A stretch of DNA of 64,000 bases, taken from positions 577,907 through 641,906 of the forward strand of contig NZ_PNXQ01000016.1 of the NCBI RefSeq assembly GCF_005217525.1, written 5' to 3'. The notes beneath the pieces were generated by a model. That model had not been told where the DNA came from. It did not search any database and saw only the letters and a program-made list of their open reading frames with translations. Both the position numbers and the translations under genes were made by a program. Below, piece after piece: positions 1 through 64,000 of this stretch (the first letter of the stretch is position 1; every line of letters starts with the position of its first letter). This DNA is from Paenibacillus terrae (GTDB lineage Bacteria; Bacillota; Bacilli; Paenibacillales; Paenibacillaceae).

Positions 1-110
1 TCATAATACCCTCAGTAGCTTTAATCAAGAGTACATATAGATCAAAATGGTTTAGTTTGTTTATATGTAGTATACATTTCGTTGGCTTAATCATTTATGA
101 AATGGATTCA
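1..110. mobile_element. MITE-like repeat, copy 1 (left end cut by window)
   Basis: These 110 bases match 36894-37003 with a single difference (t at 61, c at 36954) and no gaps. The second copy shows the complete unit: 120 bp with 16-bp terminal inverted repeats, TGAATCAATTTCATAA at one end and TTATGAAATGGATTCA at the other, one mismatch apart. The first 10 bases of this copy lie outside the window. No reading frame of transposase size fits, so it is a non-autonomous element, seen here as sequence and inferred as a MITE. Confidence 0.8.
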
Positions 111-396
111 ATAAAAATTGATTTTTATGGTTATTATTCCCTATGAACTATTGTGTCTTTATCTTGACTGTATGATCATTATCCTAAATACTTTTAACGA
201 AATGCTTTTCCTAGTGGAGATGCCTACTTCCCTACCTTTTGAAACAGAAAAGATAGACCCGAATGGAATATGTGCAAAGATCTTGCTAACCACAGCGCAT
301 TATTTCTCACTTCCGTAAAAACGAGCGAATGAGTGCTGAATGTCTCTTATGTTTTAACAATATAAGACGAGTATTTTTGACAAAAAAAAAGAGCCG
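111..396. other. gene-less stretch after the MITE
   Basis: AT-rich sequence between the MITE and the end of the LytTR gene. A 66-codon frame on the plus strand has no ribosome binding site and no recognisable composition, so it is not called. I see no convincing hairpin terminator for the converging agr-like operon here. Confidence 0.5.
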
Positions 397-792
397 CTAT
401 CTAGTAGCAACTCCAGTGAAGATTATGTTCGAATTAATGAAACCCATTTCCTCTATAACCTCTCCAAATCGGTGATAAGAGATTGGACACCTCTTCGACG
501 TTTTTGTTATCTCACATTCAAAGTAAGCGTCTTTGAAAATGCCATTAACAATTTTCACCTTCTCCACATTCAGAGTATTGCTTCTGTCCACATTCAAGAA
601 ACGGAACCCATTATTATTTAGGAAGCTTTCCCAATGCTTTAAGGTGCCGATCATGTAATATGTTTTTTCGAATGTGTGAACTAGAATCTGATCCCTCTTA
701 TGTCCTTTAGATATGAAAAGAACCTTGTCCACGGGTATGTTTTCACCCTTGTTAATACCTCCAGGAACAGCTGATACGGTTAGGTTTAGCAT
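397..792 (-). CDS. Stand-alone LytTR-family DNA-binding protein
   Basis: About 131 residues. The C-terminal half has the LytTR pattern (GFRFLNVDRSNTLNVEKVK, then a strand pair and PISYHRFGEVIEEMGF), the DNA-binding fold of AgrA. There is no receiver domain: S. aureus AgrA is about 238 residues with an N-terminal phosphoacceptor domain, and nothing similar precedes the LytTR part here. ATG at 792 is preferred because GGAG lies 9 bases upstream; a GTG at 807 is also in frame. It is the last gene of the agr-like operon (membrane protein, AgrB, AgrD, LytTR) and lies 16 bases after the agrD stop. The inferred role is output regulator of the peptide signal. How a receiver-less protein would be activated is unclear. 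Confidence 0.7.
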   Translation of the reverse strand: MLNLTVSAVPGGINKGENIPVDKVLFISKGHKRDQILVHTFEKTYYMIGTLKHWESFLNNNGFRFLNVDRSNTLNVEKVKIVNGIFKDAYFECEITKTSKRCPISYHRFGEVIEEMGFINSNIIFTGVATR

Positions 793-808
793 TTCACATA
801 TCTCCACT

Positions 809-955
809 TTATTTCAACAGTTCTTCAGGTGGTTCGGGACTGTGAATCCAAGACAAACTCGCTGTACTCACTGATGCAACTGCAAGTGAAGTCAGTAATA
901 TGGCGGCATTGTAGTACATGCCAATTTTAAATTTACTAAATATAGGACTTTTCAT
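809..955 (-). CDS. AgrD-like cyclic-peptide pheromone precursor, locus 1
   Basis: A 48-residue precursor: basic start MKSPIFSKFKIGMYY, a hydrophobic helix (NAAILLTSLAVASV), a short core, and an acidic, proline-rich tail PEPPEELLK. The tail corresponds to the DEPEVPKEL-type tail of staphylococcal AgrD, which is removed by AgrB. The start ATG overlaps the stop of the upstream AgrB gene (ATGA), with AGGGAGG as ribosome binding site. The peptide has no cysteine. The core between the helix and the tail reads STASLSWIHS, so a five-residue ring would be a serine lactone such as SWIHS rather than a thiolactone. The exact ends of the mature signal are inference. Confidence 0.75.
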   Translation of the reverse strand: MKSPIFSKFKIGMYYNAAILLTSLAVASVSTASLSWIHSPEPPEELLK

Positions 956-1488
956 TTTTCGCACCTCCCTCCTATTAATGTTAAGCTCTGAACAAAAAAA
1001 CTAGCAGCTACCACCGAAATAGCCAGCCACAAATTAAGTGTTATTATGAAGACTCCGAAAATCTTCAACAATGGGTAGTGCCGTTTAGGTATACGAGTCT
1101 TCCCGTCTATTCTAGACGGGGCGTAAACTAAGACAAGTATTATACTTAATACCGACGTAATAACTATCCAATTATAGTTTAAATTCACAAAGGACAAGGC
1201 AGTAAGTAAAGCTGTAGATACAACAATACATACTATATTGCTCCTTAAATGTATTCCTCCTACAACTTGACGCAGTATAGAAAAAGATATCATCGCCAGT
1301 ATGGTTTCCTCCACCTTACCCGTAATAAATGAAAGACCGATAGTTAACACAATAATTGAAACTGTATTAATCACAACGGCTATTCCATGTTTTAAAACCG
1401 CAATAGAAGCTGGATGATCCGGTACAACTGTTTTGATATGAGTTGCAATATCAAGAGCGATAGTATCAAGATTTTTTATAATAATCAC
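952..1488 (-). CDS. AgrB-like pheromone-processing membrane peptidase, locus 1
   Basis: 178 residues with several hydrophobic segments, close to the size of S. aureus AgrB (189). The catalytic pair is visible in RQVVGGIHLRSNIVC: His followed seven residues later by Cys, the spacing of the AgrB cysteine peptidase. AgrB removes the C-terminal tail of AgrD and forms the ring. The gene overlaps the end of the upstream membrane-protein gene by 23 bases and its stop overlaps the start of agrD. The start is GTG at 1488; GGAG stands unusually close to it, but an in-frame stop lies just upstream, so no longer form is possible. Confidence 0.85.
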   Translation of the reverse strand: MIIIKNLDTIALDIATHIKTVVPDHPASIAVLKHGIAVVINTVSIIVLTIGLSFITGKVEETILAMISFSILRQVVGGIHLRSNIVCIVVSTALLTALSFVNLNYNWIVITSVLSIILVLVYAPSRIDGKTRIPKRHYPLLKIFGVFIITLNLWLAISVVAASFFVQSLTLIGGRCEK

Positions 1489-2098
1489 GCTCCGTCTTTA
1501 GCGCATAGTACAAGAACATTCCAGATGCCAAAGCTATAAACAAAATACTCAGAGGAAAATTATTGACGTAGAACATAAATGTACTAGCGGCTAGTACCCC
1601 AATTATTAAAATAACAACAAGTACATGTTCCCACCTAAAACGCAAGCTTTCATAATCTGCTGTAAAGCCTATTTTGAATTTATATAGCAACCATGATATA
1701 GCTAATACCCATGCACTGGTTACCGCTTGAGCTAACGATCCCTCTGGAGAGGTCTCCATGTCTGATGTCAATGTACCAAAGATCATTACTATAATTATTG
1801 CTTGGAACAGCGTATACAAAAACGTACCTGTAATGGATATAATAGCTGACCAAATAATAGGCATCCTTACAACAGTAGTTATCAATAATGTGAATAATAT
1901 AATGTTTATAGTCGGAGCAAAAAAAGACAACGACGTTTCTTCTCTTAACATCAGACTTTGCAAATTCATGATCAGGCCGATAAACAATGCAGGCCAGACA
2001 AAATCTAAAGCTCGGATTCTGAAAATAGTAAGCATTAAAACAAACGCCGCAAATGTTTCAACATTAGAAAATAGCAAGAACCGTATAGGCTCCCACAT
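1466..2098 (-). CDS. Polytopic membrane protein, AgrC-sensor-like without kinase, locus 1
   Basis: About 210 residues, almost wholly hydrophobic, with six or seven likely membrane segments and a short polar end (KTERDYYKKS). Its size, topology and place in the operon resemble the N-terminal sensor half of AgrC, but no dimerisation helix or HATPase domain follows and the next gene is AgrB. ATG at 2098 has AAGGGG at good distance; a GTG at 2116 is also possible. A role as pheromone receptor or as a partner of AgrB is inference. Locus 2 has an analogous protein in the same place. Confidence 0.6.
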   Translation of the reverse strand: MWEPIRFLLFSNVETFAAFVLMLTIFRIRALDFVWPALFIGLIMNLQSLMLREETSLSFFAPTINIILFTLLITTVVRMPIIWSAIISITGTFLYTLFQAIIIVMIFGTLTSDMETSPEGSLAQAVTSAWVLAISWLLYKFKIGFTADYESLRFRWEHVLVVILIIGVLAASTFMFYVNNFPLSILFIALASGMFLYYALKTERDYYKKS

Positions 2099-2135
2099 AA
2101 CACATATCCCCTTCACTCCATTGTAACCAATACTA

Positions 2136-2177
2136 TAATTCTATATTTGCTATAACAGTATAGCAATACAATTACCT
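2136..2177 (-). promoter_or_regulatory. Conserved upstream element of agr-like locus 1
   Basis: This 42-base stretch aligns without gaps to 4869-4910, which holds the same position before locus 2. Read on the coding strand, both have AGGTNATTGNATTGCTA, a divergent 12-base spacer, then AAATATANAATTA. Matches are concentrated in the two blocks (27 of 42). The second block could be a -10 region and the first an operator for the LytTR protein; this is inference. Confidence 0.6.
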
Positions 2178-2266
2178 GTTTATTTGGAATATTTTATGTA
2201 TTATGTTAGGTAAATATTTTTCACTCGTTTCCTTACAATGTGTGTATTGCTCTAAGAGCTAGATTT

Positions 2267-2374
2267 TCAAAAAACTCTTGTTTCACGAACTGGAAAATAC
2301 CACTTTCCTCCCATTTTTCGTTTGATAAGTCGCGGATCATGGAAAAATGCATCGAGAATTGCATTCCAACTCAT
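2267..2374 (-). CDS. Small ORF, 35 aa, possible gene remnant
   Basis: ATG at 2374 has AGAGGA eight bases upstream and encodes MSWNAILDAFFHDPRL and then GKWYFPVRE before an early stop. The WYFPV segment faintly recalls the N-terminus of phage BRO/antirepressor-type proteins, so this may be the start of a decayed phage gene. It could also be chance. Confidence 0.25.
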   Translation of the reverse strand: MSWNAILDAFFHDPRLIKRKMGGKWYFPVRETRVF

Positions 2375-2595
2375 ACAAGTCCTCTTCTTTAATTATTTAG
2401 GATGATACAAACAATCAAAAAGATCATAAAATACAATCAACTAAAATGATTTGTCTTTTCCCTTTAACAGCAACTAAGTAACATCATAATTATCATAACC
2501 TTTATTTTTTCTTATAGCTATCCCGATGTTCTTGCTTACGGGCCACATTGGGTTAGACCCTTGAACCAGTGATCATAAAATATCAAATGCGTAAC

Positions 2596-2638
2596 AAAAA
2601 AGGGCTGCAAAGTTGTTTTCATGCAAACCTGCAGCCCT
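2596..2638 (-). terminator. Intrinsic terminator of the OsmC-like gene
   Basis: AGGGCTGCA (2601-2609) pairs perfectly with TGCAGCCCT (2630-2638). On the minus strand the hairpin is followed by a T run (2596-2600), about 30 bases after the OsmC-like stop. Confidence 0.8.
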
Positions 2639-2666
2639 CTCTGTAATCTGTTAAGGGGTCAGCGTC

Positions 2667-3113
2667 TCAATTTTCAATAACGACGCGATTCAGCTTGAGA
2701 TTTACCGGGTTGGCAATCGTGTCGCCCACAGGACATTTGCTCTCCAGAAATTGCACGAATTGTTCGACCTTCTCGGCAGACGAATTAGTCTTGATGTAGA
2801 ACGTGTATCGTATATCGGAGTAACCGGAGCGGACATCGGATCTGTTAAAAAATCCGTCGAGATCCAGGTCACCTTCAATATCTACCCTAAAGTCTTCAAG
2901 CTCTACATTGAATTTGGAGGCATATACCCGGGCCACAATGGATTGACATGCGCCCAGGGAAGCAAGCAAAGCTTCAACAGGATTCATTCCCGTGTCAGTA
3001 CCGCCAAGGTTTTTAGGCTCGTCGATGACCAGTTCAAATTGTCTAACATTGGTAACGACTTTAACTCCATCCTTTAAATGGGCAGTTGCTTTGAATGTTT
3101 GAACATTTGGCAT
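2667..3113 (-). CDS. OsmC/Ohr-family peroxiredoxin-like protein
   Basis: 148 residues. OsmC-family hydroperoxide reductases use two cysteines; here one lies in the helix ALLASLGACQS (about residue 55) and the other in ESKCPVGDT (about residue 125), at the family positions. The early LVIDEPKNLGGTDTGMNP segment is typical of the OsmC/YhfA group. Ribosome binding site GGAGGG lies before the ATG at 3113. It is monocistronic with its own terminator. Probable role: reduction of organic hydroperoxides or a related thiol chemistry in the cytoplasm. Confidence 0.85.
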   Translation of the reverse strand: MPNVQTFKATAHLKDGVKVVTNVRQFELVIDEPKNLGGTDTGMNPVEALLASLGACQSIVARVYASKFNVELEDFRVDIEGDLDLDGFFNRSDVRSGYSDIRYTFYIKTNSSAEKVEQFVQFLESKCPVGDTIANPVNLKLNRVVIEN

Positions 3114-3195
3114 ACATTTACCCTCCTTTTTCTGTACAATCCAAGTGTAGTTGGGTCTACTCGTTTAATTATAAAAACAGCGGCAGTCAAAGAAT

Positions 3196-3225
3196 AAAAG
3201 CCTCTCCTATACTGGAGAAGCTTTT
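3196..3225 (-). terminator. Hairpin, possibly the original glnA terminator
   Basis: AAAAGCCTCTCC (3196-3207) pairs with GGAGAAGCTTTT (3214-3225) with one mismatch, and the minus-strand exit is T-rich. It lies about 40-60 bases downstream, in the minus direction, of the glnA 3'-end fragment at 3262-3326, so it may have ended glnA before the insertion between the two copies. This is inference from position. Confidence 0.5.
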
Positions 3226-3261
3226 CTGTATCTATATTACATTTGTATTTGATCCATTCAC

Positions 3262-3326
3262 ATTCCACATTTGGTGAAATGTCAGATATTGATCACGTTC
3301 CCATTGATGCACTTGGGTCCGATACA
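3262..3326 (-). repeat. Copy of the glnA 3' end (putative att site, left)
   Basis: Bases 3281-3326 match 11403-11448, the last codons of glnA, at 45 of 46 positions in the same orientation. Weaker similarity continues over the stop-codon side (3262-3280). No other part of glnA is present. The similarity ends sharply at 3326. This is the pattern left when a mobile element integrates into the 3' end of a gene and duplicates it; the partner copy lies next to an integrase remnant. Confidence 0.8.
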
Positions 3327-3506
3327 AAACCACTGTTTTCACGGTCATCTTTTTAAAATATCCTTTTGCATGGATGGTGGCACATTTATAATGTGTATGT
3401 TGTCAACGAGACAAATTGGAAGCGTTTATAATTTTCTTTATCATTCCCCTAATGCGCTGTCTCTCAACAATTTGGTAGCAGGAATTTGCTTTCCATCTCC
3501 CATATA

Positions 3507-3653
3507 TTAATTCGTTTCTTTACTCTTCTGATCTTTTTTCTTCAGCTCTTCTGGTATTGGTTTAGCACCAAATACTGTTTTTTCATTTTTAGTAGATTCG
3601 CCAGCGTATTTCCCCAGTTTTACATTTAAAGCTCTCGCCAATCTCTTATCCAT
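3507..3653 (-). CDS. AgrD-like pheromone precursor, locus 2
   Basis: 48 residues starting MDKRLARALNVKLGKYAGES and ending in a hydrophilic tail. It carries KPIPEELKK, the proline- and EL-containing signature of the removed AgrD tail, just after TVFGA. Unlike classical AgrD there is no cysteine, and the N-terminal helix is amphipathic rather than strongly hydrophobic. If a ring forms it would start at threonine in TVFGA or at the serine further upstream; a linear product is equally possible. Start ATG at 3653 has AGGAGGGG seven bases upstream and overlaps the end of the AgrB gene. Assignment rests on position after agrB, size and tail motif. Confidence 0.6.
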   Translation of the reverse strand: MDKRLARALNVKLGKYAGESTKNEKTVFGAKPIPEELKKKDQKSKETN

Positions 3654-4174
3654 TTTCGTTCCCCTCCTCTCCATATAGGAATTATACTGAAAGCTTGTAC
3701 CGCTAAAGATAAACATATTATCGTTGATTGTGTGAAAAAATTCAACATGCAAATGGAAATGCATATGATTTTAAAATACTTATGGTTTGCAGACTTTTCA
3801 ATATAGATAAAATGATTAGGAGCATAAACGAAAAACACTAATAATGAGCAAACGCTAATAATTAAAAATGTCGATATTCCCATAGAGAAAAAAGGTATAG
3901 TAACACATACTGCTGTTGTGAAAAATAAACAGAATGTAAGACTAGAGAAGTGTGCACCTCCTGAAAATTTTCTTATTAACATAAGACTGCCAAGCGCTAA
4001 TAACGACCCAAAGAAATGACCTGTTAACCAGCCTGTAAGTGAGACAAAAAATATAGTCGAAAATTCAGTAAGCCTTATCCCGAGTGCATATTCCATCACT
4101 TCTATACTTGTAGGTCCATCAGGATCAGCTTTTTTTATCTCTGTTGCGATGTGCCTGGATAACGCTTCTAGCAT
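3626..4174 (-). CDS. AgrB-like pheromone-processing membrane peptidase, locus 2
   Basis: 182 residues, multi-pass. The catalytic His and Cys are seven apart in RKFSGGAHFSSLTFC. The N-terminus (EALSRHIATEIKKADPDGPTS) and the YAPN segment parallel locus 1 AgrB, so the two are distant paralogues. The gene overlaps the upstream membrane-protein gene by about 50 bases and the downstream agrD by 28, implying tight co-expression. It should process the locus 2 peptide. Confidence 0.85.
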   Translation of the reverse strand: MLEALSRHIATEIKKADPDGPTSIEVMEYALGIRLTEFSTIFFVSLTGWLTGHFFGSLLALGSLMLIRKFSGGAHFSSLTFCLFFTTAVCVTIPFFSMGISTFLIISVCSLLVFFVYAPNHFIYIEKSANHKYFKIICISICMLNFFTQSTIICLSLAVQAFSIIPIWRGGERKWIRDWREL

Positions 4175-4838
4175 CCTCGTAATCCCCCCGCTCTGAAAAA
4201 AAATAGGACAATCCGAAAGTAAACAATGAAATGGAAAGTAATCCTATTGTGCTAGAGTTATAAAGCATATATAAAGTAATAAAGATAGTAATCGTTGATA
4301 TTAGCGAACCTAAAATTAACATCTTATTTAGGGATGAGAAATAATTTTCACCTCTTAAAAAATCGTGTGGAGGCTGAATTATAAACGAGAACCCAAAGTT
4401 ATATTTCCCCATAACAAAAGAAATCAAGTATGCAATAATGATAGAAGATAACTGAATAAAGTAAATAGAAAACCCAAAAAAATAATTGATAGCACCCGGC
4501 TGTGCTACTCCGAAGAAATTCGCAAATAGATATACAAATAGCTGTAGGTTAATGTAGGCTGTTAGACCAGAACCTGCAGAAAAAGCCGCAAGATGTGTTT
4601 TGATCCCTAAACCGAATCTAAAAAAGATAACCATAAACAAATACTGAAACGGCAAATCTAATTTAGGAACACCTATAACTACCCTCATAAGAAAAGAAAA
4701 CAAAGCTATGCCAATTGCGTAGAAAAGTATTTTTCTACGATATTCCCAAACGGGAAGCATATAAAGCTTTAAGACCAAAGTCACAACGGCCAAAGCATCG
4801 AATACCCCAAGTAAAATATACAAAAAAGCAGATAACAC
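4125..4838 (-). CDS. Polytopic membrane protein, AgrC-sensor-like without kinase, locus 2
   Basis: 237 residues, mostly hydrophobic with six to seven likely membrane segments and a polar tail (RSVIQAHRNRDKKS). No kinase or ATPase domain. Same operon position as the 1466-2098 protein but little sequence resemblance by eye. Start is GTG at 4838, with AGGAGG 11 bases upstream. Likely a receptor, peptide transporter or AgrB partner; no family assigned. Confidence 0.6.
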   Translation of the reverse strand: MLSAFLYILLGVFDALAVVTLVLKLYMLPVWEYRRKILFYAIGIALFSFLMRVVIGVPKLDLPFQYLFMVIFFRFGLGIKTHLAAFSAGSGLTAYINLQLFVYLFANFFGVAQPGAINYFFGFSIYFIQLSSIIIAYLISFVMGKYNFGFSFIIQPPHDFLRGENYFSSLNKMLILGSLISTITIFITLYMLYNSSTIGLLSISLFTFGLSYFFSERGDYEDARSVIQAHRNRDKKS

Positions 4839-4868
4839 AGATACACCATCCTCCTATTTAGCCTGCTG

Positions 4869-4910
4869 TAATTGTATATTTTACTGGGATTAGTAGCAAT
4901 GCAATAACCT
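4869..4910 (-). promoter_or_regulatory. Conserved upstream element of agr-like locus 2
   Basis: Gap-free counterpart of 2136-2177 (27 of 42 identical), with the two conserved blocks and a divergent 12-base centre. It lies about 30 bases before the first gene of locus 2. If it is a LytTR operator, both loci answer to the same regulator; only locus 1 encodes one nearby. Confidence 0.6.
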
Positions 4911-4932
4911 ATTAAACTGGTAATTTTTGTCC

Positions 4933-5283
4933 TCATGTAAGATAATTATTTTTACTGGTCGAAACAATATCCTCCAACTTCACCCAACTAAAATCATCCT
5001 CGTCTTTGGACAGCTTTACTTCCCTCCTGCTGGTGCTAATGGATGTTACTACACCAGTCATCACCGTGTCGTCGAACGGGCTAAATACTACCCGTGAGAC
5101 GGTCGCGCGTGAGTTGTAGGAATCTATTAGTGCCTGCTCAATTAATTGGACCTCTTGATCGTCGAGTTCTGGCTTGCCCCGGTGCTGACGATCCTTCATA
5201 AGCTTTAAGTAAGCTTCTTTATGTTCTGGTATGATGATCCGCGCACTCTCGAATATTCCATTGCCTTCAAGTTTCTTTCCCAT
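4933..5283 (-). CDS. YolD-like family protein
   Basis: 116 residues. The start GKKLEGNGIFESARIIIPEH matches the YolD signature (leucine-rich basic start, G-x-F/W-E-x-x-R, then P-E-H). YolD-like proteins are common in Bacillales and their prophages, often near UmuC-type polymerases; their function is not established. No polymerase gene is adjacent here. ATG at 5283 has AGGAGG. It stands alone inside the putative island. Confidence 0.75.
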   Translation of the reverse strand: MGKKLEGNGIFESARIIIPEHKEAYLKLMKDRQHRGKPELDDQEVQLIEQALIDSYNSRATVSRVVFSPFDDTVMTGVVTSISTSRREVKLSKDEDDFSWVKLEDIVSTSKNNYLT

Positions 5284-5441
5284 GTATGTCGCCTCCTGAT
5301 GTTTATGTAGAAATTATATAGCGAACATTTGTTCTGTATCAAGTGCAATACGAATACAATGTCTGATAAAATACTTAATACTTCGGTGTACAATCCTCTT
5401 TTACACATTTCAATATCTCACTCAGAAGGAGTTTGATATCA

Positions 5442-6194
5442 TTGTTCCCATTATCAAATGGCATTGAGTTGAACTTTAAAGATGATTGGAAAGAGGCTTT
5501 AATTGCTGAAATGGAGGCAAGCGGTTACGTAATAGACCCAAATAAATCCGTTCAAGATATTAGTAGCATATATTTCAATTGGAAACGTAGGATAGTCGCT
5601 CCTAAGAAAAGAAAAGTTCATATTTCAAAAGAAATGAAATTTAATCCCAAATACAGAAAGTCATTTAGAAAAATAATCAAACACATTGAAATGGGCGCTG
5701 ATATAACCCCCTTTTTAAGCAAAACCACAACTAGAACTGAATACAACGATCTACTGCTGAATGATTGGAAAATACATCATCTTCATTTAGGTAAAAAACA
5801 TGAGGATAATGGGATTTTTATAGAAAGAACAAAAGATGTCCTATTTATTCGATTCGAAGAAAAAGATGCTTACTTCATACAAGTGCTCGACCACAAATCC
5901 TTTTCGGCACAGGAAATGGTCAGAATCATTGATAAGAATTGGCCTAAGTTGATTGAAACTTATCAAATGCCAGTGGATTCAACTTCTTCATCTATCATTT
6001 CCGACGAAGAAAAGCATCAATTTCGGAAAAATGGCATAAATTCTGCTGTTTCGGTGGGAAATGAAACAACTTATATGCCGATTGGTCTTGGTATAACAGG
6101 TGCGAAAACAAGCACTGAAGCTGAAATTACTTCTGATAAGTATTTGAACAGTTTATCTTTAATTACTATAAAAACGTCCAATTTATTGTTCTGA
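5442..6194 (+). CDS. Hypothetical protein, about 250 aa
   Basis: Not recognised. The N-terminal 80 residues are lysine/arginine-rich (KRRIVAPKKRKVHISKEMKF). The centre reads DWKIHHLHLG, then DVLFIRFEEKDAYFIQVLDH and NWPKLIE, which looks like a small alpha/beta domain with conserved-looking histidines and could be nuclease-like. The last 50 residues are low in character and may come from a frame change. The start is probably TTG at 5442 (GAAGGAG ten bases upstream); TTG at 5433 is too close to the site. Lone gene, converging on the nuclease gene through a shared terminator. Confidence 0.6.
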   Translation: MFPLSNGIELNFKDDWKEALIAEMEASGYVIDPNKSVQDISSIYFNWKRRIVAPKKRKVHISKEMKFNPKYRKSFRKIIKHIEMGADITPFLSKTTTRTEYNDLLLNDWKIHHLHLGKKHEDNGIFIERTKDVLFIRFEEKDAYFIQVLDHKSFSAQEMVRIIDKNWPKLIETYQMPVDSTSSSIISDEEKHQFRKNGINSAVSVGNETTYMPIGLGITGAKTSTEAEITSDKYLNSLSLITIKTSNLLF

Positions 6195-6237
6195 GGGTTT
6201 TATTGTCTACTTCTATTGCATGCTATTCCAAAACAAC

Positions 6238-6273
6238 AAATCCCCGCCGACCAATTAAGGTTAGCGAGGATTT
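6238..6273. terminator. Bidirectional terminator between converging genes
   Basis: AAATCCCCGC (6238-6247) pairs with GCGAGGATTT (6264-6273) with one mismatch. It sits between the stop at 6194 and the converging stop at 6278, with A/T runs on both sides. Confidence 0.7.
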
Positions 6274-6277
6274 CATT

Positions 6278-7117
6278 TCATTTTGAGTATTCACTTACTT
6301 CAAACGTTAGGGTACGATCATATAGCATATAACCTTTACGGCTGCTGAATGGACCTTTATTGTTATCGTGCTTATTGATGGCATATGAAGCTGATCCGGA
6401 ATCAGCCTGTTTGCCTTCATACCAGGCAATGAAGTCATTGACCTCTTTCATGCTCAAATCGAATTCTTTCTCCAATCCTGTTGTCATGGTGACTACCAGA
6501 ATCTCACGGTTGCCTATTGGTTGCTCAGGGTCAGTCTGACCGCCTCCACCTTGTGGAGTTGCAGATGCTTCATTAGAGTATTCAGAATCCGAACCATTGG
6601 CCTTGGCACTTACAACAAAGTAGTACTTCGTTCCGTTGGTTAGGCTGGGAATAACAAAGTTTCCATAGGCATCCTTTGTAGCTGTTACAGTTTCAGTATA
6701 TTTACCTGACTCCGTTCCATCAGCATATTTATCTAACTGATGACTTACCCATGAACCTGCTCCCCAGTTATCACTAGGGGCTATGTATCGGATATCAGCA
6801 CCTGCGCCACCTTCAGCACACATTGTCATTGGCCACTCGTCGCGGTTGTATCCTTTTTTAGTTGGATAGCCCTTAAGCGATTCCTTGCGATTTTCCTCAG
6901 CCCCATCTTTATCAATTGTACATACCGCAGAATGTCCGGCTTCAATGGCATCCCTAATGTGTGCTCCAGTTTCAGGGTAACGTGAGCGTGGAAACTCCAA
7001 CGTATACCCAGTTGCTGCTTGTACACTTCTTGAAACAGGTTCTGCATAAACACCTTGTACGAAAAAGATAGCTGCCAGTAAGAATACGATGAATCCTTTT
7101 GCGATTCCTTTTATCAT
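6278..7117 (-). CDS. Secreted NucA/NucB-type DNase with FN3 and extra C-terminal module
   Basis: 279 residues. A signal peptide (hydrophobic residues 8-24, then VYAEP) leads into a NucB-type deoxyribonuclease domain (about 40-135): [45 protein letters not shown] and [10 protein letters not shown], including the catalytic D-E-W region of the family. A fibronectin type III-like segment follows (about 140-190, [15 protein letters not shown]). Then, after a GGGGQ linker, comes an 80-residue module ([20 protein letters not shown] to [10 protein letters not shown]) that is nearly identical in pattern to the end of the divergent secreted protein at 7350-8162. Probable role: extracellular DNA degradation. 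The C-terminal module may anchor or target the enzyme. Confidence 0.85.
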
Positions 7118-7349
7118 CTGGCACCTCCATAGTATTTAAATCTTCTCTATACTAATGGAGAGTCATGTCGAAGTATCGCATAGCTTGTCGCAAAAAAAGA
7201 CCTTTCAATTATAGCGAACTAGAGAGAGTGAGAAAATTAAAATCCATTATTAAGCTTTATTTTGAATTTATAGTCATAAATGTTTAGACAAGGGATTCTT
7301 TTTTGTATATTATTATTGTTGAATTTATAACCAATGAGGAGTGCTAAAT

Positions 7350-8162
7350 ATGAAAAAGGTATTGGTCAAAATTTTGCTTTCACTAAGCATAGGTCTTGCA
7401 GCTCTATCAACTTCAAATGCTCACGCCGCAGGTTTAGAATCAATAAATCTTGTGCCAAAAATGACAAGTAATACAGCACCTAGTGGTGAGGCTTTTGCAA
7501 GTTCAAGTATTGGTGGACAAGCATATATGCTTTTTGATCAAGTTAATACTAGTTATGATTATGATTGGGCAACCACTGCTCAACTTCCAGCCTATGTCGG
7601 ATATGACTTTAAGGAGAACGCGGTAGTTACAAAATATACTTTAAGTCCTACTGATTCAGATACATATGTAAACGGCATACCTAAAACTTGGACTTTTCAA
7701 GGTTGGGATGGGACTCAATGGATAGATTTAGATAAACAGCAAGATCAAATAAACTGGAAAAGAGGAGAAAATAGAGAGTTTGCTATCATAAATAGCAAAA
7801 GCTATTCAAAATATCGTTTATATATAACAGCGGATAATGGCAGAACTGGTGGGTATACTTGTATTGGTGAACTGCAGTTATTCGGTTATAAAGAACCAAT
7901 TACTCCGGATATACCCGAAATGGGGAATCGTGCAATACTTACAGTGACCATGATTACTGGTCTTGAAAAAGAATTCGATCTCTCAATGGATGAAGTATTA
8001 GCATTTATCAACTGGTATGATGCTAAGGATGCTGGTTCTGGGCCATCCAAGTATGCCATTGATAAGCACAATAACAACAAAGGACCATTCAGTAATCGCA
8101 AGGACTATGTAATATTCAATAAAATTCTTACTTTTGAAGTAAGCGAGTATTCAACTAAATAA
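7350..8162 (+). CDS. Secreted discoidin (F5/8 type C)-like protein
   Basis: About 270 residues. Signal peptide to NAHAAG (about residue 27). A carbohydrate-binding discoidin-like domain follows (about 35-185): MTSNTAPSGEAFASSS, WTFQGWDGTQWIDLD, and YSKYRLYITADNGRTGGYTC near its end, all typical of F5/8 type C folds. The last 80 residues repeat the module found in the divergent nuclease ([20 protein letters not shown] ... [11 protein letters not shown]). Start ATG at 7350 has GAGGAG nine bases upstream. Own terminator follows. Likely binds cell-wall or extracellular polysaccharide. Confidence 0.8.
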   Translation: MKKVLVKILLSLSIGLAALSTSNAHAAGLESINLVPKMTSNTAPSGEAFASSSIGGQAYMLFDQVNTSYDYDWATTAQLPAYVGYDFKENAVVTKYTLSPTDSDTYVNGIPKTWTFQGWDGTQWIDLDKQQDQINWKRGENREFAIINSKSYSKYRLYITADNGRTGGYTCIGELQLFGYKEPITPDIPEMGNRAILTVTMITGLEKEFDLSMDEVLAFINWYDAKDAGSGPSKYAIDKHNNNKGPFSNRKDYVIFNKILTFEVSEYSTK

Positions 8163-8168
8163 ACAACA

Positions 8169-8207
8169 AAGGACTCCACGCTGGTTACATAGCAACGGAG
8201 TCCTTTA
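8169..8207 (+). terminator. Intrinsic terminator of the discoidin gene
   Basis: AAAGGACTCC (8169-8178) pairs perfectly with GGAGTCCTTT (8198-8207), seven bases after the stop. Confidence 0.8.
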
Positions 8208-8285
8208 TCATGTCTACTCTAAATTCAAACTGATCCCTCATGAAATACTTTCCGTTAATCTTGATCGACTCAAGCGAAAATTTTT

Positions 8286-8554
8286 CTACTGGACCACGTA
8301 ATCCTCAAACGTCACCCGTATAACACCATATTCTGACTCGGATACTTTTTTTCTTCTCGACTTCCGTCTTGAAATTCACATGTAAAATAATAATACCGAG
8401 CTGAACTATCTTCTAACCAATTCATTCTTTTATCAACCACTTTTGCAACTCGTTCAATTTTTGGTTGTTTTAAATTTCTCGCATGTTCTCGGTTTGAGGA
8501 TATTATAATAGGCACAAAAACAACTAATAGTAAACCGATAACTGCATGTAACAT
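8286..8554 (-). pseudogene. DUF2500-like membrane protein, frameshifted
   Basis: ATG at 8554 opens MLHAVIGLLLVVFVPIIISS, a single membrane helix, followed by a beta-rich domain (ARYYYFTCEFQDGSREEKK). The frame then reads into an early stop. Moving one frame at the seven-A tract (8346-8352 on the plus strand) gives VSESEYGVIRVTFEDYVVQ and a stop at 8286, which is the expected continuation of a DUF2500-type domain. Either a homopolymer slippage mutation or a sequencing error. The longer frame reaching up to 8857 runs through the ABC-F leader hairpins and is not real coding sequence. Confidence 0.6.
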
Positions 8555-8586
8555 TTGAGGCTTCAGCCTAAACGGGACTACGCAGG

Positions 8587-8615
8587 TTGTAGTTAAATTA
8601 CCATTGTGATAAACT
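8587..8615 (+). promoter_or_regulatory. Candidate promoter of the ABC-F gene
   Basis: TTGTAG (8587-8592), a 17-base spacer, TAAACT (8610-8615). It would give a leader of about 250 bases before the start codon, containing two strong hairpins. Confidence 0.4.
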
Positions 8616-8770
8616 GAATGTAATTTGATGATGGGAGTTGAACGGATATATGTAGAACTTTCTTGCTTCGAGATCACGAAAAGAACGGACTCAGCGATCG
8701 GCTGTGGTCGTTTTATTTCATCTCTGCAAGAAAGCTCTGCGTTTCGTTTGCGCTCCCTCTCCGGACAGTC

Positions 8771-8850
8771 ATACGGCCCCTTGAAATTGGGCCGTATTTC
8801 CTCGTATGGATTAGAGCCGCAAGATAGCACCTTTCTTGCGGCTCTTTTTA
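8771..8850 (+). promoter_or_regulatory. Attenuator-like leader: hairpin plus intrinsic terminator
   Basis: ATACGGCCC (8771-8779) pairs perfectly with GGGCCGTAT (8789-8797). A second perfect 11-bp stem, AGAGCCGCAAG (8813-8823) with CTTGCGGCTCT (8835-8845), is followed by TTTTTATTT and ends 25 bases before the ABC-F start codon. A factor-independent terminator in the leader of an ABC-F resistance gene is typical of ribosome-mediated attenuation, where drug-stalled ribosomes allow read-through. That mechanism is inferred; no clear leader peptide was identified. Confidence 0.7.
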
Positions 8851-8874
8851 TTTCCAAACGAAAGGATGATTGCC

Positions 8875-10361
8875 ATGCCCGCCATTCAGGTGACCAATCT
8901 TACTTTTGCCTATCCAGGCAGCTATGACCCCATATTCGAAAATGTTCATTTTCAAATTGATACAGACTGGAAGTTGGGCTTTACGGGGCGAAACGGTCGG
9001 GGGAAAACGACGTTCTTAAACCTGCTTCAGGGGAAATACGAATACAGCGGTACGATTTCCACACCAGTCGCCTTTGATTATTTTCCGTTTCCCGTCGAAC
9101 ACCCGGAGTATTTGACCTTAGACGTCGTCGAAGAGATCGTGCCAAACTATGAGAACTGGAAGTTGATGCGTGAACTGAACTTGCTTAAGGTTTCAGAAGA
9201 CGTGTTGTACCGGCCATTCGAATCGCTGTCCCAAGGAGAACAGACGAAGGTATTGGTGGCCGTGCTATTCATCCAAGACAATCGATTTCTGCTCATCGAC
9301 GAGCCGACCAATCATCTCGACTTGCACGCACGCAAGCTTGTCGCCGATTATCTGAATACGAAGCGCGGTTTTATTCTTGTTTCACACGACCGGGCTTTTC
9401 TCGACCGCTGTGTGGATCATATTCTATCGATCAACAAAACGAATATCGAAATCCAAAAAGGCAACTTCTCCAGCTGGTGGACGAACAAAACTCGCCAGGA
9501 CACGTTCGAAATGGCACAAAACGAAAAGCTGTACAAAGACATACAACGTTTATCTACTTCTGCTAAACGTACTAGCGGCTGGTCTTTCGAGACCGAAAAA
9601 TCGAAAAACGGCACACGAAATCCGGTTCCAAGCTTGACAAGGGTTACGTCGGGCATAAGGCAGCAAAAATGATGAAACGCTCGAAATCCATCGAACAGCG
9701 GCAACACGCCGCTTTAGAGGAAAAATCGAAACTGCTCCGAAATATCGAACAGTCAGAAAGCCTTGCAATCTCTCAGCTCGTGTATCCCAAATCGGAATTG
9801 GCGATGCTGGATCACGTCACGATTTACTATGGGGAAAGAGCGGTTTGCAAGAACGTTTGTCTGACGATCGAACCAGGAGATCGGATTGCAATTTCAGGTC
9901 CAAATGGATCAGGTAAGTCTAGCTTGCTCCGTCTACTCAACGATGAGGCGCTACACTATACAGGAACGTTTCAGCGGGAGCCGCAGCTTCGCGTTTCCTA
10001 TGTATCCCAGAATACTTCTTATCTGCGAGGAACGCTTTCCGATTATGCAGCAGAGCACAGAATTGACGAAAGCTTATTTAAGGCAGTGTTGCGTAAGCTA
10101 GATTTCGCCCGCATCCAGTTTGAGAAGGATATATCGGCGTTTAGCGGCGGTCAGAAGAAGAAGGTTCTGATCGCGAGAAGCCTATGTGAGGAGGCTCATC
10201 TGCATATTTGGGACGAACCACTCAACTTTGTCGACGTGATTTCCCGGATGCAAATTGAGGAGCTGCTGCTTGAGTACACGCCGACCATTGTATTCGTGGA
10301 GCATGATCGGGAATTTCATGACCGTGTCGCCACGAAAACGGTTGAACTCGGTGGGGATTAG
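8875..10361 (+). pseudogene. ABC-F ribosome protection protein (Lsa/Vga-like), frameshifted
   Basis: Two ATP-binding cassettes without membrane segments, the layout of ABC-F antibiotic resistance proteins, which displace drugs from the peptidyl transferase centre. First cassette: Walker A GRNGRGKTT, signature LSQGEQ, Walker B LLIDEPTNHLD. Second cassette: SGPNGSGKSS, FSGGQ, WDEPLNFVD. The opening (IQVTNLTFAYPGSYDPIF, then DWKLGFTGRNGRGKT) resembles the Lsa group, which confers lincosamide, streptogramin A and pleuromutilin resistance. The frame breaks at about 9612-9625: the first half reads to a stop at 9672, while the other frame gives GSKLDKGYVGHKAAKMMKRS, the normal inter-domain linker, and continues to 10361. 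Adding one base restores a single protein of about 495 residues. Start ATG 8875 has AAAGGA upstream. Confidence 0.75.
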
Positions 10362-10472
10362 AATTTTACAAAGTGACTTGGAGTAAGACATGATTTCAAC
10401 GGCAGAAAACTTTGCACAACTCTTTTATGAAAAGGGAAGAGATTGAACTAAAGGGACATGATAGTTCAATAG

Positions 10473-10521
10473 AACAACGGCAGTCTAGGATTTTATTTTC
10501 TCGGCCTTGACTGCCGTTGTT
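10473..10521 (+). terminator. Intrinsic terminator after the ABC-F gene
   Basis: AACAACGGCAGTC (10473-10485) pairs perfectly with GACTGCCGTTGTT (10509-10521), then TTCTATTATT. The stretch 10362-10761 otherwise holds only a weaker hairpin near 10630-10660 (TCTCTCC with its complement) and no credible gene. Confidence 0.65.
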
Positions 10522-10761
10522 TCTATTATTGAGTGCAGTCTAATACTATTTCACGAATTCTAAGGGATTTATAATTCTTCTATAGCAGTTTTTGTTTCCA
10601 TAAAATCATTCTATCTTTATAAAAGAGTAAAAAATCTCTCCGAACGTAGAGAGGTTTTTCTATATCTCTATTTTATTTACGTATAATGCTGTGACACTAC
10701 GGATTTTATTTAAGTGAAGCTATAGCCCTATTATTTCTTCTAATTCAGTCTTCAATCCTCT

Positions 10762-10971
10762 TTATCTTTGCCTTGAAGGAATTATCTCGTAACTTGCAGT
10801 ATCATTCTTATTTGAATAAATGGATGTTAGTAATGTAACATCTCCCTGTCTCAGGAAAGCATGAAAATTCCGGTAAGCATCTTCCCTATTCATACCTACA
10901 TCAATAGAGAAATACAAGAAATTTTCATTTATATTATCGCATCTTGCATCACTGACCAAAGGTATGTCCAT
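10762..10971 (-). CDS. Small hypothetical protein, 69 aa
   Basis: Not recognised. ATG at 10971 has AAGGA about nine bases upstream. The sequence (MDIPLVSDARCDNINENFLY, ending YEIIPSRQR) looks like a compact alpha/beta protein. It starts 13 bases after the stop of a truncated gene and was probably its operon partner. Confidence 0.4.
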   Translation of the reverse strand: MDIPLVSDARCDNINENFLYFSIDVGMNREDAYRNFHAFLRQGDVTLLTSIYSNKNDTASYEIIPSRQR

Positions 10972-10984
10972 CTTTTGTGAGTCC

Positions 10985-11172
10985 TTATATGCTCTTCTTA
11001 TGATTTGATATGAAATATACTAACGGTGGGCTTTTTTTCATTTCCAGCAAATTGTTTTCATAAACTTTGATTATCCGGCTAGATTCCTCTTGAAACATAT
11101 CACTACGATCACTCTCTAACCCTTTGGTTATAGCTAATTGAATTTGTTCGTCCGTGAAATCGTAGTACAGCT
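10985..11172 (-). pseudogene. 3' remnant of an unknown gene
   Basis: The frame YYDFTDEQIQLAITKGLES ... YFISNHKKSI* reads as genuine coding sequence, but upstream of about 11172 it runs into the antisense of the integrase fragment. The gene has therefore lost its 5' part at the junction near 11165-11175. No family recognised. Confidence 0.4.
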
Positions 11173-11323
11173 TGGTCACGGCAGCGTTCAAATTACATCC
11201 GATGTGTATGCGCACATCTCTAAAAAGTTGGAAAAACGCAGTATGGATAAATATGAGCAATACACAGCTTCTATTCTCGGTTCAGAGTTGGGGGATAAAA
11301 AAGGGACACCACAGAAGAAATAA
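11165..11323 (+). pseudogene. C-terminal remnant of a tyrosine recombinase (phage integrase type)
   Basis: The frame reads QLGHGSVQITSDVYAHISKK followed by a charged helix to a stop at 11323. LGH-x-S-x-x-x-T-x-x-x-Y-x-H is the end of the catalytic domain of tyrosine recombinases: the motif His and the nucleophilic Tyr are present, while the upstream R and H/K residues are missing. Only about 50 residues survive. It stands about 80 bases from the duplicated glnA 3' end, where an integrase gene next to its attachment site is expected. Confidence 0.7.
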
Positions 11324-11350
11324 CGATTTCCTCCAAGGCGTCCCCCAAAC

Positions 11351-11385
11351 TAAAAATCCCTCAACGCTTAGAGCGCCAAGGGATT
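11351..11385 (-). terminator. Intrinsic terminator of glnA
   Basis: AATCCCT (11355-11361) pairs with AGGGATT (11379-11385) with an inner ACGCT/AGCG extension; on the minus strand it is followed by TTTTTA. It starts right after the glnA stop. Confidence 0.8.
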
Positions 11386-11448
11386 CCACATTTTAGTAAA
11401 GCGTCAGATATTGATCACGTTCCCATTGATGCACCTGGGTCCGATACA
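11383..11448 (-). repeat. glnA 3' end, partner of the 3262-3326 copy (putative att site, right)
   Basis: The last codons and stop of glnA. Bases 11403-11448 equal 3281-3326 at 45 of 46 positions; 11383-11402 is more loosely similar. See the left copy for the interpretation. Confidence 0.8.
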
Positions 11449-12721
11449 TATCCCATTCAATTTCCTTAAGTTCGTAGAAGTAAGCCAGCGCATGGTCACC
11501 CAGAGCGTCAGAGATAACTTCGCTCCGAATAAGCTCGGACAAAGCTTCTTTCAAGTCTGCAGGCAGGCTTGGAATCCCTTCTTCAATCCGCTCTTCCTCA
11601 GACATAACATAGATGTTACGATCAATCGGTGCTGGCAGAGCCATTTGGCGTTTGATACCATCCAAACCCGCTCTCAGCATCACAGCAAGTGCCAAATAAG
11701 GATTCGCAGCCGGGTCAGGATTACGAACTTCGACGCGGGTACTCAAACCACGAGATGCGGGAATCCGAATCATCGGGCTACGGTTACTGGCAGACCAGGC
11801 AACATAACAAGGAGCTTCATAACCCGGTACAAGACGTTTGTACGAATTCACCGTTGGATTCGTGATTGCTGCCATTGCACGTGCATGCTTGAGAATACCA
11901 GCCATATAATGGCGGGCCGTCTGGCTCAATCCGAGTTCGTCTGATTCATCATAAAATACATTTTCATTGTTCTTAAATAACGATTGGTTACAGTGCATAC
12001 CGGAGCCATTCACGCCAAACAAAGGTTTTGGCATAAAGGTGGCGTGCAGACCATGCTGACGTGCAATCGTCTTAACAACGAGCTTGAACGTTTGGATCTG
12101 ATCGGCAGCTTTGACTGCATCCGCATATTTAAAGTCAATCTCATGCTGGCCAGGTGCAACTTCATGATGGGACGCTTCAATTTCAAAGCCCATCTCTTCA
12201 AGCTTAAGAACAATTTCCCGACGGCAGTTTTCACCCAGATCCATCGGTGCCAAGTCAAAATACCCACCTTGGTCATTCAGTTCTGTAGTCGGTTCACCTT
12301 TTTCATCGGTTTTGAACAGAAAGAATTCAGGCTCCGGTCCGACATTCATCGAAGTATAACCCATTTCTTCTGCTTCCTTAAGTACACGTTTCAAGATACC
12401 GCGCGGGTCGCCAGCAAAGGGAACTCCGTCCGGCTTATAAATATCGCAAATCATACGAGCTACACGATCCGAGGTTACCCATGGAAATACTACCCATGTA
12501 TCCAGATCCGGGTATAAGTACATGTCAGATTCTTCAATGCGTACATAACCTTCAATGGAAGAACCGTCAAACATCATTTTGTTATCCAGCGCTTTTGGCA
12601 GTTGACTAACCGGAATTTCTACGTTCTTAATCGTACCAAGCAAATCTGTAAACTGCAAACGAATAAAACGAACATTTTCTTCTTCGGCAATCCGAAGAAT
12701 ATCTTCTCTGGTATAACTCAC
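11393..12721 (-). CDS. glnA: Glutamine synthetase, type I
   Basis: 442 residues, the usual length of the Gram-positive GSI-alpha enzyme. It forms glutamine from glutamate, ammonia and ATP. Visible signatures are [18 protein letters not shown] near the N-terminus, the ATP-binding [19 protein letters not shown], and [17 protein letters not shown]. It is the second gene of the glnRA operon. In Bacillus, feedback-inhibited GS also binds GlnR and controls its DNA binding. Its last codons are duplicated at 3262-3326. Confidence 0.97.
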
Positions 12722-12837
12722 ACTAACCTCTCCCTTTCTGTAACGACTATATAAAAATCAGCTGTTCCATAATCCTTTTAAATAATAAGGCCTGGTCTGC
12801 AAGTAAAGCGGTTGTAAGCCAAAATGCAGGCTCTACA

Positions 12838-13251
12838 TTATCTCTTATTAAAAAAACGTGATAATTCACCTTGGATCAGGGATACCTGTCCTGGTCTTTT
12901 ACCTGCCACAAGCTGTTGTTTCAGCAAGCGGTGAAGCTGGGTATCGGACATCTCACGACGTTTGACTTCTGTATCTGCAGTAATAACAGTAGCTTCTTCC
13001 GATTCCTTGGTGACCGGATTCATGACTTGTTTAATTCCCGCAATGTTAACACCCTTCTCAATCAACGCCTTGATTTCAAGCAAACGCTCTACATCGTTAA
13101 AAGAAAAAAGACGTTGGTTACCCGACGTACGGGCAGGAACTATCAAGTTATGCTGTTCATAATAACGAATCTGACGTGCTGACAAGTCCGTTAGCTTCAT
13201 GACAATACCTATTGGAAATAAGGCCATGTTTCTGCGAATTTCGTCGCCCAT
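12838..13251 (-). CDS. glnR: MerR-family nitrogen repressor GlnR
   Basis: 137 residues. The MerR-type helix-turn-helix and wing are visible in IGIVMKLTDLSARQIRYYEQ, then GNQRLFSFNDVERLLEIKAL. The short C-terminal region after about residue 85 is the GS-sensing tail of GlnR. It represses its own operon, and other nitrogen genes, when glutamine is plentiful. It is the first gene of glnRA, 116 bases before glnA. Confidence 0.95.
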   Translation of the reverse strand: MGDEIRRNMALFPIGIVMKLTDLSARQIRYYEQHNLIVPARTSGNQRLFSFNDVERLLEIKALIEKGVNIAGIKQVMNPVTKESEEATVITADTEVKRREMSDTQLHRLLKQQLVAGKRPGQVSLIQGELSRFFNKR

Positions 13252-13287
13252 TTGTCATCAACCTTCCAGTGATCTATTATTCACCTT

Positions 13288-13317
13288 ATTGTACATTTAG
13301 CTGATGCAAAGTGTCAA
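13288..13317 (-). promoter_or_regulatory. Sigma-A promoter of glnRA
   Basis: On the minus strand TTGACA (13312-13317), an 18-base spacer, TACAAT (13288-13293). Transcription would start about 40 bases before glnR. Confidence 0.75.
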
Positions 13318-13322
13318 TGATA

Positions 13323-13339
13323 TGTTAGAAAAACTCACA
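13323..13339 (-). promoter_or_regulatory. GlnR/TnrA operator
   Basis: TGTGAGTTTTTCTAACA on the minus strand fits the consensus TGTNA-N7-TNACA exactly. It ends five bases upstream of the -35 box of glnRA, as in B. subtilis glnRA, and overlaps the end of ynbB. Confidence 0.85.
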
Positions 13340-14588
13340 ATAATTTACGTTCTTTCATCGTTTGCAGGGCCATCAGCACTCCATATTTCACATGAGAGTA
13401 GGTTAAGCCCCCTTGCATGTAACCAATATAGGGTTCACGAATCGGAGCATCTGCAGATAATTCCAGACTCCCTCCTTGTATAAAAGTGCCTGCAGCCATA
13501 ATAACCGGATGCTCGTAGCCCGGCATATCCCATGGCTCCGGTACCACATGGCTATCTACAGCGGCAGCACGCTGAATCCCTTGGACAAAAGCAATTAAAT
13601 GCTCAGGTCCGCTAAAAGAAATGGCCTGAATCAAATCGGTGCGTTCCTCATGCCAGGCAGGTTTTGTTTCAAATCCCATGTCTTCAAAGACCGCCGCTGC
13701 GAATGTACTTCCTTTAACCGCTTGCCCAACCAGTGTTGGAGCAAGAAATAAGCCCTGAAAGATACCTCTTGTGGTACCTAACATGGCCCCTACTTCACCA
13801 CCGATTCCAGGCGCAGTTAAGCGGTATGCTGCCAGTTCCACATACTCCTGTTTACCGCAAATATATCCTCCCGTTTCGGCAATACCGCCGCCAGGATTTT
13901 TAATCAGTGAACCTGCCATCAAATCGACACCTACCTGAGTAGGCTCCAGCTTTTCGGTAAATTCACCATAACAATTGTCCACAAAGACAATAACGTCAGG
14001 TTTAATCGCCTTTACACGGGCTGTCATTTCCTCGATATCTGCCACACTAAAAGAAGCTCTCCAATCATAGCCGCGTGAACGCTGGATGCCGATCACCTTC
14101 GTATTGGCATGGATTGCAGCCTCCACTGCTTTCCAATCTACTTTATCTTCTGCTGTCAGCGCCGTTTCTCCATAAGTAATGCCAAAATCCTGCAATGACC
14201 CGGTCCCATCGCCGGGCTTGCCGATCACTTTGTGAAGCGTATCATACGGTTGCCCCGTAATATACAACAGCTCATCACCTGGACGCAGAACGCCGAATAA
14301 AGCAGTGGCAATCGTATGCGTTCCCGAAGCAAAGTGCGGGCGAACCAGCGCCGCCTCCGCACCGAACACATCAGCATAAACCTCCTCCAGTACCTCACGT
14401 CCCCGGTCATTGTACGCATATCCCGTAGAGCCGGCAAAATGGAAATCGCTCACTTGCTTCCGCTGAAATGCCTGAATAACCTTCCACTGATTTGCATCTA
14501 CAATATGATCTATGCGCTGTAGCCGTTCCTGTATTTTGCGTTCTGCTGTTTCCTGAATTTGTTGGATTTCCGGACTAAAAACTACCAT
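13335..14588 (-). CDS. ynbB: PLP-dependent YnbB / methionine gamma-lyase-like protein
   Basis: 417 residues of the aluminium-resistance/methionine gamma-lyase family of fold-type I PLP enzymes. The probable Schiff-base lysine is in GSLIKNPGGG (about residue 235); FHFAGSTGY and DNCYGEF are further family motifs. Its physiological substrate is not established. The order hflX-ynbB-glnR-glnA is that of B. subtilis. Confidence 0.85.
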   Translation of the reverse strand: MVVFSPEIQQIQETAERKIQERLQRIDHIVDANQWKVIQAFQRKQVSDFHFAGSTGYAYNDRGREVLEEVYADVFGAEAALVRPHFASGTHTIATALFGVLRPGDELLYITGQPYDTLHKVIGKPGDGTGSLQDFGITYGETALTAEDKVDWKAVEAAIHANTKVIGIQRSRGYDWRASFSVADIEEMTARVKAIKPDVIVFVDNCYGEFTEKLEPTQVGVDLMAGSLIKNPGGGIAETGGYICGKQEYVELAAYRLTAPGIGGEVGAMLGTTRGIFQGLFLAPTLVGQAVKGSTFAAAVFEDMGFETKPAWHEERTDLIQAISFSGPEHLIAFVQGIQRAAAVDSHVVPEPWDMPGYEHPVIMAAGTFIQGGSLELSADAPIREPYIGYMQGGLTYSHVKYGVLMALQTMKERKLL

Positions 14589-14701
14589 CTTACCTTCATG
14601 ACCCTCTCTCTTTACGCAGACTTAGGCTATTGTATTTATAATATCGTTCGCTTGGAATGATATGCATTATCATTGAATTGACCTAAAAACATCATCAGAT
14701 G

Positions 14702-15988
14702 TTAACCTTCTGTGAAGTCCCTGAGGGCATGACCATATTTTTCATATTCGCCTCGCTGAACTTCTACCTCATAAATGACATCATTCCCATCATATTCGGT
14801 CAGAAGTACGTCCCCGATCCGGTAAAGCACCGATGTCAGGTCCCCACGTTCTGCCGGAATACGGAATCTCAGCGTATCTCCGCTCAAATGCTCCTGAATC
14901 AGCTCACGAAGACGTAGCAGATCACTTTCATCGAAGGAACTGATTTTCAAATAGCCCTCGCCGGAAGGAAGCATTTCCAGTTGCTCAGGAGTACAAGCGT
15001 CTTTTTTATTAAACAATACGATCTGTGGCTTGTCCGCTGCTCCCAATTGCTCCAAAATCGTTTCCACGACCTTCATCTGTTCGTCACGCATATCCGAAGA
15101 AGCATCTACCACATGCAAAATAAGGTGAGCCTCATTCGCTTCCTCCAAAGTAGCGCGGAAAGAAGCAACCAAATCATGAGGAAGATTTTGAATGAAACCA
15201 ACGGTATCTGTAAGAATAATCTCTTTGCCGCTCGGCAGCTCCATCGTTCTGGAGGTAGGGTCCAGCGTCGCAAACAGTTGGTTCTCAATATACACATCAG
15301 CCGCCGTCAGCTGCTTTAACAGCGTTGATTTACCCGCATTGGTGTAGCCGACAAGCGCTACCTGCACAATACCGCTCTTTTGCCTGCGCTCTCTATGTAA
15401 ATACCGATGACGGGTGACCTCCTCCAACTGACGTTTCAAATCACTGATGCGATCACGAATGTGACGACGATCTGTCTCCAGCTTGCTTTCACCTGGACCA
15501 CGTGTTCCGATTCCACCACCGAGTCGTGACAGATTTTTCCCATGTCCAGACAAACGGGGCAACAAATAGGACAGCTGCGCCAGTTCAACCTGAATAATAC
15601 CTTCTCGTGTTTTCGCTCGCTGGGCAAAGATGTCCAGAATAAGCTGCGTTCGGTCGATAATTTTGAGATCCAGACTTTCTTCCAGATTTCGCACCTGAGC
15701 CCCCGACAGCTCCTGATCAAAAATAGCCGTATTCGCACCCAATTCCTCGGCAGCTGCGCGCAGTTCCTCTACCTTACCTTTGCCGATAAACCATTTGGAA
15801 TCCTTTGCTTCCTTGTTCTGGGTCAAAACGCTAAGCACTTCAACACCAGCCGTCTCGGCCAGCTTCACGAGTTCATTCAGAGAGTATTCTGTATTGATGC
15901 CAGAACGCTTGACTTCATCCGTAATCAGACTGACCAGTACCGCCTTATCCTGCATTTCGGTTTGTGTATCATAAGTGGAGTTCGCCAT
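14702..15988 (-). CDS. hflX: Ribosome-associated GTPase HflX
   Basis: About 428 residues. The N-terminal HflX domain contains KWFIGKGKVEEL and the IFDQELSGAQVRNLE segment; the GTPase domain has GYTNAGKSTLL (G1), DTVGF (G3) and NKKD (G4). HflX splits stalled or stressed 70S ribosomes. ATG at 15988 (MANSTYD) is preferred over 16012 because AAAGGAG lies eight bases upstream. Confidence 0.95.
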   Translation of the reverse strand: MANSTYDTQTEMQDKAVLVSLITDEVKRSGINTEYSLNELVKLAETAGVEVLSVLTQNKEAKDSKWFIGKGKVEELRAAAEELGANTAIFDQELSGAQVRNLEESLDLKIIDRTQLILDIFAQRAKTREGIIQVELAQLSYLLPRLSGHGKNLSRLGGGIGTRGPGESKLETDRRHIRDRISDLKRQLEEVTRHRYLHRERRQKSGIVQVALVGYTNAGKSTLLKQLTAADVYIENQLFATLDPTSRTMELPSGKEIILTDTVGFIQNLPHDLVASFRATLEEANEAHLILHVVDASSDMRDEQMKVVETILEQLGAADKPQIVLFNKKDACTPEQLEMLPSGEGYLKISSFDESDLLRLRELIQEHLSGDTLRFRIPAERGDLTSVLYRIGDVLLTEYDGNDVIYEVEVQRGEYEKYGHALRDFTEG

Positions 15989-16102
15989 ATTGTTTGCTCC
16001 TTTATTTTCCATATTAACTCTCGCACAGAGACCGACCTGATATTCAGGCCGGCCCCCGTTCGACGTTATACAATTCGATGTGATTCAGATTTCTATTATC
16101 GC

Positions 16103-17086
16103 CTATCTTTTGTCCATTTTCAAATCCTCTGGACGCAGCGTCATCAGTTCCTGCTTTCCCGGCTGCCCGCTTCTGTACTGATTGAGCAGCCTGACAGCCT
16201 GATGCCGAATCGCTTTTTCGATCACATTGCGGACATAACGCGCGTTGCTAAATGCATGAAGACTGTCGTTGCGTTCATTCAACAGATGCTCTTTCATTTT
16301 GAGTATGGACTGAGGCATGAGAATATAATCCCGTTCTTTGGCCATCATTTCGGAAATTTGGATAAGCTGATCCACGGTATAGTCCGGAAAATCCAGCTGG
16401 ATGGGAAAACGGGAAGGCAAGCCAGGATTCGTACGCAAAAAGAAGTCCATCTCTCCCGAGTATCCGGCAAGGATCAAAATAAATTGGTTTTTCTGATCCT
16501 CCATGGATTTTACTAAGGTATCAATAGCTTCCTTTCCAAAATCCTTTTCCCCTCCCCGCGCCAAACTATACGCCTCATCAATAAACAGCACCCCACCCAA
16601 AGACTTTTTCACCAGATCCCGCGTTTTTTGCGCTGTATGTCCGATATACTCTCCTACCAAATCAGCCCTCTCCACCTCAATCAGATGGCCTTTGCTCAGT
16701 ACTCCCATTTTTTGCAGCATTTTAGCGATAATGCGGGCCACCGTCGTTTTCCCTGTACCCGGGTTTCCTTTGAAAATCATGTGATATACGTGCGCGTTAC
16801 TCAACAGCCCCGCATCAGTACGCATATGGGCAATTTGCAAAAAAGCATATACTTCAAATACCAGATCTTTGATGTTATCCAAGCCAACGAGATGATCGAG
16901 TTCCTTCTGAATTTCCTGATAGAGACTAAGATACTGCGGTAACGCCTGCGACTTGGTCGAAGTTGCTGCATCCGTCTCATCAACATTTACCGAAGCTATC
17001 GGCTCCGGGCTACGCAGCACGACATTGATTTGTCTGGAAGGTCTCTCCTCCGTCCGCTTGCCCGCGGCGATTCCCCGTCCGTTCAT
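16103..17086 (-). CDS. spoVK: Stage V sporulation AAA+ ATPase SpoVK
   Basis: 327 residues of the CbbX/SpoVK AAA+ family: Walker A GNPGTGKTTVAR, Walker B GGVLFIDEAYSLA, and an arginine-rich sensor region near FSNARYVRNVIEKAIRHQA. SpoVK is needed for spore maturation in B. subtilis. ATG at 17086 has GAGGTGATGG. First gene of the conserved spoVK-hflX-ynbB-glnRA order. Confidence 0.92.
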   Translation of the reverse strand: MNGRGIAAGKRTEERPSRQINVVLRSPEPIASVNVDETDAATSTKSQALPQYLSLYQEIQKELDHLVGLDNIKDLVFEVYAFLQIAHMRTDAGLLSNAHVYHMIFKGNPGTGKTTVARIIAKMLQKMGVLSKGHLIEVERADLVGEYIGHTAQKTRDLVKKSLGGVLFIDEAYSLARGGEKDFGKEAIDTLVKSMEDQKNQFILILAGYSGEMDFFLRTNPGLPSRFPIQLDFPDYTVDQLIQISEMMAKERDYILMPQSILKMKEHLLNERNDSLHAFSNARYVRNVIEKAIRHQAVRLLNQYRSGQPGKQELMTLRPEDLKMDKR

Positions 17087-17236
17087 GCATCCATCACCTC
17101 AACATTTCTTCAGGCACAGCTTACCCTATTAATGTATTCGGCCCGGCATGTCCTTATTAGCATAAAAGCAACAGGAGCTTGTGCAAAGCATTTTGTTTAT
17201 AAGAGAAGCTGCCTTTATGAGAAACCGTTATACGTT

Positions 17237-17932
17237 TCAGGACACCCAGGTTTGGGCACTGAGCCACCACTTTTGCAGCGTCCATTTGGCGTAAGCCAGT
17301 ACCTCTCTCGATTGATGAAGCGGCATATTCAGTACTTTAGATTCCGCCAGAGCCATCTGAGGACGTTCCAAATTCAAAAATCGGGCTATTTCCAGCGCCC
17401 GTGGACCATGATAACTGTGGGTGATAATCACAGTCGAGCTCCAACCATACTCCTGCATGATACGCTGGCTATATAGTAGATTTTCGTAGGTGCTGGTCGC
17501 ATGGTTTTCCAACACAATATGCTGCGCTGGAATACCTCTGTCAACCAAATAGCGTTGCATCCCCTCAGCCTCAGTATACGGGTAAGTTGGTTTGTCCAGC
17601 CCTCCGCTTACAATCAGACGCTTTACTGTACCGTTGCGGTATAGCTGCAGGGCCTCGTTCAGCCTCTCCTTTAGCCCCGGACTTGGCTCTGCTCCCCACA
17701 TGGAAGCCCCAAGTACAATTCCTACCTGTGCTTGCTGAAGCGGAGTGGTAGAGGCAGCGTTATTCATATCCCAAAATCGAATACCTCCCCATACCAAAGC
17801 GATCACAATGATAACCAGCAGACAAAGCATAAGACGTTTGGCTGCTGAAAACTTTTTTTCTAGGCGGCTCAGCCTGTTTTTTGATTCAGAATTTTTTGGC
17901 CCAGTGCTTCTAATCCTCTGCAAAACCTTCAC
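17237..17932 (-). CDS. YdcF/SanA-like DUF218 membrane protein
   Basis: 231 residues: cytoplasmic start, one membrane helix (about 33-50, LMLCLLVIIVIALVWGG), then an extracytoplasmic DUF218 domain with VGIVLGASMWG, LIVSGGLDK, EAEGMQRYL and ENHATSTYENL. Such proteins are implicated in envelope integrity; the biochemical role is not settled. Its ATG overlaps the stop of the upstream DUF402 gene, so the two are translationally coupled. Confidence 0.85.
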   Translation of the reverse strand: MKVLQRIRSTGPKNSESKNRLSRLEKKFSAAKRLMLCLLVIIVIALVWGGIRFWDMNNAASTTPLQQAQVGIVLGASMWGAEPSPGLKERLNEALQLYRNGTVKRLIVSGGLDKPTYPYTEAEGMQRYLVDRGIPAQHIVLENHATSTYENLLYSQRIMQEYGWSSTVIITHSYHGPRALEIARFLNLERPQMALAESKVLNMPLHQSREVLAYAKWTLQKWWLSAQTWVS

Positions 17933-18486
17933 CGTTCCCTTTTAAAATCACCGTTGTGAAACCATTCTGCCCGGTGTTTCAACGACATTTTAAAATATGG
18001 GAATATATGGGTATTTATCCGTCGTAAAACCTCAGCCGCAGTACGATTAGCCAGTTCTGCCTCCTGTGTCGAGATATGCCCGCGCTGTAACGCATCCTCC
18101 AGCTCATCCTCATCCACTAAAAAGATTTCGCCATTTTTAAGTACAACAACATCCAAATACAAATCGTCAAACCAGGGCACTCCCTGATCAGTCACTCCCT
18201 GATTTCGGCAGGTATCAATATACCATTCCACAATCTGCTCCCGATTGTCGAACATAGCAGTTACTACATAATGCGCACCCTTCGGATAATATTGCAACCA
18301 GGAATACCCTTTATCCGCTATGCAAAATGTATGACCGCCGTAGCTTTTCCATAACGGCTCCTTGAGACTCAAAATGGTATACAAGGTCACATATCCTGTA
18401 AACACGTCACTTTCCACATACCGGCAAGCAAACTTGCGGTTCGTTATTCTGCGCCAGTTGGCCCGGTCTCCGAATTTGCGCTTCAT
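17929..18486 (-). CDS. DUF402 nucleotide phosphatase-like protein
   Basis: About 185 residues of the DUF402/Ntdp family (nucleoside tri- and diphosphatase in Gram-positives). Motifs include the acidic WFDDLYLDVVVLKNGEIFLVDEDELEDAL stretch, here in two pieces WFDDLYLDVVV and DEDELEDAL, with GAHYVVTAMFD before it. ATG at 18486 (MKRKFGDR) with GAGGA nine bases upstream is chosen over the longer frame to 18543. Confidence 0.8.
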   Translation of the reverse strand: MKRKFGDRANWRRITNRKFACRYVESDVFTGYVTLYTILSLKEPLWKSYGGHTFCIADKGYSWLQYYPKGAHYVVTAMFDNREQIVEWYIDTCRNQGVTDQGVPWFDDLYLDVVVLKNGEIFLVDEDELEDALQRGHISTQEAELANRTAAEVLRRINTHIFPYFKMSLKHRAEWFHNGDFKRER

Positions 18487-18567
18487 AAATGATGTTCCTC
18501 TCCAACATTGGTAAAACCAGCTTACCATATTTAAACTGTACACTCAAAAATAACACCCTTTACCACA

Positions 18568-18613
18568 ACAAAAAAGGTATTCCCAGACCATAATATGGTC
18601 CGAAAATACCTTT
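18568..18613 (-). terminator. Terminator of the penicillin-binding protein gene
   Basis: AAAGGTATT (18573-18581) pairs with AATACCTTT (18605-18613), with an inner GACCAT/ATGGTC stem, and T-rich sequence follows on the minus strand. Confidence 0.75.
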
Positions 18614-18652
18614 AGTATAAAACAAATACATATCACACACAGCATACGTCTT

Positions 18653-21313
18653 CTAATCTCGGTTGCGAAGTCCACGATTGGAGCTCGACTGACCGTTGGA
18701 GTTGGTTTCCTGACTGCCATCCGATGTGGTTCCTGTGGTAGATGGATCCGTGGTAACTGGATTTACCGTGGAATCACTATTGAAGGTACCTGCATCTGGT
18801 ATTGTTGTCTGACCATTCCCCTGGTTCGTGTCACTACCGATGCCGGAGCCGCCACTATGATTGCCTGTACTGCCAGTGCCATTTCCGCCAGTGTCTCCAG
18901 GAATCGTCGGAACCTGTCCCGGGCTGGTGCTATTATCGGTACCTCCAGGAACTGTATTCCCCTGATCGGTGCCGTTCTGACCGTCTGTAGTCCCGCTGTT
19001 ATCCGGTAATGTTCCATCCTGATTCGGATCGGTTCCCTGCTGCGGATCTACCGGAGTGGTCTCTGCCGGAATTTCCACACGGATTGTATTGGATGGAGCA
19101 GATTCCTTACCATCCGCTCCATAAGCCGTTACATAATATTCATACGACGCTCCGGCTAATGGAGACGTATCTTCTCCACTTGTGCCTTTCATTGCCTCCA
19201 TAATCACCGTAAAGCCCCCTTCGGAAGCCTCTTTGCGATACACGCGGTATTGCACATTGTCTCCCGCTGCCGCAGTCCAGGACAACGATACAATTTGTGT
19301 ATCCTGACTATAAGACCCGCTCAGTCCGCTTGGAGCAGTAGCCTGAACTGGCACGTCTGGCTTCTGCTCAACTGGTGGTTCATATCCTTTTGGCTGGCTG
19401 AATTGCGTAACCGGGTGCCCCTTGAGGGCTTCACCCATGACCCTTCCGAAAAAGGCTGCCGACTGCCCACTGTAGTTTCTCAGCATATGTTTGCTGTCCG
19501 GCTTGTCATAGCCCATCCATACCGCACCAGTATATTCCGGCGTATAACCGACAAACCAGATATCACGGTTGCCACTATTCCCGCTAATTCCACTCTGGGT
19601 TGTACCGGTTTTACCCGCTACAGGCCAATCAATACGGGCTTTGCGGCCCGTACCGCTATTGACTACGTTTTGCATCATCTGCGTCATTTCATAAGCTGTT
19701 TTCTCGCTCATTACGGTTTTAAATTCTTCTTTGTGAGTGTAAACCGTTTTGTCATCACTATCGTTAATTTGCTTGATGGAGTAAGCTTTTTGGAACTGTC
19801 CATTATTGGCAAAAGCACTGTATGCCTGTGCCATTTCAAGCGTGTTCGTTCCTTTACTTAATCCACCCAATGCGATAGCGAGCGAGTGATCATTTTTGTC
19901 CATCGGGATGCCTACGCTTTCCGCGAATTGGACCCCTCTTTCCACACCGATCTGATTGAGCAACCATACTGGCGGGATATTTTCAGACTTTGTAATCGCA
20001 TCGGTCATACTGATGGTCGAAGAGTAACCGTGCAAGTTTTTCGGGCTATACCCGTTAAAGCTCTGTCGCTCATTACTCAAAGGTGTATCCATTGTAAATT
20101 TGCCGGATTCGAGAGCCGGCGCATACGCCGCAATAGGTTTAAAGGCCGAGCCTGGCTGTCTGCGGCTTTGCGTAGCGCGGTTAAAGGTTCCCTTTTTGTA
20201 ATCCCGTCCGGGTGCCATTGCGGCAATTCCGCCCGTCTGGTTGTTAATGATGACCATGGAGCCCTGAACAGGCTGATCGTCCGGACTTTTTTCGAACATA
20301 CTATCATCTGCCATCGCCTGATCCAGCGCATTTTGGGCCTGAGCATCCATCGTCGTATGAATTTTGTAGCCGCCAACGATCAGATCGTTTCCGCTGACTC
20401 CCGGCAAAGCATCCTCCGCCTCATTCATCACATACTCCATAAAATTTTGATACTTTTGAACTTTTTCCGGCTGCTTGTAATCATAATCTACAGCCTTGGC
20501 CTCTTCCATTTCCTGCTTGCCAATCATTCCCTGCTCAAACATTAGCTGAAGAACCACAGCACGTCGTTCCTTTGAGTTTTCCGGATTACTGATTGGATTA
20601 TATTTGGAAGGCCCTTTTGGAATAGCTGCCAATGTGGCGATCTGCCATAGCTTTAATTCTTTTAAGTTCGATTGCCCAAAGTACCCCACCGAAGCTGCCT
20701 TGATTCCTGAATAGGAGCGTCCAAACCAAATTCTGTTCAAATACAACGTAATAATTTCATCTTTAGTCAAATTCCGTTCTAGCGCCATTGCAATGGATAC
20801 CTCGGTCGCTTTACGGAAAAAGGTCTTATCACGCGACAAAAAAAGGTTTTTGGCCAACTGCTGGGTCAGCGTACTGCCACCCTCCACTGCCGAACGGGCT
20901 ACGATATCTTTTACGGCCGCCCGGCCGATAGACCAAATATCAACCCCCTGGTGCTCCATAAATCGCTTATCCTCAGTTGCTATAAAAGCTTTTTTGAGCA
21001 ATGGTGGAATTTCTTCACTTTTGACAGGATCGCTTTTTTGTACGGACAGCTCGCCCATAAGCACACCATTACGATCGTAAACCTTTGATGTCTCGTTCAC
21101 TGTAATTTTATCCTTATTGGCTTTGTAAATTTGTTCGCCATTTACCATGACAAACAAATATCCACCCAGCGCGCAAAATATAGCTAACGCCGCCGTAATA
21201 AACAGGGTCCATCCAACTTGCTTAGCTGTAATCTTCTTTTTCTTGCCCTTCGGCTTCTCTTTAGGTGTGTTTCTATTGCGATTGCCGGATCTGGACAATG
21301 AATCATTTGGCAT
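18653..21313 (-). CDS. ponA: Class A penicillin-binding protein (PBP1A-like)
   Basis: 886 residues. Basic cytoplasmic start and one membrane helix (about 31-53). Glycosyltransferase domain: EDKRFMEHQGVDIWS and GGSTLTQQLAKNLFL. Transpeptidase: active serine in SAFKP, SEN, and KTGTTQ. An FN3-like segment follows (about 675-760, SLSWTAAAGDNVQYRVYRKE), then about 120 residues of low-complexity G/T/S/N/D sequence ending in GLRNRD. It polymerises and cross-links peptidoglycan at the outer membrane face. The long repetitive tail is an outside-facing spacer whose length probably varies between strains. Confidence 0.93.
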   Translation of the reverse strand: MPNDSLSRSGNRNRNTPKEKPKGKKKKITAKQVGWTLFITAALAIFCALGGYLFVMVNGEQIYKANKDKITVNETSKVYDRNGVLMGELSVQKSDPVKSEEIPPLLKKAFIATEDKRFMEHQGVDIWSIGRAAVKDIVARSAVEGGSTLTQQLAKNLFLSRDKTFFRKATEVSIAMALERNLTKDEIITLYLNRIWFGRSYSGIKAASVGYFGQSNLKELKLWQIATLAAIPKGPSKYNPISNPENSKERRAVVLQLMFEQGMIGKQEMEEAKAVDYDYKQPEKVQKYQNFMEYVMNEAEDALPGVSGNDLIVGGYKIHTTMDAQAQNALDQAMADDSMFEKSPDDQPVQGSMVIINNQTGGIAAMAPGRDYKKGTFNRATQSRRQPGSAFKPIAAYAPALESGKFTMDTPLSNERQSFNGYSPKNLHGYSSTISMTDAITKSENIPPVWLLNQIGVERGVQFAESVGIPMDKNDHSLAIALGGLSKGTNTLEMAQAYSAFANNGQFQKAYSIKQINDSDDKTVYTHKEEFKTVMSEKTAYEMTQMMQNVVNSGTGRKARIDWPVAGKTGTTQSGISGNSGNRDIWFVGYTPEYTGAVWMGYDKPDSKHMLRNYSGQSAAFFGRVMGEALKGHPVTQFSQPKGYEPPVEQKPDVPVQATAPSGLSGSYSQDTQIVSLSWTAAAGDNVQYRVYRKEASEGGFTVIMEAMKGTSGEDTSPLAGASYEYYVTAYGADGKESAPSNTIRVEIPAETTPVDPQQGTDPNQDGTLPDNSGTTDGQNGTDQGNTVPGGTDNSTSPGQVPTIPGDTGGNGTGSTGNHSGGSGIGSDTNQGNGQTTIPDAGTFNSDSTVNPVTTDPSTTGTTSDGSQETNSNGQSSSNRGLRNRD

Positions 21314-21500
21314 TCCCCTGACTCCCTTTCGCGAATAATCATATGTTGCCGATCGTATGCATAGCTTGCTGTCGACAGCATGAAAGCAAACGGAATGAAA
21401 AGAACAACCTGTTGAGGTTGCTCCCGGTCACATTCCTATACGGTTAGACGAGACGGTCGTTTAAAAAGTTTCATCAACCCAGGCGACCGTCAAGCCGTAA

Positions 21501-21746
21501 TCAGTTATCGCTGGCGTTATCCTGTTGCTGTACAAGCGACACATTGCGTTGCGGTGAAAAGGTGGAAATAGCATGCTTGTAGATCAGCTGTTGCTTTCCA
21601 TCCGAGTCGATAACAATTGTGAAGTTGTCAAATGCTTTAATCGTTCCCCGCACCTGAAATCCGTTGATCAGGTACACCGTTACTGGTATAGAATCCTTGC
21701 GCAATTGATTCAGAAACGTATCTTGGATATTAATGGACTTGTTCAT
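21501..21746 (-). CDS. hfq: RNA chaperone Hfq
   Basis: About 81 residues from [18 protein letters not shown], with Sm1 ([20 protein letters not shown]) and Sm2 (IYKHAISTF) motifs. It assists small RNA/mRNA pairing. Start ATG at 21746 fits the family and has GGGGG upstream; an upstream in-frame ATG would add eight residues. Directly after miaA, as in many bacteria. Confidence 0.95.
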
Positions 21747-21766
21747 TTTAGCCGTACCCCCAATAA

Positions 21767-22753
21767 TCATTTGGATTGTTTTGAAGTATATTCAAGGTCT
21801 GTCCGGAACTTTCCTGCTATAATTTCGTGTATTCGGGCTGCATGAGCAGAAAAATTTCCGAAATCGGTGACATCTACCCACTGGATATCCTTCATATGGC
21901 GAAACCACGAGAGCTGCCGCTTCGCAAAATGACGCGTATCCCGTTTCAGCCAAGTCACCGCCTCTTCCAAAGACACCTCTCCTCGCAGGTAGGAGGATAT
22001 CTCTTTATAGCCTAGACCTTGCATGGAGATGGCATCGCTTCGCACTCCCCGTTCCATTAAGGAAGTTACCTCAGCAACAAGCCCTTGATCGAGCATCCCG
22101 TCAATTCGGTCTTCAATACGTTTATATAGCATTTGCCTATCCATTGTCAAACCTACGATGCAGAGCTGATAGGGAGATTCCTTTTTTTGACTGGCCAATT
22201 GTGAGCTAAGCGTCGTTCCGCTAACATGATAAATTTCCAACGCTCGAACGACTCGGCGGCGGTCATTGGGATGAAGACGACGTGCACTTTCGGGATCAAC
22301 CGCCTGTAGTCGGGCATGAAGCGCCTCGGCCCCAAATTGATCGGCATAATCAAGCTGTTCCTGACGAAAAGCTTCATCAGCTCCCACCTCGGAAAACTGG
22401 TATTCATAGCAGACAGACTCCACATATAAACCTGTCCCGCCTACGATAAACGGCAGTTTCCCTCTGGCATGAATATCCGGTATGAGGCGACGGCAATCTT
22501 CCTGAAAAGCAGCTACCGAATATGGGTATTCCGGCTCATGAATATCAATCAAATGGTGCTTGATTCCTTCCATTTCCTGTTCGGAAATTTTGGCAGTTCC
22601 AATATCCATATGACGGTACACCTGCATGGAATCTCCGGAAATAATCTCCCCGCCAAATTGCCGTGCCATCTCGATGCTTAATTTCGTCTTGCCGACTGCA
22701 GTCGGGCCGACAAGAACAAGTAGTTTAGGCTTAGATGCCGCTATCAATATCAA
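21767..22753 (-). CDS. miaA: tRNA dimethylallyltransferase MiaA
   Basis: 328 residues. P-loop [11 protein letters not shown], then [17 protein letters not shown] and GGTGLYVES, all MiaA signatures. It adds a dimethylallyl group to A37 of tRNAs reading UNN codons. Its start overlaps the end of the methyltransferase gene by 23 bases. Confidence 0.95.
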
Positions 22754-23588
22754 TCACTCCGTACACTGTTTTCGTTGTGCCCCGTTGCTCCACACGGAAG
22801 CCGAGGCGGGCAAATTCCCCACTGCCCCGTTTTTCCTTCAATACAATTGTTTTCCTTGCAATCCGTTTTGCCTGAACAATACTTTCCTCATCCAGCGCAT
22901 CCGGGTTAGCCAACCCTCTCAATGGACTGATTGCACTAGAATCAAGCAACGGATCACGGAACATCGGGTCAAAATAGATAATATCCATACTGCGATCTGG
23001 CAAGCTCCTCAAATAGTCCAGATGATGACCAAAACGAACTTCAATGCCGGAAAATGCCTCATCTACCGCAGCGTTACCGGAACGGTAATGCCTCATTCCA
23101 TCCTTGATTAAAGCATAGACAGGAAAAGAACTTTCCACAGCAGTTACTTGTCCAGAGCTTCCCGTTCCAATTGCAAACAGGAGGGAATCCGTTCCGAGTC
23201 CTGCGGTGCAATCTAGCACGGTATCCCCCGGAACGAGCCGAGCGGCGGTCAACATCGGATCAGGCTCGCCCTTCAGCACCCGCTTGGCTCGGATGAAGCC
23301 CATGCTCGGGTGAAAAGTCATCGCCGGTTGTTCCGAGCTAATCAGCCTCACCCCATCCTGTACGAGCACCAGCACTTGACGAACTCTATGAGCAGCAGTC
23401 AGCCTTGCTACCGATATACCACGACGGGGTGCATACAGCACTCCCAGCTCAGCTGCAAGCAGTTCCGCCCGCTGCACGACCTCAGCCGAGGGAGAATCCC
23501 CCGTAGTTACCAATAAATGGGATTTTTCTTCCTGGAGCCTCGCCTGCTTTTCTTCTTCGCGGTTTTCCCGATCCTGTAACATATACAA
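22731..23588 (-). CDS. Class I SAM-dependent methyltransferase, RsmJ-like
   Basis: 285 residues. Methyltransferase motif I is DTVLDCTAGLGTDSLLFA; the catalytic-region motif is IIYFDPMFRDP, followed by the RGLANPDALDEES region, resembling RsmJ-type 16S rRNA guanine methyltransferases. The N-terminal 110 residues are extra compared with E. coli RsmJ. Located between mutL and miaA. The RNA target is inference. Confidence 0.75.
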   Translation of the reverse strand: MYMLQDRENREEEKQARLQEEKSHLLVTTGDSPSAEVVQRAELLAAELGVLYAPRRGISVARLTAAHRVRQVLVLVQDGVRLISSEQPAMTFHPSMGFIRAKRVLKGEPDPMLTAARLVPGDTVLDCTAGLGTDSLLFAIGTGSSGQVTAVESSFPVYALIKDGMRHYRSGNAAVDEAFSGIEVRFGHHLDYLRSLPDRSMDIIYFDPMFRDPLLDSSAISPLRGLANPDALDEESIVQAKRIARKTIVLKEKRGSGEFARLGFRVEQRGTTKTVYGVIDIDSGI

Positions 23589-23594
23589 ACTCCC

Positions 23595-25709
23595 CTACAT
23601 TACTCTCTTAAACAGCTTCTCCAAATCATATGTGGAAAAGGATACAACGATAGGCCGCCCATGCGGGCAGGTGTACGGCTGTCTGCACGCCGCCAAACGC
23701 TCCAGCAGTACGACAGCCTGTCGGTCGGTCAGCTTTTGGTTTGCTTTGATCGACGCCCGGCAGGAGCACATGATCGAGGCTGCCTCCCGTAGCTTAGCCA
23801 GATCTATTGCTTTTTCATCCAGCACCCATCCTGCCATTTCCTCAATAACATCCGCTTCTTCTCCTTGAGGAAGCCAGTAAGGATAGGAGCTAACACGGAA
23901 GGTTTGACCTCCAAAATGCTCCAAATACACTCCCGCCTGCTCAAACCAGTGCAGCCTTGTTTTCAGCTTTTCCGTCTCCGAAGGCGTAAATTCTAATGTA
24001 ATCGGCAGCAGTAGCTCCTGCGATACCGCCTCGGGATTGCCGAATTTTTCATAATAGAATTCGTAGTTAACCCGTTCATGCGCAGCATGCTGGTCAATTA
24101 AATACAGCCCCTGATCGTTCTGCGCAATCAAATAGGTTCCATGGTGCTGACCAATCAAATTTAGCTCAGGAAAAGCGGGCAACTCGGGAGCCTCACCCGA
24201 TACCACTGCCAACTGCTCTGCATTCAGCCGTGACTGACGTGTCTTCTGATCCGTGAAATAACGGGAATCCTCGGCGTTTCCTCCACCCGGTGAAGCAGAA
24301 GACCGATAAGCTACAGAAGCAGCCGCTTCCTGTACTCTGCCGCTGTACAAGGGGGATGAGCTCGATCCGGCTTTATTCCCATCGTTTCCATCCACAAAAT
24401 CTGCATCCAGTTCCTCGTCACTGACACGTTGCCCAGAAGACGGGTTCCCCCGACCAGAGGCAGGGAGCCTTTCCCTAGCTTGAAGTTGCTCACGCTCCGT
24501 GCCAAGCCTGTGGTTTTCCTCATTCTGGTCCAAGCGAATGGATTGGCGCGGGTCACGACCCTCCGGGTAAGATCCGGAAAGCGACTGTGCCTCCCTCCGG
24601 CTCTCGCCAGCAGAAGAATTTCCTTCCGTATCGTTTCCCTTCGAGAAATGAAACTGCTCCTGGACGAACGAGCCGCTATCCTTACCGCCAATTTCGCGCT
24701 TGACCGCCTTCGGAATCAGTACCTGTTGTCCTAAAACAGCCTTTACCGAATCCTCAACCAGTTGAAACAGCTCGGCTTCCTTGCTGAACCGCACCTCCAG
24801 CTTGGCGGGATGAACGTTAACATCTACTAGTGAAGGATGCATTTCCAACTGGATCACAGCCAGTGGAAAACGATTGATCGGCAGCAAGGTATGATACGCT
24901 TTGAGCAGCGCCTGATTCAATCCATAGCTGCGCACAAAGCGTCCGTTCACCACCGTTGAGATGGCATTCCGATTCGATCTGGTCCACTCCGGGCGACTGA
25001 CATAGCCGCTAATGCGGTAATCCAGACTCTCTCCTTCCAGCAGCAGCATGGATTTCGCAGCCGAAGTTCCATAAACCGCAGCAATCACCTGAAGCAAGTC
25101 ACCATTGCCCAGCGTTTGAAGCAGTGTATTCCCATTATGCCTTAAGGTGAAGGCAACTTCCGAATGCGAGAGCGCCATTCGGTACAACACATCCGAAATG
25201 TGCCCCAGTTCTGTCTGGATCGTTTTCATATATTTCAGCCTTGCAGGCGTGTTATAAAACAGCTCCCGGACGGTAAAATCCGTCCCCTGTCGGGCCGCTG
25301 CATCCTCATGGAGCATCAGCTTGCCGCCCTCAATAACCAATTTGCGGGCACGTCCGTCATCTCCGGCTGCTGTGAGCAGCTCCAGTTTCGATACAGCCGC
25401 AATACTCGGAAGTGCTTCTCCCCGGAAGCCCAGGCTCGTGATCTGGAACAGATCGCGTCCGTGTCCGATTTTGCTGGTCGCATGCCGATAGAACGCCGTT
25501 TCCACATCTTCAGGCTCGATGCCACTACCGTTATCCGTCACCCGGATGCTTTGCAGTCCGCCTTCCTCTACCCATACGTCGATACGGGTACCGCCCGCAT
25601 CAATCGCATTTTCCACCAGTTCCTTCACGACGGAGGCTGGACGCTCCACAACCTCACCGGCAGCAATCTGGTTGGCAATATGCTCATCCAGTACCCGAAT
25701 TTTAGACAT
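23595..25709 (-). CDS. mutL: DNA mismatch repair protein MutL
   Basis: 704 residues. GHKL ATPase N-terminus (ELVENAIDAG, RGEALPSIA, DGTDFTVRELFYNTPAR variants). The linker (about 335-500) is rich in S, G, R, E and Q. The C-terminal endonuclease domain has DQHAAHERVNYE and CPHGRP, the metal-binding motifs of nicking MutL proteins. Follows mutS with a 60-base gap. Confidence 0.97.
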   Translation of the reverse strand: MSKIRVLDEHIANQIAAGEVVERPASVVKELVENAIDAGGTRIDVWVEEGGLQSIRVTDNGSGIEPEDVETAFYRHATSKIGHGRDLFQITSLGFRGEALPSIAAVSKLELLTAAGDDGRARKLVIEGGKLMLHEDAAARQGTDFTVRELFYNTPARLKYMKTIQTELGHISDVLYRMALSHSEVAFTLRHNGNTLLQTLGNGDLLQVIAAVYGTSAAKSMLLLEGESLDYRISGYVSRPEWTRSNRNAISTVVNGRFVRSYGLNQALLKAYHTLLPINRFPLAVIQLEMHPSLVDVNVHPAKLEVRFSKEAELFQLVEDSVKAVLGQQVLIPKAVKREIGGKDSGSFVQEQFHFSKGNDTEGNSSAGESRREAQSLSGSYPEGRDPRQSIRLDQNEENHRLGTEREQLQARERLPASGRGNPSSGQRVSDEELDADFVDGNDGNKAGSSSSPLYSGRVQEAAASVAYRSSASPGGGNAEDSRYFTDQKTRQSRLNAEQLAVVSGEAPELPAFPELNLIGQHHGTYLIAQNDQGLYLIDQHAAHERVNYEFYYEKFGNPEAVSQELLLPITLEFTPSETEKLKTRLHWFEQAGVYLEHFGGQTFRVSSYPYWLPQGEEADVIEEMAGWVLDEKAIDLAKLREAASIMCSCRASIKANQKLTDRQAVVLLERLAACRQPYTCPHGRPIVVSFSTYDLEKLFKRVM

Positions 25710-25769
25710 CCTTTTAACCTCCCCCTGACTTCAAAGTGTGATGAAAAACTAGAAATATAATATTGTTAC

Positions 25770-28535
25770 CTACAGGCCGTTGGCCTTGTTCTTCAGTTCG
25801 TTTAATAGCTGCATCGCCTGCAAAGGTGTCATGTTCATGACATCGGCGTTTTTCACCTTGCGTAAAATCTGGCGCACAATCGGATTAACCTCGGCCGTCT
25901 CCGGCTGCGGCTTGGCAGGAGCAAGCTCTTGCTCTCCGAAAATGGACAGCTGTACGACTCCGGTAGCCGTATGGTCCAGCACACTGTAGTCTTCCACAGC
26001 CTGCTGAGTGTTTTCTTTTACAACGGTGGCTTGCTGTGACACAAGTGGAGCCTGCAATGCAGCTTCTCTTACAACGTTTTCCCTTGCTGCTGCAACAACC
26101 TCGGTGCCTGCCGTCACTTGGGCAGCCGCGTGCTCAAAGCCGTGTAACAGCCCATTCGCGCGTTCAATGATATCATCCGGCAAACCCGCAAGACGGGCAC
26201 AATAGATACCGTAACTGCTGCTGGCCGCGCCCGGTATGAGCTTACGCAGGAAATTCACCTTGTCGCCGCTTTCCTGTACCGCCATGGAATAGTTTCGCAG
26301 CGAGGACAGGCTTTGCTCCAAATGGGCCAGCTCATGAAAATGCGTAGACACCAGCGCCTTACAGCCGATCGTGTCATGGACAAATTCAATCACAGCTTGA
26401 GCAATCGCCATTCCCTCACTGGTGGACGTACCTCGTCCCAACTCGTCAATAATGATCAGGCTTCGCGGAGTCGCTTTGTCTGTCATGACCTGAATATCAG
26501 CCATTTCCACCATGAACGTACTCTGGCCGCCGATCAGATCATCCGCCGCACCGATGCGCGTAAAAATGCGATCCAGCATCGGCACTTTGGCATGTGCAGC
26601 CGGAACGAAGCAGCCGATCTGCGCCATGATTGCGATCAGCGCGACCTGACGCATATACGTACTTTTCCCAGCCATATTCGGTCCGGTGATTAGCAAAATA
26701 TGCGCATCTGCTTCCTCCAGCGCCGTACCATTGGCGATAAAGCTGCCATCCTTCATCACAGCTTCCACAACGGGATGTCGCCCTTGCTCCACCACGAAAT
26801 CATAGCCCGTGGTCAGCTCAGGCTTCACGAAGCCACGCTCTGCACTGACCGATGCCAGCGACTGGTATACATCAATTTCTGCCACTCGCTCTGCCAGCTT
26901 TTGCAAACGCGGAATTTCAGTATTTAGTTTACTGCGAAGCTCAGAGAAAAGAGAGTACTCCAGATCCACCATCTTATCCTCGGCTTCCAAAATCAGTGAT
27001 TCCTTTTCCTTCAGCTCCGGTGTAATATATCGTTCCGCATTCGCCAGCGTTTGCTTGCGTTCATATCGTCCTTCTGGCAATGAAGCCAGGTTGGATTTGG
27101 TTACCTCGATATAATAGCCAAATACTTTGTTATATCCAATTTTGAGCGACCGAATGCCCGTTGCTACACGTTCCTTCGCCTCCAGCTCGGCGATCCAGCG
27201 CTTGCCGTTCACGCTCGCTTCACGCAGTTCGTCCAGACGCTGATGGTAACCTTCCTTAATGAGGCCCCCGTCCCTTACGGAAATAGGCGGCTCGTCCGCT
27301 ACGGCTTCCTCAATCAACGCGCACAAGTCTGTACAGCTATCCAGCGTTTGGGCAATTCGGCGCAGTGTCTCCGATTCCGATCCTGCACAGAGCTCACGCA
27401 AAGCCGGAATCCGGGTCAATGACAGCTTGAGCGCAATCAGATCGCGTGCATTGGCGCTACCAAAGGCAATTCGCCCAACCAAACGCTCCAGATCGTAAAT
27501 TTCTTTAAGCTGTGCACGCACATCCTCACGAAAAATAAACTGGTGGTACAGCTTGTCAACCGCCTCCAGCCGTTCCTCGATCAGATGGCTGCTAAGCAGC
27601 GGCTTGTCGATCCAGCGTCGCAGCAACCGCGCTCCCATCGACGTCTCCGTCCGATCCAGCAGCCATAGCAGCGAGCCTTTCTTGGAGCGCTCACGAACCG
27701 TCTCCACCAGTTCCAGATTGCGGCGGGTAAATGGATCAAGAACCATAAAATGGTTCGGATCATAAACAGAAATCTGGGTCAACTGGCCTAACGATCTTTT
27801 TTGTGTTTCATTCAAATAAGCAATCAAACGCGATACACACTGCCTGCGTTCCTCGTTGAGCCTTGCCCACGTTGCTTCACCAAATTGACCACGCACAAGT
27901 TCATCCTTAGACTTGTCCCAGGCTGTGTATACAACACGACGACCAACGGGTGACATTCGGGAGGTTACGAAATCTAGCAGATGACCATCGCCCACCATTT
28001 CTGACGGTTCATAAATATTAATTTCATCCAATAGCCATTCTTTCGAATCCGGTACAGAGGTCACATACAGCTCACCTGTTGACAAATCGCAGGCTGCCAG
28101 TGCCAGCATCCCGTCCGTCTCGGTGACACATACCATGTAGTTGTTGGATTTGTCACCCAGCACCTTACCTTCCATCACCGTACCCGGAGTAACGACACGG
28201 ACAATATCTCGCCGTACCATTCCCTTTGTAGCCGAGGCTTCCTCCATCTGTTCGCAGATGGCAACCTTATAGCCCTTTTCAATAAGGCGCTGTATGTAAT
28301 TTTCCGCCGAATGATAAGGCACGCCGCACATTGGAATTTTTTCCGTGCCGCCACCATCGCGTCCGGTAAGTGTAATCTCCAACTCCCTGGATGCAAGAAT
28401 CGCATCATCAAAAAACATCTCATAAAAATCCCCCAGGCGGAAAAACAAAAACGCATCCTGGGCCTGGTCTTTTATGGATAAATATTGCTCAATCATCGGT
28501 GTATATTTGGCCATACCGTCTACTAACCCCCACAC
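25770..28535 (-). CDS. mutS: DNA mismatch repair protein MutS
   Basis: 921 residues. The mismatch-binding N-terminus contains FFRLGDFYEMFFDDA. The ATPase has TGPNMAGKSTYMRQ and DELGRGTSTSEG. The last 120 residues include a variable linker and the NADVMNMTPLQAMQLLNELK end helix that binds partner proteins. First gene of the mutS-mutL-methyltransferase-miaA-hfq block. Confidence 0.97.
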   Translation of the reverse strand: MWGLVDGMAKYTPMIEQYLSIKDQAQDAFLFFRLGDFYEMFFDDAILASRELEITLTGRDGGGTEKIPMCGVPYHSAENYIQRLIEKGYKVAICEQMEEASATKGMVRRDIVRVVTPGTVMEGKVLGDKSNNYMVCVTETDGMLALAACDLSTGELYVTSVPDSKEWLLDEINIYEPSEMVGDGHLLDFVTSRMSPVGRRVVYTAWDKSKDELVRGQFGEATWARLNEERRQCVSRLIAYLNETQKRSLGQLTQISVYDPNHFMVLDPFTRRNLELVETVRERSKKGSLLWLLDRTETSMGARLLRRWIDKPLLSSHLIEERLEAVDKLYHQFIFREDVRAQLKEIYDLERLVGRIAFGSANARDLIALKLSLTRIPALRELCAGSESETLRRIAQTLDSCTDLCALIEEAVADEPPISVRDGGLIKEGYHQRLDELREASVNGKRWIAELEAKERVATGIRSLKIGYNKVFGYYIEVTKSNLASLPEGRYERKQTLANAERYITPELKEKESLILEAEDKMVDLEYSLFSELRSKLNTEIPRLQKLAERVAEIDVYQSLASVSAERGFVKPELTTGYDFVVEQGRHPVVEAVMKDGSFIANGTALEEADAHILLITGPNMAGKSTYMRQVALIAIMAQIGCFVPAAHAKVPMLDRIFTRIGAADDLIGGQSTFMVEMADIQVMTDKATPRSLIIIDELGRGTSTSEGMAIAQAVIEFVHDTIGCKALVSTHFHELAHLEQSLSSLRNYSMAVQESGDKVNFLRKLIPGAASSSYGIYCARLAGLPDDIIERANGLLHGFEHAAAQVTAGTEVVAAARENVVREAALQAPLVSQQATVVKENTQQAVEDYSVLDHTATGVVQLSIFGEQELAPAKPQPETAEVNPIVRQILRKVKNADVMNMTPLQAMQLLNELKNKANGL

Positions 28536-28623
28536 ATTGTTCCGTTTAAACTTACATTACCTTTCATTATAGCAAAAATGACAGTCGATAACATGAAAGC
28601 AATCGCAGACAACATCTCTCATT

Positions 28624-29856
28624 TTACGAAAGCCTCCAAAACGGACGCAAATCCCGAGATTCATCCCATTGCTTTCCTTGGCGCAGACTGTCCAGCAAAG
28701 GCCCGACATATGCTTTATACTGCGGATATACATCCAGTAAAACGATATCCAAAATAAGAGGTTCCATATACCCTCCCAGCACAATCCGATTTCCTTCATA
28801 AAAAGCTCTATGGGCCTCTTCCTCATCTAGTGGCCTACGCTGCAAGCGCGGATATTGAGACGCGATGAGAAATGCCATTCCAATCACGCCTTTCGCGAGC
28901 TGCGGCGAAACGAGAAAGCTGGGTAGCGTACGGTATTCAAAACCGCCGTACGGTTGGCGGCGAAAATCGCCCAAATTGCCGTAATGTGGTCTGCGCCGGG
29001 CTGCGCGTTTGTCTTCTAACAACGCCAAAGGCAGCGCCAAATAATTATCTAGCGCACGTAGCAGGGACCCGTTCAGCGAAATTCCGCTAAAATGCAGATG
29101 CCCTCCCAGCGGAAAACCCGACTGCGGCATCCCGCCTGCTTGCCAAATTAGCGTACGATCGGCAATGCGCCGGGCTGCTGCCGCAAAGGCATGGCGTAGA
29201 TGGGTCAGCAAAAGAACTGGATCGTCACTTGGTGCGGGTCGAAGCTCAGCGACCGGGTACAACGTCCGCCCCCGGCGCGTAACCGCATCGCATCCTGCCA
29301 CGCCGAGGCGACCCAAATATCGTGAAGCCGGTACGACACGTCCTTCCGGCATGCGGACCAGCACAAATTCAGGGTCCATCCCGATTAGCAGCTGTTTATC
29401 CCCTTGTGCCGCTGGAAGATCCTCTCCCTGAACATCATCTTCGCGAGCGGCGGCTTCATATAGCATGTCTAGGCGTCTATCATTTAGCCATGGCTGAGCC
29501 ACGACTTCACGTACCTGACAACTGCGCTCGCCCAGCAGTGTCAACGTCACCTCGCCACTGTCGAGGCCGAGTGTGTACAAAGTACGTACAGCCAGACGCT
29601 CCATTCGGACGGACAGCTGAGAGCTGCTATCCAACGCAGACGGATTATAAGCGCGGACTTTGGAGTGTCCTTCAATCGTGCGTCTTCGAATTTCCAGCAT
29701 TCGTAGCTGATGGATCTGCACTGCATAGCCTACCGCAAAATCTGCTGCGTTGTCGTCAATCCAGCGAACCGATATGCCGGAGCGTTCCAGCCGGCGCTGC
29801 TTTTCATCATCCGACATCTGTCTAAAGCGTTTAAGCGCCTGTCCCGCCTGCTGCAT
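28624..29856 (-). CDS. Phage phiEco32-like COOH-NH2 ligase-type (amidoligase) protein
   Basis: 410 residues. The core (about 160-390) has the pattern GMDPEFVLVR, GGHLHFSG, and NLGDFRRQPYGGFEYRTLPS, diagnostic in my reading of the COOH-NH2 ligase (amidoligase, glutamine synthetase-like fold) superfamily. Conserved acidic and histidine residues in these motifs would bind metal and ATP. The first 150 residues are family-specific. Members make amide bonds, but the substrate here is unknown. It lies between cotE and mutS, so a spore-coat or envelope cross-linking role is possible but speculative. Confidence 0.65.
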   Translation of the reverse strand: MQQAGQALKRFRQMSDDEKQRRLERSGISVRWIDDNAADFAVGYAVQIHQLRMLEIRRRTIEGHSKVRAYNPSALDSSSQLSVRMERLAVRTLYTLGLDSGEVTLTLLGERSCQVREVVAQPWLNDRRLDMLYEAAAREDDVQGEDLPAAQGDKQLLIGMDPEFVLVRMPEGRVVPASRYLGRLGVAGCDAVTRRGRTLYPVAELRPAPSDDPVLLLTHLRHAFAAAARRIADRTLIWQAGGMPQSGFPLGGHLHFSGISLNGSLLRALDNYLALPLALLEDKRAARRRPHYGNLGDFRRQPYGGFEYRTLPSFLVSPQLAKGVIGMAFLIASQYPRLQRRPLDEEEAHRAFYEGNRIVLGGYMEPLILDIVLLDVYPQYKAYVGPLLDSLRQGKQWDESRDLRPFWRLS

Positions 29857-29901
29857 TATCTTCCCCCCTACCAGATTACGGACGAATTCCCTTCCCTACA
29901 A

Positions 29902-29970
29902 CAAAAAAAGGAGGGCCTTTCCCCCTGCGCAGCTTCAGCCGGCGCAAAAGAGTAAAGCGGCCCTCTTTTT
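29902..29970 (-). terminator. Terminator of cotE
   Basis: GAGGGCC (29911-29917) pairs with GGCCCTC (29959-29965), with an inner TGCGC/GCGCA stem, and a T run on the minus strand from 29909 down. Confidence 0.75.
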
Positions 29971-29981
29971 GATTACTTCCG

Positions 29982-30539
29982 TCAGAGCTCGTCGTCAATG
30001 AGGTCGGGGTCGAGCTCCTCATAGTCCCCTTCTTCCGCTCCAAAATCATAGTCCTTGTCAAAATCGTCACTGCTGCCATTCGGGAATACTTCTACAACAA
30101 TTTTCGTTTCTGCCACCAGTTCCACCGCAAATTCCCGCTCGACCCGGATAATTACGCTGCCGCCCCCTGAAGACACACTGGCCTCAACGCAGCTTGGCTC
30201 CTGTGTCGCCTCGGCGGATACTTCCACTGTAGACGCCCGGTGCTTAGGATCAAGATACGAGAGCGGTACATTTTCTACGTACGACACCGTTTCCTTTGCC
30301 ACATCGGTCTGCGAGTTTTTATCGTATGAGTACCAGATATTGATATCATACGTCCCCACGACCTCAATGCCGTCTCCAGCCGCCACAGACTCATACTGGT
30401 GGTTAATAATCCATGCCCCCAAAATGCTGGTCGGATTATTAGGCGGAGTTACGGTATGGGTTACGGTAGAGAATTTGCGACCTTTACCACAGATCGCTTT
30501 TGTAATAATCTCTCTACGATTTTTATGACTCAATGCCAT
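29982..30539 (-). CDS. cotE: Outer spore coat morphogenetic protein CotE
   Basis: About 185 residues: KNRREIITKAICGKGRKFS, then LGAWIINHQYE and YDINIWYSYD, the CotE signatures, ending in a very acidic tail (EEGDYEELDPDLIDDEL). CotE recruits the outer coat in the mother cell. ATG at 30539 has GGAGGAGG seven bases upstream. In B. subtilis cotE also lies beside mutS-mutL. Confidence 0.92.
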   Translation of the reverse strand: MALSHKNRREIITKAICGKGRKFSTVTHTVTPPNNPTSILGAWIINHQYESVAAGDGIEVVGTYDINIWYSYDKNSQTDVAKETVSYVENVPLSYLDPKHRASTVEVSAEATQEPSCVEASVSSGGGSVIIRVEREFAVELVAETKIVVEVFPNGSSDDFDKDYDFGAEEGDYEELDPDLIDDEL

Positions 30540-30665
30540 TCTTGAACCTCCTCCATACAATCAATCATTCCATACATATGTATGCAGGAAGTAGGCGAAT
30601 GTTGAGTGAATAGGCGAAAAGGAAAAAATATTATTTGTATAAGCTTATGCTCTAACGGCTTGAAC

Positions 30666-31562
30666 TCATGCACGCCAATGTGTTACATGCTGCTCGACAA
30701 TCCGTAAAAATTCGCTGAGCGCCGGGGATTTCCACTTTTTCGTATGATAGGCGACCTGGGTAGCCACCTGCTGTTCGCTGTCATCCCAGCTTAAACGCGC
30801 CATCTTCCCTTCACGCAGCTCATTTTGCACCGTAACCAGCGGAAGCAGCGCAACGCCCAATCCGGCCATGACACATTGCTTGATCGCTTCAATACTCCAA
30901 AACTCCAAACTAGGGTCTGCAAAAATACCGTGTCTGTTCAAATATTGCTCAAAAAGGATTCGATAGGTGCAGCCCGTCTCTGTGTGCAAAATGGTTTCGT
31001 CCTTCAAGTCAGCTGGCTCTACTTTACTATAGGAAGCCAGTGGATGGCCTAATGGTGCAACCAATGCCATCGGCTCGTGTATGAGCGTAGTAACATGCAG
31101 TTCTCTATCCTCCGTCTCCGGCTGAAGCAAAAAAGCCAAATCCAGCTCACCTGAGCGGGTCAAATCGCGCAATTCCCAGCATTCACCGGGTTTAAGCACG
31201 ATTTTCACCTTGGGATAACGCTCTCTGTACTCACGGATCAGGCTCGGCAGGCGGAAAGCCGCCAGCGACTCTGGCGCTCCAATTTTGAGCGTGCCCGTCA
31301 GCACTGTTTCTGAGCGTAACGCATCCTTGGCAAGGGCATGCATCTTGGAAATCTCCTGCGCATAGGGCAGCAGACGTCGTCCGGCATCAGTGAGCATGAT
31401 TTTCTTACCTATGCGGTCAAAAAGAGGTGTGCCCAGTTCTGTCTCCAGCGTCTGAATTTGAGCAGTTATACTCGATTGTGCATAATCCAGTATACGCGCA
31501 GCCCGCGTAAAACTGCCTGCCTCAACCACATTTAAAAACGTAAATAAATGCCGTGATTCCAT
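30666..31562 (-). CDS. LysR-family transcriptional regulator
   Basis: About 298 residues. Winged helix-turn-helix FLNVVEAGSFTRAARILDYA and SSITAQIQTLETELGTPLFDR at the start, then a substrate-binding domain. ATG at 31562 has GAAGGAG seven bases upstream; the longer frame to 31880 runs antisense through the divergent permease gene and is rejected. Divergent from the permease at 31678, so probably its regulator. Confidence 0.9.
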   Translation of the reverse strand: MESRHLFTFLNVVEAGSFTRAARILDYAQSSITAQIQTLETELGTPLFDRIGKKIMLTDAGRRLLPYAQEISKMHALAKDALRSETVLTGTLKIGAPESLAAFRLPSLIREYRERYPKVKIVLKPGECWELRDLTRSGELDLAFLLQPETEDRELHVTTLIHEPMALVAPLGHPLASYSKVEPADLKDETILHTETGCTYRILFEQYLNRHGIFADPSLEFWSIEAIKQCVMAGLGVALLPLVTVQNELREGKMARLSWDDSEQQVATQVAYHTKKWKSPALSEFLRIVEQHVTHWRA

Positions 31563-31677
31563 AAGTTGCTCCTTCAATCGTTTTTTTCGATGAAAGCCAT
31601 CGTTATATTCCGTTTTTCCGATAGATTGATTATCTGATAAGCTGAAGGAAATGACAAGAGAAAGAAGGCTTACCTGC

Positions 31678-32988
31678 ATGACAAATGAACATAAATTACA
31701 ATCCACCATTGGTCTTCCACAGGCCATTGCGCTATATATCGGGGCGGTGCTGGGTTCGGGGATACTGATTGTACCCGGTCTTGCCGCCGAAATGGCGGGT
31801 CCGGCATCCCTATTGGCATGGGGCTTTATGACCCTGCTCATCTTGCCCATGGCCTTGTCCATGGGACTGCTGTCCGCCAAATTCCCGAGCGCTGGAGGGG
31901 TATCGCATTTTGTTACGCTGGCTTTTTCACCGCGTGCAGGCTCTTATATCGGGTGGTTTTTTCTGATGTCAGTTCCGATTGGGGCGCCTGTTGCCGCACT
32001 CACGGGAGCTGGCTATATGACCGCCGCCATGGGCTGGGGAGAGGAAAGCCGCATTCTGCTGGCCGCAGCCATGCTGGCGGTTGGACTGATCATTAACTGG
32101 GTCGGGATGAAGGTTGCGGGACGTATTCAGATTGCGGTTGTTATTGCTATTGTTGCTGTCCTGATCTTCGCCATTGCCGCAGCAATACCACAAATGAAAC
32201 CGGTACACTTCACACCGTTTGCTCCGCACGGCTGGCTTCCTGTCGGTCAGGCGGCCGCGATTCTGTTCTGGTGCTTCATCGGCTGGGAGGCCGTCTCCCA
32301 TTTGTCAGAAGAATTCACCAATCCTCAGCGGGCGGCTGTTAAGGGTGTCACCGTTGCAGCCATCATCGTTGGCCTGCTTTATTTTCTTACTGCACTGGTT
32401 ACAGTCGGGACACAAAGTTACCTTGCAGGCGGATCAGACGCTTCGCTCGTATGGGTGATTAGCCGGGCCATTGGTCCGTGGGGCGCAGTGATCGCTGGCC
32501 TGACGGGCATCTTTATTTGTACAGCTACGATTATCGCTTATGTAGGTGCTGCTTCACGCGTCGCGTATGCCTTATCCCGGCAAGGCCACGCCTTCCGCTG
32601 GATGGGTATCTTGTCCCGACGTTTTCAAACGCCAATTGGGGGTATCGCGTTTCTCTTCCTTTGTTTCGTCGTCATTATGTCTCTTTACGGTAGCGGTACT
32701 GTTTCACTTACCAACCTGATCCAGTTCCCCAACGCCACCTTTATCCTGACCTATCTGGGCGGGTGTGCTGCGGGCATCAAGCTGCTACGGGGTAATCGCT
32801 GGGGCGTAGCCATTAGTTGGGTGTCATTCATCTCGACGGCGGTGGTGTTCCCCTTTGTCGGCTGGGCCATGCTTTATCCTTGCCTGATCACCGTTGCCTT
32901 ATGGATCGCAGGTCGGATTCAGCACAAACGAACCCTGCCTGCGCCGTCCGTCATCACTGAAAAAGAAAAAGCTACTGTTCATCATTAG
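31678..32988 (+). CDS. APC-superfamily amino acid exporter (YjeH-like)
   Basis: About 436 residues with 11-12 membrane segments. The opening GLPQAIALYIGAVLGSGILI and AGPASLLAWGF is the APC-family substrate-binding region; similarity by eye is best to YjeH-type exporters of methionine and branched-chain amino acids. ATG at 31678 is preferred (GAAGG nine bases upstream); the ATG at 31651 sits too close to its site. Divergent from a LysR gene. Confidence 0.75.
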   Translation: MTNEHKLQSTIGLPQAIALYIGAVLGSGILIVPGLAAEMAGPASLLAWGFMTLLILPMALSMGLLSAKFPSAGGVSHFVTLAFSPRAGSYIGWFFLMSVPIGAPVAALTGAGYMTAAMGWGEESRILLAAAMLAVGLIINWVGMKVAGRIQIAVVIAIVAVLIFAIAAAIPQMKPVHFTPFAPHGWLPVGQAAAILFWCFIGWEAVSHLSEEFTNPQRAAVKGVTVAAIIVGLLYFLTALVTVGTQSYLAGGSDASLVWVISRAIGPWGAVIAGLTGIFICTATIIAYVGAASRVAYALSRQGHAFRWMGILSRRFQTPIGGIAFLFLCFVVIMSLYGSGTVSLTNLIQFPNATFILTYLGGCAAGIKLLRGNRWGVAISWVSFISTAVVFPFVGWAMLYPCLITVALWIAGRIQHKRTLPAPSVITEKEKATVHH

Positions 32989-32996
32989 ACAGTAGC
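32971..32996 (+). terminator. Hairpin overlapping the permease stop
   Basis: GCTACTGT (32971-32978) pairs with ACAGTAGC (32989-32996); the stop codon lies in the loop side. The T run (CGTTTAG) is short, so efficiency is uncertain. Confidence 0.45.
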
Positions 32997-33017
32997 CGTT
33001 TAGATTGGGCCTCGATT

Positions 33018-34040
33018 CTAAGCTTTGACTGGAGTGGGGGCCTTGTCCTTTTTAGCAATTTTTAAATACTGATGTAATTCATGTGTAAGCTGCAACAGTG
33101 TCGAACGAATTTCGAACTCCTCCCGGGTTGCGGGAAGCTCCATTTTTTTAAATTCCTCACGCACCTGCTCCAACAGCTTCTCCGTCTTCCCCGTATAATG
33201 TCCAGCCAGAACGTCATTGCTGAGCTGATCGAATAGCTCGGCCAAAAGTTTAGCCTGCGGCATATGCTGGTACATCTGCGAGATTAGCTGCATCATATTT
33301 TGAATCGAATCCAGTTGTTCCCTGCGCATATAAAAATACACATTCCAGCCCTCTTGCGGACGAAGCATCTGATTTTCCAATGAACGCCCCGCCTCGGTCA
33401 CTCCTTTGGCGATGACATTGCTCGCTTCTATAACTTCCTTGCCATCCCATATGTATGCCGGACTGCGTAATGTATTGGCCATATTTCTGAATATAATGGA
33501 AAACGTCCGGTCCACCTCCTGCCGGATTTGCTGCATCGTGTTATCAGAGCGCGGCATGTAGGCCAGATTGACAACCATCGCAGACCCTAGTCCGATGACC
33601 AGCAGATACAATTGAGTCATTAGCACCTGCATATCAATCTCACCGCCGCTAAATACACGGAACACAACGACTGAACCCGTGACGATTCCTTCTTTAAAGC
33701 CTACCCGTACAATGACCGGAAACGCCGTTAAAATATATAATGCCAGTACCCAATCATGGAATCCGAATACAACAAACAAAACACAAGCAAAAAGAAGCCC
33801 CACGACGGATGCAAAAAATCTCGCCGAAATGGTACGGAGACTTCTCTTGCGAGTGACATCCACCCCCAAAATAGCCAAAAGCCCTGCCGAGGTGGCTCCA
33901 TGAATGCCAAAACCATCCGCAATGAGTACGGCCATTAATGCGGCAATAGCCGTTTTAATCGTACGAAAGCCCATGAAAAAATTCTGTCCTCTCTGGATGA
34001 AATCTGTTTTCGTAAAACTTTGAATCATTTTCATTTTCAT
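33018..34040 (-). CDS. Aromatic acid exporter family (ArAE/YqjA-like) membrane protein
   Basis: 340 residues. Five or six membrane segments in the first half (GFRTIKTAIAALMAVLIAD, then GLLAILGVDVTRKRSL), then a cytoplasmic helical domain of about 160 residues, the two-part build of the Gram-positive ArAE_1 family (B. subtilis YqjA/YgaE). It probably exports organic acids. Converges on the permease gene; monocistronic. Confidence 0.8.
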   Translation of the reverse strand: MKMKMIQSFTKTDFIQRGQNFFMGFRTIKTAIAALMAVLIADGFGIHGATSAGLLAILGVDVTRKRSLRTISARFFASVVGLLFACVLFVVFGFHDWVLALYILTAFPVIVRVGFKEGIVTGSVVVFRVFSGGEIDMQVLMTQLYLLVIGLGSAMVVNLAYMPRSDNTMQQIRQEVDRTFSIIFRNMANTLRSPAYIWDGKEVIEASNVIAKGVTEAGRSLENQMLRPQEGWNVYFYMRREQLDSIQNMMQLISQMYQHMPQAKLLAELFDQLSNDVLAGHYTGKTEKLLEQVREEFKKMELPATREEFEIRSTLLQLTHELHQYLKIAKKDKAPTPVKA

Positions 34041-34108
34041 GGTACTTTATTTTCACGTTTTACACAAATGAGGTCTGCTAAATCCTGAAATGTATAGAAG
34101 TTTGATTC

Positions 34109-34954
34109 TTATCGCTGAGGACGATCAGACAGCAACAGTCGCTCCACATACACGACCGCCTGATACATCAATGTCGCTACGACCGCAATGATAAGTAAAC
34201 TGGACATCACCAGCGTGAAATTGAACACCTGGAAGCCGTAGATGATCAAATAGCCCAACCCGTTTTTAGCTACCAGAAATTCACCGACGATCACGCCAAC
34301 CCAGGCCATGCCGACATTCACCTTTAGTGTAGAGACGATAGCTGGAAAGGATGCAGGCAAAATCACCTTGCTAAACGTATCGCGTCGCGATCCACCAAAT
34401 GTGCGAACCACCTTGATCAGATTCGAATCTACTTCCTGAAAGCTGTTATACACGACTAACGTCGTAATAATGACCGTAATCGAGAGGGTCGTCATTAGAA
34501 TAGCGGTAAATCCGGCTCCGAACATGACGATAAAAATCGGCCCCAACGCCACCTTGGGCATACTGTTGAAGACAACCATATAGGGGTCCAGTACCTTTGA
34601 CAGAAACGGCGACCACCAGATCAGCACAGCCAGCAGTGTTCCCAGCAGCGTCCCCAGTAAAAAACCCGCTAACGTTTCTCCAACCGTGACACCGACATGC
34701 CCCCACAGCTCGCCACTGACCGCATCCTTGCCTATTTGGGTAAATATTTTGCTTGGATAGCTAAACAGCAGTACATCAATCCATTTCATCCGACCCGCAA
34801 TTTCCCACAACACAAATAAAAATACTACAATAGCTGTCTGTACACCCGTTACCAACCGTCGCTCCGAGCGCCTGCTGCGCTGATACTCCTGATGCAGCCC
34901 TTGAATCCATCGCTGTTCGAGCCGATCCGCTTCGTCCTTCACTTTTCTACTCAC
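34109..34954 (-). CDS. ABC importer permease (SsuC/TauC-like)
   Basis: 281 residues with about six membrane segments. The EAA loop is visible as VKVVRTFGGSRRDTFSKVIL and the end of the domain as GMAWVGVIVGEFLVAKNGLG. Third gene of an importer operon; its start overlaps the stop of the ATPase gene by four bases. Confidence 0.88.
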   Translation of the reverse strand: MSRKVKDEADRLEQRWIQGLHQEYQRSRRSERRLVTGVQTAIVVFLFVLWEIAGRMKWIDVLLFSYPSKIFTQIGKDAVSGELWGHVGVTVGETLAGFLLGTLLGTLLAVLIWWSPFLSKVLDPYMVVFNSMPKVALGPIFIVMFGAGFTAILMTTLSITVIITTLVVYNSFQEVDSNLIKVVRTFGGSRRDTFSKVILPASFPAIVSTLKVNVGMAWVGVIVGEFLVAKNGLGYLIIYGFQVFNFTLVMSSLLIIAVVATLMYQAVVYVERLLLSDRPQR

Positions 34955-35763
34955 TCCTTTGCTCCCGAAGCCTCCAGTTCACCCCATATTTCATGAAAAA
35001 GCTCATTAAAGCCCGGCTGCTCGCGCGCATAAAAAGGCTGAGCTTCGCGGATGGAATCCGGAATTTCAAAGGTACGCCGGATGTGACCCGGATTTCGGCC
35101 CAGCACAATAATCCGGTCGCTAACCGCAATCGCCTCCGCCAAGTCGTGTGTGACCAAAATAGCTGTTTTCCTCCGCTCACGCAAGGTTTCGGCAATCAGG
35201 TCTTCCAACTGGAGCTTGGTCTGATAATCCAGCGCAGAGAACGGTTCATCCAGCAGCAGAAGTCCTGGATTGGTCGCCAGCGTCCGTACCAGCGCCACAC
35301 GCTGGCGCATCCCCCCGGATAACTGGGACGGATGCAGATGCTCCTTCCCTTCCAGCCCCATGCCCTCCAGCAGCAGTCGGGTCCGTTCACGCGAGTCCTC
35401 ATCTACCCGGTTGCCCAGCTCCAGACCCAGCAGCGCATTATCCATGATCGTACGCCACGGAAACAGGTAATCCTGCTGCAACATGTAGCCGACCTCCGGA
35501 CTCGGACCATTTACAGGCTGACCTTGCAGCAGCACCTGACCCGCCGCCGGGCGCAATAACCCAGCGATCATGGACAGGATTGTCGTTTTGCCGCAGCCGC
35601 TTGGGCCAACCAAACTGATAAACTCTCCTGTCCCTACAGCGAAGTTGATATCCTCAACCGCCAGCGAGGCCTCCCGGTCTGTTACATACACATGCGTTAC
35701 TTGCTTCAGCTCCACCACCGGGACCGTTGCATCCGAAATAAGACAACTCCGTTCTTCTGTCAT
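34951..35763 (-). CDS. ABC importer ATP-binding protein (SsuB/TauB-like)
   Basis: 270 residues. Walker A GPSGCGKTT, signature LSGGMRQR, Walker B LLLLDEPFSALD, switch His in VTHDLAEA. Sits between the lipoprotein and permease genes with four-base overlaps on both sides. Confidence 0.92.
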   Translation of the reverse strand: MTEERSCLISDATVPVVELKQVTHVYVTDREASLAVEDINFAVGTGEFISLVGPSGCGKTTILSMIAGLLRPAAGQVLLQGQPVNGPSPEVGYMLQQDYLFPWRTIMDNALLGLELGNRVDEDSRERTRLLLEGMGLEGKEHLHPSQLSGGMRQRVALVRTLATNPGLLLLDEPFSALDYQTKLQLEDLIAETLRERRKTAILVTHDLAEAIAVSDRIIVLGRNPGHIRRTFEIPDSIREAQPFYAREQPGFNELFHEIWGELEASGAKE

Positions 35764-36848
35764 GGCGAGCCTCCGGCGTCTACGCCTGTATCAGCGGCTC
35801 CATTTGTTCCCGCTTTTGCAAGCTGGTCGGCGTTCCCCGATGAGCCTGCTGCAATCACCTTCTCTGCAAAGCTTCGGTTCACCAGTTGATCCAGCGCAAC
35901 CGGGCTTTTCAATTCACCCGCCGAAGCCATGACATCCTGCAAATTTTTCCATTCATTTTCATCAATTATTGGGTTCACAGCATAGGTGCCTTGTTCCTTG
36001 TAACGCTTGACACTACTGGTCAGAACCGCCAGATCTGTGTCCTTGAAATAGGGCATAATGGCTTCGGCAATCTGCTCAGGTGAATGCGTGGCAATCCACT
36101 TCTGTGCCTGGTATACAGCCTTCGTAAATTTTTGTACGATCTCGCCATTCTCGTTCAGATAGCTTTGTTTCGCCATATATACGGTATAGGGTAGCTCGCC
36201 GCTCTCCACACCAATGGAGGCCACTACCCGTCCCCGGCCTTCTTTTTCGAAAATAGACGCCTGTGGCTCGAATAACTGCACATAATCCCCTGTACCGGAA
36301 CCGAAAGCAGAGGCAACATTGGCAAAATCAATATTTTGAATCAGCTTCAAATCCTTGTGTGGGTCAATGCCGTGTTTGCGCAGTGCAAATTCCAACGACA
36401 TTTGTGGCATTCCGCCCTTTCTTTGACCAAGAAAATTTTGTCCCTTCAGCTTTTCCCAATCAAAGCTAGCCTGCGTTTGCCGGGCAAACAGAAAGGTTCC
36501 GTCCGTCTGCGTCAATTGGGCAAAATTAATGATGGGGTCCTCTGCCCCTTGCTGATACACATAAATAGATGTTTCCGCACCGATAAGTGCGATATCCGCC
36601 TGATTGGACAGCAACGCCGTCATCGTCTTGTCGCCACCGGGAATCGTCGCCAGTTGGACATTCAGCCCCTCCTGAGCAAACATCCCCTGGCTCAAGGCTA
36701 CATACTGTGGCGCATAAAAGACCGTTCGGGCTACTTCGCCCAGTCTAATCTCAATCGTCTGCTCCCCTTTGGGTGCGCACCCGCCGAGCAGCAGCAACCC
36801 GAGCACTGCCGCAGCCGCCACAGCTTTGAAACGAGCGCCGATATTCAT
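35760..36848 (-). CDS. ABC importer substrate-binding lipoprotein (NMT1/SsuA-like)
   Basis: 362 residues. Lipoprotein signal with lipobox LLLLGGC (about residue 24), then a type II periplasmic-binding fold: RTVFYAPQYVALSQGMFAQEG, QADIALIGAETS, GQRKGGMPQMS. The family binds sulfonates, nitrate or thiamine precursors; the ligand cannot be read from sequence. First gene of the operon. A MITE stands 35 bases upstream of the start. Confidence 0.85.
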   Translation of the reverse strand: MNIGARFKAVAAAAVLGLLLLGGCAPKGEQTIEIRLGEVARTVFYAPQYVALSQGMFAQEGLNVQLATIPGGDKTMTALLSNQADIALIGAETSIYVYQQGAEDPIINFAQLTQTDGTFLFARQTQASFDWEKLKGQNFLGQRKGGMPQMSLEFALRKHGIDPHKDLKLIQNIDFANVASAFGSGTGDYVQLFEPQASIFEKEGRGRVVASIGVESGELPYTVYMAKQSYLNENGEIVQKFTKAVYQAQKWIATHSPEQIAEAIMPYFKDTDLAVLTSSVKRYKEQGTYAVNPIIDENEWKNLQDVMASAGELKSPVALDQLVNRSFAEKVIAAGSSGNADQLAKAGTNGAADTGVDAGGSP

Positions 36849-36874
36849 CCCTGTTCCCTCCCCACCTTTTTTGC

Positions 36875-36880
36875 ATTATA
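36875..36880 (-). promoter_or_regulatory. Perfect -10 box next to the MITE
   Basis: TATAAT on the minus strand, 26 bases before the importer start codon and three bases from the MITE end at 36884. Any -35 box for it would have to lie inside the MITE, where only a poor match exists at 17 bases. A second candidate inside the MITE is TTGATT-N17-TATGAA. Confidence 0.4.
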
Positions 36881-36883
36881 GAC

Positions 36884-37003
36884 TGAATCAATTTCATAAT
36901 ACCCTCAGTAGCTTTAATCAAGAGTACATATAGATCAAAATGGTTTAGTTTGTCTATATGTAGTATACATTTCGTTGGCTTAATCATTTATGAAATGGAT
37001 TCA
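36884..37003. mobile_element. MITE-like repeat, copy 2 (complete)
   Basis: 120 bp, bounded by the inverted ends TGAATCAATTTCATAA and TTATGAAATGGATTCA (one mismatch). A second, inner inverted repeat TACATATAGA/TCTATATGTA is perfect in this copy and has one mismatch in copy 1. The two copies differ by one base over the 110 bases shared. No coding capacity. A target duplication longer than 2 bp is not evident. Confidence 0.85.
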
Positions 37004-37055
37004 ACTTCATATATTGTTATGCGGCTGCCTACTCAATGGTTAATCGCACACAAAA

Positions 37056-37083
37056 ACCCCACGTTCGCCCAGGAACGCGGGGT
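37056..37083 (-). terminator. Terminator of the M32 carboxypeptidase gene
   Basis: ACCCCACGTTC (37056-37066) pairs with GAACGCGGGGT (37073-37083), one wobble; TTTTTG follows on the minus strand. Confidence 0.85.
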
Positions 37084-37116
37084 AGATGCACAAATGATGA
37101 TGTTATAGCTTGTAAA

Positions 37117-38634
37117 TCACAGCTTGTATATGGAGGTATATTTTTCTTCCAGATAATCAGCCAGATAATCCGGGTTTAGATCCTCGCCCGTAATGGCTAC
37201 AATCAGCTCGGACGGCGTCCGGCTCTTGCCGTAACGGTAGATCCGTTCGATCAGCCATTGCTTGATCGGCTCCAACTCTCCAGCAGCAATCAGCTCATCC
37301 AGATTTGGCAGCTCCTTGCGCAGTGTCGCCAAAATTTGCGCTGCATACATATTGCCAAGCGAGTAAGAGGCAAAATAACCAAAATCACCACCGGACCAGT
37401 GAACGTCTTGAAGAACGCCAAGCCCGTCATTCGGCGGAAGAAGTCCCAGATATTCCTTATATTTTGCATTCCATACTTCTGGAAGGCGCTTCACATCCAG
37501 CTTTTCATTAAACAGCATTTTTTCAATTTCGTAGCGGATAATGATATGTAAATTATATGTCAGCTCATCCGCTTCAATACGAATCAGTGAATTTTCCACA
37601 CGATTAACGGCCAGGTAGAACTGTTCTGCTGTGACCTTTGCCAGACGGTCTGGAAAATGCTTTTGCAAGTCAGCATAATATCGATCCCAAAAAGCATGGC
37701 TGCGTCCAATCATATTTTCCCACAAGCGAGACTGGGATTCATGTATCCCCATGGAGGTTCCTTCAGAAAGCAGCGATCCTGCCAGCTCAGGCGCAATATT
37801 TTGCTCATACAGCGCATGACCGCCTTCATGCAATGAGCTGAAAATCGCGCTAGTCACATCATCTTGCAAATAATGTGTGGTTATGCGCACATCGCCCGGA
37901 TTTAATCCTGTCGCAAAAGGATGCACGCTCTCATCCAAACGACCTGCGTCGAAGTCATAACCCATCTGTTTCAAAATGAACAGGCCGAACTTCTCTTGCT
38001 GCTTCACATCAAACACACCGTCCAGAAAGCTCTTATCGGGCTGATTGGGTGAAGCCTGAATTTTAGACAACAGCGGCACAAGACGCTTTTTGAGACGATC
38101 AAACACAGCATCCAGCTTTTCAACCGTCATCCCCGGCTCATATTGATCCAAAAGCGTGTCGTATTCCGTATCCTTGACTCCCCAATAACCGATAAACTCA
38201 CGTTTCATCTCTACGATTTTAGACAAATAAGGCTCGAATTCGGCAAAATTGCTATGTTCCTTGGCATCCTCCCACTTGCTCTCCGCCTGAGCTGCGAGTA
38301 CGCTGTATTCCCGATAACGGTCAGCCGGAACCGAGCGGTTCAGCTCATAATTTTTGCGGCATTCCTCCACCAATCTGCGATCATTGTCCTCCAATTGCTC
38401 CAGTTTGTCTTCTGCGGTAAAAAATTGCAGCAATTGTCCCATTTCACCCGAAATAATCAGCTTGAACATCTCAGTGGACAACATACCCAACGTTTCCGAA
38501 CGAATATCAACGCCCTTGCGCGGAGCACCTGTTCGTAAGTCCCAGTGCATCAAGCCCACGGCCTCGCCATAACTTTTGATTTTGTGTGCTAGTTCTTTTA
38601 AAGCTGCCAATTGGTCCAACGTCTGTTGCGCCAT
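37117..38634 (-). CDS. M32-family metallocarboxypeptidase (carboxypeptidase Taq)
   Basis: About 505 residues, the family length. Zinc motif HEGGH in [13 protein letters not shown], with [10 protein letters not shown] (the downstream Glu ligand region) and the M32 [19 protein letters not shown] block. It trims C-terminal residues from peptides in the cytoplasm. ATG at 38634 ([12 protein letters not shown]) with AGAGGTGA is preferred over the longer frame to 38721. Confidence 0.92.
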
Positions 38635-38889
38635 AATCGAGGTCACCTCTTTATCTAAAATGGATAAAACTTTATACTTCTTATACTTGATGATACTTAT
38701 ATTAAAAAGTATAATCAACACACAACATTTGCGACAGCTCCTGAAGGCTTTGAAAAACTGTCAGATAGTACATATTTGTCAAGGGGTAAAACCTGATTTC
38801 TGGCCTGCTAAAACCTGGATTAGGCTTTTTCCATACTGGTCTGCTGCAAAAAATAGTTCAACATTAAATAGCATACGGAGGGAACAATC

Positions 38890-39453
38890 GTGGATCACAT
38901 CAAAGAGATTTTGGAATACAACCGCGTTTTCGTGGAAAACAAAGAATACGAAGCCTATCGTACAGGCAAGTTCCCCAATAAAAGGATGGTCATCATTACC
39001 TGTATGGATACGCGTCTGACTGAACTGCTGCCCAAAGCCATGAATCTGCGCAACGGCGATGTCAAAATTATTAAAAATGCGGGTGCGATTATCTCCCAGC
39101 CTTTTGGAAGCGTTATGCGTAGTGTGCTCGTTGCCCTGTATGAGCTGGAAGCGGATGAAGTGCTCGTCATAGGCCATTACGAATGCGGTATGGCCGCGCT
39201 GAATGCCGACCACATGGTCAATGAAATGCTGGAGCGCGGGATTTCACAAGAGGTACTGAGCACTCTGGAAAATTCAGGGATTAAACTAAACAAATGGCTG
39301 AAAGGTTTTGACAACATTGAGGAAGGGGTTAGAAGTACCGTAAAGCTTATTAAGAATCACCCCTTGCTCCCGCCTAATGCGCCTGTTCACGGTATGGTCA
39401 TCCATCCGGACACCGGGGAGCTAACGCTGGTTGTTGATGGAAATAAGCAGTGA
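38890..39453 (+). CDS. Beta-class carbonic anhydrase
   Basis: 187 residues. Zinc ligands: Cys in ITCMDTRL (with the Asp-Arg dyad) and His/Cys in GHYECGM. NAGAI is the adjoining loop. Interconverts CO2 and bicarbonate in the cytoplasm. Start is GTG at 38890 with GGAGGG. Own terminator downstream. Confidence 0.88.
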   Translation: MDHIKEILEYNRVFVENKEYEAYRTGKFPNKRMVIITCMDTRLTELLPKAMNLRNGDVKIIKNAGAIISQPFGSVMRSVLVALYELEADEVLVIGHYECGMAALNADHMVNEMLERGISQEVLSTLENSGIKLNKWLKGFDNIEEGVRSTVKLIKNHPLLPPNAPVHGMVIHPDTGELTLVVDGNKQ

Positions 39454-39476
39454 AAATCCTATAATTAACATTAAAA

Positions 39477-39524
39477 AGGGTATTTTTAGGACGTACTTTA
39501 CGACCTAAAAATACCCTCTTTTTT
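39477..39524 (+). terminator. Terminator of the carbonic anhydrase gene
   Basis: AGGGTATTTTTAGG (39477-39490) pairs perfectly with CCTAAAAATACCCT (39504-39517), then CTTTTTT. Confidence 0.9.
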
Positions 39525-39598
39525 ATGAAAATAAGCACATATGAGTGTATGATGATCCGAGTTAATTTTGGCTAACCTGTGAACGACCTATCTGAAAG

Positions 39599-39628
39599 TT
39601 GTCAAACCATACAGTTTCAGTGTACACT
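39599..39628 (+). promoter_or_regulatory. Candidate promoter of the PadR gene
   Basis: TTGTCA (39599-39604), 18-base spacer, TACACT (39623-39628), about 75 bases before the start codon. Confidence 0.4.
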
Positions 39629-39702
39629 TTTCATGAAGCGGCAGAACACCTGCCGTAGAGCCGTTATAACCGTTACTAAGATGGATGAAGGAGATAAAAT
39701 CT

Positions 39703-40269
39703 ATGAATTTACTATCGTATGGTCTGTTGGGCCTTCTCGCCAGAGAAGAATCCTCCGGCTATGATCTGATGCTGCGTATCCAGCCTTTTTGGCAGGCTAA
39801 GCACAGTCAGATCTATCCACTGCTAGCGCGTATGGAAAGCAAGGAATTGCTTGCTTCCCGCTGGATTCAGCAGTCCGACAAACCTGATAAAAAAATGTAT
39901 ACCATTACAGACAAGGGAATTCATATGCTTCAGCAATGGTCCCAGGAATCACTGGCCGCTCCGGTCACACGGGACGAATTAAGCCTGCGGCTGTTCTGTC
40001 TCTGGCTGACGGACAAAAGCAGTGCCAACCGTATGCTGGAGGAACGCAAACGTCATTTCATCCAGCGAATACGGCACCTTGAGGATATTCTGAACGACAT
40101 TCCCGACGAGGATCTGCATTTTGGCAGCAAAAACTTCGGCGATTACATTCTCGTGCAAAAAGGGCTTATGAATGCCAAAGCGGGTCTGGAGTGGTGCCAA
40201 ATGGTACTCCGTATGTTGCTTGCCGGAGATGTAAGAGCGGACACTAATCCATTTTCACTTAAACCATAA
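39703..40269 (+). CDS. PadR-family transcriptional regulator
   Basis: 188 residues. PadR winged helix: YGLLGLLAREESSGYDLML, HSQIYPLLARMESKELL, KMYTITDKG. A C-terminal helical dimerisation domain follows (Vir_act_alpha_C type). ATG 39703 with GAAGGAG upstream is chosen over 39685. It may control the envelope genes that follow, but phenolic acid or efflux genes, usual PadR targets, are not adjacent. Confidence 0.88.
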   Translation: MNLLSYGLLGLLAREESSGYDLMLRIQPFWQAKHSQIYPLLARMESKELLASRWIQQSDKPDKKMYTITDKGIHMLQQWSQESLAAPVTRDELSLRLFCLWLTDKSSANRMLEERKRHFIQRIRHLEDILNDIPDEDLHFGSKNFGDYILVQKGLMNAKAGLEWCQMVLRMLLAGDVRADTNPFSLKP

Positions 40270-40425
40270 GACTGAATGCTTTAGTCCAATCATGCATAGG
40301 CTTTATATATCAATAAAATTTGAATGTTTTAAATTTTTTGAAACCCTTTTCTATCCGTTTCGTATTACTGGTAAGCGGCTGTTTGACCTATATCAAACCA
40401 ACATACCAAGGGGGATTATATTTAC

Positions 40426-40881
40426 ATGAAAAAAACATTTACTTTGAAAAATATGATGATGCTGATGATGGCCTTTACCCTGCTGATTGTTATGGTCGCA
40501 CCATCTACAGCCGACGCGAGGCGAGGCGGCGGATTTAAATCCGGGCCAAAAACGTACCAATCTACACCGAGCAAGGCCACTAACAACAACGGAGTCAATA
40601 AGTCTGATAGCGGAACCAAATCCAGTGCAACTGCCGGTAATGCAAGCAGAACGGGTGGATTTCTTGGCGGTGGCGGCGGATTCCTGAAAGGCATGATGCT
40701 GGGTGGTTTGGCAGGTATGCTCTTCGGCGGACTGTTTGGCAACATGGGCGCACTGGGCAGCTTGCTTGGCCTTGCGGTCAACATTCTCGCTATATACGTC
40801 CTGATCATGGTCGGAGTAGGTATCTACCGTGCTATTAAAAATCGTCGCAGACCTGATGATTCCCGTGGAGGACGTTACTAA
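40426..40881 (+). CDS. Small exported/membrane protein, glycine-rich
   Basis: 151 residues: signal-like start (MMMLMMAFTLLIVMVAPSTA, then DA), a basic, Ser/Thr/Asn-rich middle (about 30-80), a glycine-rich hydrophobic stretch GGGGGFLKGMMLGGLAGMLF, a second membrane helix and a basic tail. Resembles the small Tim44-like/predicted membrane proteins of Bacillales, function unknown. Precedes the DUF2653 gene by three bases. Confidence 0.65.
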   Translation: MKKTFTLKNMMMLMMAFTLLIVMVAPSTADARRGGGFKSGPKTYQSTPSKATNNNGVNKSDSGTKSSATAGNASRTGGFLGGGGGFLKGMMLGGLAGMLFGGLFGNMGALGSLLGLAVNILAIYVLIMVGVGIYRAIKNRRRPDDSRGGRY

Positions 40882-40884
40882 GTT

Positions 40885-41163
40885 ATGATTTTAAGTATGG
40901 ATGAAATTGTAAACGCCATCTGTCTGCATATGGCTGAACGCAAAGGCGTCCAGCCCACTGATGTGACAGTAGAATTAAGCTGGGAAGAGGATACAGGATA
41001 CTCAGCAGAAGTCCATGTACAGGGTCGCAGCCAGTATCTGGTGGAAGCCAACATGATCGAGGCCATCTTGAGATACCTGCATTCCGAGTACAATATCCGT
41101 GCCTATCGCGAGCAGGTCAGACTGGATCTGGACGAAGAAATTACAGCCATTGTCCAGAACTAA
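40885..41163 (+). CDS. DUF2653 (YxcD-like) protein
   Basis: 92 residues: MDEIVNAICLHMAERKGVQP, VELSWEEDTGYSAEV, YNIRAYREQVRLDLDEEITA, matching the DUF2653 family. Cytoplasmic, function unknown. Co-transcribed with the upstream membrane protein. B. subtilis has an analogous pair, as far as I recall. Confidence 0.75.
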   Translation: MILSMDEIVNAICLHMAERKGVQPTDVTVELSWEEDTGYSAEVHVQGRSQYLVEANMIEAILRYLHSEYNIRAYREQVRLDLDEEITAIVQN

Positions 41164-41211
41164 CTCTGCATTTCGCATAGATTAGTCGTGCTAAGCACGC
41201 TATACAACATC

Positions 41212-41252
41212 AGAACCGACCTTTGCTTGATGCAAGGGTCGGTTCTTTTTTT
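41212..41252 (+). terminator. Terminator after the DUF2653 gene
   Basis: AGAACCGACC (41212-41221) pairs with GGTCGGTTCT (41237-41246), then a T run. Confidence 0.9.
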
Positions 41253-41362
41253 GACACCGTTTTTTGTTATAGCTTCTTCGAAATGTGGAAATATAGTGTG
41301 AAGTACGTAGCTCCAGTAAGGCCCAGCCACATCCTTATTTATTGATCAGGCACTTAATGCGG

Positions 41363-41391
41363 TTGACACTTTAATTTAATTATTATATATT
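41363..41391 (+). promoter_or_regulatory. Promoter of the TetR gene
   Basis: TTGACA (41363-41368), 17-base spacer, TATATT (41386-41391). The operator-like repeat begins two bases after the -10 box. Confidence 0.65.
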
Positions 41392-41393
41392 TC

Positions 41394-41415
41394 ATTCAAC
41401 GGACGGTTAATGAAT
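41394..41415 (+). promoter_or_regulatory. Candidate TetR operator, site 1
   Basis: The 22 bases share ATTCAAC-N3-CGGTTAATGAA with 42097-42118, with imperfect dyad symmetry (ATTCA ... TGAAT). It overlaps the expected transcription start of the TetR gene, ideal for repression. Confidence 0.65.
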
Positions 41416-41425
41416 ATGAAAGAAG

Positions 41426-42067
41426 ATGATGTATGTAGTGCATACTCCAAAAAACTCTCGACAGATCCAAGCTGCAGAAACACGTCGAAAAATTCTGCAA
41501 CAAGCTAAAATACTGTTTTTTAGGGAAGGCTATCATAAAACTACAGTAAGAAGCATTCATAGAGCATTAAATATGGCAGATGGCATTTTGTATCATTATT
41601 TTCCTGGTGGGAAAAGAGAATTGCTGACTGTTCTTATTCAAGAAGGATTCGAAGAACAACTAGGAAAACTTAATTCATCTAATTCAGATTTAGAATCCCT
41701 TCCATTAAAGGAAGCATTGAAAAAGATATATGAATTGGGAAATGAATTGTTTACGGGGGACATAGAACTCATGCGTATTTTGTTCAGAGAAAGTGATGTG
41801 ATGGAGCTTTCTGAAACCATTCACCTTTCAAATTTACTTCATGAGCGGCTCCAATGGTTCGCAGGCTTTTTGCAGAGAAGATATGAAAAAGGCGAAGTAC
41901 GTAAAATGAACTTTGAAATTGCAGCTAAACAGTTCATGTCTATGAGTATACAGGATATTGTAAGCAAATTGATCAATATTGAATTATTAAGCGACCTTTC
42001 CAGAGATATTACCAGGGAACAAATTATTGATCATATGCTCGATTTATGGAACCCCTTGACATCATAA
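41426..42067 (+). CDS. TetR-family transcriptional regulator
   Basis: 213 residues. Helix-turn-helix: ETRRKILQQAKILFFREGYH, KTTVRSIHRALNMADGILYHYF. The ligand-binding domain is divergent. Ribosome binding site is weak (GAAAGAAG). Flanked by two copies of one operator-like motif, one before itself and one before the lactonase gene, so it probably represses both. Confidence 0.88.
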   Translation: MMYVVHTPKNSRQIQAAETRRKILQQAKILFFREGYHKTTVRSIHRALNMADGILYHYFPGGKRELLTVLIQEGFEEQLGKLNSSNSDLESLPLKEALKKIYELGNELFTGDIELMRILFRESDVMELSETIHLSNLLHERLQWFAGFLQRRYEKGEVRKMNFEIAAKQFMSMSIQDIVSKLINIELLSDLSRDITREQIIDHMLDLWNPLTS

Positions 42068-42096
42068 TCGTGTCAAGGGATTTAATAGGAAATTAA

Positions 42097-42118
42097 ATTC
42101 AACAACCGGTTAATGAAA
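42097..42118 (+). promoter_or_regulatory. Candidate TetR operator, site 2
   Basis: ATTCAACAACCGGTTAATGA and two more bases; matches site 1 except for the central three bases and the last base. It lies 34 bases before the lactonase start. Confidence 0.65.
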
Positions 42119-42151
42119 TTTAAATTGCTGACGAAAGCTGAGGTTATTATA

Positions 42152-42972
42152 ATGTCTGAAACGATTAAAATTCATGTACTGCACTGCGGCCAAGTTCAAA
42201 CCGACATGGCTCTGCCATTTAACCAAAACACACTCAACCCTATTGCTTTTACAGGGATTTTCAGGTCAAAAAAATATCAGAATAAGCTGCCTGTTTCCGC
42301 TTATTTAATCGAACATCCTAAGGGCCTCGTATTAATTGATACCGGTTGGCACACCGATGTACGTAAAGATCAGCGCAAATACATGGGTAGAATTCACTAC
42401 CAAATTAATAAAGCTATTCTTCCAGAAGGTCAGGCAATTGATGAACAACTTCAGAATTTGGGTGTGAAAATAAAGAATTTAGATTATGTCATTTTAAGCC
42501 ATCTCGATATTGATCATGCGAGCGGTATTAAACTGGTAAGCAAAGCTAAGAATATTTTGACTAGTGACATTGAATGGGAAGCCGCGCCCAAAAGCAAACA
42601 TCGCTACTTACAACATATGTGGGAAGGAGTCCCGATCAGGACCTTCTCTTTTAAACCATCAGAATATGGTCCACAACAATGTCATTTGACTTATTTGGTG
42701 ATGAATCTTTAATTTTTGTGCACACTCCTGGTCATTCCCATGGTTTGTCAGCTACTATTGTAAAAAATAACGGGAAATTTGTTCTCTTAACTAGCGATAC
42801 AGGATATGCAAAAAAGTCTTGGGAGGAAATGATTCTTCAGGGTGTACTTGTTAATAAACAACAGGCCATTGAATCGTTGAAGTGGGTCAAACATATGAGT
42901 AATGAACCTAACTGTATAGAAGTGATCGCTAATCATGACCCAGACATTAAGCCGCATACGATTGTGTTATGA
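42152..42972 (+). pseudogene. Metallo-beta-lactamase-fold lactonase-like hydrolase, frameshifted
   Basis: The first frame carries the metal site SHLDIDHASG (HxDxDH) after LVLIDTGWHTD; it resembles N-acyl homoserine lactonases (AiiA/AttM group). At about 42675-42682 it shifts into TYLVMNL* . The other frame, from ATG 42679, continues SFDLFGDESLIFVHTPGHSH with the third metal His, the bridging Asp in LLTSDTGY, and the last His in VIANHDPD, to a stop at 42972. One added base before TGTCATTTGAC joins them into a normal enzyme of about 273 residues. Start ATG 42152 has GAGG. Regulated, by inference, by the upstream TetR protein. Confidence 0.7.
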
Positions 42973-43003
42973 TGAGTCATATCTTTGGGGGGCGTTAAGC
43001 AAA

Positions 43004-43060
43004 AGCCCATCCCGATGCCAATTGGAAATAAATCAACTGCCAAGCAATCGGTGATGGGCT
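43004..43060 (+). terminator. Terminator after the lactonase gene
   Basis: AGCCCATC (43004-43011) pairs with GATGGGCT (43053-43060), with a partly paired loop (CGAT/ATCG). Confidence 0.6.
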
Positions 43061-43128
43061 CATTTGCATTAGTCAAATCGGTATACCACACTACAGTATT
43101 TTAGCTACCATTAGAAGTTTGAATTCAT

Positions 43129-43983
43129 CTACCTTTGCGGCACCCTTTCGAGCAAGCCGCGACCGTACATTTCCCGAAACGGTTGCTCCTCCATATGAAT
43201 GTACCCGATATAACAGCCGCATTCCTTCATACGGCACGGCCGCTTGGCACTTAGTCCTTCAAGGCCATCTCTGTACAAGTGACCAAGTACTCGTCGATCC
43301 TGGTAGCAATGTTTTACACGTCCGTCACCCTGTATGTAAAATACATCCTCTCCAGCGCGACACGCCCGCCCCTGACTACTGTAATCCTGCAAATTCCATT
43401 GGAAATAGGGATCTATAGACGTTAATTCAGCAATCTCGGCATCGGTATAATAATGTGGTCGATCCTTGTAAGCGTTGACCCACAAATAAACATCCTTCGG
43501 AAGCTGTGATCGCAAGGAATGAATAGCGGGAAAAGCCTGTCTCAGTCCCACGGTGCCGACACTGTAGGAAATACCAAGTTCATATAGCTTCATACCTTGA
43601 GATATAAAAGCCGTCTCCTTCGTCTCTCCCGGATGATACGTCGCCCACAGCGCAGCCGTCCTCGGATTCAGTTCCCTGGCCCAATCCAGCTTAGCGGACA
43701 GGTTCGTCTGTACAGCCACTTTATCCACATGCGCCATATGGGAAAACTCAATCATGGTCTTGCGGTACCAGGAATGAATGAGAGCTTCTCCATACGGATT
43801 GAAAAATATGGATAGTCGATGCCCCAAAGTTCCCTGTTCCCGTACCCAATCGGCAAAACGCTCCAGTTGCGCCCGATCCTTGTTCAATGTTTCACGGCTA
43901 TCCACGTTTTTGCTGAACGGGCAGTAAGGGCAAGCATAGTTGCACGAAGTCAACGAGCCACGATAATATAGGGTTGCTCTCAT
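43129..43983 (-). CDS. STM4011-family radical SAM protein
   Basis: 284 residues. Cluster motif CNYACPYC (CxxxCxxC) near residue 14 binds the SAM-cleaving 4Fe-4S cluster. The C-terminus has further cysteines (HCYQDR, then PCRMKECGCYIG), as in enzymes with a second, auxiliary cluster. Family known by position in the STM4011-STM4015 set of Salmonella; reaction unknown. Last gene of the five-gene operon; overlaps the preceding gene by four bases. Confidence 0.8.
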   Translation of the reverse strand: MRATLYYRGSLTSCNYACPYCPFSKNVDSRETLNKDRAQLERFADWVREQGTLGHRLSIFFNPYGEALIHSWYRKTMIEFSHMAHVDKVAVQTNLSAKLDWARELNPRTAALWATYHPGETKETAFISQGMKLYELGISYSVGTVGLRQAFPAIHSLRSQLPKDVYLWVNAYKDRPHYYTDAEIAELTSIDPYFQWNLQDYSSQGRACRAGEDVFYIQGDGRVKHCYQDRRVLGHLYRDGLEGLSAKRPCRMKECGCYIGYIHMEEQPFREMYGRGLLERVPQR

Positions 43984-45404
43984 GCGCCTACGTAGCCTTC
44001 CATCCGCTCCCGTACTGCCGTGGATATCATCCAGTCGCCAATCGCATCGGAATAAGCCATTCCTTCCTCGGTCAGTCGCAGTGTGTCGTCCACAACCACC
44101 GCCATACCAGATTCCAATAACAAGGACATTCCTGCAAAATCATCCGCCAGAGACGCATCGAAGCGCGCGGCGTAAGCAGATAGCTCCAGACCTTCACGAT
44201 GGAGAAGTGCCTTCAGAATAAAACGCCGCTTGCTCTCCTCCACATTTAAAATAAAACCGTAGTCAGCCAGATCATGGCGCTCGGCGGCGACATAATCAGC
44301 AATAATACCGCGCGTTGCGGCTGTACTAACACCGTATCGGCTAGCATAGTGAACATTACGCGTATAGGAGCGCGCACCGCAGCCCAGACCGGCCATGCCT
44401 TCCTCCTGACAGCTGTATGGCAGCAGCTCCTTGCCGAGTGCATCATCATTTTTGGCAAAACGGCGCATGGAATATTGTACATATCCCGCCTGTTTGAGTC
44501 TTTCACGTGCTACTTCGTACAAGCTGAGACGAATATCATGATCCAGCCCGGTATAGCCCGGCTTTAAAATCGTATTTTCCCGAATGTATAATGGGTAAAT
44601 AAAAATTTCACCCGGTGCGTAAGATAATGCCTCTTCCAGAGAGTACAGCCACGTTTCCACCGTTTGACCGGGGAGACCATAGATCAGATCCACGTTCAAC
44701 AGCGGAAAATCGTACTCCACCAGCCGCGCAAGCGCTTCTCGTACAAGCTTGGGCTTCTGAGGGCGGTATATGGCCGCACTCTCCGACTCCACAAAGCTCT
44801 GGATCCCCATGCTGACACGGTCCGTTCGGCGGCGCTTGAGCACCTCCAGCCGATCTTCGGTTACCGTATCCGGCGACGTTTCCACCGAAATGGAAGCATG
44901 TTCCGGGTCTAAACCCATTATATTTTCCGCAATGTCAAACAATCGTTCGACCAAAGGAGCCTCCAGCAAGGTTGGCGTACCGCCGCCGATCGCAAAGCGT
45001 GAAAACGGCCGACCACCCATGATTGGCGCCCATTGTCGGGCTTGTCTTTCAAGCGCATTCACATACTCCTTATGCACATCCAGCCGCTTGTCAGGCAAAG
45101 TGAACAGGTTACAGAATCCACAACGAGCCGCGCAAAACGGAATATGCATATACAAAAAATAGCTCTCCAGCTCCTCCTTCTCCCACAACTCTTGCAGTGA
45201 GAGCGGTGTATCAAACGGCCGATAGGCCGTTTTATGCGGATAAGAGTACAAATAGGAGCGGTAGGGAGCTTCACGGATCGTACGTGCCCATTGGGCAGGG
45301 TTCTCAGGCCATGGAGACCCTGATGCTGAGCCTGCGTCCAGCCCCGCAGAGGGATTGCCTTCTGCTCCCGTTAGAAGCGAGTGATTCAAATTCATGGCTT
45401 TCAT
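43980..45404 (-). CDS. STM4012-family radical SAM protein (HemN-like)
   Basis: 474 residues. HemN-type radical SAM core: YMHIPFCAARCGFCNLF (CxxxCxxC), FAIGGGTPTLLE, SVETSPDT, RVSMGIQSF and DLIYGLPGQT, then the HemN C-terminal domain. Not coproporphyrinogen dehydrogenase by context; HemN relatives include methyltransferases and cyclopropanases. Operon member, 70 bases after the hydrolase gene. Confidence 0.82.
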   Translation of the reverse strand: MKAMNLNHSLLTGAEGNPSAGLDAGSASGSPWPENPAQWARTIREAPYRSYLYSYPHKTAYRPFDTPLSLQELWEKEELESYFLYMHIPFCAARCGFCNLFTLPDKRLDVHKEYVNALERQARQWAPIMGGRPFSRFAIGGGTPTLLEAPLVERLFDIAENIMGLDPEHASISVETSPDTVTEDRLEVLKRRRTDRVSMGIQSFVESESAAIYRPQKPKLVREALARLVEYDFPLLNVDLIYGLPGQTVETWLYSLEEALSYAPGEIFIYPLYIRENTILKPGYTGLDHDIRLSLYEVARERLKQAGYVQYSMRRFAKNDDALGKELLPYSCQEEGMAGLGCGARSYTRNVHYASRYGVSTAATRGIIADYVAAERHDLADYGFILNVEESKRRFILKALLHREGLELSAYAARFDASLADDFAGMSLLLESGMAVVVDDTLRLTEEGMAYSDAIGDWMISTAVRERMEGYVGA

Positions 45405-45473
45405 TTCTGCTCCCTCCTCGCGCTGGATTGATTTCTTTACATTTTACCAGTGCAATCTAAAATTTCTTGTACC

Positions 45474-46256
45474 TTACAACACAAATTCGCGGTAAGGCAC
45501 ATTCCATACTACCTCATGAGCTAGACGATGCCCTTCGTAGCCGTCTTCCCCATAAGCCGTACCATGATCGGAAAAGGCCATGCAAAACGTCTTTCCCCGT
45601 TCTCGTAAAGCATCAAACAAACGCCCAAGCTGCCCATCCACATAACGCAAGGCTACACGTTGGGACTCCACCGAATCCTTAGCTGAGCACTCCAGAAAAT
45701 AGTGATTAGGGCCATGAATAGCTGATACATTCAGGAACAAAAACAGCCGCTGCGCCGGGTCCGCCTTCTCCAGCAGCTTAAGGGCATGATTCACCTGATG
45801 CTCGGTTGAACGGGGATTCGTAACGCCGAAGGTCATACGCCAGTAGCTTTCCTGAAAATACCCCGGCAGCACCTTGGCAAGCTTGTTTTTTTTCGTAAAA
45901 AAAATAACGCCGCCGATGCAGATTGTTCGATACCCCTCACCCGCCAGCCCGGATACAATATCCGGTGCATCAAACAGCCACGTATGCGGATGCGTCCGCA
46001 GTCCCGTATCCTTTGTATGAAACAGCCGTATGTGGGAGGCCTTATCCGTATTAGCCGGTGTAGGCAAAAATCCGCCAAAAAACGCATGATGTGCAGCATA
46101 GGTAAAGCTGCCCGGCGTATGGCGTTTTTCCCATGGTCCAGACTCGCATAGATTCGGACAGTTCTCCTCCTCCAGCTTGGCTACATCGTAACGCAGCGTG
46201 TCGAGCGTAATCATGACAATATCATGAGAACCGACAATCTGATTCATATCGGTCAT
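45474..46256 (-). CDS. STM4013/SEN3800-family hydrolase (AlkP/sulfatase fold)
   Basis: About 260 residues. The metal-binding start DIVMITLDTLRYDVA has the Asp and the Thr that could act as nucleophile, and the end has AFSDHGTAYGEDGYEGHRLA, the second metal site of alkaline phosphatase/sulfatase-fold enzymes. Shorter than true sulfatases (about 450). ATG at 46256 overlaps the stop of the ATP-grasp gene (ATGA). Substrate unknown. Confidence 0.8.
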   Translation of the reverse strand: MTDMNQIVGSHDIVMITLDTLRYDVAKLEEENCPNLCESGPWEKRHTPGSFTYAAHHAFFGGFLPTPANTDKASHIRLFHTKDTGLRTHPHTWLFDAPDIVSGLAGEGYRTICIGGVIFFTKKNKLAKVLPGYFQESYWRMTFGVTNPRSTEHQVNHALKLLEKADPAQRLFLFLNVSAIHGPNHYFLECSAKDSVESQRVALRYVDGQLGRLFDALRERGKTFCMAFSDHGTAYGEDGYEGHRLAHEVVWNVPYREFVL

Positions 46257-47590
46257 AACGAGTCTTTCCTTTCCAAAGTTGCAGTCCCATTGGCGAGATG
46301 CAGCATTTCCCATTCATATGGATTCCATCCCTGATGCTTTACACGATATAGCAGGTCACCGAACGGATTAACATCCAGCACGTATGGACGACCGCCATGC
46401 GCCGGAACCAGCACATCCAGCCCAGCGACCATAGAGGCTGGAAATGCGCTCATCGCGGCTTCCGCAGTCTGCTGCACCGATTCTACCGTATCCTGCGGCA
46501 ACCCAGCGCCCTCCAGCAAGAGCCGTTCATTGCGCAAATGCAGATTCGTAATCGGACTCCGACTCAAACGCAAAACGGCATGACAAGCCTCTGCTCCACA
46601 AACGAGCTGGCGTACATCGTAAACACGTCCGTTCAGACTCGCTTTAGGTATCCAGCGCTCCACATGCACCCCTTCCGAGCATAGCCAGCCCAGGGTAGCA
46701 TGAATGTCCTGCTTGTCCGTATAACGGCGCAAGCGTCCGGCATTGTAATACACGCGCTGTCCGTGTACGATTTCCGTTCCGATGGTGGTTACCGCCAGTT
46801 CTGCCCGTGTCCGCGGATGCACCTGATAGGCTATTACACCCGAAGCACCGGACCCGCAAAATATTTTCACAAACAGGCGGTAAACCCCGCTCTCCTTCAT
46901 CGCTGCGTGCAGATCAGCAACATCACGAAAGGTACCGTCTAATGGTGCAAGCACAGGCGGAACCCTTATGCCCGCCTTGTCCAATACGGTGCTGCAACGC
47001 CGTTTGTCGAACATCACAGCCACTTCCGTCGGATCATTCATCCAGCGCGACGAGGGCCACAGCTGGGCCGCTTCTTGCCGCAGCCATGCCAGCAGACGGC
47101 AATATCCCCGGAACCATTGTGCCGGGTGCCAAATGCGACCGTGCTGCTCCAGTAGGCCTCGTGCTTCTGCCGCCAATATGCCTGGGCCATATGCTAATTC
47201 CGCACACGGCAACAAAGAATCGTCTCCCTCCGCATCCGGGGCTCCCAAAGCAATCAGTTCACGCTCTATCTCAAAGTTTTCGCCTGGTGCATCCAGACGA
47301 AGCAGCGGACTAATGTCCGCCGCCCCCGTCTTTAACTGACAGATGCTCTCTTGCATATATACACTAGCATTTACACTGTCTGACGCAGACTGTATAGCTA
47401 TTCGGGCCATCAGTTCACCCAAGCTTTGTTTTTCACGGATGGCTTCCAGCACATTTTTATAGGAAATCTCAACAGCTGGCGGCAGCTTCAATCTGCTTCG
47501 CGCCTCTTGTAGTCCTGTGGTCCGCCGATTCCCCGAATTGCCAAACAAAATAAACCGCTCGTTGACATTTCTGTCTGATATCCCAACCAT
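46253..47590 (-). CDS. STM4014-family protein, ATP-grasp-like
   Basis: 445 residues. After about 190 residues without clear signature the chain reads VMFDKRRCSTVLDKAGIRVP, RLFVKIFCGSGASGVIAYQV and YVLDVNPFGDLLY, the lid lysine, glycine-rich loop and metal-binding D-x-N of an ATP-grasp ligase. ATP-grasp enzymes join carboxylates to amines or thiols, often on peptides. Second gene of the operon, 20 bases after the LRR gene; GAGGCGG before the ATG. Confidence 0.72.
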   Translation of the reverse strand: MVGISDRNVNERFILFGNSGNRRTTGLQEARSRLKLPPAVEISYKNVLEAIREKQSLGELMARIAIQSASDSVNASVYMQESICQLKTGAADISPLLRLDAPGENFEIERELIALGAPDAEGDDSLLPCAELAYGPGILAAEARGLLEQHGRIWHPAQWFRGYCRLLAWLRQEAAQLWPSSRWMNDPTEVAVMFDKRRCSTVLDKAGIRVPPVLAPLDGTFRDVADLHAAMKESGVYRLFVKIFCGSGASGVIAYQVHPRTRAELAVTTIGTEIVHGQRVYYNAGRLRRYTDKQDIHATLGWLCSEGVHVERWIPKASLNGRVYDVRQLVCGAEACHAVLRLSRSPITNLHLRNERLLLEGAGLPQDTVESVQQTAEAAMSAFPASMVAGLDVLVPAHGGRPYVLDVNPFGDLLYRVKHQGWNPYEWEMLHLANGTATLERKDSL

Positions 47591-47609
47591 AAAAGCCGCC
47601 TCACCTCAC

Positions 47610-48452
47610 TTACTCAGTCAACGATGGATAGCGCCAATCATCTTCCTCGTCCGCTTGCTGCTGATCTTCCACATTCACAGACAGTCCTGTGCTTTTCCAA
47701 CGTCTCATCATTTCATCAGACATATAGTGATAGCTCAAATCCAGATGCTTCAGCCCTTTGATGCTTTCGCTAGCCAGTAGTGCCTCTGCCCCTTTATCGG
47801 ACAACGTGCCTTGAGACAGATCAAGTACCTCCAGTTGTCCAATCGCAGTTGCGTTTGCCGCAGCAATCGCAATTTCATCCTGTATTTCACTATCCTTCAG
47901 CCCCAAATAGGTCAGCTTGGGAAAAAGATTGTCGTTCAGGAACGGTAATACGTCCTCCAGACCACCGTCAAAACCGTATTGATCCACGCCCAAGTACAGC
48001 TCCAGCTTACGCAGCTCTGGCAGCTCGGCATTACGAATCTCCTGAAGAACACTCGCTGGCAAACCTCCGCAAATAATAACCAATTCCTGAAGGTGGCTAT
48101 GCCGCAATGGTTCCAGGCTCAGGTCCTGACTTCCTTTAACATAAAAGGATTCCAATGCTGGAAACGCCTCCAACAGCGGAGACAGATTCGTCTGATTAAT
48201 CCACGAAACCTCACACTCGTCATATTCCATATCCCCGATAAACAGCTTACGCAGCTTCGGAAATTGATCTTTGTGCTTTACCAGCACCGGAATAAAATCC
48301 TCCGGCGATTGTTCATAGGCTCCGCCCCAATCTCCAATAATCAAATCCGTTATTTCTGCGCTCTCTGGCTTGACTGCCAGTTCTTCAATAAAATTGGCCA
48401 TCGTTTGACCCTTCTCATAAGCTTCATAATCCACAACCAGCTTTACTTCCAT
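47610..48452 (-). CDS. STM4015-family leucine-rich-repeat protein
   Basis: 280 residues. The N-terminal 100 residues look like a SMI1/WGR-neighbour-type acidic domain (DLIIGDWGGAYEQSPEDFIP). Then leucine-rich repeats: PELRKLELYLG, FPKLTYLGLKDSEIQ, GQLEVLDLSQGTLSDKGAEA, KGLKHLDLSYHYMSD. LRRs bind proteins, so this may present a substrate to the enzymes downstream. ATG at 48452 has GGAGG. First gene of the operon. Confidence 0.75.
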   Translation of the reverse strand: MEVKLVVDYEAYEKGQTMANFIEELAVKPESAEITDLIIGDWGGAYEQSPEDFIPVLVKHKDQFPKLRKLFIGDMEYDECEVSWINQTNLSPLLEAFPALESFYVKGSQDLSLEPLRHSHLQELVIICGGLPASVLQEIRNAELPELRKLELYLGVDQYGFDGGLEDVLPFLNDNLFPKLTYLGLKDSEIQDEIAIAAANATAIGQLEVLDLSQGTLSDKGAEALLASESIKGLKHLDLSYHYMSDEMMRRWKSTGLSVNVEDQQQADEEDDWRYPSLTE

Positions 48453-48524
48453 CTCGTAATACCTCCGATCACTGATCTGAAAATGTAATAAATCCCTATC
48501 TCATAAACTATCTATTTCCAGTTT

Positions 48525-48554
48525 AGTCTATCCTATCATACCAATGTTCGTCAA
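48525..48554 (-). promoter_or_regulatory. Candidate promoter of the STM4015-4011 operon
   Basis: On the minus strand TTGACG (48549-48554), 18-base spacer, TAGACT (48525-48530), about 70 bases before the first start codon. Nothing else is visible between 48453 and 48610. Confidence 0.5.
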
Positions 48555-48610
48555 AAATAGACCCCTACCGACATCAATCCTATGTAAAATGTGCGCAATG
48601 AAATCAAAAC

Positions 48611-48644
48611 AGGGCAGCCCGGTAAAATTACTCCAGTCTGCCCT
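48611..48644 (-). terminator. Terminator of the efflux operon
   Basis: AGGGCAG (48611-48617) pairs with CTGCCCT (48638-48644); GTTTTGATTT follows on the minus strand. Confidence 0.6.
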
Positions 48645-48701
48645 GCGCCTATACTCCCTAATAAATCTCTACTATATAATACATTAGATTTTGAAGCCGA
48701 A

Positions 48702-50168
48702 TTATTGGCTAATGGTGATTGGTGAGTTATCCGACAGCAACGCTAGATTATTCACGATTACATTCTCTTCGTTGCTCAAGCCACTGGTAACCAGTGTTTG
48801 TGAGCCTGTCGTCTGAACCGTCTTCACTTCCTTGCGTTTCGCATGGTCACCATTCACAACGTATACATATTGCTTGCCCTGATCCTTTTGAATCGCTGCG
48901 GTAGGAACGACAATACCTTCTTGTGCATTCGCAGCGACAAAGCTGATATCAGCCAGCATACCGGATTTCAGTTTCACATCCGGATTTGCCACCGAAATTT
49001 TCACAGGATATCCTTTTCCACTTGCATCCAACGGGCTTACATTTTTCACTGTACCTGTTGTCACAATATTGGAAGCTGCTACACGAACCTGTACCTTGTC
49101 GCCTGCTTTTACATTGTTGATCTGCTCAGCAGGTACATAGATCAGTGTATTAACTGTACTCAGGTTAGCAATGACCAGCGCAGGAGCCTGAGCGGATACC
49201 ATTTCGCCTACTTCTGCATTTTTCGTACCAACAATACCGTTTATCGGTGATGTAATCACAGTATCGTCAAGTGCGTCCTGAGCGATACTCACATTTAGCT
49301 GTGCCTGCTTGAGAGACTGTTGGCTGGACTCGATAACCGCTGTATTTTGAGATACCTTCAGTTGATTTTGTGCATTGCTGTAGCCGCTGTTAGCATTACT
49401 GTAGCTGTTTTTTGCAGAATCGTAGCTGTTACGGGCCGTAGTGAGCGCCTTCTGAGCAGCCACCAGTTGGTCCTGGGCATTAGCCTGGGCATTTTGCGCA
49501 TTGTTGTATGCCGCTACTGCGTTCACAACGGCTGTTTTTGCTTGTTCCAATTGTGCTTGAGTACTCGCACCTGCATCAAACAGGCTTTGAGTGCGCGTTA
49601 CATTTTTCTGAGCATCCACCAGCGCTTGCTGCGTTTGCTTCACCGTATTGGCCGCCGAGGAAACGCCGTGTGTTGCCTGTTCTACGGCTGTAGTAGCCTG
49701 ATTAATGGCTCCCTGCGCCTGATTGATTGCGCTTTGGGACTGAATCACGCCACTTTTGGATTGTACTACGCCCGAGTTGGCTTGAACCATTGTTGATTCA
49801 TGGGATGCCTGAGCAGAACTCACTCCTGCTGCTGCCGCAGCTGCTGCGGCACGGGCTTTCGCCACATTATTCCGCATGTCCTTGTCATCAAGCTTGAACA
49901 GCACTTGACCTTTTTTGACCTCTGAGCCAATATCCACAGGCAGTTCAACTACTTTACCGCCCACTTTTGGAACGATATTCACCGTCTCCGAAGGTGTTAC
50001 CGTTCCTGTATAAATGTTCCCTTGCCCAATGATACCCTGCTGCGCTTGGCTGATCTTGACAGGAACGACCATATCCTGCGCCGCCCCGCTATTACTGGAG
50101 CAGCCTGCCAGCACTGCGCCGCCGAGCACTAAGGCCGCTAATGTACTTTCTACTCTCAATATTTTCAT
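48702..50168 (-). CDS. Membrane-fusion (HlyD/MacA-like) lipoprotein with long coiled coil
   Basis: About 488 residues. Lipobox LVLGGAVLAGCSSN (Cys near residue 22), biotinyl-lipoyl half motif GGKVVELPVDIGSEVKKGQV, then about 220 residues of Ala/Gln/Asn/Ser-rich helix (a coiled-coil hairpin, e.g. SAINQAQGAINQATTAVEQA), the second lipoyl half (ITSPINGIVGTKNAEVGEMV) and beta-barrel domains. Start ATG 50168 with AAGGAAA; the longer frame to 50303 is rejected. Third gene of an efflux operon that already has another fusion protein. Confidence 0.82.
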   Translation of the reverse strand: MKILRVESTLAALVLGGAVLAGCSSNSGAAQDMVVPVKISQAQQGIIGQGNIYTGTVTPSETVNIVPKVGGKVVELPVDIGSEVKKGQVLFKLDDKDMRNNVAKARAAAAAAAAGVSSAQASHESTMVQANSGVVQSKSGVIQSQSAINQAQGAINQATTAVEQATHGVSSAANTVKQTQQALVDAQKNVTRTQSLFDAGASTQAQLEQAKTAVVNAVAAYNNAQNAQANAQDQLVAAQKALTTARNSYDSAKNSYSNANSGYSNAQNQLKVSQNTAVIESSQQSLKQAQLNVSIAQDALDDTVITSPINGIVGTKNAEVGEMVSAQAPALVIANLSTVNTLIYVPAEQINNVKAGDKVQVRVAASNIVTTGTVKNVSPLDASGKGYPVKISVANPDVKLKSGMLADISFVAANAQEGIVVPTAAIQKDQGKQYVYVVNGDHAKRKEVKTVQTTGSQTLVTSGLSNEENVIVNNLALLSDNSPITISQ

Positions 50169-50233
50169 GATAATTTCCTTTCTTTCTGTCCGTGGAAATA
50201 ATGTAAGCCATCCAGTCGATATTTTGTAGTTCT

Positions 50234-51754
50234 TTATAAAGCTTCCGGCTGTGTCTTTGCTTTCTTCCTCTGAATAAACAAAAAGATTAGTGGAATCGTG
50301 CAAAACAGCGGTATGGATGAAATGAGGAATGTATCCCCAATTCCTCTTGATGTGGCATCCAGTGTGATTAAGCTACTTATGGATGACATCCATGAGCTGC
50401 CCAACGACGCTTGCAGCGCATGAGCCGCGTCCGGTGTAACAGTCTCTGAAATTTGTTGGGCATGAGCCGCCGAACGACTTTGCATAATCGCTGTCAGCAC
50501 TGCAATAGCCATAGAAGCTGCAACGGTACGTACCAGATTGGATGCTGTAGACGCATTCGCTACTTTACTTGGATGAACAGCGTTCATACCGACCGTAGAC
50601 AATGGCATCATACAAATGCCGATTCCCAGACCCCGAAATGCCATTACCGTTTCTAGCCAAATATGCGGTGTGTCTGGCGTAAGTTGATGCAAATGATATG
50701 TCATGAAGCTGGTCAACGTCAGGCCAACAAGTCCCAGGGGCACAATGCCGAACTTATCAAATAACCGCCCGGCAATCGGCATCATAGCCGCCATTGCAAT
50801 CGCCTGTGGAATGAGGATGATTCCGGTATCAATCGGTGACACATGCTGAATATTTTGCAAAAACAACGGTGTCAAAAACGTTCCTCCGTACATTCCCATC
50901 ATGACCAGACTGGAGGCAATGACACTAATCGTATATTTTGAATTTTTAAATAATGAAATTTCAATTACAGCATTGTCTTTTCCGCTTTCCACATAAATAA
51001 GAAAGACAAGCGCCCAGAAGGCGACGAACAGTAGAGATACAATTTTAAAAGAGGTCCAGCCATCATGCTGCCCGTTAGTCAGTGCGTACAAGAGCGTCCC
51101 TGCACAAGTTGCGGCCAACAAAAAGCCCGGCAAATCAAACGGCTTTGGTGTTGCTTTAGGCGGCTCTTTGATTAGTAGAATGACCATTAAAATTGCAAAT
51201 AAAGCTACAGGCAGACTGACAATAAACAGAAAACGCCAGTTAAACCATTCAATTAAGTATCCACTCAGCGTAGGTCCTACAGCTGGCGCTGCCATTGCGG
51301 CGATCCCCCAGATACCAAGGGACATACCAATTTGTTCACGTGGCATGATTTTGTAAATAATCGTCATGCTTAGCGGCATAATGACACCGCCTCCCAATCC
51401 AGCCAGTACCCGTGCTGCGATCAGAGAAGAATCACTCCATGCAAAAATACATATTCCCGTTCCCAGCGAGAACACGCTGAGGGCAAGTATTAAAAACTTT
51501 TTGTATCCGATACGCTGCTCCATATATCCGGTAATCGGGACGATTACACCAGATGCAAGCGTGTAACCTGTAATAACCCACTGAATACGTGTCGTCGTTG
51601 ACCCTAAGTCCGTCGTCAATCGAGGAATGGCGACATTGATCAGACTGTTGTTCAGAATGGCGACAAAGGCGCCTAAAACGATGGCAAAAAAAGCAAGCCA
51701 GCGTTCTTTGGAAGAATCAGTCGAAGGAGCAGCAGCAGTTTCATTGGCAGCCAC
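50234..51754 (-). CDS. DHA2-family drug efflux MFS transporter (EmrB/QacA type)
   Basis: 506 residues with 14 membrane segments. Motif C of drug:H+ antiporters (GVIVPITGYMEQRIGYKKFL, then LAGLGGGVIMPLSMTII) is clear, and TSNLVRTVAASMAIA lies near the end. Start is GTG at 51754 with AGGAGGGG. Downstream of an EmrA-like adaptor by 15 bases. Confidence 0.9.
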   Translation of the reverse strand: MAANETAAAPSTDSSKERWLAFFAIVLGAFVAILNNSLINVAIPRLTTDLGSTTTRIQWVITGYTLASGVIVPITGYMEQRIGYKKFLILALSVFSLGTGICIFAWSDSSLIAARVLAGLGGGVIMPLSMTIIYKIMPREQIGMSLGIWGIAAMAAPAVGPTLSGYLIEWFNWRFLFIVSLPVALFAILMVILLIKEPPKATPKPFDLPGFLLAATCAGTLLYALTNGQHDGWTSFKIVSLLFVAFWALVFLIYVESGKDNAVIEISLFKNSKYTISVIASSLVMMGMYGGTFLTPLFLQNIQHVSPIDTGIILIPQAIAMAAMMPIAGRLFDKFGIVPLGLVGLTLTSFMTYHLHQLTPDTPHIWLETVMAFRGLGIGICMMPLSTVGMNAVHPSKVANASTASNLVRTVAASMAIAVLTAIMQSRSAAHAQQISETVTPDAAHALQASLGSSWMSSISSLITLDATSRGIGDTFLISSIPLFCTIPLIFLFIQRKKAKTQPEAL

Positions 51755-51769
51755 ATGGACCCCTCCTTT

Positions 51770-52423
51770 TTAAGGTGTATGGATTTTAACTTCCACGTTC
51801 GTTCCTGGAATGAGCTTCATATCCTTCGGCTTGTTAACAGCTATTTCTACAGGCACACGCTGGGTCACCTTGTTAAAGTTACCGCTTGTGTTTACGGCAG
51901 GAATGAGCGAGAACACCGCATTTGAGGCTTCGCCCACTTTGCGAACTTTGCCTTGAATCGTCTTGTCGCCTGCTGCATCAAGCGTAATGTCAACAAGCTG
52001 TCCCGGTTTAATGCGGTCAATATCGGTTTCTTCAATATTCGTGGAGACATACAGACTGTTCATATCAACCATGGTCGCAACAGCACTGCCCGGAGAACCG
52101 ATTTCATGCTCCTTCGAATAAATCTTAATAACGGTACCGTTGATCGGCGCACGCAGAACGGACTTGCTAATCATGCTGGAATCCAGCCCCGATACATCCT
52201 GCTCCGCAATCGGTTCATTGCGCTGAAGAACATCGCCTTCCTCCACATCAATGTGTGTAATCTCTCCTGAAATTTGCGGCATTACCTTATATTGATCCGC
52301 TTGAATACGCGCATCGTCACTCTTAACAAAGTGTGTTGCCTGATACCAATAATAGTAGCCAATGACTCCGCCGCTCAGAATGAGCAGTACGATGAGAATT
52401 GGCAGTACAGTTTTCTTACTCAC
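51770..52423 (-). CDS. EmrA/HlyD-like membrane-fusion protein
   Basis: About 217 residues. One N-terminal membrane helix (VLPILIVLLILSGGVIGYYYW), lipoyl-like halves (QISGEITHIDVEEGDVLQRN and SVLRAPINGTVIKIYSKEHE) joined by only a short hairpin, and the barrel domain typical of EmrA. GTG at 52423 with AGGGG upstream is likely; a longer frame to 52465 would overlap the operator palindrome. Confidence 0.8.
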   Translation of the reverse strand: MSKKTVLPILIVLLILSGGVIGYYYWYQATHFVKSDDARIQADQYKVMPQISGEITHIDVEEGDVLQRNEPIAEQDVSGLDSSMISKSVLRAPINGTVIKIYSKEHEIGSPGSAVATMVDMNSLYVSTNIEETDIDRIKPGQLVDITLDAAGDKTIQGKVRKVGEASNAVFSLIPAVNTSGNFNKVTQRVPVEIAVNKPKDMKLIPGTNVEVKIHTP

Positions 52424-52464
52424 TTCTTCCACCCCTGTTGTCCAAAAAATTTTATTATTCAACA

Positions 52465-52490
52465 CTAATATTTTAATTTTGAAATATTAG
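52465..52490 (-). promoter_or_regulatory. Operator-like palindrome before the efflux operon
   Basis: CTAATATTT (52465-52473) and AAATATTAG (52482-52490) form a perfect 9-base dyad with an 8-base gap, the kind of site bound by MarR or TetR repressors. No regulator gene is adjacent. Confidence 0.6.
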
Positions 52491-52715
52491 GGCATCAAAC
52501 CAAACCGTAAACGTAAAATAAACACATGGCAGCATACCATGAAAAAGAATGAACATTATTTATGTACGTAGGCAATCCTTGTCTATGCTCACACACACCG
52601 TCTCCTTTATATTTAAATATTTTCATATAAATATCGTACATTGAAGTATTATAGTTATATTTATCTATTCAGGCAATATAAATTTTCAGTTTTTCAAAAA
52701 AAATTCATAAAAAAG

Positions 52716-52736
52716 AGCCTTGCTTTCCAAGGCTCC
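52716..52736 (-). terminator. Terminator of the flavodoxin operon
   Basis: GAGCCTTG (52716-52723) pairs with CAAGGCTC (52729-52736); TTTTTTATG follows on the minus strand. The rest of 52491-52710 is AT-rich and holds no gene I can support. Confidence 0.85.
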
Positions 52737-52782
52737 TTCAACGAAGAGGTGTTATTCATATTTAAAGGGGTTTAAAAATGTA

Positions 52783-53601
52783 CTAAGAGAAAAGCAAAGT
52801 CCCCAATAATCGTTCTTTACAGTTTTTGGCCTCCTGCTGCTCTTTTGGGTTTTTATCCATCCTGTTGCTATTGCCCTGTGATCGTTGTCCCCCTATGCAG
52901 GCTCCACAGTGACATCGTTCTGTTGTCGCGTGTACATCCTCTCTGGAGTCCCGTAATAACCGAACGTAATCCAGAGATTGCTGTAAAGAAGCAGGACCCG
53001 GGATAAATCGGACTTTTTTTCCTTCCAGCAGACAGGAGACCTCAATGAGCTGAGGAAGAGCACCAAATGCATAATAACAAAAAACATTCGTCAAATGTTG
53101 AAATGTATGAATAACGTTGAGATTATAATCCACGATGTACTTCTGAATCAGTAAGGAATCGGCTCCAGCTGACAGTTGCCAGGCCGCCTGCACAATAATC
53201 GAAATGTCAACCTCAAGCTCAGGGACCGACGTGCAAAATTGCTCGTACAACATCACTGGCACTGACAAGTCCCTATTTAACGCACAAATTTTAGACAGCT
53301 CGCCTGACACTTTATTTTTGACGTCCCAGTAATGGAACAACGATTCGAAGCCGGTTGGCTGTGTGGGCCACCATTTCTCCAGCACGTACTGGACGGGGAT
53401 TTCCCGCCGCACCTCTACTTCCATTCCGAAGTATTCATTTAGCGCATGCCCTACCGCATATTGAACCCGTTGCCTCCAATTCCAGCCTTCACGCCCGCGC
53501 TTTCCCTGCGATTGACGGGTAGACTGAGGAGTTCTCCACATCTCCTCAAGCTGATAGTCGTGCAGAAGAGGAAAGCCGCTTAAGCTATCGCTGTTGCGCA
53601 T
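52783..53601 (-). CDS. Hypothetical protein with C-terminal CxCxxC, flavodoxin partner
   Basis: About 272 residues, not recognised. A basic, tryptophan-rich start (EEMWRTPQSTRQSQG, WNWRQRVQYAVGHALNEYFG) leads to a helical middle (MLYEQFCTSVPELEVDISII, FQHLTNVFCYYAFGALPQL). Near the end RCHCGACIGG offers three clustered cysteines that could bind a metal. ATG at 53601 has AGGGATAGG. It starts 20 bases after the flavodoxin stop, so it is probably iron-regulated with it. Confidence 0.55.
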   Translation of the reverse strand: MRNSDSLSGFPLLHDYQLEEMWRTPQSTRQSQGKRGREGWNWRQRVQYAVGHALNEYFGMEVEVRREIPVQYVLEKWWPTQPTGFESLFHYWDVKNKVSGELSKICALNRDLSVPVMLYEQFCTSVPELEVDISIIVQAAWQLSAGADSLLIQKYIVDYNLNVIHTFQHLTNVFCYYAFGALPQLIEVSCLLEGKKVRFIPGPASLQQSLDYVRLLRDSREDVHATTERCHCGACIGGQRSQGNSNRMDKNPKEQQEAKNCKERLLGTLLFS

Positions 53602-53621
53602 ACCTATCCCTCGCTCTCTTC

Positions 53622-54080
53622 TCAGGACACCCCAATACCAGCCTGTGCAAATTGTCTTCCGTAAGCCCTGCAATTTTCCTTCTCATCATCCAGTGGGTTG
53701 AATTCGATCTTCAAGCTCTCCTGAACAACAGCTGCACCACGTTCTTTGACTTTTTCCTCTACCAGGTCAACCGCACCGCAGAATTGCGTATAGGATGTAT
53801 CTCCGCTGCCAAATACAGCGGTCTTTTTACCGGACAAATCAAGCTCATCCAGTTCCTCGTAAAAATCTAAAAATTCATCAGGAAGCTCACCATCTCCCCA
53901 TGTATATACACCCAACAGGAACCCGTCATAGCCGAGCAGTTCCTGCGCGCTGCAATCATACGAAGCCTTCAACTCCGCCTCATGTCCTGCCTGGCGGACG
54001 CCTTCGGCGATCAATTCTGCGATTTCCTCTGTATTACCAGTCATACTGGCATAAGCAATCATGATTTTACCCAAGTTCAT
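53622..54080 (-). CDS. Flavodoxin (short-chain, YkuN/YkuP-like)
   Basis: 152 residues. The FMN phosphate loop IAYASMTGNTEEIAE is at the start; the isoalloxazine loops are LGVYTWGDGELPDE and VFGSGDTSYTQFCGAVD. Flavodoxins replace ferredoxin under iron limitation, which fits the Fur box upstream. Confidence 0.93.
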   Translation of the reverse strand: MNLGKIMIAYASMTGNTEEIAELIAEGVRQAGHEAELKASYDCSAQELLGYDGFLLGVYTWGDGELPDEFLDFYEELDELDLSGKKTAVFGSGDTSYTQFCGAVDLVEEKVKERGAAVVQESLKIEFNPLDDEKENCRAYGRQFAQAGIGVS

Positions 54081-54137
54081 CCCTCACTTTTGTTAGACAT
54101 ATGGAATGCATTCATTCCCTATTACTTAAATAATATT

Positions 54138-54158
54138 TGATAATGATTCTCATTGTCA
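54138..54158 (-). promoter_or_regulatory. Fur box
   Basis: TGATAATGATTCTCATTGTCA fits the 7-1-7 dyad TGATAAT-N-ATTATCA with few changes. It lies about 60 bases before the flavodoxin start. Predicts derepression when iron is scarce. Confidence 0.8.
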
Positions 54159-54205
54159 AATATTAATTTCAAATAAGTGTTTTACACATGGTGCAACATA
54201 CGCAA

Positions 54206-54230
54206 AACAGCCGCATAGCATGCGGCTGTT
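54206..54230 (-). terminator. Terminator of araA
   Basis: AACAGCCGCAT (54206-54216) pairs perfectly with ATGCGGCTGTT (54220-54230) around a 3-base loop; TTTTG follows on the minus strand. A further small stem, GCTGCTT/AAGCAGC, lies at about 54250-54272. Confidence 0.8.
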
Positions 54231-54290
54231 CGCTGATAAACCCTATGAGTAGGCTGCTTCAACAAGCAGCTTGTTTATTTATTGCATCCA

Positions 54291-55772
54291 TTATTTATTA
54301 CGCCAGTACAGTTCATTCCATTGCAGCTCCTGACGGAACTGACGGATGTTCGTGTTGTTGTCAATGACGACGGCTTCTATGCCTGTCAGCTCTGCGTAAT
54401 CCAGCAATTGCTCCGTGGTTACAGCATAGGACAACACCGTATGATGCGCTCCACCCGCATGAATCCATGCTTCTGCGGACACTTCCAGAGAAGGCTCAGG
54501 TTTCCATAAAACGCTGGCTACAGGCAGCTTCGGCATTTGGTTTTTATTTTCCACAGCATGGATTTGGTTAATAATCAGACGGTAACGTCCTCCCAATTCA
54601 ATGATGGATGCTACAAGCGCCTTACCCGGTTTGCCTTCAAAAATAAGACGAGCCGGATCGGCTTTGCCGCCAATACCCAACGGTTGAACATCAATACGCG
54701 GTTTGTTTACAGCAATCGTCGGACATACCTCCAGCATATGAGAACCCAAATTCAGTTCATTGCCCGGCTCCAAATGATAGGTGTAATCTTCCATAAAGGA
54801 AGTATCCACATTATTCGCCATCAGCTTCATCAGGCGCGTCAACGCTGCCGTTTTCCAGTCACCCTCGCCGCCGAATCCGTAACCTTGGGCCATCAAACGC
54901 TGAACCGCCAAACCAGGCAGTTGTTTCAGACCATGCAGGTCTTCAAACGTTGTCGTAAAGGCTCCAAATTCTCCGTCCTGCAAAAACTTTTTCAAGCCCA
55001 GCTCAATACGAGCCTGCTCCAAAATAGAATCACGTACTGCTCCCGGTTGCTTGGCTTCTGCGGATAGCTCATACAGGTCATGGTATTCCTCGAACAGGGA
55101 GTTAATATCCCCCTCTGACACGTTATTAACGACCTCAACCAGATCACCCACACCATAGCCATTGATTGACCAGCCCAACTGGGCCTGAGCAGATACTTTG
55201 TTGCCGTCGGTTACAGCTACTTCACGCATATTGTCACCAAAACGGGCTACTTTGAGATTTTGGCTTTCGCTATAAGCAGCAGCCGTGGACATCCAGCCGC
55301 CGATGCGTTTCTGAACGCCTTCTTCCTCCCAATAGCCAACAACGACTTTGCGAGTTACACCCAGACGGGCACCGATAAAGCCAAATTCACGGTCACCATG
55401 CGCGGATTGGTTCAGGTTCATAAAGTCCATATCAATACTATCCCAAGGGATATCACGGTTAAATTGAGTATGCAGGTGCAACAATGGCTTTGCCAAACGC
55501 GTCAAGCCAGCAATCCACATTTTCGCTGGAGAAAATGTATGCATCCAGGTAATAATCCCTGCACACAGGTCATCTCCGTTCGCATCAATAATAAGACGGC
55601 GAATCGCGTCAGAATTCGTCAGAACCGGCTTTAATACCACTTCAAATGGTAAATGACCACTTCGGTTCAATCCCTCAACAATTTGACGAGAATGCTCTTG
55701 TACCTGATCGAGCGTCTCGGGTCCATACAAATGCTGACTTCCTGTAGCAAACCAAAATTTAAACGGTTTCAT
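54291..55772 (-). CDS. araA: L-arabinose isomerase
   Basis: 493 residues, the family length. Signatures: [43 protein letters not shown], and histidines in NLGSHMLEV and the [10 protein letters not shown] end. Converts L-arabinose to L-ribulose. ATG 55772 has AGGAGG. It is alone here: no araB, araD or transporter is adjacent. Confidence 0.96.
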
Positions 55773-55832
55773 AATTAAAAATTCCTCCTGTCAGGAAATA
55801 AGTATAGTTGCAGCTGTATTCATAGATAAACT

Positions 55833-55850
55833 ATTATGTACGTACAATCT
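55833..55850 (-). promoter_or_regulatory. AraR box, proximal
   Basis: ATTATGTACGTACAATCT contains the AraR core TGTACGTACA of Bacillus. It lies about 60 bases before the araA start. Confidence 0.75.
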
Positions 55851-55884
55851 AATATTTTTCTCAATATTATGATGAAAAATGATT

Positions 55885-55900
55885 AGTTGTACGTACAAGT
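55885..55900 (-). promoter_or_regulatory. AraR box, distal
   Basis: AGTTGTACGTACAAGT, closer to the consensus ATTTGTACGTACAAAT. Its centre is about 50 bases from the proximal box, a spacing suited to cooperative binding with looping. Confidence 0.8.
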
Positions 55901-55921
55901 AGGATTGACTTCATTTTAATA

Positions 55922-55935
55922 TGGAAGCGCTCTAA
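55922..55935 (-). promoter_or_regulatory. cre-like site (catabolite repression)
   Basis: TGGAAGCGCTCTAA fits the CcpA consensus TGWNANCGNTNWCA at all but about one or two positions. It lies upstream of both AraR boxes. The remaining sequence to 56053 shows nothing further. Confidence 0.6.
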
Positions 55936-56054
55936 TTACAAGTGTATTCGGCAAAAAAATATTTTTTATCTGGAAACTGAGCACTTCTCCTAGGTTAATG
56001 TCCTAAGCATCTTAGTAAACAAGCACGTAAGCCCTAATAGTCATGACATATCAA

Positions 56055-56091
56055 ACAATGCCAAGCCCTATAATTAGGACTTGGCATTGTT
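56055..56091 (-). terminator. Terminator of the NRPS-exporter operon
   Basis: AACAATGCCAAG (about 56054-56065) pairs perfectly with CTTGGCATTGTT (56080-56091), with further pairing toward the loop; the T run is short. Confidence 0.7.
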
Positions 56092-56153
56092 GTGAGGAAA
56101 TTCCCACACAAAGTTGATCATCTATTTTACATGAAAAACAGACATTAAAACTT

Positions 56154-57419
56154 TTAACTTACTTCATTTGTTGCATGAGGATGCCCCAACCCACCTGCCT
56201 TCTCTAATGGAATTTCAAACTGACGAACTGTCTTGATAAAGAACATGATTAGTCCAGACAATACGGTAATTAGGGCGCTGAAAAACAAGACCTCAGGCAG
56301 TGAGAATCGCAAAGCTAACGCGCCGCCAATCAGAGCTCCCAGCGGAAGGGCCGCATTCGAGAGGGTATTCGTAAAGGCGATCACACGTCCTAACAGCGGT
56401 AAGGGAGTAATAATTTGGATCAAAGACATTTGCAATACATTAATTATACCTGTAAAAGCACCTATTAGGAGAGCCGCCAGTAGTTTCATCCACATCTGGG
56501 GCATCACAGAAAACAGGAAAATGGCAAGTCCTGTAGCTACCCATGCAGCTGCAATGGTAAGACCGTTCCTTTTAAGCACATTTACCAGAAAAGAACCTAC
56601 AAAAATGCCGATGAAATAAGAAATATACAGCAAACTGTAATAGATTGGCGAACCGTAATCGACAGCAATGGAGGGCATAGTAATAATCAGAAAAGCCATT
56701 GAAAAGTTGGCAAGAGCAAAGAATGGCAACATAATTCGCAAAAAGGTGTGGCGTTTTACAAAGGTATATCCTTCTTTCAGTTCTCTCCAATAGTGCCCTA
56801 ATGTTAGCGAGCCCTCGCTATGTGTCCCTTCCGTTGAATGAGTGTCAAGCTGTTTGCTGAGTCTAATATATACGACACCTGCAAGGAACAGCATACCGCT
56901 GGCCAATAAAAAGGTGTTTTGCATACCCATAGCGATAATGAGCGAAGCTCCAGCCAGATAACCAGCGATATTAATGATCTGGTCCGACGATGAAATCATA
57001 GAGTTCGCCCTAATAATTAAATCTGGTACACGAACAAGTTGAGGCAGCATTTTACTGTTAGCAGGATAGAACAGCATGGAGAAGCAAGACGCTATAAAAA
57101 CGATCGCGAGGATAATTATCAAATTGGTCATCCCGTCTCGAATAAGAAACGGGACAATCGAAATTAGAATCGCCTGCGCAAACAAAGCAATGCTGGCCAA
57201 GCGTGCGGGTGAATAGCGATCTACGAGTGGGCCAACAAAAAAGCTGAAAATAGATGCTGTAGATACCGCCGCATACGTGAAGCTGGTAAATGCCACTGAC
57301 TGCGTCGATTGCTGAACAAAATATAACAACACAATGGAATAAATGCTATCCGCTATATTTGCCACGGTACGTGAAGCAAAAAAGCGGACAAACCGATTGT
57401 CTTTGAATAAATGATTCAC
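56154..57419 (-). CDS. MFS exporter, probable NRPS product efflux
   Basis: 421 residues with 12 membrane segments, of the EntS/macrolide-efflux-like MFS group: FVRFFASRTVANIADSIYSI at the start, FFVGPLVDRYSPARL after segment 2, and a conserved YPANSKMLPQLV segment. Starts 12 bases after the NRPS stop, so it is co-transcribed and likely exports or gives immunity to the peptide. Ends before a strong hairpin. Confidence 0.85.
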   Translation of the reverse strand: MNHLFKDNRFVRFFASRTVANIADSIYSIVLLYFVQQSTQSVAFTSFTYAAVSTASIFSFFVGPLVDRYSPARLASIALFAQAILISIVPFLIRDGMTNLIIILAIVFIASCFSMLFYPANSKMLPQLVRVPDLIIRANSMISSSDQIINIAGYLAGASLIIAMGMQNTFLLASGMLFLAGVVYIRLSKQLDTHSTEGTHSEGSLTLGHYWRELKEGYTFVKRHTFLRIMLPFFALANFSMAFLIITMPSIAVDYGSPIYYSLLYISYFIGIFVGSFLVNVLKRNGLTIAAAWVATGLAIFLFSVMPQMWMKLLAALLIGAFTGIINVLQMSLIQIITPLPLLGRVIAFTNTLSNAALPLGALIGGALALRFSLPEVLFFSALITVLSGLIMFFIKTVRQFEIPLEKAGGLGHPHATNEVS

Positions 57420-57431
57420 GTTTTCAGCTCC

Positions 57432-60400
57432 CTACTGCCGTATGGCTAGGTCAGAAATAATCTTATCGTTAGCAGCTTGCAATATTCGATAGATATCCTC
57501 ATGTTTCTCTTCATATGGTAGGCGCAGGAATATTTGAAGTACTGCTCCAGTATGGGCAGCTTCAAAGAAAATCACTTCTTCTCCGTCAACTAAGGTTGTA
57601 CTTCTGTTTAAGGTGCTCAACATCTTCGAGGCCTCTTGCATTTCTCCCAGGTAATTGAACACGATTGGTAATTGTCCAAGTCCCTTTTTTAGCATACTGC
57701 TTGCTTGCGGATAGATAGGCTCCATTTCTTCATTAAAAATTAAATTAAAGAAGTTTAAATGATGATTTGCAGCAACGCTTAATTGTTTTTTGATCACCGC
57801 ATGATAAGATGGCATTTCTTCCTTATGGAGTAATACGGGAATATGATCAATGTATTCTCCCACGGATTCAAAGTAATTCCGATCCCCATACTGTCTTCCA
57901 TACTGCGTTAACCATAACGGAATTTCTGATTTTCGGAAATAAATACCAAAAAATTGAAATGCCATTTGTAGAGAAATATCCCAAAAGTTCACAGAATCAT
58001 TCTGCATTGAAATACTCGGTAGTGTTATATCCCATTGATACGTTGTCATTTGTCCATATTTGAATTCCCGGGTCAGCTTATAAATTTGACTTGTACTCTC
58101 AACAAATGACTGGAGCTTATATTGCTCAACAATTTGCTGATCACTTATCCCCTGTGGTCCTTGACGAATATGTTTGGCATAGTCCATATAATGGAATACC
58201 TCTGTTGTATGCTCCAGTTGTGGATCCTCATATTCTTCAAGTAACTGACTCTCCAAAATCATGCTGCTCGTGCCATCGAAAATAATGTGTGAGCACGGCA
58301 GAAGCAATAAGTGTTCCCGTAAATTCAAGCGAATCAATGCAATTCGGTATTGTAAAGATTTCGTCTGCTCATACGGTTCAAAATAAAGATGCGACATGAT
58401 AGACGAAAGGAGCTTACGCTGGATTGGTATCGGATATGCCGATAGATCCACCATAGGTAAAGATAAGTTCTCCGGGATTGATCGGACTTCCCAAGTCCAA
58501 CCCCCGTCCGATTGAATCAGTACGCTACGCAGTAATTCATGCCTGCGCATGAGCTGCTGAACAGCTGTGGACAGACGTTGCTTATCTACATAGTGATTCA
58601 GATGAATCACCGTGCCAGAAGAAGCAGGATGCTGCAAATGATAATGTTGAGCAGGTGCCAGTGGAAACTGTCCGATCGCCTCTGAGCTTAGCAAACTACC
58701 ATTCCAAGTTGCATTCATTTCATCAATTATTGAAATAAATTCCATTGATTGAGAGTGAAGAACGTCTTCCTGTTCATCATCTGTTATTGTAATTTGGCCT
58801 GCATCCTCTCCACCCATAGGCACAATGTAATGCGGATGCAGGTCAGGATGTACATGAGACGGAATGAAAGCAACGATCTTATCAACCTGATCTGCTCGAA
58901 ATGGATGTACTTGTAGAAACAGATAGTCTTGCTCATCAACCGACACAAATTGAAGCAAAGCTTGTACATCAAAAGTGTTGCTAATCCACTGTTCAGCTTC
59001 CGAAATACTGGAAATCCATGATGTGTTATGGTGTGTGTCACAACGTTCAGCTTGCAGCAAATCAGATAAACCACGAACAGTTTGATGTTGTAATACCTGA
59101 TGGATTCCTAGATTGATACCTTTTTCCTGTGCTTTAGAGACAAGCAGTATAGCCTTTAGAGATTGACCTCCGAGTTCAAAAAAGTTATTGTCAATGCCTA
59201 CCTTTTCCGCGCCAAGCACCGTTTGCCAAAGCTCTACAAGTTGTTGTTCTAATGCATTTCTCGGGGCAACGTATTCTTCATTCCAACTACCTGTCCCTTT
59301 CGGTAAGGGTAGCGCTTTGCGGTCGATTTTCCCATTCGGGGTCAGGGGCATATACTGCAACTGCATAAGGTATGAAGGAACCATGTAATTGGGTAACTTT
59401 TTCAGCAGCGTGTTACGCAGTTCGCTTACACTTACTTCACGTTCTGCCACATAGTATGCGACCAGTTGGTCTGGCCCCTGTTCTTCTGCATTTGACAGCA
59501 CAATGGCCTCTTGCACAGCCTCCATTTTCAAAATTTGCGCCTCTACCTCACCCAATTCAATCCGATACCCTCTGATTTTCACCTGATGGTCGATCCGACC
59601 CAAGTACTCAATGTTGCCATCCGGCATCCATCTTGCCAAGTCACCCGTTCGGTACATCCGTTCATAACTTGCTTCTCCGCTACTAAACGGATTTTTCACA
59701 AATTTTTCAGCAGTCAACTCCGGACGACCCAGATAACCCCGCGCTAACCCCGGACCGGATACACACAGTTCACCCGGCACACCCACGGGAGCTAAACGAC
59801 CATGCGCATCCACCATGTACACGCGATGATTCGGTATAGGACGCCCGATTGTAATCAGATCCTCAGCTCGCGGATCTTCAGACACGGACCATACCGATGT
59901 CGCGACCGAGTTTTCTGTTGGACCATAAGCATTGTAATACGCCACTTTCTCCTTCCACTTAAGCACCAGCTCTATTGAGGCTGCTGAGCCTGCTGTGACC
60001 AAAATGCGTAAGTCTGGCATACGTGCTGGTTCCAGATACACCGTATAGGTAGGTGGGAGTGTGGCCACTGTAATTCGATGTTCCGACATGTACTTCTCAA
60101 ACCACTCATAATTCAAAATCGTCTCTTGTGTCGGTACGTACAATGTCGCTCCACTGAATAGCCCCTGGAAGATTTCCCAGCAGGATGCATCAAACGAATA
60201 GCTGGCGAATAACAACACATGATCTGATGAGATAATCTGTAGCGTTTGATCAAAATACGTTTTCAGATTGGACAATCCTCGGTGTTCCAGCATAACTCCT
60301 TTGGGCTGTCCCGTGGTTCCCGATGTATAAATAACATACGCGAGGTTATTTGAACCACTTACCGAATCTAGGTTTGAACCATCCTTGTGATATATGGATG

Positions 60401-63400
60401 TTTTCCCATTCAGGATCAGCACCTGACCCTCAAACATCCCTTTTTCCACCAGATGACTTTGCGTCAACAGCAGTTTTGTTCCGGAATCTTCCAGCATGTA
60501 TTGGATTCGCTCCTGTGGATACGTCGGATCAATTGGCACATAAGCCCCACCAGCCTTGAGCACTGCCAATATGCCTACGATCATCTCAATAGAACGTTCA
60601 ACAAGTAAACCAATTCGCTGATCTGACTGCACACCATAAGATCGCAGCGTTCTTGCCAATTGATTGGCGCGCTTATTCAGCTCACGGTAGGTCAACTGCT
60701 CTCCTTCGAAATACAAGGCGATCTGCTCTGGCGTCTGCAACACTTGCGCTTCAAACAAGCCGTGAATCGTCTGCTCGTGCGCGTACTCTGCTGCCGTATC
60801 TCCCCAAATCGCCAGAATTTGTTCGCGCTCCTGCTCCGTCACAATGTCCAACTCGCGCACTCGAATGTCCGGTTTCGCCACCACTTGCTCCAGCAGCTGT
60901 ATTAGATGGCCCTGAATTTGTTCTACACTCGCACGGTCAAACACCAATGCATTGTAGCTAAAGCTCATTTGGATCGTTTTTCCTGGCAACACCGCCAGAT
61001 TAAAGTCGTCGTTCGTTGACTCGGCTACCTTTGCTGTCCATAGGCTGAGGTCGAATTCTTCACTATCACTCATATGCCCCACTTCTTCCTCCACCAGAAC
61101 ATCTGCAAAAATGACGCTATGGTTGATCCAATCCTGAATGAGCTTAGATAGCCCCTGAATCTCATGGGGTGGATATGTGGCATGCACACGTGCATACTTG
61201 AGTAACTTTTCGTTTTGCTTCATTAATTCTGTGAACAAACTGTTTTCTCCGCCTTGGATACGCACAGGCATCGTGTTTATAAATGCTCCCGTCACTGCTT
61301 CTGTATTTGCCATATCAGCCGCCTGACCTACTACATGTACGCTGCCGAACACAACGTCCTCAGTTCCGTTATATCTTTGCAGTAAAATCCCCCATGCCGC
61401 CTGTAGTAACGTACTGACCGATACCTCTTCCTGCTCGGCGATTCGTCGTATTCCGACGGTCAGCTCCATACCCAGATCCAGATGTACATACTCCGCCTGA
61501 TATGTTGTCTGATTCTGCTTTTTAGCCTGCGGTAAATGGGCTTGTTCCTCGTACCCGGCCAGATAGTTGCTCCAGTAGCGTAATGCTTTTTGGCGTTCTT
61601 GATGCTCTTTCAGAACAGGCACCGTTTCTTCCGTAGTGACCCATTCCAGCTCTCCAAGTGTTAGATCCGGGTTCACCACAACCGTCTCCACCAATCGTAT
61701 AAAGTGGCGCGTCATCTGCTCTACTGTTTCCCGCTCATATAGCGATGTCGCATACTCTAATCCGAACCGAATACCCGCTGCTCCCTCACTGGCTTCCAGC
61801 GTCAAATCAAACTTTGCCGGGGCTTGCTCCATCCCATATGGACGGAAGCTCAGGTCAGCCAGCTTCAACTCGTTTTGCTCCGTGTTTTGCAACACAAACA
61901 TCGTATCAAACAGCGGATTGCGGCTCATGTCACGCTTCACCTTCAGCTTGTCCACCAGTTCCTCAAATGGATAGTCCTGATGCTCATACGCCTTCAATGC
62001 ATGTTTCTTCACATTCTCCACATAGCTACGGAATGTTTGCCCTGCGGTTGGGTAATTACGCATAGCCAGCGTCCCAACGAACATTCCAATGACTGGCTCC
62101 AGATCCGCATGCGGTCGGCCGGCTATCGGGCTACCTACAATAATATCCTCCTGCCCGGTGTACTGATGCAGCAATGCTGTATAGGCTGCCAACAGCACCA
62201 TGTACAGCGTCGAGCCTGTTTCGGCCGCCAGCTCTTTCAGGCGCTGGCTGGCCTTCCCGTCCAATTCGAATTCCACTGTAGCCCCTGCTGTACTTCGCAC
62301 CTCTGGACGAATAAAGTCGGTCGCCAGGTTCAAAACGGGTAACTCACCATCAAAGGTGTCCAGCCAATACGCTTCCTGTTGCTTTAACCAGCCCTGCTGC
62401 ACTCCATTTTGCTGCCATACGGCATAGTCTCTATATTGTATCCGTAATGGAGATAACTTTTCATCGTTGTACAAGCGAACTAATTCATTGGCCAAAATAT
62501 TGGTTGATACGCCATCCGAAATAATATGGTGCATGTCCAGCATCAACAGATACTGCGGTACTTTTTTTTCTCCTTGTACGCCCAAATCCAATAATCCCAC
62601 ACGTAACAGCGGAGCGGATTGTAAATCAAACGGACGCACAAAAGAACGAATACGTTTTTTTATGTTCGCACCTACAGCAAGCAAATCCTTTAAGGCACGA
62701 TTTTCTAGTAATTTGCTATATTCGACCTCGAACAATACAGTATCGTGAATCCGCTGCATCGGCTTGTTGTCCACCATTTCAAAGCTAGTACGGAGGGTGG
62801 CATGACGTGAGATCAACTGATGAAACACTTCTTCTAACCTTTTAACATTGAGAGGTCCACTCACCTGGAACGCAGCGTACATATTGTAATTCACATCGTT
62901 AGGATCAAGTTGTTGCAGCATATACATCCGTTTTTGTGCCGAGGACAACGGATAAAAGTCACGTTCTTCCGTTACCGAAACCGACACATACGCCACCTGA
63001 TTAAGATCTTTAAGCACTACCGCCAGTTGTTCAATTGTCGGCGCTTCAAAAATAATTCGTAACGAGATAGATTTGTTAAGTTCTTTGTGAATCTTCGAAA
63101 CCAGCGTCATCGCACGTAGAGAATGTCCGCCGATCTCAAAAAAGTTATCTTTCACACCAATTTTATTCAATCCAAGCACATCTTGCCATATTTTTACCAA
63201 CTTCGATTCCGCCTCCGTACGCGGCTCAGCATAATCTGCTCCGCTTTGCAGGCTGCCTTCCGGTGCTGGCAGTGACTTCCGATCAATTTTTCCGTTCGAG
63301 GTCAGCGGAATATGCTCCAACTGTACGAAGTATGCAGGCACCATATAATTTGGAAGTTCCTTAGCTAGCAAGCTGCGCAATTCACCCGCATCCACATCTT

Positions 63401-64000
63401 GTTCAGCTACATAATAGGCAACCAGTTGGTTTTGTCCTTGATTGTCTTCACGGACCAATACGACGACCTCTTGCACGTAAGCCACCTTCATCAGGTTGGT
63501 CTCAACTTCACCCAATTCAATTCGATAACCCCGAATTTTCACCTGATGGTCAACCCGGCCCAAATACTCTATATTCCCATCTGGTAGCCAGCGTGCTAAA
63601 TCGCCCGTCCGATACATCCGTTCATAGTTCGCTTCACCACCAGCAAACGGATTTGGCACAAATTTTTCAACCGTCAGCTCTGGTCGGTTCAGATACCCTC
63701 GGGCTACGCCAACACCGCTGATACATAGCTCACCGAGTACCCCTATTGGTTGAAGCTTCCCATGCTCGTTTAGAATATATGCGCGCGTATTGTGAATAGG
63801 TTTACCCAAATTTACTGCTATTTCTGGTTCACACACGGAAGCCAGTACATCAATGGTTGTTTCCGTCGGTCCATAATGATTATTCAGAATGTATCCTTTG
63901 CTCACTATTTTTTCCTTTAATGAATCTTCCAACCGTTCGCCACCACAGATTAACGTATCTAAGCAAGGTATTTTGGCATCTTCAGATAAAAATGCTCTCA
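57432..64000 (-). CDS. Non-ribosomal peptide synthetase, 3' part (A-T-C-halfC-A-T-Cterm)
   Basis: Open from the window edge (codons before 63932 continue as RAFLSEDAKIPCLDTLICGG), at least 2188 residues. Positions below count from the TTG at 63932. Order: end of an adenylation domain (HYGPTETT, YRTGDLARW, NGKIDRKSLP); carrier domain (FFEIGGHSLRA, Ser about 271); condensation domain of LCL type (about 317-780, HHIISDG near 469); an extra C-terminal half of a condensation domain (about 785-1030) lacking HHxxxDG; adenylation domain (about 1050-1540) with YTSGTTGQPKG; carrier (FFELGGQSLKA, about 1588); a linker of about 130 residues; and a terminal condensation-like domain (about 1755-2166) with CSHIIFDG and FNYLGEM. 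No thioesterase. Ten-residue code of the complete A domain, read against GrsA: DAWTVAAVAK, suggesting phenylalanine or another aromatic residue. Confidence 0.9.
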   Translation of the reverse strand, partial: RAFLSEDAKIPCLDTLICGGERLEDSLKEKIVSKGYILNNHYGPTETTIDVLASVCEPEIAVNLGKPIHNTRAYILNEHGKLQPIGVLGELCISGVGVARGYLNRPELTVEKFVPNPFAGGEANYERMYRTGDLARWLPDGNIEYLGRVDHQVKIRGYRIELGEVETNLMKVAYVQEVVVLVREDNQGQNQLVAYYVAEQDVDAGELRSLLAKELPNYMVPAYFVQLEHIPLTSNGKIDRKSLPAPEGSLQSGADYAEPRTEAESKLVKIWQDVLGLNKIGVKDNFFEIGGHSLRAMTLVSKIHKELNKSISLRIIFEAPTIEQLAVVLKDLNQVAYVSVSVTEERDFYPLSSAQKRMYMLQQLDPNDVNYNMYAAFQVSGPLNVKRLEEVFHQLISRHATLRTSFEMVDNKPMQRIHDTVLFEVEYSKLLENRALKDLLAVGANIKKRIRSFVRPFDLQSAPLLRVGLLDLGVQGEKKVPQYLLMLDMHHIISDGVSTNILANELVRLYNDEKLSPLRIQYRDYAVWQQNGVQQGWLKQQEAYWLDTFDGELPVLNLATDFIRPEVRSTAGATVEFELDGKASQRLKELAAETGSTLYMVLLAAYTALLHQYTGQEDIIVGSPIAGRPHADLEPVIGMFVGTLAMRNYPTAGQTFRSYVENVKKHALKAYEHQDYPFEELVDKLKVKRDMSRNPLFDTMFVLQNTEQNELKLADLSFRPYGMEQAPAKFDLTLEASEGAAGIRFGLEYATSLYERETVEQMTRHFIRLVETVVVNPDLTLGELEWVTTEETVPVLKEHQERQKALRYWSNYLAGYEEQAHLPQAKKQNQTTYQAEYVHLDLGMELTVGIRRIAEQEEVSVSTLLQAAWGILLQRYNGTEDVVFGSVHVVGQAADMANTEAVTGAFINTMPVRIQGGENSLFTELMKQNEKLLKYARVHATYPPHEIQGLSKLIQDWINHSVIFADVLVEEEVGHMSDSEEFDLSLWTAKVAESTNDDFNLAVLPGKTIQMSFSYNALVFDRASVEQIQGHLIQLLEQVVAKPDIRVRELDIVTEQEREQILAIWGDTAAEYAHEQTIHGLFEAQVLQTPEQIALYFEGEQLTYRELNKRANQLARTLRSYGVQSDQRIGLLVERSIEMIVGILAVLKAGGAYVPIDPTYPQERIQYMLEDSGTKLLLTQSHLVEKGMFEGQVLILNGKTSIYHKDGSNLDSVSGSNNLAYVIYTSGTTGQPKGVMLEHRGLSNLKTYFDQTLQIISSDHVLLFASYSFDASCWEIFQGLFSGATLYVPTQETILNYEWFEKYMSEHRITVATLPPTYTVYLEPARMPDLRILVTAGSAASIELVLKWKEKVAYYNAYGPTENSVATSVWSVSEDPRAEDLITIGRPIPNHRVYMVDAHGRLAPVGVPGELCVSGPGLARGYLGRPELTAEKFVKNPFSSGEASYERMYRTGDLARWMPDGNIEYLGRIDHQVKIRGYRIELGEVEAQILKMEAVQEAIVLSNAEEQGPDQLVAYYVAEREVSVSELRNTLLKKLPNYMVPSYLMQLQYMPLTPNGKIDRKALPLPKGTGSWNEEYVAPRNALEQQLVELWQTVLGAEKVGIDNNFFELGGQSLKAILLVSKAQEKGINLGIHQVLQHQTVRGLSDLLQAERCDTHHNTSWISSISEAEQWISNTFDVQALLQFVSVDEQDYLFLQVHPFRADQVDKIVAFIPSHVHPDLHPHYIVPMGGEDAGQITITDDEQEDVLHSQSMEFISIIDEMNATWNGSLLSSEAIGQFPLAPAQHYHLQHPASSGTVIHLNHYVDKQRLSTAVQQLMRRHELLRSVLIQSDGGWTWEVRSIPENLSLPMVDLSAYPIPIQRKLLSSIMSHLYFEPYEQTKSLQYRIALIRLNLREHLLLLPCSHIIFDGTSSMILESQLLEEYEDPQLEHTTEVFHYMDYAKHIRQGPQGISDQQIVEQYKLQSFVESTSQIYKLTREFKYGQMTTYQWDITLPSISMQNDSVNFWDISLQMAFQFFGIYFRKSEIPLWLTQYGRQYGDRNYFESVGEYIDHIPVLLHKEEMPSYHAVIKKQLSVAANHHLNFFNLIFNEEMEPIYPQASSMLKKGLGQLPIVFNYLGEMQEASKMLSTLNRSTTLVDGEEVIFFEAAHTGAVLQIFLRLPYEEKHEDIYRILQAANDKIISDLAIRQ

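Follow-up and report, generated by a model that had tools for sequence, protein, structure and literature searches.

What joint task is served by an operon that brings together an LRR protein, an ATP-grasp protein, a hydrolase and two radical SAM proteins? Such an operon lies on the minus strand at positions 43129-48452 of the window, the 64,000-nucleotide stretch of Paenibacillus terrae DNA analysed here. The initial annotation had described a complete STM4011-STM4015 set at this site, and we confirmed that the five genes form one operon in the standard order STM4015-4014-4013-4012-4011, with all five proteins far over the cut-offs of their NCBIfam families. They encode an STM4015 family LRR protein of 280 aa (47610..48452; NF038076, 366.4 bits, cut-off 275), an STM4014 family ATP-grasp protein of 445 aa (46253..47590; NF038074, 454.6 bits, cut-off 175), an STM4013/SEN3800 family hydrolase with alkaline-phosphatase fold (45474..46256; NF038075, 404.7 bits, cut-off 250), an STM4012 family HemN-like radical SAM protein of 474 aa (43980..45404; NF006067, 585.4 bits, cut-off 380) and an STM4011 family radical SAM protein of 284 aa (43129..43983; NF038073, 399.7 bits, cut-off 200). 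As had been claimed, three of the four junctions are overlapping or no wider than about 20 nt: STM4015 and STM4014 are 19 nt apart, STM4014 and STM4013 overlap by 4 nt if STM4013 starts at the internal ATG (46256), where we placed its start, and STM4012 and STM4011 also overlap by 4 nt, while the STM4013/4012 gap measures 69 nt. A scan for promoters and terminators gave matches no more numerous than in shuffles. The names of the NCBIfam families say nothing of a function, and STM4013, STM4014 and STM4015 are classed as 'hypoth_equivalog'; new here beside these families are the STM4015 tail, the copy-number pattern and the fold evidence.

The five families were counted over cut-off in 246 Actinomycetes genomes, where STM4015, 4014, 4013, 4012 and 4011 were found in 31, 30, 30, 31 and 31 genomes. 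All five were held by the same genomes, save one with the cassette split over contigs, and the five-gene set is thus obligate within this sample. Families that are not scattered singly support the dedicated pathway proposed for the set, and literature searches found no function for it in print. STM4013 by itself is also present outside the set. The set is common: when one genome was scanned for each species, STM4011 had at least 554 relatives at E <= 1e-3, and gene order and strand were the same in the best 80 of these; at one locus (L049) both STM4015 and STM4013 are broken into two ORFs apiece. The cassette is present in Bacillota, Actinomycetota, Deinococcota, Pseudomonadota and Bacteroidota, with Salmonella and Bacteroides among its carriers. 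Its distribution is patchy, and some copies are carried on plasmids. Presence in five phyla, patchiness and plasmid carriage fit a putative movement of the set between phyla, as stated earlier. Megablast found no E. coli homologs of the Salmonella cassette, and on a Calothrix plasmid stretch the cassette enzymes were absent within 11 kb of its STM4015. A phage origin was rejected, since STM4011 had only two matches in a phage collection, one on a draft contig of Salmonella and one on a short contig that is unverified.

Copy number set STM4015 apart from its partners. The 31 genomes held 54 copies over cut-off, and the other 215 Actinomycetes genomes held none, while STM4011, STM4012 and STM4014 had one copy each per genome possessing them, so strong amplification is limited to STM4015. 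It is amplified up to five-fold, with some copies remote from the operon, and all seven intact remote copies (L143, L193-L198) keep a terminal Glu. Between paralogs of one genome, the median identity was 0.64 for the body and 0.83 for the last six residues, and the tail was more alike than the body in 28 of 31 within-genome pairs, 10 of them from a single genome; G270 contributed no pair, L204 having been left out. Each of the three pairs with a tail less alike than the body sets a remote copy against an operon copy.

STM4015 was modelled with a pLDDT of 93.6 and is homologous to 2RA8, a solved structure, to which it aligns over 271 residues with an rmsd of 1.6, a Z of 34.4 and 35% identity. 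Pfam matched LRR models only, and no enzyme domain. Some copies have extra N-terminal parts, such as a WGR domain in Bacteroides. The protein ends with an acidic linker that varies among homologs (here EDQQQADEEDD, residues 262-272, 47637..47669, minus strand) and then a conserved tail (here WRYPSLTE, residues 273-280, 47613..47636, minus strand), whose Glu280 is the proposed attachment site. The alignment to 2RA8 reaches the last residue of the model, in which the tail appears as coil with a pLDDT of about 79-85 and is not clearly floppy.

Across six phyla, the last residue was Glu in 163 of 166 distinct copies, a count that included all loci and took one protein twice, once as a fragment; the three exceptions all have broken frames, an internal stop among them. 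From the counts of conserved residues, last residues and motifs in the four enzymes, and from the EDWGE count, loci L182, L189, L204 and L143 and the short search loci were left out. In the 145 intact copies, position -2 was always T/S/G/A, position -6 was Y/F in 141 and Ser or Asn in 4, and an aromatic residue or His stood at -6 to -8 in every tail. The commonest last residue of STM4011-4014 at the same loci reached only 22-52%, so that the ends of the enzymes vary whereas the Glu of STM4015 is near-invariant. A search for the pattern RYPx[LIV]TE-stop returned this STM4015 as the one match in its own genome and 19 matches in 39 relatives, 18 of which were STM4015. The 19th (L213) lay in no ORF of at least 60 aa ending in this way, which spoke against a general C-terminal tag common to other proteins. 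Six genus-level relatives gave no match to the pattern, the gene being absent or its tail different. DUF6745 was considered as a possible further substrate sharing this tail; its C-terminus is also conserved, with Y-x-P and mostly Thr as last residue, but differs from that of STM4015.

STM4014 is modelled with an ATP-grasp fold (pLDDT 89.8). Its top structural matches, all ligases whose target is the C-terminal Glu of a protein, were ArgX crystallised with LysW (3vpb, Z 22.2, rmsd 2.9 over 269), RimK (Z 22.0) and LysX (3vpd, Z 21.7, rmsd 3.0 over 273); in Foldseek, LysX ranked first and PsnB, a graspetide ligase, third. Other ATP-grasp enzymes followed, with glutathione synthetase at Z 21.0, the PPIP5K and Asp1 kinases at 20-20.6 and D-Ala ligases up to 19.7, so the modelled fold is nearest to ArgX/RimK/LysX by a small lead. 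The likeness to LysW had been proposed ahead of this structural comparison. The profile search gave LysX 1uc8 and 3vpd at a non-significant E of 0.15, and no RimK entry as such. K196, K242, E311, D392 and N408 were at least 98% conserved in 119 sequences. The modelled fold agrees with the joining ligase named in the initial annotation, and the joining activity itself is putative.

STM4013 matched Pfam Sulfatase and Phosphodiest. Formylglycine sulfatases carry a Cys/Ser nucleophile in the signature C/S-x-P/A-x-R, a motif that occurred anywhere in only 4 of 121 STM4013 sequences. The nucleophile position (codon about 46101-46103) was Thr in 119 of 121, the other two being unmatched by the pattern, and because of this Thr STM4013 is not a formylglycine sulfatase. 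D38, D226, D249, H250 and H262 were at least 98% conserved. Active-site residues are thus conserved in the protein labelled earlier as a metal hydrolase.

Of the two radical SAM proteins, STM4011 has CxxxCxxC and the extra C-terminal cysteines noticed earlier, five in number (C208, C226, C250, C255 and C257); none of them varies in 9 aligned sequences, and across 121 sequences their conservation is at least 98%. Its C-terminal part matched SkfB (6efn, E 5e-4), and Radical_SAM and SPASM both stayed under the Pfam cut-off (SPASM 17.0 vs 21.5 bits). STM4012 matched Pfam Radical_SAM and HemN_C and, by sequence, HemN 1olt and NocN 9p2u; for HemN coproporphyrinogen oxidase (TIGR00538) it scored 141.5 bits, below the cut-off of 324.95.

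We propose, at somewhat less than even chances, that STM4014 loads STM4015, a carrier or substrate, at the C-terminal Glu and that both radical SAM enzymes modify it. The proposal starts from strict co-occurrence in the sample, the near-invariant Glu, the copy asymmetry, the Glu kept by intact remote copies, the ATP-grasp fold predicted for STM4014 and the conserved active-site residues; from these we infer that STM4014 works on the tail, and likewise the type of linkage, the sequence of steps, the role of the helpers and the product. The LRR body would be a docking platform, with the acidic linker presenting the tail and the terminal Glu serving as reactive handle. STM4014, as a LysX/RimK-kind ligase, would activate the alpha or gamma carboxylate of this Glu and join an amine-bearing group to it. 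STM4011 and STM4012 could then act by radical chemistry on the attached group, on the tail or on both, the extra cysteines of STM4011 probably holding auxiliary Fe-S clusters as in peptide-modifying radical SAM enzymes. STM4013, with its Thr-nucleophile phosphatase/phosphodiesterase fold, may handle a phosphorylated or nucleotide-linked step, which might be shared by helpers that differ between lineages, either a HAD phosphatase or an enzyme like APS kinase. The product would either leave STM4015 or stay on it as a modification; among the neighbours, which were clustered rather than systematically annotated, no peptidase for its release was recognised.

The initial annotation had left the LRR protein as substrate or scaffold. 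Our reading takes up the former and sharpens it to the C-terminal Glu tail, which had been missed, and the scaffold becomes a rival. Several results count against a carrier: the small lead in Z and the non-significant profile match of STM4014, the scarcity of GSWGR and absence of EDWGE reported below, the three paralog pairs with the less similar tail, a tail that is not clearly floppy, the lack of a recognised peptidase among the clustered neighbours and the Calothrix stretch. The end of STM4015 could also be a structural or docking element. STM4015 would then be a scaffold or regulator holding the four enzymes, its tail a docking peptide or LRR cap, and STM4014 would work on free small molecules as a ligase of some ordinary metabolite pathway. 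We consider this rather unlikely, though LRR proteins are generally binding platforms, the tail is modelled with fair confidence and covered by the alignment to the 2RA8 crystal structure, and small-molecule ATP-grasp ligases lie within about 1-3 Z of the top match of STM4014. A cap would not require the chain to end at Glu, yet 163 of 166 distinct copies do end there, and a scaffold is expected to keep in step with its enzymes, whereas STM4015 alone is amplified, also far from the operon.

The same tail admits two further explanations. STM4015 could be a giant leader with its last eight residues as core. A graspetide-like STM4014 and the radical enzymes would cross-link side chains within this core (those of Tyr/Phe at -6, of Ser/Thr at -2 or -4, and of Glu) before it is cut off. 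PsnB among the best Foldseek matches, the match of STM4011 to SkfB, a peptide maturase, and the aromatic residue or His in 145 of 145 tails all favour such a precursor. However, a varying body and linker with a mostly kept tail is the reverse of the usual leader and core, Ser/Asn at -6 in 4 of 145 copies and an occasional Gly/Ala at -2 leave only Glu indispensable, and no peptidase was identified, which together make it improbable. Less probable still, STM4015 would itself do the work, as sensor, adaptor or enzyme, after the cassette has equipped it permanently with a cofactor or modification, and it would have fusions particular to some lineages, such as the N-terminal WGR of Bacteroides. Its copies are indeed diversified, sometimes remote from the operon or extended at the N-terminus, and among clustered neighbours no cluster common to the main lineages was seen, helpers aside; but STM4015 matches LRR models only, and its LRR body diverges between paralogs.

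If the carrier reading is extended to the whole cassette, the operon may represent a new class, protein-tethered radical biosynthesis on a reusable (or finally modified) LRR carrier, in which a LysX/RimK-like ligase would load a C-terminal Glu, two radical SAM enzymes would tailor the group and phosphoryl/nucleotide chemistry would be supplied by the AlkP-fold hydrolase and the HAD and APS-kinase-like helpers, across five or more phyla, with Salmonella and Bacteroides among the carriers; we hold this only tentatively. The C-terminal Glu makes a long-ignored operon testable: should STM4015 gain mass at its last residue, an LRR carrier would join the short list of protein-tethered pathways, and a role would be found for two radical SAM families and for 2RA8, deposited as an uncharacterised protein.

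Four known systems invite comparison. In graspetides (PsnB) a ligase of ATP-grasp fold likewise acts on a gene-encoded partner; here, two radical SAM enzymes are added and no short precursor was recognised among ORFs of at least 50 aa. Clustering of such ORFs gave a 64-aa ORF on the same strand 26 nt upstream of STM4015 in six Paenibacillus loci and an 85-aa ORF on the opposite strand 23 nt upstream in five. No precursor peptide had been found earlier; the STM4015 tail may fill that role. RimK, which acts on a protein C-terminus (ribosomal protein S6), shares the ATP-grasp fold and is a tied top structural match of STM4014, but STM4014 has a dedicated LRR partner and radical SAM enzymes. The LysW pathway includes a kinase, a reductase and an aminotransferase, whereas two radical SAM enzymes and an AlkP-fold hydrolase are found here. 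LysW with LysX/ArgX is alike in the C-terminal Glu of the carrier after a small residue and in an ATP-grasp partner of similar fold; LysW is a small zinc-binding protein, in contrast to the 280-aa LRR fold of STM4015. On LysW, the C-terminal Glu receives an amine at its gamma-carboxyl through LysX (PMC10433800, PMC9303977), and GSWGR of LysX/ArgX recognises the C-terminal motif EDWGE of LysW/AmCP (PMC10433800). EDWGE ended none of 150 STM4015 tails, and GSWGR occurred in 1 of 119 STM4014 sequences. No PEARL (LanB-like) or DUF692 enzyme was among the Pfam matches of the five proteins. Pearlins are built on the C-terminus of a gene-encoded carrier, as for 3-thiaglutamate, with radical SAM tailoring in one case (PMC9303977), and the STM4011-STM4015 cassette would share this logic with an ATP-grasp protein in place of PEARL and a carrier that is large and folded.

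The five minus-strand genes of the cassette in the window were assigned by hmmscan to the NCBIfam families STM4015 (a leucine-rich repeat, LRR, protein), STM4014 (an ATP-grasp protein), STM4013/SEN3800 (an alkaline-phosphatase-fold, AlkP-fold, hydrolase), STM4012 (a HemN-like radical SAM) and STM4011 (a radical SAM), all well over cut-off. Together with the ORFs, these assignments bore out the five-gene order, shared strand and tight packing claimed in the initial annotation. The genome bearing the cassette is 5.26 Mb in size, and its nearest named relative among the matches listed was Paenibacillus terrae (96% identity in STM4011). A metallo-beta-lactamase-fold gene of the window (42113-42972, plus strand) is apparently split: its two ORFs overlap and are read in different frames, with Lactamase_B matched in the first ORF and no match in the second. 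A TetR regulator (41426-42067) adjoins it.

An STM4011 scan with one genome per species recovered at least 554 relatives (E <= 1e-3), and the gene order was identical to that of the window in the best 80 of these loci, a narrow sample of Paenibacillaceae (one labelled Bacillus sp.) and one Nocardia. The set was also found in records of Methylobacterium, Deinococcus, Streptomyces, Salmonella and a genome from another family of the window's phylum (G151), and incompletely in a Bacteroides record. The Salmonella segment looks chromosomal despite its plasmid label, because glnA, glnL, glnG and typA lie alongside the cassette on the same record. On a Bacteroides finegoldii plasmid (L232), a deletion reduces STM4013 and STM4012 to their two outer ends, while STM4015, STM4014 and an STM4011-HAD fusion are read through. 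Among 246 Actinomycetes genomes, over-cut-off matches occurred in 31 (STM4011), 31 (STM4012), 30 (STM4013), 30 (STM4014) and 31 (STM4015). Dispersal of the families as single genes, which the initial annotation had named as evidence against a dedicated set, was checked in these genomes: the five genome sets coincide except for G423, in which STM4015 lies on another contig than STM4012 and STM4011, and STM4013 and STM4014 were not found. Weak matches below cut-off appeared elsewhere, among them STM4015 matches of 22-24 bits in G215 and G360 and numerous ATP-grasp matches of about 30 bits or less. STM4013, over cut-off in 5 of 199 sampled genomes of the window's phylum (own genome counted), was the sole family met over cut-off outside the set, and one genome (G272) carries a second over-cut-off copy. 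The set is real and widespread, and its families co-occur strictly where tested. In Streptomyces albidoflavus, an over-cut-off STM4013-family gene sits in another neighbourhood, in the order radical SAM, thymidylate kinase, STM4013, NUDIX (L011:6893-10342), and the gene order around the second G272 copy (L240:447-3838) resembles it by eye. Published mentions by gene name place individual genes in tables. The literature searched, with most subscription papers and preprints outside its scope, gave no function for the set and yielded nothing on STM4014, the profile NF038076 (STM4015), SEN3800, 2RA8/Q64V53 or DUF6745, nor on radical SAM, ATP-grasp, leucine-rich repeat and precursor peptide in combination.

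Aligned STM4015 proteins share an architecture in which the LRR body is followed by an acidic linker, variable in length and sequence, and a short conserved C-terminal tail (WRYPSLTE in the window; RYVAVSE, YYPEVTE, WRYVALGE, YRSIAVSE, YMNAMYTE, YPMITE and RYCSVAE elsewhere). The last residue was Glu in 163 of 166 distinct ORFs (242 loci; one protein counted twice). The exceptions were a gene that a frame break cuts in two, the second piece ending RYPSLTE (L049), a copy interrupted by a stop codon (L200), and an ORF stopping 7 bases short of the contig end, its last 20 residues unlike those of its relatives (L212). Across 148 distinct proteins, position counts on the 145 with terminal Glu gave Thr, Ser, Gly or Ala at -2 in all 145 and Tyr or Phe at -6 in 141. 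In the enzyme-control set, Glu ended 147 of 150 STM4015 proteins, and the last residues of the enzymes encoded at these loci varied, the commonest being Arg in STM4011 (43/121) and STM4012 (28/120), Leu in STM4013 (63/121) and Ala in STM4014 (26/119). Structural genomics has provided a solved structure for one relative, Bacteroides fragilis Q64V53 (2RA8; 35% identity, Z 34.4). Its tail, YPMITE, is followed in the chain by 8 more residues, probably a tag. The B. finegoldii relative has a WGR domain at its N-terminus.

The 31 Actinomycetes genomes hold 54 over-cut-off STM4015 copies, at most five in tandem (G254), and part of the extra copies lie on separate contigs or about 100 kb off, while STM4011, STM4012 and STM4014 each have a single over-cut-off copy per genome possessing them. 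One enzyme set serving multiple dependent partner proteins would resemble a maturase with its substrates, a pattern that suggests rather than proves such a relation. Terminal Glu is kept in the six remote copies read (L193-L198) and a Streptomyces plasmid copy (L143); the eighth remote copy, L200, is broken. A cyanobacterial STM4015-like protein on a Calothrix plasmid (L233:2014-3288) has an added N-terminal region and keeps the tail RYCSVAE, and the cassette enzymes are absent from the 11 kb read around its gene. Between same-genome paralogs, median identity was 0.64 in the body and 0.83 in the last six residues, and the tail exceeded the body in 28 of 31 pairs (10 from one genome); in the other three, a remote copy is paired with one from an operon, and the tails differ in type with Glu terminal in all.

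The mechanism best supported, which we hold tentatively, is protein-tethered chemistry via the terminal Glu of STM4015. That the conserved tail would instead be a docking element or cap appears unlikely. More doubtful is STM4015 as a giant-leader peptide. Least probable of the four is that STM4015 is permanently modified as a protein. STM4011 conserves CxxxCxxC and five more cysteines, its Radical_SAM and SPASM scores both falling under the Pfam cut-off; the C-terminal part shows a match to the peptide maturase SkfB, a radical SAM enzyme. For STM4012, HemN and the methyltransferase NocN were matched, but its score is under the cut-off of the NCBIfam HemN profile. HemN decarboxylates propionate, and the tail Glu side chain might, speculatively, be akin to that substrate. 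STM4013 conserves the AlkP-fold residues with Thr at the nucleophile position; because this Thr is the likely nucleophile, a phosphate ester rather than a sulfate ester would be its target.

In 30 of the 77 Paenibacillaceae loci whose downstream sequence reaches 1,200 bases or more, STM4011 is succeeded on its own strand by an APS-kinase-like gene (e.g. L069:9870-10427), which overlaps the STM4011 stop in several loci by mechanical ORF starts; all four scanned passed the apsK cut-off. This neighbour, absent from the window, hints at phosphoryl or nucleotide chemistry. STM4011 is fused to a HAD phosphatase (Hydrolase_3) in B. finegoldii and G151; the phosphatase is a separate gene overlapping STM4011 in Salmonella, comes after STM4011 in two actinomycete loci and, in one Deinococcus, sits close to the cassette (HAD phosphatase and STM4011-HAD genes: L232:9313-10893, L020:7345-8793, L012:11910-12644, L208:8126-8989, L209:3261-4067). 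DUF6745 and a partner of about 100 aa flank the set in Deinococcus, Methylobacterium and Streptomyces plasmids. In the 246 genomes, each of the 17 high-scoring DUF6745 genes (> 300 bits) has a cassette gene no more than about 1.6 kb away. DUF6745 genes with lower scores occur elsewhere, including genomes that lack the cassette, and a high-scoring one is missing from 14 of the 31 cassette genomes. Several of the DUF6745 loci (L009, L010, L015, L016, L237, L238 and 17 Actinomycetes genomes) have a YRQGDVLI-type partner of about 100 aa, and the DUF6745 C-terminus conserves Y-x-P with mostly Thr last. In six related Paenibacillus loci, a candidate 64-aa ORF (e.g. L031:4454-4648, plus strand) shares the strand of STM4015 and lies upstream of it by 26 nt. 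An M32 carboxypeptidase-like gene, seen by eye at least 2.5 kb downstream in five Paenibacillus loci (e.g. L021:14342-15871), is probably ordinary synteny.

The STM4014 fold model, built from 54 sequences (pLDDT 89.8), ranked LysX 3vpd first in Foldseek, then PsnB, RimK and LysX/ArgX structures; a second structural comparison gave ArgX 3vpb (Z 22.2), RimK (22.0) and LysX (21.7), with glutathione synthetase (21.0) and PPIP5K/Asp1-type inositol-phosphate kinases (20-20.6) close behind. These gaps to other ATP-grasp enzymes are small, and the ranking alone therefore does not fix the STM4014 substrate. Profile comparison gave no significant sequence similarity between STM4014 and LysX. Membership of STM4014 and STM4015 in the LysX and LysW families was rejected: LysW ends in EDWGE and LysX carries GSWGR, whereas EDWGE ends none of 150 STM4015 tails and GSWGR occurs in one of 119 STM4014 ligases. 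The LysW analogy, drawn before the fold search, is with the carrier chemistry, in which ArgX and LysX join the gamma-carboxyl of the LysW C-terminal Glu to an amine (PMC10433800; PMC9303977; PMC4490483).
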